This document shows, one piece after another, positions 1 through 36,445 of a stretch of DNA of 36,445 nucleotides (its first letter is position 1; every line of letters starts with the position of its first letter). Origin of the DNA: an uncultured Bacilli bacterium (lineage in GTDB: Bacteria; Bacillota_I; Bacilli_A; RF39; UBA660); NCBI GenBank assembly GCA_947594925.1, contig CANQEJ010000005.1:1-36445 (forward strand). The letters are read 5' to 3'. The notes beneath the pieces were generated by a model. The model was given only the letters and a program-made list of their open reading frames with translations, was not told the DNA's origin and ran no database searches. Made by a program: the position numbers and the translations under genes.

Positions 1-2
1 AA

Positions 3-761
3 AGAAAGTGGAAAGAACTTTTTCAAAGACTTATTGCCCAACATTTTAAAAATGGGCTCTTTCAATTTTATTTAGTGGGTATCAAAGATTTAATTGATTA
101 TATTAAGAAATTAATCTATAATAAGGGGGCACATGAAAGAAGGAATTTTATGTTAAGTACTGAGGATAGAAATTTATTACTTAAAAAAATTCAAAATTAT
201 TTAACTTTGACTGAAAATTCTACTAGATTGTTAGAACTTGAAGATAAAATTATCAGTTTTCAAGATGCGGACTTATCTTTATATTGGGTTAGAAATATTT
301 CTTCTTCTAAAGTTGAAATGCATAAAAATATCATATGTAGTTTACAAGACCCAGAAAAAATGTGGCTATTACTAAAAGATGTGCATATGAAAAAATCTTC
401 GATGCGTGCCGTAGCTTTAAGTATATTAGCAACAAATAATGAGGTTTATATTGCTAAATTATTAAATAAAGGTCTTGCTAAAAGATTAAAAATGGAAGGT
501 TCTGTAGTAGAGTGGTTATCATCTTATGGTAGTAAAGATTTAATATATCAAACAATTATAGAAAATCCCGAACTTGACCAATTATATCGAAAAAAGCTCA
601 TATTAAATATATATTTAAAATTAACGGAAGAAGAAAGAGCTAATTTAAGAGCTCAAATACCTTCTGTTTTAGATGATATAGAAAAAGGTCTAAAAAAAGA
701 ACAAGCTTATGATGAGATAGTATATTTAGTTAATACTTTAGTTTCTAAAGAAAGTAACTAA
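3..761 (+). CDS. Unknown protein, 5' end cut by the window edge
   Basis: The frame is open from the first bases of the window, without a stop for about 49 codons before the first good internal start, so I read this as the 3' part of a gene that begins outside the window. If the gene starts inside, the best start is the ATG at 150, with AAGAAGGA six bases upstream; a GTG at 75 is a weaker choice. The visible protein is about 250 residues, soluble, rich in Leu, Lys and Glu, and apparently all-helical, which suggests a HEAT/ARM-like repeat protein. I recognise no family and no catalytic motif. A G-poor hairpin followed by eight T lies just after the stop. The gene is on the same strand as fmt but is separated from it by 303 bases, so it is probably a separate transcript. 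Function unknown. Confidence 0.6.
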   Translation, partial: RKWKELFQRLIAQHFKNGLFQFYLVGIKDLIDYIKKLIYNKGAHERRNFMLSTEDRNLLLKKIQNYLTLTENSTRLLELEDKIISFQDADLSLYWVRNISSSKVEMHKNIICSLQDPEKMWLLLKDVHMKKSSMRAVALSILATNNEVYIAKLLNKGLAKRLKMEGSVVEWLSSYGSKDLIYQTIIENPELDQLYRKKLILNIYLKLTEEERANLRAQIPSVLDDIEKGLKKEQAYDEIVYLVNTLVSKESN

Positions 762-770
762 CGTTTTAAA

Positions 771-790
771 ATAGGGATTATTCCTTTTTT
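771..790 (+). terminator. Weak terminator after the first gene
   Basis: AGGGA-TTA-TTCCT (with one G-U pair) is followed by a run of T, ten bases after the stop codon at 761. The stem is only five pairs, so strength is doubtful. Confidence 0.4.
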
Positions 791-816
791 TTCATTATCT
801 AATGTTTTATATAGTA

Positions 817-825
817 TGGTAAAAT
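817..825 (+). promoter_or_regulatory. Extended -10 promoter in the gap before fmt
   Basis: TGGTAAAAT matches the TGn-TAnnnT extended -10 seen at many genes in this window. No convincing -35 lies 17 bases upstream. Transcription would start near 832. Confidence 0.45.
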
Positions 826-831
826 TTCTGT

Positions 832-1035
832 AAATTAAAAGACACAGATTTGACAAATTAATTTTTAGTAAGCTTCTTGCTTTTGTAAATTATTTCTTTT
901 ATATTTTTTTATCAGCGTATAGCTTGCAAATAAAAAATGCAGCTTTAGAAAAAACTGACGAAATATCTGCTCTTATTAGAACTTATCAAAATCAAAGTAA
1001 AAAAGGTTAAATACTAGTTAAATCTAGTATTTTTT
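832..1035 (+). other. Gap of about 300 bases: possible small RNA or gene remnant
   Basis: No ordinary gene is visible between 762 and 1064. The segment is bracketed by an extended -10 (817-825) and a clear terminator (1011-1035), which would give a transcript of about 200 nt. It contains the hairpin AGCTTGCA (921-928) / TGCAGCT (938-944) and another around AAGC-TTCTT-GCTT (870-882). One reading frame (834-1010) is open up to a TAA directly before the terminator, but it has no ATG or GTG, only a TTG at 924. Its last 28 residues look protein-like (ALEKTDEISALIRTYQNQ), so a decayed small gene is the alternative. I cannot decide between an RNA gene and a remnant. Confidence 0.35.
1011..1035 (+). 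terminator. Rho-independent-type terminator before fmt
   Basis: Perfect 7-bp stem ATACTAG / CTAGTAT, loop TTAAAT, followed by six T. It lies directly after a TAA at 1008-1010 and 30 bases before fmt, so it closes an upstream transcript; it could also attenuate fmt. Confidence 0.7.
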
Positions 1036-1064
1036 GTTATAATTTTATAGAAGGATATGATAAG

Positions 1065-1997
1065 ATGAAAAATTTAAAAGTCGTATTTATGGGAACACCT
1101 GATTTTTCTGTCCCTGTTTTAAGGGCTTTACTGGAAAATACTAATGTCTCTTTAGTAGTTTGTCAGCCAGATAAATTAGTAGGAAGAAAACAAGTTTTAG
1201 AACCATGTCCCGTTAAAAAAGTAGCTTTAGAAAATAACATTAAAGTATTTCAACCTATTAAAATAAAAGAAGATTATGAAGTAATAATAAATGAAAAACC
1301 CGATTTAATCATAACTTGTGCTTATGGCCAGATAATTCCTAAAGTTCTTTTAGAATTACCTAAATATGGGTGTATTAATGTTCATGCCTCTTTACTACCT
1401 AAGTTAAGAGGTGGAGCACCAATTCATCATGCTTTAATAGATGGTTATAAAAAAACCGGTATTACGATTATGTATATGGCAGAAGGTATGGACGATGGTG
1501 ATATTATTGCTCAAGAAGAATATGTCATAAAAAAAGAAGATAATGTGGGGATTTTACATGATGAGTTATCTTTAATAGGTGCTAAGTTATTAATTAAAAC
1601 CTTACCCGAAATTATTAAAGGAACTAATCAAAGAATAAAACAAAATCCTAAAGAAGTAACCTTTGCCTATAATATTAAAAGAGAAGAAGAACATTTAGAT
1701 TTTCATGATACTTGTGAAAATATCTATAACAAAATACGTGGTTTAAATCCTTGGCCTTTAACTTATTTCCTTTTAGATGATAAAGAAGTAAAAGCTATAG
1801 AAAGTGACTATAAAATAACGAAAATAGATAGTGTAGGAAAAATAGTGGAAATTACTAAAGATGCAATCGGTATTAGCGCTTTAGATGGTATTGTTTATCT
1901 TAAAAAGATTAAACCTTTTTCTAAAAAGATAATGAGTGTTAAAGATTATTTAAATGGGGTAGATAAAAAGACTTTAATTAATAAAGAAGTTAAGTAG
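1065..1997 (+). CDS. fmt: Methionyl-tRNA formyltransferase
   Basis: Fmt transfers a formyl group from 10-formyl-THF to Met-tRNA(fMet), producing the initiator tRNA in the cytoplasm. The protein is 310 residues, the usual length. The N-terminal Rossmann-like domain starts with VVFMGTPDFSVPVL. The active-site region NVHASLLPKLRGGAPI carries N105 and H107, and GMDDGDI supplies D144, matching the E. coli catalytic triad N106/H108/D144. The C-terminal OB-like domain begins around residue 205 and includes the NPWP segment. ATG at 1065 is preceded by AGAAGGA. The usual partner def (peptide deformylase) is not adjacent here. It heads a run of closely spaced genes (spacing 8 bases to the next) extending through rpe. 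The call is secure. Confidence 0.97.
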   Translation: MKNLKVVFMGTPDFSVPVLRALLENTNVSLVVCQPDKLVGRKQVLEPCPVKKVALENNIKVFQPIKIKEDYEVIINEKPDLIITCAYGQIIPKVLLELPKYGCINVHASLLPKLRGGAPIHHALIDGYKKTGITIMYMAEGMDDGDIIAQEEYVIKKEDNVGILHDELSLIGAKLLIKTLPEIIKGTNQRIKQNPKEVTFAYNIKREEEHLDFHDTCENIYNKIRGLNPWPLTYFLLDDKEVKAIESDYKITKIDSVGKIVEITKDAIGISALDGIVYLKKIKPFSKKIMSVKDYLNGVDKKTLINKEVK

Positions 1998-2005
1998 GTG
2001 ATATT

Positions 2006-2662
2006 GTGTTTCATAAAAGAGAACCGAAGTTTAAAAAAACTAGTCCTGATGACCCATGGATAGTAAGAACTTGGCAAACTCCTCGAGGTCGAGCTAGTCT
2101 TAAATTAGCAGTTTATGGTTTATTTATAATTAGTGTTCTTATTTTAATTGTTGTTAAAACAGATAGAAATCCCAAAGTATATAAATCTACCTATACGGCG
2201 ATTAAAAAAGATGATACTGCTAAGATTGCGGCTTTAAAAGAAAATAATTTTGCTTTTCGTTATACAATAACTATTAATGATTTAAAAACCTTATATTATG
2301 GGAATAAAATGCAAAATTTAGAATCTGGTTTTAAAGAAGACCAAAATGGTATTGTTAAATATTTAAAAGAAAATGATAAAGTCTATAAAATTGGTCTTAC
2401 TGATAAGGAAGAAATTACTAATTTATATGAAGGAATAAATTTAGAATATCTTAATTTAAATTATATCTTTGATTTAATAAATGATAAACAAAATGAAGTA
2501 GAGGGTAATAAGCAAACATATCATTTAGATAATAATATTGTAATTGAAATAATTACGGATAATTTAAATATAAAGAAAATAACTATTCAAGAAAATTCTA
2601 ATTTATATGAATTAGAATATGATAGGATAGGTAAAATTAGTAAAAATGATATTGAAAATTAG
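2006..2662 (+). CDS. Unknown single-pass membrane protein in the rsmB position
   Basis: The protein has 218 residues and starts at GTG 2006, with AGGTGAT upstream. A basic cytoplasmic N-terminus (about residues 1-32, with PWIVRTWQTPRGRASLK) is followed by one membrane helix (about 33-51) and an extracytoplasmic domain of about 165 residues rich in Asn, Lys and Asp. No catalytic motif or lipobox is visible. It sits 8 bases after fmt and 8 bases before rlmN, the place held by rsmB in B. subtilis and many Firmicutes. A simple signal-anchor protein with an extracellular sensor or scaffold domain is plausible, perhaps linked to the PrkC/Stp genes downstream, but this is inference. I recognise no family. 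Confidence 0.8.
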   Translation: MFHKREPKFKKTSPDDPWIVRTWQTPRGRASLKLAVYGLFIISVLILIVVKTDRNPKVYKSTYTAIKKDDTAKIAALKENNFAFRYTITINDLKTLYYGNKMQNLESGFKEDQNGIVKYLKENDKVYKIGLTDKEEITNLYEGINLEYLNLNYIFDLINDKQNEVEGNKQTYHLDNNIVIEIITDNLNIKKITIQENSNLYELEYDRIGKISKNDIEN

Positions 2663-2670
2663 GTGTATAT

Positions 2671-3693
2671 ATGAATAATATTTTTAATTATAGACTAGAT
2701 ATGTTAGAAGATTATTTTTTAAGTATTGGGGCGAAAAAGTTCAATGCTTCTCAAGTCTATGACTGGTTATATAAAAAAAGAGTTTTTGATTTTGCAAAGA
2801 TGACTAATTTAAAAAAAGAATTAATAGCCAAATTAAATGCGACTTTTACTAATGATTTTTTAGAAATAGTCCGTAAACAGACCGATAAGGATACGAGTAA
2901 ATATTTATTTAAATTAAAAGATGGCAACTTTGTTGAAAGTGTTTTAATGTATCATGATTACGGTATTAGTATTTGTGTATCTAGTCAAGTTGGTTGTAAT
3001 ATGGGATGTGCTTTTTGTGAAAGTGGGCGTCTTAAAAAAGTACGAGATTTACAAACATATGAAATGGTCGAACAAATTCTTTTAATTGAAGAAGATATTA
3101 AAAAGCGAATTTCTTCTGTAGTTATTATGGGAATTGGGGAACCTTTTGATAATTATGATAATGTTATGAATTTTATTAAAATTATTAATCATGATAAAGG
3201 AATTGCTATTGGAGCTCGCCATATTACAGTTTCTACTTGTGGTATTATTCCGAAAATTAAGATGTTGATGGCCGAACCTTTACAAATTAATCTAGCGATA
3301 TCTTTACATGCTCCTAATAATGAGCTTCGCAGTAAACTAATGAAAATCAATAAAGTTTACGATATTAATGAATTAATTGCGACTTTAAAAGAATATATTG
3401 CAAAAACTAATAGACGAGTAACCATAGAATATGTTACACTTAATGGTGTTAATGATAGTAAAGAGTGCGCTTTACAGTTAGCACATTTATTAAAAGGTAT
3501 GAACGCCTATGTTAATTTAATTCCATATAATGAAACAAATAATATAGGGTTTAAAAAGTCTTCAAAGAAAACTATTTTAGAATTTTATGATGTTTTAAAA
3601 AAAGAAAAAATTAATGTTACTATCAGAAAAGAATTTGGTTCTAAAATAGATGCTGCTTGTGGGCAGTTAAGAAGCAAAGAGGTGGATGCATGA
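2671..3693 (+). CDS. rlmN: Dual-specificity RNA C2-methyladenosine methyltransferase RlmN
   Basis: Radical-SAM enzyme that makes m2A at 23S rRNA A2503 and at tRNA A37. It has 340 residues. An N-terminal helical RNA-binding domain (1-90; KKFNASQVYDWLYKKRV) precedes the CxxxCxxC iron-sulfur motif at C109, C113 and C116. Further family motifs are VIMGIGEPFDNYDNV, ITVSTCGIIP and LAISLHAPNNELR. The C-terminal DAACGQL holds the methyl-carrying Cys, C330. After the cluster motif it reads CESG where most homologues have CATG or CASG. RlmN rather than Cfr is favoured by overall similarity and by context: it lies between the fmt and stp genes as in B. subtilis. Its stop overlaps the stp start (ATGA). 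Confidence 0.95.
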   Translation: MNNIFNYRLDMLEDYFLSIGAKKFNASQVYDWLYKKRVFDFAKMTNLKKELIAKLNATFTNDFLEIVRKQTDKDTSKYLFKLKDGNFVESVLMYHDYGISICVSSQVGCNMGCAFCESGRLKKVRDLQTYEMVEQILLIEEDIKKRISSVVIMGIGEPFDNYDNVMNFIKIINHDKGIAIGARHITVSTCGIIPKIKMLMAEPLQINLAISLHAPNNELRSKLMKINKVYDINELIATLKEYIAKTNRRVTIEYVTLNGVNDSKECALQLAHLLKGMNAYVNLIPYNETNNIGFKKSSKKTILEFYDVLKKEKINVTIRKEFGSKIDAACGQLRSKEVDA

Positions 3694-4439
3694 AAACATT
3701 TTATTTAACCGATGCCGGAAGGGTTCGAGATCATAATGAAGATAGTGTAACAATTTTAAAAAATATTAATAATGAATATTTAATGATTGTTGCTGATGGA
3801 ATGGGAGGACATCGAGCAGGGGAAGTTGCTTCTTCTTTAGCTGTAACCCATTTAGGTAAAAGATTTAATGAGACATCTTCTTTAGGCAGTAAATTAGATG
3901 CTGTTAATTGGTTAAATGATAATATAAATGAAATAAATAAGGGAATAATTGATTATACCAAAGAGTACCCTGATACAACGGGGATGGGGACTACTTTAGT
4001 AGTAGCAATTTTAACAAATGATTATTTAATTTTTGGTAATATTGGTGATTCTCGTGGTTATGTTTTAAAAAATCATAAATTACATAAAGTAACAAAGGAA
4101 CATACTTTAGTTAATTTATTAGTTAGTACAGGAGAATTAAGTGAAGAAGAAGCTTTAAATCATCCGAAAAAAAATGTTTTAATGAAAGCTCTAGGAGCTG
4201 CAGAATCTTGTGAGCTAGATATCTTTGATGTCGATAAAGATATTGATGGTATTATGTTATGTAGTGATGGACTTACTAATATGTTAACTAAAGAACAAAT
4301 TGAAAAAGTTTTAAATGATGAAGAATTAACTATGGAAGATAAAGTCCGTAAGTTAATTCGTAAGAGTAATGCTAGGGGTGGCACAGATAATATAACAATT
4401 GCTTTTTTAGAAAAAGAAAGTGAGGATACTAGTCTATGA
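3690..4439 (+). CDS. prpC: PP2C-type Ser/Thr protein phosphatase (PrpC/Stp)
   Basis: Metal-dependent phosphatase that reverses phosphorylation by the neighbouring PrkC kinase. The start is the ATG at 3690 (MKTFYLTDAGRVRDHNEDS), with AGAGGTGG four bases upstream; it overlaps the rlmN stop. A longer frame begins earlier but would run into rlmN. The protein is 249 residues, the typical Stp length. PP2C motifs appear in order: RDHNED, VADGMGGHRAGE, TGMGTTLVVA, GNIGDSRGY, LCSDGLTNM and GGTDNIT, giving the Asp metal ligands. No membrane segment is visible. The gene overlaps prkC by four bases (ATGA), which implies translational coupling of the kinase-phosphatase pair. Confidence 0.95.
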   Translation: MKTFYLTDAGRVRDHNEDSVTILKNINNEYLMIVADGMGGHRAGEVASSLAVTHLGKRFNETSSLGSKLDAVNWLNDNINEINKGIIDYTKEYPDTTGMGTTLVVAILTNDYLIFGNIGDSRGYVLKNHKLHKVTKEHTLVNLLVSTGELSEEEALNHPKKNVLMKALGAAESCELDIFDVDKDIDGIMLCSDGLTNMLTKEQIEKVLNDEELTMEDKVRKLIRKSNARGGTDNITIAFLEKESEDTSL

Positions 4440-6211
4440 TAATGAAAGGTCAAAAAATAAATGATCGTTATCAGATTATAAAAACTATTGGTGAAGGTGG
4501 CATGGCTAATGTATACCTTGCTTATGATACCATTTTAGACCGCAATGTTGCTGTTAAAGTTTTACGTGGTGATTTGGCTACTGATGAAAAGTTTGTCCGT
4601 CGTTTTCAAAGAGAAGCTTTATCTGCTAGTAGTTTGTCGCACCCTAATATTGTGGAAGTATATGATGTTGGAGAAGATAATGGCCAATATTATATTGTCA
4701 TGGAATATATTGAAGGCAAACATTTAAAACAGCTGCTCAAAAAACGTGGCAATTTAACTATTACCGAAGTTATTGATATCATGCTTCAAATTACGGATGG
4801 TATTGCTGTTGCCCATGATTCTTATATTATTCATCGCGATATCAAACCGCAAAATATTATGATTTTAGAAAATGGTTTAGTTAAAATTACTGATTTTGGA
4901 ATTGCGATGGCCATGAACGCCGCTCAATTAACTCAAACTAATTCTGTTATGGGTTCTGTTCATTATCTTCCACCAGAGCAAGCAAGTGGTTCGGGAGCAA
5001 CCCTCCAAAGTGATATTTATTCGATGGGAATTTTAATGTATGAACTATTATGTGGTCATCTTCCTTATAGAGGAGATAATGCTGTTGAAATAGCTTTAAA
5101 ACATTTAAAAGAACCATTACCATCTATAAGAGAATATCTACCTAATCTTCCTCAAAGTGTGGAAAATGTTATCTTAAAAGCTACAGCTAAAAATCCGAAA
5201 AATCGTTATGCTGATGCTAGAGAAATGCATGAAGATTTAAAAACTGTTATGGATGATTCTCGTGTTGATGAACCAAGATATGTATATCCATATCCCGAAG
5301 ATGGCTTAGATGAAGCAGAAGTTACTAAAAATTTAAAAGTAAAAGAAGAAAAACCTAAATCCAAAGAAGAAAAAGAAGAAGAGGTAATTGCTAAACAAAT
5401 TACGAAAGATGATTTGAAAAAGCAAAATAAACTCTTAATAATTTTAGGCTCTATCTTTGCTGGTTTAGTTGTTATTACTACTACCATAGTTTTAGTCTTA
5501 CCAATTATTACGGGTGGTAAAGAAGTAACTGTGCCTGATGTGGCGGGCTTAAGTGTAAAAAAGGCTATAAAAGAATTACAAAGTGCCGGGTTTAAAATAG
5601 CTGATGAGCAAAAAGAAACCACTTCTGATGATGTTGCCAAAGGTAAAGTAGTAAAAACTAATCCTGCTGGTGGTACGAAAAAAATTAAAGGTAAAGAAGT
5701 AGTTTTATATGTTTCTACAGGAAGTAATCAAATAACTATTGAAGATTATACTGGTCAAAATTATATTGAAGTAAAAGCTAAATTAGAAGTTCAAAATATC
5801 TATGTTGCTATTGAAAAGAAAGATGTTGAAAATGCTCAAGATATTTCAGATACAGATATTATTGGCCAATCTGTCGAAGCTGGAAAAAAATTAAAACCAA
5901 AAGAAACAATTACATTATATATTCCTAATATTACAACTAAATATCCTGACTTTTCACGTGGTTATACCGTGGAAGCAGTTCAAAATTGGTGTAATACATA
6001 TGGCATAACTTTAAATGTTGAATATATTGAAACAACTGATTATGCCCCAGGAACAGTTTATTATCAAAGTAAAACAGTTGGATATACAGTTTCCTCTGGT
6101 TCAAGCTTAAATATTAAAGTTGCTCAAGCTCCTGAAGAAGCCCCAGAAATAGATGAAGACCAACAAGATGCTGATGATACTAACGTTTGTGAAACGACAG
6201 GATTATGCTAA
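4436..6211 (+). CDS. prkC: Ser/Thr kinase with PASTA domains (PrkC/Stk1 family)
   Basis: Membrane kinase that senses muropeptides or lipid II and controls cell-wall and growth functions. The 591 residues contain, in order: a Hanks-type kinase domain (about 10-270) with glycine loop GEGGMANVY, K41, HRDIKPQN (D135), DFG at 153-155 and GSVHYLPPEQASG activation segment; a charged juxtamembrane stretch; a membrane helix at about 333-357; and three PASTA-like repeats (about 360-430, 430-498, 500-562). The tail is acidic and ends CETTGLC, which is unusual outside the membrane. All catalytic residues are present. ATG 4436 is preferred over 4442 because GAGGA lies nine bases upstream. Likely substrates in this window include IreB and RsgA-type GTPases; that is inference from other Firmicutes. 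Confidence 0.96.
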   Translation: MIMKGQKINDRYQIIKTIGEGGMANVYLAYDTILDRNVAVKVLRGDLATDEKFVRRFQREALSASSLSHPNIVEVYDVGEDNGQYYIVMEYIEGKHLKQLLKKRGNLTITEVIDIMLQITDGIAVAHDSYIIHRDIKPQNIMILENGLVKITDFGIAMAMNAAQLTQTNSVMGSVHYLPPEQASGSGATLQSDIYSMGILMYELLCGHLPYRGDNAVEIALKHLKEPLPSIREYLPNLPQSVENVILKATAKNPKNRYADAREMHEDLKTVMDDSRVDEPRYVYPYPEDGLDEAEVTKNLKVKEEKPKSKEEKEEEVIAKQITKDDLKKQNKLLIILGSIFAGLVVITTTIVLVLPIITGGKEVTVPDVAGLSVKKAIKELQSAGFKIADEQKETTSDDVAKGKVVKTNPAGGTKKIKGKEVVLYVSTGSNQITIEDYTGQNYIEVKAKLEVQNIYVAIEKKDVENAQDISDTDIIGQSVEAGKKLKPKETITLYIPNITTKYPDFSRGYTVEAVQNWCNTYGITLNVEYIETTDYAPGTVYYQSKTVGYTVSSGSSLNIKVAQAPEEAPEIDEDQQDADDTNVCETTGLC

Positions 6212-7038
6212 TGCCAGGAAAAATTATTAAAATAATCAGTAATCTCTATACCGTTAAAGTAGGAGATAACATTTATGAGTGCCGAGCTAGAGGGAAATTT
6301 CGTAATGAAAATATCACCCCTCTAGTTGGCGACAACTGCTTAATAGATACGGAAAATAATTATATTTTAGAAATTCAAAATCGTTCTAATTATTTAAATC
6401 GTCCCGCGGTTGCTAACATTGATTATGCAGTTATTTTAACAAGTGTTAAAAAGCCTAATTTATCTTTAAATTTATTAGATAAAATGTTAAGTATTGTTAT
6501 TTTAAATAAAATTAAACCAATAATTTGTTTTTCTAAACTAGATTTATTAGAAAGAGACGAAAAAAAGAATATAAAGAATTTAAGTAAATATTATCAAAAG
6601 ATAGGAATTCCCGTTGTTTTTAATAATGAACTACGTAAGCTAAAAAAATTATTAAAAGGCAAAGTAGCGGTTTTTACAGGCCAAACAGGAGCAGGTAAAT
6701 CTACTTTATTAAATCATTTAGATAAATCTCTATCTCTTAAAACCGGAGAAATATCTGAGGCTTTAGGGCGTGGTAAACATACAACTAGACATGTGGAACT
6801 TTTTGAAGTCGAAAAATGTTTTTTAGTAGATACACCAGGTTTTTCAGCTTTAGATATTAATGCTTTTACCCCAGAAGAAATTCGCTTTTCTTTTCAAGAA
6901 TTTGCAAATTATCCTTGTAAATTTCCTGATTGCCAACATAAAAACGAAAAAGATTGTGCCGTAAGACAAGCAGTATTAGACGGTAAAATATTAAAAACTC
7001 GTTATGAAAATTATTTAAATTTTATTGAAAAGAAGTGA
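6211..7038 (+). CDS. rsgA: Ribosome small-subunit maturation GTPase RsgA
   Basis: Circularly permuted GTPase for late 30S assembly. I place the start at ATG 6211 (MPGKIIKI), which overlaps the prkC stop (TAATG), has AGGA eight bases upstream and matches the N-terminus of B. subtilis RsgA; an ATG six bases earlier is too close to that site. The protein is 275 residues. An N-terminal OB domain (about 1-65) is followed by the permuted G motifs: G4 as FSKLD, G1 as GQTGAGKST, a TTRH switch segment and G3 as DTPGFSALD. The C-terminal zinc motif CKFPDCQHxxExxC lies near residues 233-250. It is known to be a PrkC substrate in B. subtilis and Staphylococcus; here it is the next gene. Confidence 0.96.
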   Translation: MPGKIIKIISNLYTVKVGDNIYECRARGKFRNENITPLVGDNCLIDTENNYILEIQNRSNYLNRPAVANIDYAVILTSVKKPNLSLNLLDKMLSIVILNKIKPIICFSKLDLLERDEKKNIKNLSKYYQKIGIPVVFNNELRKLKKLLKGKVAVFTGQTGAGKSTLLNHLDKSLSLKTGEISEALGRGKHTTRHVELFEVEKCFLVDTPGFSALDINAFTPEEIRFSFQEFANYPCKFPDCQHKNEKDCAVRQAVLDGKILKTRYENYLNFIEKK

Positions 7039-7042
7039 GATT

Positions 7043-7669
7043 ATGCAAGTATCAGTTTCTTTTTTTAAAAGAGCTAAATCTATTGAAGAAACAATTGTCA
7101 ATATTGAAAAAACAGATTGTGATTTTTTGCATGTAGATATTGGTGATGGCGTATTTATTCCCACAGATACTAAAGATATTGTTAGTTTTGTAAGAGAAAG
7201 TTCTAAAAAATTAGATGTTCATTTAATGTGTGCTAAACCTTTAGAATATATTAATATTTATAAGAATTTAAATACGGAATATATTACTTTTCATGTCGAA
7301 ATAAAAGAGGATATTCAAAGTTTAATCGATGAGATTAAAAAAGCTCATGTTAAAGCGGGGCTGGCTATTAATCCGGAAACTGATATTACAAAGTTAGAGC
7401 CATATCTAGATGTTATTGACCAAATTTTAGTTATGAGTGTTAAACCGGGAAAGGGCGGTCAAAGGTTTCAAGAAGACGTAATCAGTAAAATTAAAAAGTT
7501 AAATCAATTACGTCAAGAACATCAGTATTCCTATATTATTAGTGTTGATGGAGGTATAAATGACCAAACTATTAAACTTTTAAAAGATACTGGTTTAGAT
7601 ATGTGTGTTTCGGGTTCTTATGTTTGTCTTACTGATAACTACCAAGAACAAATTAATAAATTGCGTTAA
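7043..7669 (+). CDS. rpe: Ribulose-phosphate 3-epimerase family protein
   Basis: TIM-barrel epimerase that interconverts ribulose-5-P and xylulose-5-P. The start is the ATG at 7043 (MQVSVSFF) with GAAGTGAG upstream; the frame continues a few codons further only through a TTG. At 208 residues it is slightly short. The metal ligands are kept: HVD in the FLHVDIGDG strand, DVHLM, and the catalytic Asp in SVDGGIN. The substrate loop reads GDGVFIPTDTKD instead of the usual MDGHFVPN, and the phosphate loop reads VKPGKGGQRF instead of VNPGFGGQ, so it is a divergent member. Position after rsgA matches B. subtilis (prkC-rsgA-rpe), which favours rpe over allulose-6-P epimerase. A two-way terminator follows. 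Confidence 0.85.
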   Translation: MQVSVSFFKRAKSIEETIVNIEKTDCDFLHVDIGDGVFIPTDTKDIVSFVRESSKKLDVHLMCAKPLEYINIYKNLNTEYITFHVEIKEDIQSLIDEIKKAHVKAGLAINPETDITKLEPYLDVIDQILVMSVKPGKGGQRFQEDVISKIKKLNQLRQEHQYSYIISVDGGINDQTIKLLKDTGLDMCVSGSYVCLTDNYQEQINKLR

Positions 7670-7694
7670 AAAAGCTACCAAAAGGTAGTTTTTA
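7670..7694. terminator. Bidirectional terminator between convergent genes
   Basis: A run of A, CTACC-AAAA-GGTAG, then a run of T. It works in both directions and separates rpe (+) from the convergent membrane-protein gene (-). Confidence 0.75.
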
Positions 7695-8090
7695 TAATTT
7701 TAAGGAATAAGTTAATTCTCTATTAGCATTACTAAGCTCTTGAGCTAGACAAATATTCTGAGCAGTTACTGCGCCACAAATAGCTATTAAAGCTGTTGCT
7801 AAAGGATAGTAAATATAATTTTCTAAAGGAATTGTGCTATGCTTACAAAGTACTACAGCTCCTGCTAATAGAGTACCAATTATACCAGACATCATAGCAG
7901 TTTCTTGAAAATTATCTTTCATCCATTTTAATTTTAAAATTGAAAACTCTAAACCATCTTTATCTTTATTTATAATTTGTTTTTTAATTTCCGCAAAAAT
8001 TTCTTGAACGTCTTTATTATTATAAAAGGAATTTAGAGTTTTTTCCATTTCGTATGAATAATCTATTTCTTCTGTTTTTTTATCTTTCAT
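7692..8090 (-). CDS. Unknown small protein with two membrane helices
   Basis: The - strand start at 8090 (MKDKKTEEIDYSYEME) is chosen because AGAGGA lies six bases upstream; a longer frame from 8132 would place that ribosome site inside the coding region. The 132 residues form a charged, probably helical cytoplasmic N-terminus (1-68) followed by two hydrophobic helices, about 67-83 (MMSGIIGTLLAGAVVL) and about 94-112 (PLATALIAICGAVTAQ), and a short tail. No motif is recognised. It has its own promoter (8116-8144) and converges on rpe, at the place where thiN stands in B. subtilis. Function unknown. Confidence 0.75.
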   Translation of the reverse strand: MKDKKTEEIDYSYEMEKTLNSFYNNKDVQEIFAEIKKQIINKDKDGLEFSILKLKWMKDNFQETAMMSGIIGTLLAGAVVLCKHSTIPLENYIYYPLATALIAICGAVTAQNICLAQELSNANRELTYSLKL

Positions 8091-8115
8091 TTGGCTTCCT
8101 CTTTTCATAAGTAAT

Positions 8116-8144
8116 ATATTAATATAAAACATTTAAAATAGCAA
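8116..8144 (-). promoter_or_regulatory. Promoter of the small membrane-protein gene
   Basis: On the - strand: TTGCTA, 17 bases, TAATAT. Predicted start near 8109, about 19 bases before the start codon at 8090. Confidence 0.6.
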
Positions 8145-8170
8145 ATAAAAACTGCCTTAAGCAGCTTTTT
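8145..8170 (-). terminator. rpmB terminator overlapping its stop codon
   Basis: On the - strand GCTGC-TTAA-GGCAG is followed by TTTTTATTT; the left arm lies in the last codons of rpmB. Confidence 0.65.
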
Positions 8171-8315
8171 TAGTTTCTCTTGCCGTGACTCTAACACTTT
8201 TACCATTAATTTTTTTCTTTTGTAAATTTGGTTTTTGTTGTGTTTTAGTAGCATTTAAAGCATGAGAACGTTTGTTTCCAGTTAAAGGTTTTTTAGTTGT
8301 TACTTTTTTTGCCAT
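8157..8315 (-). CDS. rpmB: Large-subunit ribosomal protein bL28
   Basis: This 52-residue gene on the - strand begins MAKKVTTKKPLTGNKRSHAL and contains the bL28 signature GNKRSHALNAT followed by KPNLQKKKINGK and VRVTARE. It is an integral protein of the 50S subunit. It is a little shorter than the usual 60 or so residues at the C-terminus, and it lacks the cysteines of the zinc-binding form (KVTTKKP instead of CAVTGKKP). The ATG at 8315 has GGAGGGC just upstream and a strong promoter at 8347-8375. Location downstream of rpe on the opposite strand matches B. subtilis. The call is secure despite the small size. Confidence 0.93.
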   Translation of the reverse strand: MAKKVTTKKPLTGNKRSHALNATKTQQKPNLQKKKINGKSVRVTARETKKAA

Positions 8316-8346
8316 AATTGCCCTCCTTTTTAACTATTACTTTAAG

Positions 8347-8375
8347 ACTTTATCATAAATATTAAAAGAAGTCAA
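8347..8375 (-). promoter_or_regulatory. rpmB promoter
   Basis: On the - strand: TTGACT, 17-bp spacer ending in TGA, then TAAAGT. It stands back to back with the extended -10 of the alkD-like gene. Confidence 0.7.
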
Positions 8376-8380
8376 TTTTA

Positions 8381-8389
8381 TGTTACAAT
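8381..8389 (+). promoter_or_regulatory. Extended -10 of the AlkD-like gene
   Basis: TGTTACAAT is TGn plus TACAAT. It predicts a start at 8396-8397, right at or next to the start codon, so the message would have almost no leader. Confidence 0.5.
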
Positions 8390-8405
8390 ATTTTATGTGA
8401 TTATT

Positions 8406-9131
8406 ATGAATTTTAGAAAAACTAATTGGTCTTTAAAAGATTATCAAGAATTTCAAAAATATTTAAAAAGTAGGCAAGAAGAAAAATATCAAAAATTTAC
8501 TCAAAAATTAGTAAATAGTCAGTATAAAATTATGGGAATAAGGATGCCTATTTTAAGAAAGATTGCTAAAGAGATAGCCCAAGGTAATTATGAAAGTTTT
8601 TTAAAAGTTTGCAAACCATTATCTTATGAGGAAGTATTAATTAAAGGTTTTGTAATCGCTTCTATTAAAGATATAGATAAACTAAAATTAGAAATTAATG
8701 ATTATGTCAAACTTATTGATAATTGGGCCATATGTGATTCATTTGCCGCTAGTTTAAAGATTGTAAAAGATAATAAACCTTTATTTTGGAATTATTTTCA
8801 AGGTTTTTTAGCAAGTCAAGAAGAATATTATATTAGGCTAGCCTTAGTGGTATTTTTAAATTATTATGTAGAAAAAGATTATTTAAATTCGATATTTTCT
8901 TTATGTTTGAAAGATTATCCCGATAAATATTATATCAATATGGCACTAGCTTGGTTACTATCAATTTGTTACATTAAATATCCGCAGGAAACTTATACCT
9001 TTTTAGAAACTTCTTCTTTAAATAAATTTATTTTTAATAAAACCATCAGTAAAATTAAAGATTCCTATCAAGTTAGTAAATTTGAAAAGGAAAAACTAAC
9101 GAAATTAAAAAAGGCACGGAATATGTTGTAA
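8406..9131 (+). CDS. AlkD-like DNA alkylation repair protein (DNA glycosylase)
   Basis: HEAT-like all-helical protein of the DNA alkylation repair (AlkC/AlkD) superfamily, which excises N3- and N7-alkylated purines. The 241 residues show the family signatures MGIRMPILRKIAKEI, DNWAICDSF, IRLALVVFLNYY and YINMALAWLLSICY. These supply the Trp, Asp and Arg residues that correspond to the B. cereus AlkD DNA-binding and catalytic set. There is no visible Shine-Dalgarno site. The start could be ATG 8406, or GTG 8397 three codons earlier, which coincides with the predicted transcription start. It is transcribed divergently from rpmB and closed by a long terminator hairpin. Family assignment is good; the exact lesion range is unknown. 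Confidence 0.88.
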   Translation: MNFRKTNWSLKDYQEFQKYLKSRQEEKYQKFTQKLVNSQYKIMGIRMPILRKIAKEIAQGNYESFLKVCKPLSYEEVLIKGFVIASIKDIDKLKLEINDYVKLIDNWAICDSFAASLKIVKDNKPLFWNYFQGFLASQEEYYIRLALVVFLNYYVEKDYLNSIFSLCLKDYPDKYYINMALAWLLSICYIKYPQETYTFLETSSLNKFIFNKTISKIKDSYQVSKFEKEKLTKLKKARNML

Positions 9132-9169
9132 AATAGGCATTTTTCCCTTGAGAAAATTTGCTTATTTTT
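9131..9169 (+). terminator. Terminator after the AlkD-like gene
   Basis: AAATAGGCA pairs with TGCTTATTT (one G-U), loop about 19 bases, then T run. Its right arm overlaps the -35 of the ireB promoter. Confidence 0.55.
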
Positions 9170-9186
9170 CTTTAGTTTGGTAAAAT
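9158..9186 (+). promoter_or_regulatory. Promoter of the ireB-ruvX-UPF0473-mltG operon
   Basis: TTGCTT, 17-bp spacer ending TGG, then TAAAAT (extended -10). Start predicted near 9193, about 16 bases before the ireB ATG at 9209. Confidence 0.65.
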
Positions 9187-9208
9187 GGAATTGACTAGAG
9201 GTGGTAGG

Positions 9209-9418
9209 ATGCAAATTGAAGCTACTAAAAAGGTTTTAAAAGAAATATACGATTCTTTGACCGAAGGTAATTATGATGCTTTAAGTCAAATAGTTGGATA
9301 CTTAAATAGTGGCGACCCTGGCTATGTTTCTAGTTATAAAAAAGCGCGAGAAAAAATAATTTCTCTTGATCGGTATGCTCTTATTGAGATTATGTTAAAG
9401 GAGTTTATTAAGAAATAA
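9209..9418 (+). CDS. ireB: IreB-family regulatory phosphoprotein (UPF0297), short form
   Basis: IreB is a small regulator phosphorylated by the PASTA kinase in enterococci (YrzL in B. subtilis). The family core SQIVGYLNSGDPGYVSSY is unmistakable, followed by the helical C-terminus. The ATG at 9209 has AGAGGTGG upstream. This gives 69 residues, against about 85-90 in the family: the N-terminal stretch containing the two threonines phosphorylated in Enterococcus (T4, T7) is missing. An in-frame ATG at 9185 would add eight residues including a Thr at position 4, but it lies on the promoter -10 and cannot be transcribed from that promoter. Its stop overlaps ruvX (TAATG). The ireB-ruvX-UPF0473-mltG order is as in B. 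subtilis. Confidence 0.92.
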   Translation: MQIEATKKVLKEIYDSLTEGNYDALSQIVGYLNSGDPGYVSSYKKAREKIISLDRYALIEIMLKEFIKK

Positions 9419-9837
9419 TGCGTTATTTAGGACTTGATTTAGGAACTAAAACAGTAGGAGTAGCTATAAGTGATAAAACTAATACCATTGCTACTAATTT
9501 AAAAGTAATTAGATATAATGATAATAATTATGATGCTATGTTAAAGGAAATAAACGATTTAATTTTAAAGTATCAAATTACATGTGTAGTTTTAGGACTT
9601 CCTAAAAATATGGATAATTCTTTAGGATTTGCTAGTCAAAGAAGTATAGAATTTAAAGAAAAACTAGCAAAATTAACCGATGTTGAGATTGTTCTTTTAG
9701 ATGAACGCTTGACCACTGTGCAAGCCGAAAATATTTTACTTAGTGCTGATTTAAGCCGAAAAAAAAGAAAAAAAGTTATTGATGGAGTTGCAGCCACAAT
9801 AATATTAGATACTTATTTAAGAATGAAGGGAAATTAA
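9418..9837 (+). CDS. ruvX: RuvX/YqgF Holliday-junction-resolvase-like protein
   Basis: RNase H-fold nuclease, 139 residues, needed for 16S rRNA 5' maturation in E. coli and also called a putative Holliday junction resolvase. Motifs: N-terminal MRYLGLDLGTKTVGVAISD with the first catalytic Asp, VVLGLPKNMDNSLG in the middle, LLDERLTT with D and E, and the last Asp in KKVIDGVAATIILDTYL. It overlaps ireB by one base and is followed two bases after its stop by the UPF0473 gene. Full length, all catalytic acids present. Confidence 0.94.
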   Translation: MRYLGLDLGTKTVGVAISDKTNTIATNLKVIRYNDNNYDAMLKEINDLILKYQITCVVLGLPKNMDNSLGFASQRSIEFKEKLAKLTDVEIVLLDERLTTVQAENILLSADLSRKKRKKVIDGVAATIILDTYLRMKGN

Positions 9838-9838
9838 T

Positions 9839-10129
9839 ATGAAAGAAGAAAACAAAAATGTTTTAACATTACAAAATGATAAAGGAGAACAAATAGAGTG
9901 TGAAGTGCTATTTACTTTTGATGACGATAAAAACAAAAAAAGTTATATAGTATATACCGATAATACTACTGATGAAACGGGAAGTACTAAAGTATATGCT
10001 AGTATCTATGACCCATCTGGACAAGATAGAACTTTAACTCCAATCGAAAGTGAAGAAGAGTGGGCTTTAATTGAAAATATTTTATCTTCTATCCAAGAAA
10101 AAATCGATGCTGAAAGTGAAAGTGAATAA
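9839..10129 (+). CDS. DUF1292 / UPF0473 protein (YrzB-like)
   Basis: Small acidic protein, 96 residues, of unknown function, kept between ruvX and mltG in Firmicutes. Family pattern: NVLTLQNDKGEQIECEVLFTF, YIVYTDN, and PIESEEEWALIENIL near the C-terminus. GAAGGG lies eight bases before the ATG. Its stop overlaps the mltG start (TAATG). No membrane segment and no catalytic motif. Confidence 0.9.
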   Translation: MKEENKNVLTLQNDKGEQIECEVLFTFDDDKNKKSYIVYTDNTTDETGSTKVYASIYDPSGQDRTLTPIESEEEWALIENILSSIQEKIDAESESE

Positions 10130-11193
10130 TGAAGAAATTAGTAGTAAGTTTAGTAGTTGCTTTTACAGCTATAATTATCTTAGCAGTTAGTTTATATTTT
10201 TATTTTCTATCTCCAGTTGATAAAAATGCCAATAAAAATGTATCTTTTATTGTAAAATCGGGCGAAAGTGAAAAAACAATAATTGATAATTTAAAAACGG
10301 CAGGATTAATTAAAAATAGAGGAGCAGCTTATATATATAATTTTTTAAATAGAGAAATTACTTTTAAAGTAGGGACCTTTACTTTAAAGAAAAATATGAG
10401 TGTGCAAAAGATATTTAAAACTCTAGATAGTGGAAAAACTAAAGAACAAAAAGGTATAAATATTACTTTTAAAGAAGGCCAAAGATATACTCAATACATT
10501 GACCAAATTGTTGAAAGTTTAAAAATTGATGATGCGGAATTTGGAGCTTTAATGATTGATGAAGACTATCTAAAAAGTTTAATTAAAGATTATTGGTTTT
10601 TAACAGATGATATTTTAGATGAAAAAATTTATTATCCTTTAGAAGGTTACTTATTTCCGGATACATACAATTTCTCTGAAAAAATGGAAGCTAAAGATGT
10701 TATTAAAACAATATTAGATAATACAGAAACTAAATTAGCTCCTTATAAAAAAGATATAGAAAAAAGTTCTTATAGTATTCATGAACTTATGACTTTAGCT
10801 TCTATTGTCGAATTAGAAGGTAAAGATGGTAGTGATAGAGCAGGAATTGTAGGAGTTTTCTTAAATCGAATAAATAATGACATGCCTTTAGGTAGTGATG
10901 TTACCACCTATTATGCAACCCAAAAGACCTTTAAAGATGATTTAACTGAAGAAGAATTAAAAGAGTGTAATGCTTATAATACGCGTGGTACTTGTTTTAA
11001 AGGTCTACCAATTGGACCTATATCTAATCCTGGCGTAGATGCTATTAAAGCTGCTATATATCCGGAAGAAAATGATTATCTATTCTTTGTTTCCGATAAA
11101 AGTGGTAAAATATATTTTAGTAAAACAAATGCTGAGCATGAACAACAAGTTGGTAAGCTAAAAGCCAGTGATAATTGGTATGTTTACGAATAA
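10129..11193 (+). CDS. mltG: Endolytic murein transglycosylase MltG
   Basis: Membrane-anchored lytic transglycosylase that cuts nascent peptidoglycan and sets glycan length. The 354 residues comprise an N-terminal membrane helix (about 4-27), a LysM-like region (about 38-110) and the YceG catalytic domain. The catalytic Glu lies in TLASIVELEG (near residue 228), followed by the family segments GVFLNRINNDMPLGSD and GLPIGPISNPGVDAI, and YFSKTNAEHEQ near the end. Family length and motifs are intact. It ends the operon with ireB; a 33-base gap then leads to trmR. Acts with peptidoglycan synthases; the murF gene lies two genes downstream. Confidence 0.95.
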   Translation: MKKLVVSLVVAFTAIIILAVSLYFYFLSPVDKNANKNVSFIVKSGESEKTIIDNLKTAGLIKNRGAAYIYNFLNREITFKVGTFTLKKNMSVQKIFKTLDSGKTKEQKGINITFKEGQRYTQYIDQIVESLKIDDAEFGALMIDEDYLKSLIKDYWFLTDDILDEKIYYPLEGYLFPDTYNFSEKMEAKDVIKTILDNTETKLAPYKKDIEKSSYSIHELMTLASIVELEGKDGSDRAGIVGVFLNRINNDMPLGSDVTTYYATQKTFKDDLTEEELKECNAYNTRGTCFKGLPIGPISNPGVDAIKAAIYPEENDYLFFVSDKSGKIYFSKTNAEHEQQVGKLKASDNWYVYE

Positions 11194-11226
11194 AGAATAT
11201 AATAATAGTAGAAAGAGTGAAAACGT

Positions 11227-11823
11227 ATGAAACAATTTATAGAAGAAATGGAAGAATATGCTAGAAATAAAAATGTTCCGATAATTGAAAAAGATTCCAT
11301 AACTTTTATTATGAAATATATTAAACTAAACAATGTTAAAAATATATTAGAAATTGGTTCTGCCATTGGTTATTCTGCTATTTTAATGGCTAGTGTCGCT
11401 GAAGATGTTAAAATAACAACTATTGAACGAGACGAGGCCCGCTATATGGAGTGTTTAAAAAACGTTAAAAAATGTGGCATGGATAAAAAAATAACCGTTG
11501 TTTATCAAGATGCTTTAGAAGTTAATTTAACTGAAAAAGTTGAATACGATTTAATTTTTATTGATGCAGCTAAAGGACAATATACTAAGTTTTTTGAAAA
11601 ATTTAAATATTTTCTTGCTCCTAATGGTATTATTATTACTGATAATTTAAAATTTCATGGTTACGTAGGAAGCAAAAAGAAAATAGAAAGTAAAAATTTA
11701 CAAGGAATAGTTAAAAAAATTGAAAAATATATCTTATTTTTAAAAGAAAATGAAGAATTTGATACTAAATTTTATGATGTAGGCGATGGCTTATCAGTTA
11801 GTGTCAAAAAACAAGCTCGTTAA
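11227..11823 (+). CDS. trmR: tRNA 5-hydroxyuridine (U34) methyltransferase TrmR
   Basis: SAM-dependent class I methyltransferase of the O-methyltransferase (PF01596) type, 198 residues. Motif I is ILEIGSAIGYSAILMA, the acidic strand after it is TTIERDEARY, and the metal/catalytic region is LIFIDAAKGQYTKFF and ITDNLKFHG. In B. subtilis the orthologue YrrM methylates ho5U34 to mo5U34 in tRNA, and it is encoded next to trhP1/trhP2 (yrrN/yrrO), as here apart from the inserted murF. GAGTGA lies upstream of ATG 11227. A terminator overlaps its stop codon. Confidence 0.9.
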   Translation: MKQFIEEMEEYARNKNVPIIEKDSITFIMKYIKLNNVKNILEIGSAIGYSAILMASVAEDVKITTIERDEARYMECLKNVKKCGMDKKITVVYQDALEVNLTEKVEYDLIFIDAAKGQYTKFFEKFKYFLAPNGIIITDNLKFHGYVGSKKKIESKNLQGIVKKIEKYILFLKENEEFDTKFYDVGDGLSVSVKKQAR

Positions 11824-11836
11824 TTTAACGAGTTTT
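11816..11836 (+). terminator. trmR terminator
   Basis: CTCGTT-AATTT-AACGAG, then TTTTAAAT; the left arm includes the last codons of trmR. Confidence 0.6.
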
Positions 11837-11854
11837 AAATTGCATGAAGAAGAT

Positions 11855-11883
11855 TTGAAAGGCATATATATTTATGTTAAGAT
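11855..11883 (+). promoter_or_regulatory. murF promoter
   Basis: TTGAAA, 17-bp spacer ending TGT, TAAGAT (extended -10). Start near 11890, just before GGAGGAA and the GTG start at 11906. Confidence 0.65.
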
Positions 11884-11905
11884 AAAAGAAATTGGAGGAA
11901 AAAAC

Positions 11906-13288
11906 GTGAAAAAAGGGTTTACTGTAGAAGAAATTTTAAACATTTGTGGGGCCACATTATATTGTGGCGATAAAAACACTTTATGTCAAAATTTTACTAA
12001 AGATACAAGAGAAATTAGCAAAGGAGATACCTATATTGGCATTAAAGGAGCTAACTTTGATGGTAGTGCTTTTTACCAAGAAGCCTTTGCATCTTTAGCT
12101 AATGCTGTAATAATTGAAGAAGAATATGCGAAAAATAATGCTATTCCTAAAATCGATAAACCGATAATTATTGTAAAAGATGCCAAAAAAGCTTTAAAGA
12201 ATTTAGCTTCTTATAAAAGAAATAACTCCCTTGCTAAATTTGTAGGGGTGACAGGAAGTGTTGGAAAAACTTCGACAAGAGACATGATTTATAGTGTTCT
12301 AAAAACGCATTTTAATACCTTAAAAACGGAAGGTAATTACAATAATGATATTGGTCTACCTTTAACTTTAATGCGTCTTTCTAATGAAAAAGCTGCTGTT
12401 ATTGAAATGGGTATGAACCATTTAGGAGAAATAGATTATCTTACTAAAATTGCTAGACCCAATATTAGTGTTATAACTAATGTTGGTACAGCTCATATTG
12501 GTAATTTAGGTTCCCGAGAAAATATTTTAAAAGCCAAATTAGAAATAATAAATGGGATGGATGAAAAGGGAATTTTAATAGTTAATAATGATAATGATTT
12601 ACTTTCTAAATATGCCAAAGAAGAAAAAAATGTTAAGATTGTTACCATTGGTATTTTAGAAAAAAGTGACTTTACGGCGACGGATATTGTTTTAAATGAA
12701 ACATCTTCTTCTTTTAAAATAAAATATCAAGATAAAGAGTATGAGGTGTCTGTACCGGTAGCTGGACGTGTCTTTATTTATAATAGTTTAGTAGCCTTTG
12801 CGGTAGGGATGCTTTTAGAAATTCCGCCTTTAAAAATTATTGAAGGTGTTAAAAATTTCCAACTTACTAAAAATAGGATGGAATACTTAACTTTAGATAA
12901 TAAGATAACAATTATTAATGATGCCTATAATGCTTCCGTTGATTCTATGAAATCTGCATTGGAAGTTTTAGGGAAGTATAAAACGCGTAAAATTGCCGTT
13001 TTAGGCGATATGTTAGAATTAGGAAGTTATTCTAAACAATTACATGAAGAAGTAGGAAAACATGTTTTTCTAAATAAAATTGATATCTTAATTACCGTTG
13101 GCGATGCTTCTAAAAATATTGCTTCTAAAGCTTTAAAAGAGGGTATGTCTTTAGAAAATATTTATTCTTTTGCTACTAATGAAGAAGCAACTTTAAAAAT
13201 AAAAGAATTAATGCAAGAAGATGACGTTATTTTATTTAAAGCTTCTAATGGTATGCACTTTAGCGATATTATTAATAAATTAAAATAA
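11906..13288 (+). CDS. murF: UDP-MurNAc-tripeptide:D-Ala-D-Ala ligase MurF
   Basis: Adds D-Ala-D-Ala to the muropeptide precursor using ATP, in the cytoplasm. The start is GTG 11906 with GGAGGAA five bases upstream; the frame is open 40 codons earlier but overlaps trmR and its terminator. The 460 residues show the Mur ligase order: N-terminal uridine-binding domain (1-100), P-loop VTGSVGKTSTRD, TEGNYNNDIGLPLTL, IEMGMNHLGEI, ITNVGTAHIGNLGS with ENILKAKLEI, then the MurF-type C-terminal pattern NRMEYL, IINDAYNASVDSMKSAL and AVLGDMLELG. Its location between trmR and trhP1 breaks the usual yrrM-yrrN-yrrO run; it has its own promoter. Confidence 0.95.
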   Translation: MKKGFTVEEILNICGATLYCGDKNTLCQNFTKDTREISKGDTYIGIKGANFDGSAFYQEAFASLANAVIIEEEYAKNNAIPKIDKPIIIVKDAKKALKNLASYKRNNSLAKFVGVTGSVGKTSTRDMIYSVLKTHFNTLKTEGNYNNDIGLPLTLMRLSNEKAAVIEMGMNHLGEIDYLTKIARPNISVITNVGTAHIGNLGSRENILKAKLEIINGMDEKGILIVNNDNDLLSKYAKEEKNVKIVTIGILEKSDFTATDIVLNETSSSFKIKYQDKEYEVSVPVAGRVFIYNSLVAFAVGMLLEIPPLKIIEGVKNFQLTKNRMEYLTLDNKITIINDAYNASVDSMKSALEVLGKYKTRKIAVLGDMLELGSYSKQLHEEVGKHVFLNKIDILITVGDASKNIASKALKEGMSLENIYSFATNEEATLKIKELMQEDDVILFKASNGMHFSDIINKLK

Positions 13289-13295
13289 AAATTTC

Positions 13296-13324
13296 TTGAT
13301 TATAGAACAAATGTATGATAATAT
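13296..13324 (+). promoter_or_regulatory. trhP1-trhP2 promoter
   Basis: TTGATT, 17-bp spacer ending TGA, TAATAT (extended -10). Start near 13331, so the ribosome site AGAGGTT (13332-13338) lies at the very 5' end of the message. Confidence 0.65.
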
Positions 13325-13341
13325 ATTTGAAAGAGGTTAAG

Positions 13342-14145
13342 ATGCGAGAAAAAATAATTGTAAATATTAAAAACATTGAAGAAATACTTACATATCAAAG
13401 TAAGGGGATTAAAAAATTTTTAGTGCCTCTTGCTGATTTTTGTGTGGGGTATGATGAGCTTTCAGCTTTAAATATTAATAAAATTAATACTAATTTTTAT
13501 CTTTTAGTAAATAGAATTCTTACTAAAGATGATTTAGCCAAATTAGAATCAATTTTGGCCAGGTTAAATAAGACTTACTTAAAAGGCGTATTCTTTGAAG
13601 ATTTAGGGGTCTTAAGTATTTTAAATAAATTATCTTTAGAGGTCGAAAAAATTTACTTTCCTAATCATTTTGGTACTAATTATGCTTCGATTAATGCTTT
13701 TTTAGAAAGAGGCCTTGATAGTGTTGTCGTCTCTAATGAAATTACAAAAGAAGAAATAGCCTTAATATTAGAAAAAGTAACTAAAGATGTAGTAATTCAA
13801 GTTTATGGCTATAATCAAATTATGTATTCGCGTCGTAATTTAATTACAAATTATAATAAAGAATTTAATTTACAAGTTTCTTTAGAAAATACTATAACAG
13901 AAAAAGTTACTAAAAAGGCTTTAAAGATTAAAGAAAATCAATATGGAACAGTTATCTTTGATGAAAATATTTACAATAATTTAGAGCTTTTAGAATTTTC
14001 TTCACATATTAAATTTTATTATATTAATACGAGCTTTTTAACGATTTTAGATATTGAAAAAGCCTTAAAAATGCCAAAAGCCTCTAATTCAAACAGTTTC
14101 TTAAATCAAAAAACTATTTATAAAATTGGTGATATAGATGAATAA
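13342..14145 (+). CDS. trhP1: Peptidase U32-like tRNA hydroxylation protein TrhP1 (YrrN-like)
   Basis: Protein of 267 residues related to the peptidase U32 family, the smaller partner of a pair that hydroxylates tRNA U34 to ho5U using a prephenate-dependent route in B. subtilis and E. coli (YrrN/YrrO). The start is the ATG at 13342, with AGAGGTT just upstream. It has the barrel-like pattern IKKFLVPLADFCVGYDEL, IYFPNHFGTNYAS and VIQVYGYNQIMYSRRNLITNY, but lacks the Cys cluster found in its partner. It overlaps trhP2 by eight bases. The assignment rests mostly on gene order (trmR ... trhP1-trhP2-greA) and moderate resemblance. Confidence 0.8.
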   Translation: MREKIIVNIKNIEEILTYQSKGIKKFLVPLADFCVGYDELSALNINKINTNFYLLVNRILTKDDLAKLESILARLNKTYLKGVFFEDLGVLSILNKLSLEVEKIYFPNHFGTNYASINAFLERGLDSVVVSNEITKEEIALILEKVTKDVVIQVYGYNQIMYSRRNLITNYNKEFNLQVSLENTITEKVTKKALKIKENQYGTVIFDENIYNNLELLEFSSHIKFYYINTSFLTILDIEKALKMPKASNSNSFLNQKTIYKIGDIDE

Positions 14146-15337
14146 GGTCGAATTACTTGCTCCGGCTGGAGATTTAGAAAGATTAAAATTTGCATACCTT
14201 TATGGGGCCGATGCGGCATATATTGGCGGCAAGGATTTTAGTTTGCGAGCAAATGCTAAAAATTTTACGCTAGATGAAATAGCAAAGGCTGTCGAAATTG
14301 CCCATAAATTAAAGAAAAAACTTTATGTAACTGTCAATATTATTTTTCATAATGAAGATTTAAAAGGTTTAAAAGAATATTTACAAAAATTAGCAGCTTT
14401 CAAGGTAGATGCCATAATTGCTAGTGATATTATTGTTATGGATTTAATTAAGAAAGAAAATATTGATTTAGAGGTTCATTTATCGACCCAAGCTAGTACT
14501 TTAAATGCTTTAAGTGCTAAGTTTTATTTAAATGAAGGGGTCAAAAGACTTGTATTAGCAAGAGAAGCTTCTAAAGAGGATATTATTGATATTAAAAAAG
14601 CTACTAATGCCGACTTAGAAGTGTTTATTCATGGAGCGATGTGTACCAGTTTTTCGGGAAAGTGTGTTTTATCTAATTGTTTTACTAATCGTGATTCTAA
14701 TCGGGGCGGTTGCGCGCAGATATGTCGTTGGGTCTTTGCAATAAATGAAGAAAAAGAACCTTTTTCGATTACTCCTAAAGATTTAAATATGGTGTCTTAT
14801 ATTAAAGATATGATGGATATTGGTGTTAATTCTTTTAAAATTGAGGGAAGAATGCGTTCTATTTATTATGTTTCGACCGTTTTAAATGTTTATCGAAATA
14901 TAATTGATAAAATTATGAATAATACAATTACGGAAGCATATATTAAGTATTATCAAGATATTTTAAATAGATGTGCTAACCGTGAATCAACTCCTCAATT
15001 TTATGATAAATTACCGACTAATAAAGAACAATATTTTTTAGGGAGACAAGAAGAATCTAATCAAGATTTTATTGGATTAGTTTTAGATTATGAAGAAGAT
15101 AATAAACTCTTAGTCATCGAGCAAAGAAATTATTTTAAAGTAGGTGATGTCTTAGAAGCTTTTGGTCCTAATTTGGAACCATATGAAATAAAAATTAATA
15201 AGATATATAATGAAAATATGGAAGAAATTACCGTAGCTCGTCATCCGCAAATGCTTGTAAAAATCCCTTGTGATAAGGCTTTAAGCAAATATGATATGCT
15301 TCGTCTAAAAATATTTGACATTTCTTCATATTTGTAG
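14138..15337 (+). CDS. trhP2: Peptidase U32-family tRNA hydroxylation protein TrhP2 (YrrO-like)
   Basis: The 399 residues begin with the U32 signature ELLAPAGDLERLKFAYLYGA and GGKDFSLRANAKNF. The centre holds the Cys-rich motif MCTSFSGKCVLSNCFTNR and RGGCAQICRW (about residues 168-198), thought to bind an Fe-S cluster, and the C-terminus a U32 collagenase-like beta domain. Rather than a protease it is probably the larger subunit for ho5U34 synthesis, feeding TrmR. Overlaps trhP1 by eight bases. The greA promoter is built into its last codons. Confidence 0.9.
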   Translation: MNKVELLAPAGDLERLKFAYLYGADAAYIGGKDFSLRANAKNFTLDEIAKAVEIAHKLKKKLYVTVNIIFHNEDLKGLKEYLQKLAAFKVDAIIASDIIVMDLIKKENIDLEVHLSTQASTLNALSAKFYLNEGVKRLVLAREASKEDIIDIKKATNADLEVFIHGAMCTSFSGKCVLSNCFTNRDSNRGGCAQICRWVFAINEEKEPFSITPKDLNMVSYIKDMMDIGVNSFKIEGRMRSIYYVSTVLNVYRNIIDKIMNNTITEAYIKYYQDILNRCANRESTPQFYDKLPTNKEQYFLGRQEESNQDFIGLVLDYEEDNKLLVIEQRNYFKVGDVLEAFGPNLEPYEIKINKIYNENMEEITVARHPQMLVKIPCDKALSKYDMLRLKIFDISSYL

Positions 15338-15343
15338 TAGACT
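15315..15343 (+). promoter_or_regulatory. greA promoter
   Basis: TTGACA, 17 bp, TAGACT, lying across the end of trhP2. Start near 15350. Confidence 0.65.
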
Positions 15344-15374
15344 TATCCATGAAAATTTAAGAGGTGAAGACAAA

Positions 15375-15845
15375 ATGTCACAAAAACAAGAAATTTTATT
15401 AACTGCTGAAGGTTATTTAGAATTAGAAAATGAATTAAATGATTTAAAAATAAATAAAAGACCAGAAGTTATTAAAGCTTTAAAAGAAGCACGTGCTTTA
15501 GGAGATTTATCAGAAAATGCCGATTATGATGCAGCTAGAGATGAACAAGCTAAATTAGAAGGACGCATTAAAGAACTTGAATACAAACTAGAAAATGCTA
15601 AAATTATTTCTGGTAATAATAAAGACATCGTTAGTGTAGGTTCTACCGTAACAATTAGTTATATAGATGATGATGAAAAAGAAGAATATAAGATTGTTGG
15701 TTCTTTAGAAGCTGACCCTTTTAATAATAAGATTTCTAATGAATCGCCAATTGGAGCTGCTGTTATTGGCAAAAAAGTAAATGATGTTGTTACAGTGGAA
15801 ACTCCTAATGGTTCATTTGATGTTAAAATTGAAGCTATTGCTTAA
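15375..15845 (+). CDS. greA: Transcription elongation factor GreA
   Basis: Rescues backtracked RNA polymerase by stimulating transcript cleavage. The start is ATG 15375 with GAGGTGA eight bases upstream; an open frame 20 codons longer overlaps trhP2 and its -10. The 156 residues have an N-terminal coiled coil (1-75) with the acidic tip ARALGDLSENADYDAA, followed by the FKBP-like C-terminal domain (VSVGSTVTISY, SPIGAAVIGKKVNDVV). Full length for the family. trhP2-greA adjacency resembles B. subtilis yrrO-udk-greA with udk absent. The DHH gene begins 15 bases after it. Confidence 0.96.
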   Translation: MSQKQEILLTAEGYLELENELNDLKINKRPEVIKALKEARALGDLSENADYDAARDEQAKLEGRIKELEYKLENAKIISGNNKDIVSVGSTVTISYIDDDEKEEYKIVGSLEADPFNNKISNESPIGAAVIGKKVNDVVTVETPNGSFDVKIEAIA

Positions 15846-15860
15846 GGTGGAATATCTTAC

Positions 15861-16850
15861 ATGGATGATATTAAAAATCTAAAGGTCAATTTAGATAGTC
15901 ATATATTAAAATCAAAAAGAGTTGTTATCGTTCCGCATTTAGGTATCGATTTTGATGCGATTGCTTCTGGTTTAGGCTTAGAATTAATTGCATCTAAACT
16001 TAAAAAGCCTTCGGTTATTTTAGTTGATGACCCAGTTTTAAAAATGGACCAAGGCGTTAAAAAAATTATTGATGATAATCGTCATTTTATAATCGATTAT
16101 AAAGAATACTTACAAACTAAGGACGAAGAAGATTATTTTATTTTAACCGATGTTAATAAAAGAAATTTAATTGCTTTAAAAGAAGAGTTATTAAAAGAAA
16201 AAGTTTTAGTTATAGACCATCATAACGTAGGAACAGATACGCTTGAAGCAGAATATAAATATATTAATCAAAAAATGTCTTCAGCTTCGGAAATTATTAC
16301 AAAGCTTTTATGTTTATATCGCATTAAAATAACACCTCAAATGGCTACATATCTTTTAACGGGAATTTATTTAGATACCAATCGTCTTACGAAAAATGCT
16401 TCTTCTAGTACCTTTAATACGGTAAGTAAATTACTCGAAAAGGGTGCAGAAATTCATCGGGTAAATGAACTTTTTACCGAAGATTTTTATAGTGATCGAA
16501 AGGTGCAAGAATTAATATCTTTAACTAATATGCTTAATATAAATTTTGCATTAGCGAGTGCGAAAGAAGATGTAGAATATACTAAAGAAGAGTTAGCCAA
16601 AGCGGCGGATTATCTACTAAAATATCGAGTTGATGCTTCTTTTGCTATTGGTAATATTGGGGAAAATACTGTTTCAGTTAGTGCCCGAAGTAAAGGTACT
16701 ATTAATGTTGGTGAAATTATGCAACAACTTGATGGAGGTGGCAATGTTCACTCGGCTGCTGCTCGTTTACAAGCGACCACAGTTCATGATGTTACAGAAA
16801 AATTAATGCGGGTTTTAGTCCCAAAATATTATAATGAAAATGTATTGTAA
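15861..16850 (+). CDS. Stand-alone DHH-DHHA1 phosphoesterase related to the GdpP catalytic half
   Basis: The 329 residues contain a DHH domain (HLGIDFDAIASGLGL, LTDVNK, VLVIDHHNVG, AEYKYINQKMSSASEI, TGIYLDTNRL) and a DHHA1 domain (VDASFAIGNIGENTVSVSARSKG, GEIMQQLDGGG). This is the pattern of the c-di-AMP phosphodiesterase GdpP minus its membrane, PAS-like and GGDEF parts, so I expect cytoplasmic hydrolysis of c-di-AMP, pApA or nano-RNA. The metal ligands (H, D-x-D, DHH) are kept. The DHHA1 loop normally reading GGGGH reads GGGNVH, and the D-x-H motif has Asn for His. Ribosome site AAGGTGG overlaps the greA stop region; probably co-transcribed with greA. Substrate is uncertain. Confidence 0.85.
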   Translation: MDDIKNLKVNLDSHILKSKRVVIVPHLGIDFDAIASGLGLELIASKLKKPSVILVDDPVLKMDQGVKKIIDDNRHFIIDYKEYLQTKDEEDYFILTDVNKRNLIALKEELLKEKVLVIDHHNVGTDTLEAEYKYINQKMSSASEIITKLLCLYRIKITPQMATYLLTGIYLDTNRLTKNASSSTFNTVSKLLEKGAEIHRVNELFTEDFYSDRKVQELISLTNMLNINFALASAKEDVEYTKEELAKAADYLLKYRVDASFAIGNIGENTVSVSARSKGTINVGEIMQQLDGGGNVHSAAARLQATTVHDVTEKLMRVLVPKYYNENVL

Positions 16851-16873
16851 TAATTAATTTGATAAGTTATAAT
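16845..16873 (+). promoter_or_regulatory. Trigger factor promoter
   Basis: TTGTAA (overlapping the previous stop codon), 17 bp, TATAAT. Start near 16880. Confidence 0.7.
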
Positions 16874-16896
16874 ACTAAAGTGTTGGAGGAATAGTA

Positions 16897-18141
16897 ATGA
16901 AAAAAAATGTACATGAAATTGAAATAACTATTGAAGGAAAAAAATGGACTGATTGTTTAGATGCGGCTTTTAATAAAAAACGTAAAGATATTAAACTTGA
17001 TGGTTTTAGAAAGGGTTCTGTTCCTAAAGATATTTACTTAAAGAAAGTAGGAGTTGAATCTTTATATATGGATGCTATCGATGCTGCCGTTGGTATTGCT
17101 TATAAAGAAGCTTTAGATAAAGAAAAATTAATTCCCGTTATTGAACCAAAAATGGACGTTACTAACGTTTCTAAAGATGCTGTTACTTTTAAATTTGTTA
17201 TTGTTACTAAACCAGAAATTAAATTAGGAGAATATAAAAATTTAGGTGTTAAAAAAGACGATAATAAAGTAAGTAAAAAAGAATTAGATGAAGAAATTAA
17301 AGCTTTACAAACTCGTTGTGCTGAAATAGTACCTAAAGAAAAAGGAAAAGCCGAAAATGGTGATACTGCTGTTATTGATTTTATCGGTTATGTTGATGGT
17401 CAAGAACTTGAAGGTGGTAAAGGCGAAAACTATCCATTAGAATTAGGTTCTAATACATTTATTCCAGGGTTTGAAGATGCAGTAGTAGGTATGGAAATAG
17501 GTACAGAAAAATCAGTAGATTTACGTTTTCCAGAAAACTATACAGAAAATCTTAAAAATAAAGATGTTACTTTTAAAATTAAATTACAAGGTTTAAAACA
17601 AAGAATTTTACCAGAAATTAATGAAGAGTTCTTTAAAGATTTAGGTTATGATGATGTTAAAACTAAAGAAGAATTTACCAAAAAAGTTGAAACAGAAATT
17701 AAAGAACGTAAAGCTAAAACTATTGAAGATAAATATTTAAATGATTGTCTAGATAAAGCGGCAGCTAATATGAAAGTAGATTTAAATGACGAAATAATCG
17801 ATGATGAAGTTCATCATATGATACATCAATTTGAAGACCAACTTCGTATGCAAGGTTTAAATTTAGAACAATATATGGAATTTACAGGGGCAACTCATGA
17901 AGATTTACATAAACAAATGGAAAAAGAAGCTACTAAAAGAGTTCAATATCGTTATTTATTAGAAGAAGTTATAGAAAAAGAAAAAATTGAAGTTTCTGAT
18001 AAAGATGCTAAAGAAGAAGTTAAGAAATTAGCAAAAGAATACAGCATGAAACCTGAAGAAGTAGAAACACAAATTGGTGGCTTAGAAATGATTAAATACG
18101 ATTTAAAAATGCGTCGAGCTATGGATATAATTAAGGGATAA
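16897..18141 (+). CDS. tig: Trigger factor (ribosome-associated chaperone and prolyl isomerase)
   Basis: The 414 residues show the three trigger factor parts: N-terminal ribosome-binding domain with the signature GFRKGSVPKDIYLKKVG (about 37-53), central FKBP-like PPIase domain (about 145-230; DTAVIDFIGYVDGQELEGGK, LGSNTFIPGFEDAVVGM), and a helical C-terminal chaperone arm. Binds near the exit tunnel and shields nascent chains. GGAGGAA lies upstream of ATG 16897. It is a single-gene transcript with its own promoter and a terminator overlapping its stop. The usual downstream clpX is absent. Confidence 0.96.
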   Translation: MKKNVHEIEITIEGKKWTDCLDAAFNKKRKDIKLDGFRKGSVPKDIYLKKVGVESLYMDAIDAAVGIAYKEALDKEKLIPVIEPKMDVTNVSKDAVTFKFVIVTKPEIKLGEYKNLGVKKDDNKVSKKELDEEIKALQTRCAEIVPKEKGKAENGDTAVIDFIGYVDGQELEGGKGENYPLELGSNTFIPGFEDAVVGMEIGTEKSVDLRFPENYTENLKNKDVTFKIKLQGLKQRILPEINEEFFKDLGYDDVKTKEEFTKKVETEIKERKAKTIEDKYLNDCLDKAAANMKVDLNDEIIDDEVHHMIHQFEDQLRMQGLNLEQYMEFTGATHEDLHKQMEKEATKRVQYRYLLEEVIEKEKIEVSDKDAKEEVKKLAKEYSMKPEEVETQIGGLEMIKYDLKMRRAMDIIKG

Positions 18142-18158
18142 TTTACTTATCCTTTTTT
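18133..18158 (+). terminator. Trigger factor terminator
   Basis: GGATAA-TTTAC-TTATCC followed by TTTTTT; the left arm contains the stop codon. Confidence 0.75.
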
Positions 18159-18163
18159 AAATC

Positions 18164-18192
18164 TTGTTTATTTTAAAAACTCGTGATAAGAT
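18164..18192 (+). promoter_or_regulatory. lemA promoter
   Basis: TTGTTT, 17-bp spacer ending TGA, TAAGAT (extended -10). Confidence 0.6.
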
Positions 18193-18217
18193 ATATAACA
18201 TAAGGAGGAGTTAAGAA

Positions 18218-18781
18218 ATGGGTACAGGAATGATTATTTTAATTGTAGTTATTGTCTTAGTAGTTATTTTAGCATTATATGTTGTATCTGTTCATAATAA
18301 ACTTATTGAACTACGCAATCGTGTAAAAGACCAATGGGCGCAAATTGATGTTCAACTAAAAAGAAGATTTGATTTAATCCCTAATTTGGTAGAAACTGTT
18401 AAAGGTTATGCTAAACATGAAAGCGAAACATTAGATAATGTAATCAAAGCTCGTAATACTTATTTATCAGCTACTACTAGTGAAGGTCAAATTAAAGCTA
18501 ACAATGAACTTACTGGAGCAATTAGTAAATTATTTGCATTATCAGAAAGCTATCCCGATTTAAAAGCTAATGCTAATTTTGTTCAAATGCAAAGCGATTT
18601 AAAAGATGTTGAAGATAAAATTGCTTCTGCTCGTCAATTTTACAATGACACAGTTTTACAATATAATAATAAAATTCAAATGTTTCCTTCCAATGTAATT
18701 GCGGGGATGTTTGGGTTTAAAACTGAAGCGTTCTTTGAAGCTGCTGATGTTGAAAGAGAAAATGTTCAAGTTAAATTCTAG
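18218..18781 (+). CDS. lemA: LemA family membrane protein
   Basis: The 187 residues have one N-terminal membrane helix (about 5-25; IILIVVIVLVVILALYVV) followed by the LemA helical bundle: NKLIELRNRVKDQWAQIDVQ, RRFDLIPNLVETVKGYAKHE, YNDTVLQYNNKIQMFPSNVIA and a C-terminal FEAADVE. The cellular role of the family is unclear; it is often next to htpX or TPM-domain genes, which are not present here. AAGGAGGAG is an excellent ribosome site. Single-gene transcript with its own promoter and terminator. Confidence 0.93.
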   Translation: MGTGMIILIVVIVLVVILALYVVSVHNKLIELRNRVKDQWAQIDVQLKRRFDLIPNLVETVKGYAKHESETLDNVIKARNTYLSATTSEGQIKANNELTGAISKLFALSESYPDLKANANFVQMQSDLKDVEDKIASARQFYNDTVLQYNNKIQMFPSNVIAGMFGFKTEAFFEAADVERENVQVKF

Positions 18782-18805
18782 AAAACAGAAATGTTTTCTT
18801 TTTTT
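18781..18805 (+). terminator. lemA terminator
   Basis: GAAAAC-AGAAAT-GTTTTC followed by seven T, directly after the stop codon. Confidence 0.8.
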
Positions 18806-18814
18806 AAAAAGCTA

Positions 18815-18843
18815 TTGACGAACATACGTTCTTTAGATACAAT
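18815..18843 (+). promoter_or_regulatory. Upstream promoter of dnaE with a LexA box between -35 and -10
   Basis: TTGACG, 17 bp, TACAAT. The palindrome CGAACATACGTTCT (18819-18832) fills the start of the spacer and matches the Firmicutes LexA/DinR consensus CGAACRNRYGTTYC at 13 of 14 positions. Repressor bound here would block RNA polymerase. Confidence 0.75.
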
Positions 18844-18905
18844 GAAATAGGAGAGAATAATTCTAAATTTCTCTTTTATATATTATATCTTTAAAAAAGG
18901 AAGCG

Positions 18906-18914
18906 TGATATAAT
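18906..18914 (+). promoter_or_regulatory. Second, dnaE-proximal promoter
   Basis: TGATATAAT, an extended -10 with a poor -35; start near 18921, 19 bases before the dnaE ATG. It would give basal expression independent of the LexA-box promoter. Confidence 0.55.
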
Positions 18915-18939
18915 AAATACAATTAAGTGGGGTGATAAT

Positions 18940-21849
18940 ATGTATATACCTTTAGGAATAAAAACTGACCATAGCTTACTACAAAGCATGATTAAAATAG
19001 ATGCCTTAATTGCCTTTTTGAAAGCTTCCAATCTTAATGCTTGTGGTATCTGTGATGATAATATGGCCGGTGTTATTGAGTTTTATCATAAATGTAGTAT
19101 TAACCATATTAAACCCCTAATTGGTTTAACTATTAAATTAGAAGAACATGATATTTATTTATATGCTAAGAATTATGCTGGTTATCAAAATTTATTAAAA
19201 CTTAATACTTTAAAACAAAAAGCAGATATATCAGTAGTTGATTTAGAAAAATATAGCCGTCACATTATATGTATTATTGCTTACCAAAATAAAGATATCT
19301 ATGCTAATTTAAAAAAAATTTATGAGGATGTATATATTGGTTATGCTTCAGAGTATGAGAAAAATAATGCTTTAATTATAACTAAAGATATTGTCTTTTT
19401 TAACATTATTAAAGCTTTAAAATTAGAAGATACTAATTATTTAAAATATTTAGATATGATTAATAATGGAACTAATATTCATACAGAAGAAAAACATGAT
19501 TATTCTAAAAATTATTATTTAAAAGAGTATAGCCAAGAAGATGAAGAGACTGTTTTAAAATTAGCATCTTTAATTGATATTAAAATACCATATAATAATA
19601 AATATATTCCCAAGTATAAAAACTTAGATGATTCTTATAAATATCTTTATACTTTAACTCATAAAGGGTTACAAAAACGTCTTAATAATGTTTATGACGA
19701 AAAATATTTTAAGCGTTTAGAATATGAACTATCAGTAATTAAAGAGATGGGATTTGTCGACTATTTTTTAATTGTCTATGATTACATTTTATATGCTAAG
19801 AAAAATGATATTTTAGTAGGTCCAGGAAGAGGTAGTGCTGCAGGTTCTATAGTGGCTTATTCTTTAGGTATTACAGATATTGACCCATTAAAATATGATT
19901 TATTATTCGAAAGATTTTTAAATAAAGAAAGAGTTACTATGCCAGATATTGATATTGATTTTGAAGATATTAAAAGAGGGCAAATTATTGATTATTTAAA
20001 AGAAAAATATGGTAATGATAATGTAGCTAATATCATGACTTATTCTTCTTTAACTTCTAAGCAAGTATTAAGAGATGTAGGCAAGATTTTAGATATTGAA
20101 GATGATTTAAATAGTATTTTAAAACTGGTTGAACCGAAATTAACTTTAAGGGAAAATTATCAGCATAGTAAAGAGTTGCAAGCAATTCTTAAAAAAGATA
20201 AAAATAAACAAATACTATATAAAATAGCTTTAAAAATTGAAGGCTTAAAAAGACAAGTTAGTACTCATGCCGCAGGCGTTGTTATATCAAGTGTAGTTTT
20301 AGATAATTTAATTCCTATTGTTTTAAGTGGGGAAAACGTTTTAACGGGTTGTACAATGGAATACTTAGAAGATTTAGGTTTAATTAAAATGGATATCTTA
20401 TCTTTAGGTAACTTGCGAATTATTCATGATGTTTTAAATTTAATTGCCAAAGAAACTGGCAATAAAATTAAACTAGCTGATATTCCTTTAGATGATGCTA
20501 AAACTTTAGAAATGTTTAAAACTGGTAATACTATCGGTGTATTTCAATTTGAAAGTACCGGGATGAAAAATTTTTTGAAAAAATTAAAACCGTCATCTTT
20601 TGAAGAATTAGTAGCAGCTATTGCTTTATTTCGTCCGGGACCTATGGATAATATTGATGAATTTATTAAAAGAAAAGAAGGAAAAAGTAAAATTATTTAT
20701 ATCCATGCCGATTTAGAAGATATTTTAAAAAGTACATATGGGATAATTGTTTACCAAGAACAAATTATGCAAATCTTAGTTAAAATGGGTGGTTATAGTT
20801 ACTCCGAAGCTGATAATATTAGAAGAGCTATGAGTAAGAAAAAAGTGGAAGTAATTGAAGGAGAGAAAAATCACTTTATCTTAAATGCCCAAAATAAAGG
20901 CTATACAAAAGATTGTGCTATGCAAGTTTATGATTTGATTTTGAAATTTGCTAATTATGGTTTTAATAAATCCCACTCTGTGGCCTATGCCTTAGTAGGA
21001 TATCAAATGGCTTATTTAAAAGCCCATTATGAATCTATTTTCTATGCTAATTTATTAAATATGAGTATTGCTAGTGAAATAAAAACTAATGAATACTTAC
21101 AAGTCATTAAAAAAATAGGTTTAAAAATATATGCCCCACACATAAACGATAGTACAAATATCTATAAAATAAAAAACAATTATTTATTGCTACCTTTTGG
21201 CGTTATTAAAAATATAGGAGAAGCCGCAATTAATGAAATATTATTAGAAAGAGAAAAGGGTTCCTTTGTTGATTTTCTAGATTTTGTTAGACGTTGTTAT
21301 GGTAAAAGTATTACAAAAAAAACATTAGAATCTTTAATATATGCAGGAGCCTTTCGAGAATTTAGAGTAAATAAACAAACTTTAATTAATAATATTGAAA
21401 ATGCCATTACCTATGCCGAATTAACAGCTGAAGTAGATTCACCTTTAGTTTTAAAACCAACTATAGAAGAATATCCTGAATTTCCCGAAAGAGAACTTAT
21501 CAAAAAAGAAAAAGAAACTTTAGGTTTTTATATTACTAATCATCCTGCTAGTCGTTTTCATGATGCTAAAATTGTTAAGTTAGAAAATATGACTGAGTAT
21601 TTCGATAAATTTATTAAGTGTGTCATCTTAGTTACTAAAATCTCGAGTATTACTACGAAAAATGGTGAAAAAATGTATTTTGTAGATGCTGAAGATGAAA
21701 CGGCAAGTGCCGATTTTATTATTTTTCCTAAGAATAATAGTCTGTTGTCTAAATTTAAAAAAGATGATTTAATCATGGTTACTGGTAAAGTGGAAAAACG
21801 TTATGATAAATTTCAAATTATTGTTTCTTCTATTGAAAAAATAAATTAA
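18940..21849 (+). CDS. dnaE: DNA polymerase III alpha subunit DnaE (DnaE3 type)
   Basis: C-family DNA polymerase; in PolC-containing Firmicutes it extends RNA primers on the lagging strand and can act in mutagenic repair. The 969 residues are shorter than B. subtilis DnaE (about 1115). The N-terminal PHP domain is degenerate: LGIKTDHSLL and CGICDDNMAG replace the metal-binding HxH and TDH motifs. The polymerase core is intact with GPGRGSAAGSIVAY, catalytic MPDIDIDFED (near residue 334), THAAGVVIS, IALFRPGPMDNI and FNKSHSVAYALVGYQMAYLK. A C-terminal OB-fold (about 880-969) ends the protein. GGGGTGAT precedes ATG 18940. polC follows 45 bases later with no clear promoter of its own. Confidence 0.95.
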   Translation: MYIPLGIKTDHSLLQSMIKIDALIAFLKASNLNACGICDDNMAGVIEFYHKCSINHIKPLIGLTIKLEEHDIYLYAKNYAGYQNLLKLNTLKQKADISVVDLEKYSRHIICIIAYQNKDIYANLKKIYEDVYIGYASEYEKNNALIITKDIVFFNIIKALKLEDTNYLKYLDMINNGTNIHTEEKHDYSKNYYLKEYSQEDEETVLKLASLIDIKIPYNNKYIPKYKNLDDSYKYLYTLTHKGLQKRLNNVYDEKYFKRLEYELSVIKEMGFVDYFLIVYDYILYAKKNDILVGPGRGSAAGSIVAYSLGITDIDPLKYDLLFERFLNKERVTMPDIDIDFEDIKRGQIIDYLKEKYGNDNVANIMTYSSLTSKQVLRDVGKILDIEDDLNSILKLVEPKLTLRENYQHSKELQAILKKDKNKQILYKIALKIEGLKRQVSTHAAGVVISSVVLDNLIPIVLSGENVLTGCTMEYLEDLGLIKMDILSLGNLRIIHDVLNLIAKETGNKIKLADIPLDDAKTLEMFKTGNTIGVFQFESTGMKNFLKKLKPSSFEELVAAIALFRPGPMDNIDEFIKRKEGKSKIIYIHADLEDILKSTYGIIVYQEQIMQILVKMGGYSYSEADNIRRAMSKKKVEVIEGEKNHFILNAQNKGYTKDCAMQVYDLILKFANYGFNKSHSVAYALVGYQMAYLKAHYESIFYANLLNMSIASEIKTNEYLQVIKKIGLKIYAPHINDSTNIYKIKNNYLLLPFGVIKNIGEAAINEILLEREKGSFVDFLDFVRRCYGKSITKKTLESLIYAGAFREFRVNKQTLINNIENAITYAELTAEVDSPLVLKPTIEEYPEFPERELIKKEKETLGFYITNHPASRFHDAKIVKLENMTEYFDKFIKCVILVTKISSITTKNGEKMYFVDAEDETASADFIIFPKNNSLLSKFKKDDLIMVTGKVEKRYDKFQIIVSSIEKIN

Positions 21850-21894
21850 GAATTGTAAAATAAAATAAGAGTTAAAGATTAGGGAGGTAAAGGT

Positions 21895-24800
21895 ATGACT
21901 GAACTTGAGCGCTTTTTTGCAAGCATTAAATTTAGTGATAAAAACAAAGCATTTGCTAAGGCGACAGTAAATAAAGTGGTAATCAGTCGCAAAACTGAAG
22001 CCTTTTTAGTCTATATTGAAAATGCTAATGTTATTTCTAAAGATGAGGTTGATGCTTTATTAGAAGCAACTAAAAATAAAATTAATGGCACGAAAGAAGT
22101 GAAAGTAAGTTTTATTTATCATGATATTAAAGATGATGATATTTTCGCTTATTTTAATGCTATTTTTACCGATATAATCCAAAAAAGACCATCACTTATT
22201 TCTTTATTAGAAACACCAGTCAAAGTTATTAATAAAGAAATAACGATTGAAGTTGGGAATAAAATTGAAGAGTTAGAAATAAATAAAGAAAAAGAGTATA
22301 TTTTAAATCAGTTATCTTTATATGGTTTTAAAGATATCCAAATTAATACTTACTTAAATAAAGAAATTGAAGAAAGTATTATTAAAAGTATGGAACAAAC
22401 TGAAGTTTTTAAAAATGATATCAAAGAAGAAAAAAGTAATATTATCTTTGGTAAGCATATTGACGGAGAAATTGAAAGTATTGATAACATTTTAGGCGAT
22501 ACGAAAAATATTATTGTTGAAGCTTATATTTTTGGTTTAGATTCGATGGAAAGAGAAAATATCAATATTGCGACTTTAAAAATAAGTGATAGAACTAATA
22601 GTATTATTGCTAAAATTTTTAAAAGAGATATAGATGAATATCATGATATTTTAAAACGTTTAAAAGTCGGAAATTGGTATCGAATTCATGGCAACGCCGA
22701 GTTTGATAATTTTGCTAAAGATATTGTTATTTCGATTAGAAATTTAGAAGAGATTGCTTCTAAAGGGCCAAAATTAGTTGATGATGCCGAAGAAAAAAGA
22801 GTAGAACTACATGCTCATACTTTTATGAGTATGATGGATAGTGTTGTTCCGCAGAAAGATTTGGTTAAACATGCTTTAGCTTTAGGACATAAAGCCGTAG
22901 CAGTAACTGACCATAACTGTTTGCAAGCTTATCCTGATTTATATCATGCCGTTTGTGATTATAATAAAGGAAAAGAAGAAAGTGAGCATTTTAAAGTTTT
23001 ATATGGCGCGGAATTAAGTGTTGTAAATGATGATGTTGATGTCATTTTTAATCCTAAAGAATATACCCTAATGAACCAGACTTATGTCGTATTTGATACC
23101 GAGACAACTGGCTTTCATCCTGGTAGTGACCAAATGATTGAAATTGGAGCCGTTAAAATTAAAGATGGCGAAATAATCGACCGTTTTGATGAATTAATCG
23201 ACCCAGGTTATCATATTCCGGAAAAAATCACTGCTCTTACGAATATTTCTGATGACATGGTTAAAGGGAAAGCTAAAGAAGATGAAGTAACAAAACGTTT
23301 TTTAGACTGGGCAGAAGATTTACCAATGGTTGCCCATAATGCTAAATTTGATATTTCCTTTATCAGTATGGCAATGCAAAAATATGCTTTAGGAGAATTT
23401 AAAAATACGGTATTAGACACAATGAGTTTAGCGCGTATTTTAAATCCTGAGTGGCCAAATCATAAATTACAAACTTTAGTAAGACGTTATAAAATTGAGT
23501 GGAACGAAGATGAACACCATCGCGCGGATTACGATAGTGAGGGAACAGCTAAAGCTTTTTATAAAATGGCGAAAATCCTATATGACCGTAATATTGAAAC
23601 AACTATGGATATATATAACTCTATAGACCAAGATGAATTAGTTAAATTCTCAATTCCTTTTCATATTTCTATTCTTGCTCAAAATAAAGTAGGATTAAAA
23701 AATTTATTTAAGATTATTTCCATGGCTAATACGAAATATCTATTTAAAAATGACCAGCCTAAAATACCACGTAAAGAAATCATTAAACATCGCGAAGGTC
23801 TTTTATTAGGAAGTGGTTGTGTTAATGGGGAAGTTTTCGAAGCAGCTTTAACCAAAGAAGACGATGAAATTTCCCATATGATGCAATTTTATGACTATAT
23901 TGAAGTTCAACCTATTTCGCATATGACCCAATTATTACAAAAAGATTCTAGTGGCTTTAAAACCAAAGAAGATTTACAAAAACATCTAAAGAAGATTATA
24001 AGAATTGCCGAAGAAGCTGGTAAACCGGTATGTGCTACTGGGGATGTTCATAATTTAACGGATGATGATAAAATTTATCGAGATATAATCGTTGCTCAAA
24101 GAACTAATGGCAAATTGCATCCATTAAATCGTCAAGGCATCGATGTTCCTAATATGTCTTTTAAAACAACGCAAGAAATGAAAGAAGAATTTGCTTTCTT
24201 AGAAGATGCTGCCAAGATTAACGAAATAGTCGTAACTAATCCTAATAAAATTGCCGATATGATAGAAGAAATTGAAGTCATCATTGAAACGGGCGGCGTT
24301 CCTTTTTCACCTCGTATTGAAAATTCTAAGGAAACAGTTGAAAATATGGTATATGATAAAGCTCGTTCCTTATATGGAGAACAATTACCAGAAATTATTA
24401 GTACTAGAATAGAACAAGAGCTTAAAGGTATCATTGGGGGTGGCTTTGACGTTATTTACTTAATTGCCCAAAAGTTAGTAAAAAAGAGTAATGATGATGG
24501 TTATTTAGTTGGGTCTCGTGGTTCAGTTGGTTCTTCCTTTGTTGCAACAATGATGGGAATTACCGAAGTTAATCCTTTACCTGCTCATTATCTATGTCCA
24601 AATTGTCAGTATAGTATTTTTGAAATCGATGGGGAAGCTTTAGGTGCTACTTATTCTAGTGGGTATGATTTACCAGATTTAAATTGTCCAAAATGTGGTA
24701 CGAAACTAAATAAAGAAGGCCAAGATATGCCATTTGCAACCTTTTTAGGTTTTAATGCTGATAAAGTTCCGGATATTGACCTTAACTTTTCCGGAGAATA

Positions 24801-26211
24801 TCAATGGAAAGCCCATGAATATACCAAAGAACTATTTGGCATAGACAATGTTTATCGGGCTGGAACAATCGGTACAGTTGCCGAAAAAACAGCTTTTGGT
24901 TTTGTTCGTGGTTATTGTGAAGAAAAAAATATTGTCATGCGTAATGTCGAAATAGAACGTTTAGCTAAAGGTTGTACGGGAGTTAAAAGAACAACTGGAC
25001 AGCACCCAGGAGGAATTGTAGTTATTCCTGGCTATATGGATGTTTATGATTTTACTCCTTTCCAATTTCCAGCAGAAGATAATACTTCTTTATGGCGAAC
25101 TACGCACTTTGATTACCATGCTATTGACCAAGATGTCTTAAAGCTTGATATTCTAGGACACGATGATCCCACCATGTTACGTATGCTTCAAGATTTGTCT
25201 GGCTTAGATGTAACCAAAATTGATTTAGGCGACAAAGATACGATGAAAATTTTTACCGGACCTGAAATATTAGGAGTTTCTAAAGAAAAAATTGTCTGTG
25301 ATACAGGAACATTAGGGGTTCCCGAATTTGGAACTAAATTTGTTATTGGCATGCTTGTAGATACTAAACCTAAAACCTTTGCGGAACTGATTAAAATATC
25401 TGGACTTTCCCATGGTACAGATGTTTGGTTAGGTAATGCTCAAGAACTAATTAAAAATAAAATATGTGAATTTAAAGATGTAATTGGGTGTCGTGATGAC
25501 ATAATGGTTTACTTAATGTATAACGGCGTAGAACCGATTAAAGCCTTTAAAATAATGGAATTTGTTCGTAAAGGTAAAGCCTCTAAAGACCCTGAAGGTT
25601 GGAAAGAATATGTTGAAGTCATGCGGGCTTCTGAAATTCCTGAGTGGTATATTGAATCTTGTCATAAAATTAAATATATGTTTCCGAAAGCGCATGCGGC
25701 GGCCTACGTTATGAGTGCTTTTAGAATAGCCTGGTTTAAAGTTCATCTACCACTATATTACTATGCAGCTTTTTTAAGCATTCGTTGTAACGACTTTGAT
25801 ATTGAGTGTATGATTAAAGGCTATGATGCTATTAAAGCAAAATTAATGGAAATTCAATCTAAAGGATTTGATGCTACTAATAAAGAAAAAGCCGTATATG
25901 AAACTTTACAAGTTTCTTTAGAAATGATTTCACGGGGTTTTAACTTTAAAAATATTGACATAGAAAAAAGTGATGCGAATAAATTTATTATAGATGAAGA
26001 TGGAAAATCCTTAATTTTACCATTTAAAACAATTGATGGTTTAGGAATACAAGCCGCAGCTACGATTATTGAAGAACGTAATAATAAACCATATTATAGT
26101 ATAGAAGATTTACAAAATAGAGGGAAAGTTAATAGTAGTACTCTAGCTAAATTAAGAGTTTTAGGAGTACTAGATAACTTGCCTGAAACATCACAATTAA
26201 GTTTATTTTAG
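21895..26211 (+). CDS. polC: DNA polymerase III PolC-type alpha subunit
   Basis: Main replicative polymerase of low-GC Firmicutes, 1438 residues, the usual length. In order: N-terminal domain (1-210), OB-fold (about 220-300), PHP domain (HAHTFMSMMDS, AVTDHNCLQAYPDLY) split by a DEDDh proofreading exonuclease (FDTETTGFHPGSDQ near 400, AHNAKFD), a four-Cys zinc finger (CPNC ... CPKC, about 901-931), catalytic VPDIDLNFSGEYQ (near 960), and the fingers and C-terminal region ending in SQLSLF, the beta-clamp-binding peptide (QLSLF). All catalytic acids are present. GGGAGG precedes ATG 21895. The adjacency with dnaE is unusual; in B. subtilis polC follows proS. Confidence 0.97.
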   Translation: MTELERFFASIKFSDKNKAFAKATVNKVVISRKTEAFLVYIENANVISKDEVDALLEATKNKINGTKEVKVSFIYHDIKDDDIFAYFNAIFTDIIQKRPSLISLLETPVKVINKEITIEVGNKIEELEINKEKEYILNQLSLYGFKDIQINTYLNKEIEESIIKSMEQTEVFKNDIKEEKSNIIFGKHIDGEIESIDNILGDTKNIIVEAYIFGLDSMERENINIATLKISDRTNSIIAKIFKRDIDEYHDILKRLKVGNWYRIHGNAEFDNFAKDIVISIRNLEEIASKGPKLVDDAEEKRVELHAHTFMSMMDSVVPQKDLVKHALALGHKAVAVTDHNCLQAYPDLYHAVCDYNKGKEESEHFKVLYGAELSVVNDDVDVIFNPKEYTLMNQTYVVFDTETTGFHPGSDQMIEIGAVKIKDGEIIDRFDELIDPGYHIPEKITALTNISDDMVKGKAKEDEVTKRFLDWAEDLPMVAHNAKFDISFISMAMQKYALGEFKNTVLDTMSLARILNPEWPNHKLQTLVRRYKIEWNEDEHHRADYDSEGTAKAFYKMAKILYDRNIETTMDIYNSIDQDELVKFSIPFHISILAQNKVGLKNLFKIISMANTKYLFKNDQPKIPRKEIIKHREGLLLGSGCVNGEVFEAALTKEDDEISHMMQFYDYIEVQPISHMTQLLQKDSSGFKTKEDLQKHLKKIIRIAEEAGKPVCATGDVHNLTDDDKIYRDIIVAQRTNGKLHPLNRQGIDVPNMSFKTTQEMKEEFAFLEDAAKINEIVVTNPNKIADMIEEIEVIIETGGVPFSPRIENSKETVENMVYDKARSLYGEQLPEIISTRIEQELKGIIGGGFDVIYLIAQKLVKKSNDDGYLVGSRGSVGSSFVATMMGITEVNPLPAHYLCPNCQYSIFEIDGEALGATYSSGYDLPDLNCPKCGTKLNKEGQDMPFATFLGFNADKVPDIDLNFSGEYQWKAHEYTKELFGIDNVYRAGTIGTVAEKTAFGFVRGYCEEKNIVMRNVEIERLAKGCTGVKRTTGQHPGGIVVIPGYMDVYDFTPFQFPAEDNTSLWRTTHFDYHAIDQDVLKLDILGHDDPTMLRMLQDLSGLDVTKIDLGDKDTMKIFTGPEILGVSKEKIVCDTGTLGVPEFGTKFVIGMLVDTKPKTFAELIKISGLSHGTDVWLGNAQELIKNKICEFKDVIGCRDDIMVYLMYNGVEPIKAFKIMEFVRKGKASKDPEGWKEYVEVMRASEIPEWYIESCHKIKYMFPKAHAAAYVMSAFRIAWFKVHLPLYYYAAFLSIRCNDFDIECMIKGYDAIKAKLMEIQSKGFDATNKEKAVYETLQVSLEMISRGFNFKNIDIEKSDANKFIIDEDGKSLILPFKTIDGLGIQAAATIIEERNNKPYYSIEDLQNRGKVNSSTLAKLRVLGVLDNLPETSQLSLF

Positions 26212-26222
26212 GAGGGATTATT

Positions 26223-26912
26223 TTGACAAAACCAATAATTGGCATTGTATTACAACCTAGTTTTACAGATAATGATGAGGTCTTTCAAAATCGCTATTAT
26301 GTTTTAGATAATTATACGCAAGCTATTTATCAAAATGGTGGTATTCCTATTGGTCTTGTTATGAATAATTTAGAAGTAATTAAAGAAAACTTAGCATTAT
26401 GTGATGGGATTTTAATACCGGGTGGTATTGTTATTAAAGACTATCATTTAAAAATCATTGATTATGCTTATCAAAATAATATTCCGTATTTAGGTATTTG
26501 TATGGGTATGCAAGCTTTAGCTATGTATTCTTTAAAAGAAAATCATGAAACAAAAGTATTACAAATGATTGCTAAACCCCATAAACATAATTACGAAATT
26601 ACAAAGCAAACCAAAGATAAACTAGGGCACAAAGTAAAAATAATTGATAAAGAAAGTCAAATGTATCAAATATTTCAAAAGGAAGTTTTAGATGTAAATA
26701 GTTTTCATAACTACGAAGTAACGAAAGTTGGCCCGGATTTTAAAATAGTTGGTCTTTCCGATGATAATAAAATCGAGATAATAGAGTGTAAAAATCCTCA
26801 TAAATTTATGGTTGGTGTTCAATGGCACCCTGAACTTTTACCAGAAATGACCAAACTTCTAAAAACTTTTATCGAAAAATCAGGTAATAATCATGCAAAT
26901 AAAAATAAATAA
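26223..26912 (+). CDS. Gamma-glutamyl-gamma-aminobutyrate hydrolase-like class I amidotransferase (peptidase C26)
   Basis: The 229 residues have the class I glutamine amidotransferase fold. The nucleophile elbow is LGICMGMQAL, the His is in VGVQWHPELL with the catalytic Glu two residues later, and the oxyanion region is LIPGGIVI. The start N-terminal TKPIIGIVLQP is typical of PuuD/YvdE-type hydrolases that cleave gamma-glutamyl amides. The start is TTG 26223, six bases after GGAGGG, which itself overlaps the polC stop; it is therefore in the polC transcript. Substrate unknown. Confidence 0.88.
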   Translation: MTKPIIGIVLQPSFTDNDEVFQNRYYVLDNYTQAIYQNGGIPIGLVMNNLEVIKENLALCDGILIPGGIVIKDYHLKIIDYAYQNNIPYLGICMGMQALAMYSLKENHETKVLQMIAKPHKHNYEITKQTKDKLGHKVKIIDKESQMYQIFQKEVLDVNSFHNYEVTKVGPDFKIVGLSDDNKIEIIECKNPHKFMVGVQWHPELLPEMTKLLKTFIEKSGNNHANKNK

Positions 26913-27720
26913 TATTACTTTAAATAATTCCGAAAAAGCTGATAAATTTTGTGTTATTAGCGATATTCATCATATTAAAACTTGTGATGATGCATTTTAT
27001 GACCAAATTATTAAAAAAGTACAAACTTTACAAGCCAAATACATCTTAATTCCTGGCGATATAGTCGATAAACCCGAGATAATATATACACGTTATATTA
27101 ATTATTTAATTACTTTTTTAAAAAAGTTAGCTACTATTGCTCCCGTTATTATTTCTAAAGGTAATCATGAAATAAAAAATCCTAAATATAAAGTGCAAAA
27201 GTTATACCAACAACTAGAAAGAATAGATAATATCTACATATTAGACAATAATGAAATAACTCTTGGTAAATATCATTTTATTGGTTTTAGTCCTTCCTTA
27301 TGTAATTATCTACCGGAATTTAAAGCAAAGTGGTGTGAAAATTTTATTAAAGAATTTAATAATTGTCATTTTCAAAAAAAGTCTAACAAAGTAACAATTT
27401 TATTATGTCATAGTCCTGAAATTATTACTAATCCGCAAGTGTATGAAAATATTTCTTTTCTAAAAAGTGTTAAATATATAATATGTGGGCATATGCATAA
27501 TGGTCTAGCACCGGCCTTTTTAGATAAAATGTTAGCATCTCGCGGTCTTTGTGGCCCTAATTATGTTTTCTTTCCCAAATATTGTCGGGGTGTTCATCCT
27601 TTGGGAAAAGATACTAAACTCATTATATGTAAATCTTTAAGAGTTCTTACTAATGATAATTTTGCTTTTAACTTATTAGATAAATTATATAAAAGAAATA
27701 TAACCGTAATAAACTTATAA
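26893..27720 (+). CDS. Calcineurin-like metallophosphoesterase
   Basis: The 275 residues contain all metal-binding motifs of the family: D-x-H in VISDIHH, GD in IPGDIVD, GNHE in ISKGNHE, H in LLCHSPE and GHxH in ICGHMHN. No signal peptide or membrane helix is seen, so it is cytoplasmic. Related proteins act as phosphodiesterases on nucleotides or lipid precursors (UDP-diacylglucosamine hydrolase LpxG-like, YkuE-like), but nothing here fixes the substrate. The ATG overlaps the preceding gene by 20 bases, indicating translational coupling. A strong terminator follows. Confidence 0.87.
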   Translation: MQIKINNITLNNSEKADKFCVISDIHHIKTCDDAFYDQIIKKVQTLQAKYILIPGDIVDKPEIIYTRYINYLITFLKKLATIAPVIISKGNHEIKNPKYKVQKLYQQLERIDNIYILDNNEITLGKYHFIGFSPSLCNYLPEFKAKWCENFIKEFNNCHFQKKSNKVTILLCHSPEIITNPQVYENISFLKSVKYIICGHMHNGLAPAFLDKMLASRGLCGPNYVFFPKYCRGVHPLGKDTKLIICKSLRVLTNDNFAFNLLDKLYKRNITVINL

Positions 27721-27747
27721 CTAAACAAAAATGGTTTAGTTTTTTTG
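27719..27747 (+). terminator. Terminator of the dnaE/polC run
   Basis: AACTAAAC, seven-base loop, GTTTAGTT, then seven T; directly at the stop codon. Confidence 0.8.
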
Positions 27748-27758
27748 TCAAAAAATAT

Positions 27759-27787
27759 TTGACAGAGGTCTAATCTTGTGATATAGT
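27759..27787 (+). promoter_or_regulatory. Strong promoter of the 27816-29687 operon
   Basis: TTGACA, 17-bp spacer ending TGA, TATAGT (extended -10). The best promoter in this part of the window; start near 27794. Confidence 0.75.
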
Positions 27788-27815
27788 AATCTACTATTTT
27801 GTGGGAGGTATGACT

Positions 27816-28412
27816 ATGAAATATATGTTAGTAATGGAAAGAAGACCAAAAGATTACATGCCTTATGATTATTCTATAATGCCTGAATATAATGGGGCAG
27901 ATTTAACAACATTAGAAGGTATTGATGCATTTACTTCTCAATTTAATGATGAAAATGAATTAAAATCTGCCTTATTAGCAGCGAATTTTATTGATGATAA
28001 TGAACTTGATAAAAAAATGAAAATTATTTTCAAAGAAAACGAAGGAATAAGAGAAAATAAATATGGAGTTTGTTATAAAAATCGTAGCAATTTAATAAAT
28101 AGTCAATTTCTAATCAGTTTTTTAGAATATTGTTTAAAAGAGCCCCAAATAGCTAATCGTATATATAACGAATTTGCTCATCAAAAAGAATTATCGGAAG
28201 TTTTTTGTCTTGTATTAAATGTTATGAAAAATGTTAAAATGGCCGATAATCCTAAAAATATTTATTATGTTCGCTATATGCCTTATAATGAAATAAGAGC
28301 TCTTGCTTTATTTATAATTAATAATTTTAGTGGTATAATTAGTTATGAAGATAGAGTAAAAGCAGGTGAAGAACATGAAAGAAAAAGAATTCCTATTCAA
28401 TACAGCGCTTAG
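27816..28412 (+). CDS. Unknown cytoplasmic protein upstream of a tyrosine recombinase
   Basis: Start chosen at ATG 27816 (MKYMLVMERRPKDYMPYD) because GGGAGG ends seven bases upstream; ATG 27810 would be only one base from it. The 198 residues have no membrane segment, an acidic centre and several aromatic clusters (NIYYVRYMPYNEIRALALFI). I recognise no domain or catalytic motif. It shares a strong promoter with the next two genes, so a role linked to the downstream small protein and the XerC/D recombinase is possible but unproven. Confidence 0.75.
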   Translation: MKYMLVMERRPKDYMPYDYSIMPEYNGADLTTLEGIDAFTSQFNDENELKSALLAANFIDDNELDKKMKIIFKENEGIRENKYGVCYKNRSNLINSQFLISFLEYCLKEPQIANRIYNEFAHQKELSEVFCLVLNVMKNVKMADNPKNIYYVRYMPYNEIRALALFIINNFSGIISYEDRVKAGEEHERKRIPIQYSA

Positions 28413-28791
28413 AAATGAATTTATCGAAGTAATTCAAACTTGTTATGAACAAAGAGGAAAAAGCATTGACTATGATTGGTTATGTAAGCAAAGTGATGCA
28501 ACAATTTATGCAATCTATAAAAGAGAAACAACGCCAAAAAAAGAAGAATCCTCTTTGCAAGTAACTATAGATGATATTCAAGATGAAATTGAATTAAATG
28601 CTGTTATCCAAGATTATTTTAATGGCGAATTCGACTTACCAACTAAAGAAGATTATCAAAATCCTTATAATTTATATAATGAAGACCATCAGGTTGATTA
28701 TAATGGTTCTTATGATATCAATGGCCGCAGACTTTCTGATATAGAAGCAATGGAAAGACAAGAAAAAATGTCACTAAGGTTTAAAAGATGA
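28375..28791 (+). CDS. Unknown small acidic protein coupled to the recombinase gene
   Basis: The ATG at 28375 has AGGTGA five bases upstream and overlaps the preceding gene by 38 bases. The 138 residues are hydrophilic, with an N-terminal helical part (LRNEFIEVIQTCYEQRG), an acidic centre and a Tyr/Asn/Asp-rich segment around 95-120. No known motif. Its stop overlaps the recombinase start (ATGA). A possible internal extended -10 (TGGTATAAT, 28331-28339) lies upstream. Function unknown. Confidence 0.72.
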   Translation: MKEKEFLFNTALRNEFIEVIQTCYEQRGKSIDYDWLCKQSDATIYAIYKRETTPKKEESSLQVTIDDIQDEIELNAVIQDYFNGEFDLPTKEDYQNPYNLYNEDHQVDYNGSYDINGRRLSDIEAMERQEKMSLRFKR

Positions 28792-29687
28792 AAGATAAAA
28801 TTACCGATTTTTTAACCTATCTTTCTTTAGAACGTAATTATCAAGAGGATACAACTATCAAAAATTATGAAATTGATTTATTACAATTTGCTGAGTTTTT
28901 AAAAGCTCATAATTTAAACTATTTAAAACTAAAAAAAGATGATGTACGTAGTTATTTAAAATATCTAGATTCTTTAAATTATAAAAATTCTTCTATATCT
29001 CGACACCTCAGCGCTTTACGTTCATTTTATGCCTATCTTGTTAATCAAAATATAGTTAAGACTAATATTTTTCGTAATATATCTTCACCAAAAAAAGAAA
29101 AAAAGTTACCAAACTTCCTGCAATATGGAGAACTTCTTAAAATGTTTGATGTTACCTCCAAAGATGACCCTTTATCAATTCGCAATTATTTAATTATTGA
29201 AACCCTTTATGATACTGGCTTGCGGGTTAGTGAACTAGTAAATCTAAAATTAAAAGATATTAATATGGCTCAAAAAGAAATAATTGTTTTAGGAAAAGGA
29301 AATAAAGAAAGAGTTGTCTATTTTGGCGATTATGAAATTGAAAGTTTAAACAGATATTTAAAAGAAAGCAGACCTTTTTTATTAAATGATAAAAAAAATG
29401 AATATCTATTTTTAAATCATTTAGGAAATAAACTTACCGATCGTGGCGTAAGATTAATAATAGATAACATTATAAAAGAAGCTGCTTTAAAACATAAAAT
29501 ATCGCCACATACTTTAAGACATACTTTTGCTACTCATTTGTTAAATGAAGGAGCAGATTTAAAAAGCGTTCAAGAACTTCTTGGTCATGCGAGTTTAAGT
29601 ACTACCCAAATTTACACCCATGTATCAAACGAACGTTTGCGAAGTGTCTACTTAAATGCCCACCCACGCAGTAAAGAGGAAAAATAA
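28788..29687 (+). CDS. xerD: Tyrosine recombinase of the XerC/XerD type
   Basis: The 299 residues match the usual Xer length. The N-terminal SAM-like DNA-binding domain (1-105) is followed by the catalytic domain with Arg in LYDTGLRVSELVNL, Lys in VLGKGNKERVV, HxxR in SPHTLRHTFATHLL, His in ELLGHASLSTTQIYTH and the nucleophile Tyr in the same segment (TQIYTH). The full R-K-HxxR-H-Y set is present. Such enzymes resolve chromosome dimers at dif; no integrase-type arm-binding domain or att site is visible here, and the gene sits in an ordinary operon, so housekeeping Xer is favoured over a phage integrase. Choice of XerD over XerC is uncertain. Confidence 0.9.
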   Translation: MKDKITDFLTYLSLERNYQEDTTIKNYEIDLLQFAEFLKAHNLNYLKLKKDDVRSYLKYLDSLNYKNSSISRHLSALRSFYAYLVNQNIVKTNIFRNISSPKKEKKLPNFLQYGELLKMFDVTSKDDPLSIRNYLIIETLYDTGLRVSELVNLKLKDINMAQKEIIVLGKGNKERVVYFGDYEIESLNRYLKESRPFLLNDKKNEYLFLNHLGNKLTDRGVRLIIDNIIKEAALKHKISPHTLRHTFATHLLNEGADLKSVQELLGHASLSTTQIYTHVSNERLRSVYLNAHPRSKEEK

Positions 29688-29716
29688 TTGATTATTCTTT
29701 TTTAAATTGTTATTAT
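29688..29716 (+). promoter_or_regulatory. Promoter of the WG-repeat-like gene
   Basis: TTGATT, 17-bp spacer ending TGT, TATTAT (extended -10), directly after the xerD stop. Confidence 0.6.
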
Positions 29717-29741
29717 TAAATAAATAAAAGGGAGAATAAAA

Positions 29742-31427
29742 ATGGATATGATAAAGAAAAATTGGATTTTAATATTAGCCGTTTTAGTTTTAATTATCTC
29801 AGGAATATTATATATATATTTAGCCAATCGAGAACAAGCGGAAATAGAAACTGGTTTTGTTCAAGGAAAAGTATCCTATGAAGAAATAGATAAATATATT
29901 GATGGGATAATGCTTGCTAAAAAAGATGGCAATTATCTTATCATAGATATAAATGATAAAGTTATTGAAAAAATAGATAAAGATGCTACCGATATAGAAA
30001 TATTATATGGTGGTTATTACACTTATACCTTAGCAGAACAAGTTTATTTAAATCGTAATGGTAAAAATGTTAAAACATTTCCAACCTTATTCCAAGAAGA
30101 ATATAACTTATACAAAGATGAAAATGATGAAAATTCTTTATATATCACTTTAAATGCTAAAAAACTAATGAAAGATGTTTACTATGTAACTATCTCTAAT
30201 GATAATACAGTAAAAACAGTTATTTATAATTCTAAGACTGGTAAAAAACTTTATGAAACAGATAATTATATCTCCTTATTAGAAACACCAGATATGAAAA
30301 ATTATGAGTATTTTGTTGTAGGAGGTAAGGAGTTAGTTCGCCTTAGTGATTTTAAAACTATATTTAAAGAAACCGATGTTAGTATCTCCGGAGATAATAA
30401 TCAAGTTAATGCCGAAGAAAATATTGTTACTAATAGTAGCAAATATATTGTAATAAGTAATGTCAATAGTATTGATGGTACCCTTCGTTATGGTTTAATC
30501 GATTATGAAGGAAATATAGTTATTCCTATTTCTTATGAAGATATTAATTTTAAAGTCGACAACAATCGTTATATAGCAGCCAAAAAAGATGGAAGATATG
30601 GTGTTATTAATAGTTTAAATGAAGAGATTTTAGATTTTTCCTATGATGCTATTGAAGTTTATGATAATAACTTAGTTCTTGTTAAAAATCGCCAACTTGG
30701 GGTTATGAATAATGATTTAGAATTAATATATAATTATAAAACATCTGTATCAGATATAGAATATAATTCGCGCGTATGTTGTGGAAATAATAATGCCTTT
30801 GAAACCTTTAATACTGATAGTGGTTTAATAATTAGTACTTATCCTAAAAATGATGAGCAAAATGATGGTCAAACTTTTAAAAATACAATTGTTGTCAATA
30901 AGAAAAATGAAGTTAAAGAATTAAAAGGAAAATTTTTAAAATATTTAGTTGACGAAGAAGAAATTATTAAAAATAGATATTTATTAGAAGAAAAAATTGA
31001 TGATAAATCTTTAGCTTTAAGTATTTTTGATGATAAAGGTAATTCATTAGCTACTTATGAAACGATTGTATCTGATACAATTAATTCCATTACTTATGAT
31101 TTAACTAATGAAAAAAATATTTTAATTGAAATCTTTAATTCAGAGTATAATTCTTTATATAAAGCTTTAATTGAAGCTACTACTGGTAAAGTTTTAGCTG
31201 AAAATGGCGATGTTAAAAATTATGTAAAAAAACAAACTTTAAAAGATGGTTATTATTTTTACGGTAAAGATAATATTTTAACTATTAAAGATTCTAATGA
31301 TAATACAGTCATTACCTTAGATGGTCAAGATATAATTTATTTAAATGGCAATTATTTTGCTGTCAAAAATCAAAATGGTAAATACTATATTTGCAAAGTT
31401 TTATTAGAAGAGGAACAAGTTAAATAA
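29742..31427 (+). CDS. Membrane-anchored WG-repeat-like beta-propeller protein
   Basis: The 561 residues start with a short basic segment and one membrane helix (about 6-28; WILILAVLVLIISGILYIYL), leaving a large extracytoplasmic domain. The domain contains repeated segments of the WG-like type (GLIDYEGNIVIPISYEDI, YGVINSLNEEILDFSYDAI, LGVMNNDLELIYNY), which usually build beta-propeller-like surfaces. One Cys pair (RVCCGN) lies mid-protein. No enzymatic motif. GGGAG lies eight bases before ATG 29742. Single-gene transcript. Possibly a surface or ligand-binding protein; the exact role is unknown. Confidence 0.78.
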   Translation: MDMIKKNWILILAVLVLIISGILYIYLANREQAEIETGFVQGKVSYEEIDKYIDGIMLAKKDGNYLIIDINDKVIEKIDKDATDIEILYGGYYTYTLAEQVYLNRNGKNVKTFPTLFQEEYNLYKDENDENSLYITLNAKKLMKDVYYVTISNDNTVKTVIYNSKTGKKLYETDNYISLLETPDMKNYEYFVVGGKELVRLSDFKTIFKETDVSISGDNNQVNAEENIVTNSSKYIVISNVNSIDGTLRYGLIDYEGNIVIPISYEDINFKVDNNRYIAAKKDGRYGVINSLNEEILDFSYDAIEVYDNNLVLVKNRQLGVMNNDLELIYNYKTSVSDIEYNSRVCCGNNNAFETFNTDSGLIISTYPKNDEQNDGQTFKNTIVVNKKNEVKELKGKFLKYLVDEEEIIKNRYLLEEKIDDKSLALSIFDDKGNSLATYETIVSDTINSITYDLTNEKNILIEIFNSEYNSLYKALIEATTGKVLAENGDVKNYVKKQTLKDGYYFYGKDNILTIKDSNDNTVITLDGQDIIYLNGNYFAVKNQNGKYYICKVLLEEEQVK

Positions 31428-31440
31428 TAGCTTGTTTTTT
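31414..31440 (+). terminator. Terminator overlapping the stop codon of the WG-repeat-like gene
   Basis: AACAAGTTA-AATAA-TAGCTTGTT (one T-G pair), then TTTT. Confidence 0.75.
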
Positions 31441-31506
31441 CTTGGCAATTATATTGTTATTTTTTTGTAAAAAGCACTAAAAAAGCTAGTTTAAATAAAG
31501 TATGTT

Positions 31507-31515
31507 TGTTATAAT
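31507..31515 (+). promoter_or_regulatory. ppdK promoter (extended -10)
   Basis: TGTTATAAT with only a weak -35 (TAGTTT); start near 31522, followed by AGGAGG and the ATG at 31537. Confidence 0.55.
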
Positions 31516-31536
31516 AAAAAAGTTAGGAGGAAAAAA

Positions 31537-34176
31537 ATGAAAAAATATGTTTATTTATTCAGTGAAGGTAATGCAGATATGCGTAATTTGCTTGGTGGTA
31601 AAGGAGCTAACTTAGCTGAAATGACTAATTTAGGATTACCAATTCCCCAAGGTTTCACTGTTAGTACAGAAGCTTGTACAGAATATTATAATGACGGAAA
31701 GAAAATATCTAAAGATATTGAAGACCAAATTTTTGTAGCTTTAGAAAAACTTGAGAAAATGCAAGGTAAGAAATTTGGTGATAATGCTGACCCTCTATTA
31801 GTATCAGTTCGTTCAGGAGCCCGTGCTTCTATGCCTGGTATGATGGATACAATTTTAAATCTAGGTTTAAATGATGAAGCCGTAGAAGGATTTGCCAAGA
31901 AAACTAATAATCCAAGATTTGCTTATGATTCATATCGCCGTTTTATTCAAATGTATTCTGATGTGGTAATGGAAGTACCAAAATCATACTTTGAAAAAAT
32001 AATTGATGAAGTAAAAGAAGCAAAAGGGATTAAATACGATACAGAACTTACAGTTGATGATTTAAAAGAATTAGTTGTAAGATTTAAAAAAGTATATAAA
32101 GATGCTATGAACGGTGAAGATTTCCCACAAGATGCTAAAGAACAATTAATGGGAGCTGTTAAAGCAGTATTTAGGTCATGGGATAATCCAAGAGCTATTG
32201 TTTATCGTCGTATGAACGATATTCCAGGCGATTGGGGAACTGCTGTTAATGTTCAAGCTATGGTATTTGGAAATATGGGTGATACATCTGGTACAGGTGT
32301 TGCCTTTACGCGTAATCCATCTACTGGTGAAAAAGGTATTTATGGTGAATACTTAATTAATGCACAAGGGGAGGATGTTGTTGCCGGTGTTCGTACACCA
32401 TCACCAATAACTAAACTAGAACAAGACCTTCCAGAGTGTTATAAAGAATTTATGACCCTTGCTCAAAAACTTGAAGACCATTATCGCGATATGCAAGATA
32501 TGGAATTTACCATTGAAGAAGGCAAATTATATTTCTTGCAAACTAGAAATGGTAAAAGAACAGCTCAAGCTGCTATTCAAATTGCTTGTGACTTAGTAGA
32601 TGAAGGTAAAATTACGGAAGAAGAAGCTGTAATGCGTATTGAAGCTAAATCTTTAGACCAATTATTACACCCAACATTTAATAAAGAAGCTCTAGCTAAA
32701 GGGGAAGTAATTGGTGCTGGTCTTCCTGCCTCTCCAGGAGCTGCTGCTGGTAAAATTGTCTTTACTGCTGAAGAAGCTAAAAAAGAAGGTATTGGTGGCA
32801 AAGGGGAAAAAGTTGTTTTAGTAAGACTTGAAACTACGCCAGAAGATATTGAAGGTATGATTGCATCTCAAGGTATCTTAACTGTACGTGGTGGTATGAC
32901 TTCTCATGCTGCTGTTGTAGCTCGTGGTATGGGTACTTGCTGTGTATCTGGTTGTGGAGATATTAAAATTGATGAAGAAAAAGAAGAATTTACTTTAGGT
33001 GGTAATACCTTTAAAAAAGGTGACTATATCTCTTTAGATGGTACAACTGGTAATATTTATAAAGGCGAAATTGCTACAGAAGAAGCTTCTGTATCTGGTA
33101 ACTTTGGTCGTATCATGGATTGGGCCGATAAAGCGCGTCGCTTAATTGTACGTACTAATGCGGATAATCCAAGAGATACGAAAAATGCAATTAAACTAGG
33201 AGCAGAAGGTATTGGTCTATGCCGTACTGAGCATATGTTCTTTGATGAAGAACGTATTCCAAAAATTCGTAAAATGATTTTATCAGAAACTGTAGAAGAT
33301 AGAGAAAAAGCTTTAAGTGAATTAATTCCTTTCCAAAAAGGTGACTTCAAAGCTATGTATAAAGAGTTAAAAGGTCTACCTATGACAGTTCGTTATTTAG
33401 ACCCACCTCTACATGAATTCTTACCAACTGAAGAAGAAGATATCAAAGCTTTAGCTAAAGATATGGGTGTAAGTGTTGAACATTTAAAACAAAAATGTGA
33501 TGAATTACATGAATTTAACCCTATGATGGGACATCGTGGTTGTCGTCTTGCTGTAACATATCCAGAAATAGCTAAAATGCAAACTCGTGCTTTAATGGAA
33601 GCTGCTATTGAAGTTAAAGAAGAAGATGGTTATGATATTATTCCAGAAATCATGATACCTTTAGTAGGTGAAAAAAAGGAATTAAAATTTGTTAAAGATA
33701 TCGTTATTGCAACTGCTGAAGAAGTAAAAAAAGAAAAAGGTTCAGATATTGAATATCATATTGGTACAATGATTGAAATTCCTCGCGCGGCTTTACTTGC
33801 TGATGAAATAGCAGAAGAAGCAGAATTCTTCTCATTTGGTACTAATGATTTAACACAAATGACTTTTGGTTTCTCAAGAGATGATGCTGGTAAATTCTTA
33901 GATTCTTATTATGCTAATAAGATATATGAATCTGACCCATTTGCTAAATTAGACCAAAATGGTGTTGGTAAACTTGTTAAAATGGCCGTTGAAGGTGGAC
34001 GTCAAACTAGACCTGATATTAAATTAGGTATTTGTGGCGAACACGGAGGAGACCCTGCTTCTGTAGAATTCTGTCATAATATTGGTTTAACATATGTTTC
34101 ATGTTCACCATTTAGAGTTCCTATTGCTCGTTTAGCTGCTGCTCAAGCTGCTATTAAGGAAAAAAATAATAAATAA
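31537..34176 (+). CDS. ppdK: Pyruvate, phosphate dikinase
   Basis: Interconverts pyruvate, ATP and Pi with PEP, AMP and PPi; in anaerobic Firmicutes it usually runs in the glycolytic, ATP-forming direction. The 879 residues are full length. In order: the ATP-grasp nucleotide-binding domain (GGKGANLAEM, SVRSGARASMPGMMDTILNLG), the phosphohistidine domain (GGMTSHAAVVARGMG, His near 455) and the PEP/pyruvate TIM barrel (LGAEGIGLCRTEHMF, GTMIEIPRAAL, SFGTNDLTQMTFGF, LGICGEHGGDP). No regulatory protein (PDRP, DUF299) gene is adjacent. AGGAGG precedes the ATG. Codon use looks more optimised than its neighbours, as expected for an abundant enzyme. Confidence 0.97.
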   Translation: MKKYVYLFSEGNADMRNLLGGKGANLAEMTNLGLPIPQGFTVSTEACTEYYNDGKKISKDIEDQIFVALEKLEKMQGKKFGDNADPLLVSVRSGARASMPGMMDTILNLGLNDEAVEGFAKKTNNPRFAYDSYRRFIQMYSDVVMEVPKSYFEKIIDEVKEAKGIKYDTELTVDDLKELVVRFKKVYKDAMNGEDFPQDAKEQLMGAVKAVFRSWDNPRAIVYRRMNDIPGDWGTAVNVQAMVFGNMGDTSGTGVAFTRNPSTGEKGIYGEYLINAQGEDVVAGVRTPSPITKLEQDLPECYKEFMTLAQKLEDHYRDMQDMEFTIEEGKLYFLQTRNGKRTAQAAIQIACDLVDEGKITEEEAVMRIEAKSLDQLLHPTFNKEALAKGEVIGAGLPASPGAAAGKIVFTAEEAKKEGIGGKGEKVVLVRLETTPEDIEGMIASQGILTVRGGMTSHAAVVARGMGTCCVSGCGDIKIDEEKEEFTLGGNTFKKGDYISLDGTTGNIYKGEIATEEASVSGNFGRIMDWADKARRLIVRTNADNPRDTKNAIKLGAEGIGLCRTEHMFFDEERIPKIRKMILSETVEDREKALSELIPFQKGDFKAMYKELKGLPMTVRYLDPPLHEFLPTEEEDIKALAKDMGVSVEHLKQKCDELHEFNPMMGHRGCRLAVTYPEIAKMQTRALMEAAIEVKEEDGYDIIPEIMIPLVGEKKELKFVKDIVIATAEEVKKEKGSDIEYHIGTMIEIPRAALLADEIAEEAEFFSFGTNDLTQMTFGFSRDDAGKFLDSYYANKIYESDPFAKLDQNGVGKLVKMAVEGGRQTRPDIKLGICGEHGGDPASVEFCHNIGLTYVSCSPFRVPIARLAAAQAAIKEKNNK

Positions 34177-34212
34177 TTTTTAAAAACTGAATATACTAGT
34201 AATGTATACTAT

Positions 34213-34241
34213 TTGACATTTTTATAAAAATATAGTATATT
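34213..34241 (+). promoter_or_regulatory. Promoter of antitoxin RNA copy 1
   Basis: TTGACA, 17 bp, TATATT. The inverted pair TATACTAT (34206-34213) and ATAGTATA (34232-34239) flanks the -35 and enters the -10, so an operator is possible. Start near 34248. Confidence 0.75.
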
Positions 34242-34267
34242 TATATCGCATTTAAGAAATTACGAAA

Positions 34268-34316
34268 ATGTTTCTCGCTTCCGGGTGGCTAGCGAGTAAT
34301 AAATAATCCCGGTCGA
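34268..34316 (+). repeat. Antitoxin repeat unit 1a
   Basis: 49-base unit, identical to the next one; arms CTCGCT/AGCGAG and CCGGG/CCCGG. Confidence 0.93.
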
Positions 34317-34318
34317 CA

Positions 34319-34367
34319 ATGTTTCTCGCTTCCGGGTGGCTAGCGAGTAATAAATAATCCCGGTCGA
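34319..34367 (+). repeat. Antitoxin repeat unit 1b
   Basis: Exact copy of unit 1a after a 2-base CA spacer; followed by AA and ATGCAG, a third junction. Confidence 0.93.
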
Positions 34368-34375
34368 AAATGCAG

Positions 34376-34407
34376 AAAAACTTCATCGTAAGATGGAGTT
34401 TTCTTTT
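34376..34407 (+). terminator. Terminator between antitoxin RNA and toxin gene
   Basis: AAAACTTCATC-GTAA-GATGGAGTTTT then CTTTT. In type III systems a leaky terminator here sets the antitoxin:toxin ratio. Confidence 0.8.
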
Positions 34408-34413
34408 GCCTTA

Positions 34414-34422
34414 TGTTATACT
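34414..34422 (+). promoter_or_regulatory. Possible separate toxin promoter
   Basis: TGTTATACT is an extended -10 just after the terminator, with no good -35; start near 34429, directly before GGAG and the toxin ATG. Confidence 0.35.
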
Positions 34423-34441
34423 TGCTATGGAGTTGATGACA

Positions 34442-34909
34442 ATGAAAATAAAAACAGGTTATTTATATCACATCAAAGATGAATATTTTGATGTCGTTAA
34501 TGATGAAAGCTTAATGCAAAACCATGAAAGAGGGAAGAAAAGACCCACATATTTTACAATTAAAGATAAAGATATTTTATGGTTTATTCCTATTAGTTCT
34601 AAAGTTGATAAATATCAAAATATTATTGATAAAAAAAGGGAAAAATATGGATTTTGCAATACAATATTGATTGAAAAAATCTTTAATGAAAAATCAGTAA
34701 TTTTGTTACAAAATGCTTTTCCAACTTTAGAAAAATATATAGACCATGTTCATACAGTAGATGGCAAGCCAGCCAAAGTTTCTCTAAAATTAGAAAAAAT
34801 TATTCTTAGAAATTTTCAAAATTTAATGAAATTGCACAGTAAGGGTATTAAAGTGTTTTTTACAGATATAGATAAACTAAAAGAAAAAATGTTAAAAGAG
34901 ACAAAATAA
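34442..34909 (+). CDS. cptN: Type III toxin-antitoxin RNase toxin, CptN/ToxN family
   Basis: Endoribonuclease toxin held inactive by the adjacent pseudoknot RNA. The start is the ATG at 34442 (MKIKTGYLYHIKDEYFD) with GGAG nine bases upstream. The frame is open 24 codons further but that stretch is the antitoxin terminator and must be non-coding. The 155 residues match CptIN-family toxins: GYLYHIKDEYFD, RPTYFTIKDKDILWFIPIS, SSKVDKYQ, NTILIEK, ILLQNAFPTLEKYIDHVHT and a C-terminal helix plus VFFTDIDKLKE. No membrane segment. Related type III toxins (ToxN, AbiQ) cause phage abortive infection. Family identification is from memory of the motif pattern, not a search. Confidence 0.87.
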   Translation: MKIKTGYLYHIKDEYFDVVNDESLMQNHERGKKRPTYFTIKDKDILWFIPISSKVDKYQNIIDKKREKYGFCNTILIEKIFNEKSVILLQNAFPTLEKYIDHVHTVDGKPAKVSLKLEKIILRNFQNLMKLHSKGIKVFFTDIDKLKEKMLKETK

Positions 34910-34944
34910 TTGCTGTATGATATTTTTGACAAGCAGGTGATAAC

Positions 34945-35961
34945 ATGATTAAAAATTTTACTACAAATACTTTAAGACCTATGATGAAAATTTCTGAAAT
35001 GGTTTCATATTTAAAACAAAAAAATATTAAATTTGAAAAAATGACTGATGTTGAAGCAGAAAATTATTTGAGATACAATAATAATTATTATAATGTGACA
35101 GCATATAAGCATAATTTTGAAAAATATTTCATTAATGGGAAATTTGTTGATAAATTTATAGATTTAGATTTTGCTTATTTAAAGGATTTATCTATTATTG
35201 ATTATAGAACTAGATTAGTTTTATTTAAAATGATTATTGATATTGAACATTATTTAAAAATAAGAATTTTAAATTTAATAGAAGATATTTATAAAGAAGA
35301 TGGTTATAGAATAGTAAATTTATATTTAGAAAAAGACTTTAATGATGATAAGCTTCCTAAAAAAGTACATAATGGTATATTAAAAAAAGTTGGAAGTGAA
35401 TATTACCATAAAGTATTTTCCAAATATGATATTGATAAAGATACAAAATTAGAAAATATTCCGGTTTGGAAATTTTTAGAAATAATAACATTTGGTGATT
35501 TAGTTAATTTTTATGAGTTTTTTGCTAAAGAATATAATTTGAAAAATGAAATTAAAAATGTATTTATTTTAAGAGAAATTGTAAAATTAAGAAACGCAGT
35601 TGCTCATAATTCATGTGTTCTATGTGATCTTGACAAAAAAGATAATAATTTTGCCCCTGATTTTAAAATAGTGCATTATTTAAATAATTGTGGGATAGGA
35701 AAGAAAACAAGAGATAACAAATTATGTAATTCAAGAATAAGGCAAATAACTTATACACTTTATATGTTTAATAAAATTGTGACTAGCACCGGTGTTAAGC
35801 TAAATGTCACTAAAGATATAAATAATTTGTTTTATAAGCGAATACTTTTACACAAAGAATACTATAATAATAATGAACTATTAAAATCAATATATGGCTA
35901 TTTTGATAAGATAATAAAAAAACATTATAGTATAAATATTGATGAAAATAGTTTGACATAA
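34945..35961 (+). CDS. Abi_2 (AbiD/AbiF) family HEPN abortive-infection protein
   Basis: The 338 residues match the Abi_2 family (PF07751): N-terminal MMKISEMVSYLKQKNIKFE, then AENYLRYNNNYYNVTAYKHNF, FAYLKDLSIIDYRTRLVLFKMIIDIEHYLKIRI, and the HEPN nuclease motif R216-N-A-V-A-H221 in LREIVKLRNAVAHNSCVL, predicted to cut RNA. Abi_2 proteins block phage growth when activated. It begins 35 bases after the toxin gene, with AGGTGAT upstream and no own promoter, so both may be co-transcribed. It is followed at once by a promoter and a hairpin RNA (35953-36049). AbiF proteins with an adjacent noncoding RNA have been reported as toxin-antitoxin pairs and as likely Cas13 relatives. Confidence 0.88.
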   Translation: MIKNFTTNTLRPMMKISEMVSYLKQKNIKFEKMTDVEAENYLRYNNNYYNVTAYKHNFEKYFINGKFVDKFIDLDFAYLKDLSIIDYRTRLVLFKMIIDIEHYLKIRILNLIEDIYKEDGYRIVNLYLEKDFNDDKLPKKVHNGILKKVGSEYYHKVFSKYDIDKDTKLENIPVWKFLEIITFGDLVNFYEFFAKEYNLKNEIKNVFILREIVKLRNAVAHNSCVLCDLDKKDNNFAPDFKIVHYLNNCGIGKKTRDNKLCNSRIRQITYTLYMFNKIVTSTGVKLNVTKDINNLFYKRILLHKEYYNNNELLKSIYGYFDKIIKKHYSINIDENSLT

Positions 35962-35981
35962 TCAGTATTATGCGGTAATAT
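35953..35981 (+). promoter_or_regulatory. Promoter at the end of the Abi gene
   Basis: TTGACA (inside the last codons and stop of the Abi gene), 17 bp, TAATAT. Start near 35988. Confidence 0.75.
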
Positions 35982-35985
35982 GATT

Positions 35986-36049
35986 ATGCAAGGAAAAAGT
36001 GTTTACACTTTTGCATGGGCACTGTCTTAATTGATGGAGCCCTATTTTT
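35986..36049 (+). ncRNA. Predicted small RNA next to the Abi_2 HEPN gene
   Basis: About 62 nt between a strong promoter and a terminator. Hairpin 1: ATGC, bulge AAGGA, AAAAGTG-TTTA-CACTTTT, GCAT (35986-36016). Hairpin 2: GGGC-A-CTGTC-TTAATT-GATGG-A-GCCC (36017-36042), followed by TATTTTT, acting as the terminator. No reading frame of useful length. Position and size fit an RNA partner of the HEPN protein, but no known motif was matched. Confidence 0.6.
36017..36049 (+). terminator. Terminator of the small RNA
   Basis: The hairpin GGGC ... GCCC with the inner CTGTC/GATGG pairs (two G-U), then TATTTTT. Confidence 0.65.
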
Positions 36050-36050
36050 C

Positions 36051-36122
36051 TGTAAAAATTTTTAAATTTTATATATTTAGATTGGCTTTATTCCTCCCAA
36101 ATGAGATTGCATTACATCTATT
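36051..36122. other. AT-rich gap without recognised feature
   Basis: No gene, hairpin with T run or repeat was found between the small RNA terminator and antitoxin copy 2. Confidence 0.5.
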
Positions 36123-36139
36123 TATACTATTAATGTGAC

Positions 36140-36168
36140 TAGACATTTTTATAAAAATATAGTATATT
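36140..36168 (+). promoter_or_regulatory. Promoter of antitoxin RNA copy 2 (weakened -35)
   Basis: TAGACA, 17 bp, TATATT. The -10 and spacer match copy 1, but the -35 changed from TTGACA to TAGACA. Start near 36175. Confidence 0.6.
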
Positions 36169-36194
36169 TATATCGCATTTAAGAAATTACGAAA

Positions 36195-36241
36195 ATGTTT
36201 TTCGCTTCTGGATGGTGCGACTAATAAATGATTTCAGGCGA
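36195..36241 (+). repeat. Antitoxin repeat unit 2a
   Basis: 47 bases; arms TCGC/GCGA and CTGGA/TTCAG. Confidence 0.88.
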
Positions 36242-36243
36242 CA

Positions 36244-36290
36244 ATGTTTTTCGCTTCCGGGTGGTGCGACTAATAAATAATCCCAGTCGA
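36244..36290 (+). repeat. Antitoxin repeat unit 2b
   Basis: 47 bases; arms TCGC/GCGA and CCGGG/CCCAG (one C-A mismatch). Closer to copy 1 than unit 2a is. Confidence 0.88.
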
Positions 36291-36296
36291 AAATGC

Positions 36297-36324
36297 AAAC
36301 TTCATCGTAGGATGGAGTTTTTTT
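36297..36324 (+). terminator. Terminator of antitoxin RNA copy 2
   Basis: AAACTTCATC-GTAG-GATGGAGTTT followed by TTTT; stem as in copy 1, loop GTAG instead of GTAA. Confidence 0.8.
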
Positions 36325-36382
36325 ACTTAAAAGATAAAGTATCTTCATCATTGAATTCTTGATTTTTATGTGAATTATAATT

Positions 36383-36426
36383 CAAAATGTCCGCTTTTTT
36401 GAATTGATTTACAAAACAAAATGTCC
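36383..36426. repeat. Short direct repeats at the window end
   Basis: CAAAATGTCC occurs at 36383-36392 and 36417-36426 (34-base period), beside the palindrome GAATTATAATTC (36372-36383). This could be the end of an IS21-type element, whose ends carry repeated short motifs, but no transposase is in the window. Confidence 0.3.
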
Positions 36427-36445
36427 TATTAAAAAAATTAATTAA

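Follow-up and report, generated by a model that had tools for sequence, protein, structure and literature searches.

Array 1 and the gene downstream of it almost certainly constitute a chromosomal CptIN type III toxin-antitoxin system, in which the repeats of the array would be the RNA antitoxin CptI. This assignment comes from sequence comparisons across the window, i.e. the whole stretch of 36,445 nucleotides that was analysed. The preliminary description of this DNA dealt with the repeats as pseudoknots and did not recognise the CptIN system. The ORF downstream of the repeats matched the NCBIfam CptIN equivalog model NF047359 with 157 bits, where the cut-off is 90 (E=2.8e-46), and its product aligned over its full length with the crystallised CptN of Eubacterium rectale, CptN_Er (PDB 4RMO, E=2.7e-17). 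The further features of such systems were also present: tandem repeats of ∼45-50 nt, a promoter before them, a terminator between them and the toxin gene and, in each repeat, an H-type pseudoknot with a tiny L1 and an A-rich L2. The order array, terminator, cptN recurred in nearly all of the ∼95 toxin loci; viral contigs held few CptN relatives (2 loci). When the window was searched against Rfam 15, and the region with relaxed thresholds, chance matches alone and no match to CptI were returned, so genome annotation misses the CptI-type RNA here. The features are collected in Table 1; cptN starts ∼40 nt past the terminator of array 1, and the Abi_2 gene begins 35 nt past the end of cptN.

Table 1. 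Predicted features of the CptIN locus and its surroundings (positions in the window)
Feature	Position	Strand	Details
Array 1 promoter, TTGACA-17-TATATT	34213-34241	+	top promoter-like site in region, 11/12
CptI unit 1	34263-34313	+	covariation
CptI unit 2	34314-34364	+	S1 34325-34329/34343-34347, S2 34332-34336/34359-34363
Intrinsic terminator, gap between array 1 and cptN	34377-34402	+	one of just two terminator-like sites in region
cptN, 155 aa, endoribonuclease toxin (type III)	34442-34909	+	NCBIfam NF047359 E=2.8e-46; PDB 4rmo E=2.7e-17
Abi_2 / AbiD-AbiF family gene, 338 aa	34945-35961	+	Pfam PF07751 E=3.6e-25; PADLOC AbiD E=3.2e-18
Candidate Abi_2-associated small RNA	35953-36052	+	promoter, structured RNA, terminator
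Array 2 promoter, TAGACA-17-TATATT	36140-36168	+	
CptI unit 2a, type B	36190-36238	+	S1 TCGC/GCGA, S2 CTGGA 36208-36212 / TTCAG 36233-36237
CptI unit 2b, type B	36239-36287	+	S2 CCGGG 36257-36261 / CCCAG 36282-36286
Array 2 intrinsic terminator	36297-36320	+	
Final 77 bases of contig	36369-36445	.	contig C39 ends in the same 77 bases; junction in assembly graph

Array 1 (copy 1) consists of two direct repeats of 51 nt each (34263-34364) that are 98% identical, and array 2 (copy 2) of a related pair of 49 nt each (36190-36287); the two arrays have matching leaders and terminators. In unit 1 the arms of S1 (CTCGC 34274-34278 / GCGAG 34292-34296) alternate with those of S2 (CCGGG 34281-34285 / CCCGG 34308-34312), and these positions confirm the interleaved a-b-a'-b' order, with an A/T-rich linker before b', that had been described for copy 1. 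L1 is a 2-nt step (34279-34280), the junction between the stems in copy 1 is TGGCTA, and L2 is the A-rich linker TAATAAATAAT (34297-34307). ViennaRNA, for which the pseudoknot is not scorable, predicted a nested S1 hairpin alone. In copy 2, S1 is reduced to 4 bp (TCGC/GCGA) and the outer pair is T-C. The S2 of unit 2a pairs as C-G, T-A, G-C, G-T and A-T, just as had been listed previously, and that of unit 2b (CCGGG/CCCAG) has the single C-A mismatch that had been noted.

The fold of the repeats is real and under selection, as judged from covariation among homologous units. A scan of genome contigs for CptN gave 80 loci, to which a family search added further loci; a profile search for the unit then yielded 117 distinct units, 107 of which were parsed by a fixed pattern. 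In an alignment of 20 diverse units, 93% of the pair cells of the ten-pair pseudoknot were paired, compared with 24-46% when the registers were slid by 1-3 columns, and whole-structure covariation was 0.623 against 0.262 +/- 0.031 in shuffled alignments (0/500 as high). The fold thus passed the covariation test on a deeper alignment that had been named beforehand as the check capable of refuting it. S2 was paired in 97% of cells in this alignment, with double-sided changes at all five of its pairs; such changes were seen at 3/5 pairs of S1. Among the 107 distinct units S2 was paired in 97.6% of cells versus 78% when the arms were shuffled (0/2000), and there were 29 combinations of S2 arms, e.g. 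CCGGG/CCCGG, CCAGG/CCTGG, CTGGA/TCCAG, CCGAG/CTCGG, CCTGG/CCAGG, GTAGA/TCTAC and GTGAA/TTCAC. The fixed pattern demands CGC/GCG in S1, and the 107-unit result is therefore uninformative on the inner S1 pairs, a limit from which the 20-unit alignment is free. The outermost S1 pair was weak (68% paired in the 107 units). A sixth S1 pair beyond the inner end of the stem, implied when the arms were first written as CTCGCT/AGCGAG, was not borne out, the base opposing the T being T in 62, A in 26, C in 12 and G in 7 of the 107 units.

Across the 107 units, S2 appears free to vary provided that pairing is kept, and the core of S1 and L2 barely change. Conservation is strong in the A-rich L2, where position 4 is U in 100/104 units, and the length of the junction varies (CTA, CATC or T in some units). 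The two units of an array had unlike S2 stems in 50 of the 84 arrays with two parsed units, and therefore changes arise within arrays too. When the S2 pair states were placed on the toxin tree they required at least 63 changes (at least 32 in unit 1 and at least 31 in unit 2), a count that unit exchange between arrays could inflate. The possibility that the interleaved complementarity is due to chance, for which the shortness of the stems and the occurrence, albeit rare, of comparable 5+5 bp interleaved stems in 14/5000 dinucleotide shuffles of a copy-1 unit might speak, is refuted by the 20-unit, 107-unit and toxin-tree analyses and has a negligible probability.

The preliminary description had taken the compensatory changes in copy 2 as direct evidence of selection on the fold. 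Selection on the fold is upheld by the wider covariation; fresh compensation at this locus is not. First units in the sister toxin clade usually carry the stem CTGGA/TCCAG, from which unit 2a differs by one G-U wobble. As the S2 of unit 2a is thus, but for this wobble, what first units of a different CptIN lineage commonly show, comparison of the two copies alone is weak evidence.

The CptI pseudoknot itself is not new, since its H-type fold has already been solved by crystallography (PMC4627078); with 107 distinct units, a fold known from one crystal structure gains a test by natural variation. In the Eubacterium rectale system processing of two repeats yields H-type pseudoknots of 45 nt whose L1 is a single base, and the A-rich L2 runs along S1 and contains a functionally required kink at U30 (PMC4627078). 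Like it, the locus in the window has a pair of antitoxin repeats preceding the gene for a CptN that is related along its full length, and it shares the build of the pseudoknot, i.e. S1, S2, a very short L1 and a long A-rich L2 with a U. The U at position 4 of L2 is presumably the counterpart of U30. However, the units here are 49-51 nt long compared with the processed 45-nt monomer, the type A units (defined below) have a longer junction between S2 and the 3' arm of S1, and cptN is followed by the Abi_2 gene and a second array. The Ser-Ser/Thr-Arg triad of CptN_Er has its match in a Ser-Ser-Lys motif at toxin positions 52-54, which is nearly invariant and has Lys in place of Arg. Relative to CptN_Er, this motif and Ser85 are present in the window toxin, Asp81 is aligned with Asn, and Tyr104 is replaced by His (codon 34751-34753). 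Details of cleavage may differ, because Tyr104, which binds the scissile adenine in CptN_Er, is His in 93/93 relatives.

ToxIN (Pectobacterium, Bacillus) and AbiQ share with this locus a repeat RNA that forms pseudoknots, a terminator and an endoribonuclease toxin (PMC5086642). However, ToxI units are 34-36 nt long with base triplexes and ToxN is a different protein family, one that was absent among the Pfam, NCBIfam and PADLOC matches, which argues against assignment to ToxIN.

If the locus works as its counterpart in Eubacterium rectale does, a sigma-A-type promoter would give a transcript of two 51-nt units, most copies of which would end at the terminator while some would read through to cptN. 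Each unit forms an H-type pseudoknot (S1 of 5 bp, very short L1, S2 of 5 bp, A-rich L2 along S1); the CptN endoribonuclease would cut the precursor at the unit boundaries and the resulting pseudoknots would keep CptN inactive. What the sequences show is the gene order, the promoter and terminator, the toxin family, the fold through its covariation and the way in which array type follows toxin lineage. We also considered that the repeats might be a cis-regulatory pseudoknot, i.e. an attenuator or riboswitch-like leader for the downstream genes, as their position between promoter and terminator and upstream of a gene would allow. This is very improbable and was set aside, as repeats of just this kind inhibit the family of CptN, the product of the downstream gene, type III antitoxins typically come as tandem units, and copy 2 and other arrays occur without the gene.

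The antitoxin reading is also consistent with the distribution of array types. Type A arrays have a long junction and CTCGC, type B arrays have TTCGC and a short junction in the final unit, and the remaining arrays make up a third group. On a tree of 93 toxins the array types required 4 changes, versus a mean of 42 for shuffled labels, i.e. array type tracks toxin lineage in these sequences. The toxin in the window lies in the type-A clade, and array 1 matches it in type. Array 2 belongs to type B, which goes with the sister toxin clade, and no type-B toxin accompanies it. Type and clade disagree most plainly at L058:2823-3465, where a clade-B CptN follows a type-A array, which hints that types A and B might cross-protect. 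Among distant systems with 35-44% toxin identity, CptI antitoxins gave no cross-protection (PMC4627078). Because array types follow toxin clades and many arrays are toxin-less, antitoxin specificity and antitoxin-only immunity should be testable on existing sequences.

The result that a specialist would least expect is the occurrence of stand-alone CptI arrays. A search with the unit model found arrays in 106/386 genomes of the host family, and we sought cptN within 450 nt of each of the 87 distinct arrays that had at least 650 bases downstream. Fifty-one were followed by an intact cptN, 10 by a partial one and 26 by none within that distance, the last being an approximate fraction because the sampling covered the better-scoring matches in draft assemblies and may have overlooked toxins that have diverged strongly. 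Exactly two units were present in each of the 51 arrays with an intact cptN. Toxin-less arrays, found among loci L117-L209 and exemplified here by array 2, had one, two or four, and numbers other than two were seen only in arrays lacking an intact cptN. A shortened cptN is kept at some loci (L120, L131, L141), and toxin loss is therefore a real route to such arrays. A new protein family behind the toxin-less arrays was also considered and rejected, unrelated genes and cptN remnants alone being found there. A short full-text literature search, which does not by itself prove absence, found no paper on stand-alone CptI arrays. It is conceivable, and in our estimate unlikely, that stand-alone arrays are common and functional in this family, providing immunity against related mobile CptIN toxins, and that stems particular to each lineage decide which toxins they block.

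Array 2 is a second CptI array with its own promoter and terminator and without cptN in the 125 bases left of the contig, most likely a leftover or a stand-alone antitoxin. That it functions as an antitoxin and is retained in the absence of its toxin, as anti-addiction against the toxins of mobile elements or as a spare, is a tentative proposal that we consider rather less than likely. The frequency of sampled arrays with no detectable cptN downstream (26/87) is in its favour, as are the intact promoter and terminator of several toxin-less arrays and the similar pairing of S2, which was complete in 32/40 toxin-less and 90/101 toxin-linked units (not significantly different, p=0.18). However, the cptN remnants at the three loci with a shortened gene fit recent toxin loss and drift, odd unit numbers are confined to arrays without an intact toxin, the units of copy 2 carry one wobble and one mismatch, and the contig stops 125 bases beyond the terminator. 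An improbable alternative is that copy 2 belongs to another, complete CptIN module as its antitoxin, the toxin being encoded past the contig end. Tandem CptIN modules are known at L005, L044, L052 and L076, and in relatives L021 and L004 the Abi_2 gene is followed by an array and cptN. However, cptN usually begins ∼80 nt past the last unit and no CptN start is encoded in 36301-36445; moreover, the final 77 bases, common to another contig, mark an assembly junction at a probable inserted repeat.

Directly 3' of the Abi_2 gene, between the two arrays, lies a candidate small RNA with a promoter (TTGACA-17-TAATAT, 35953-35981), structure from ∼35983 and a terminator hairpin with a T-run to ∼36052. 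Its hairpins keep their pairing through compensatory changes in three relatives (L021, L004/L066 and L148), and it may serve the Abi_2 protein as an RNA antitoxin. Searched against Rfam, including the AbiF RNA family RF03085, the RNA at 35983-36052 had no match up to E=10. In Clostridioides difficile, an Abi_2/AbiD/F protein, AbiF, likewise adjoins a small structured RNA, RCd22 (PMC12373285); unlike that system, the RNA here is 3' of the gene, has its own promoter and is without an Rfam match. In a congener the Abi_2 gene and the small RNA are present with neither array nearby, and the pair is therefore probably a separate module set beside CptIN. Two other loci, L073 (where the stretch had no match in Rfam) and L142, have other short hairpin-like stretches (GTGCCTAGAAAACTTTTGAAGCTCTAGGTC; GGTACTCAGGAAACTTTAGAAGCCCTGAGTC) by an Abi_2 gene or array.
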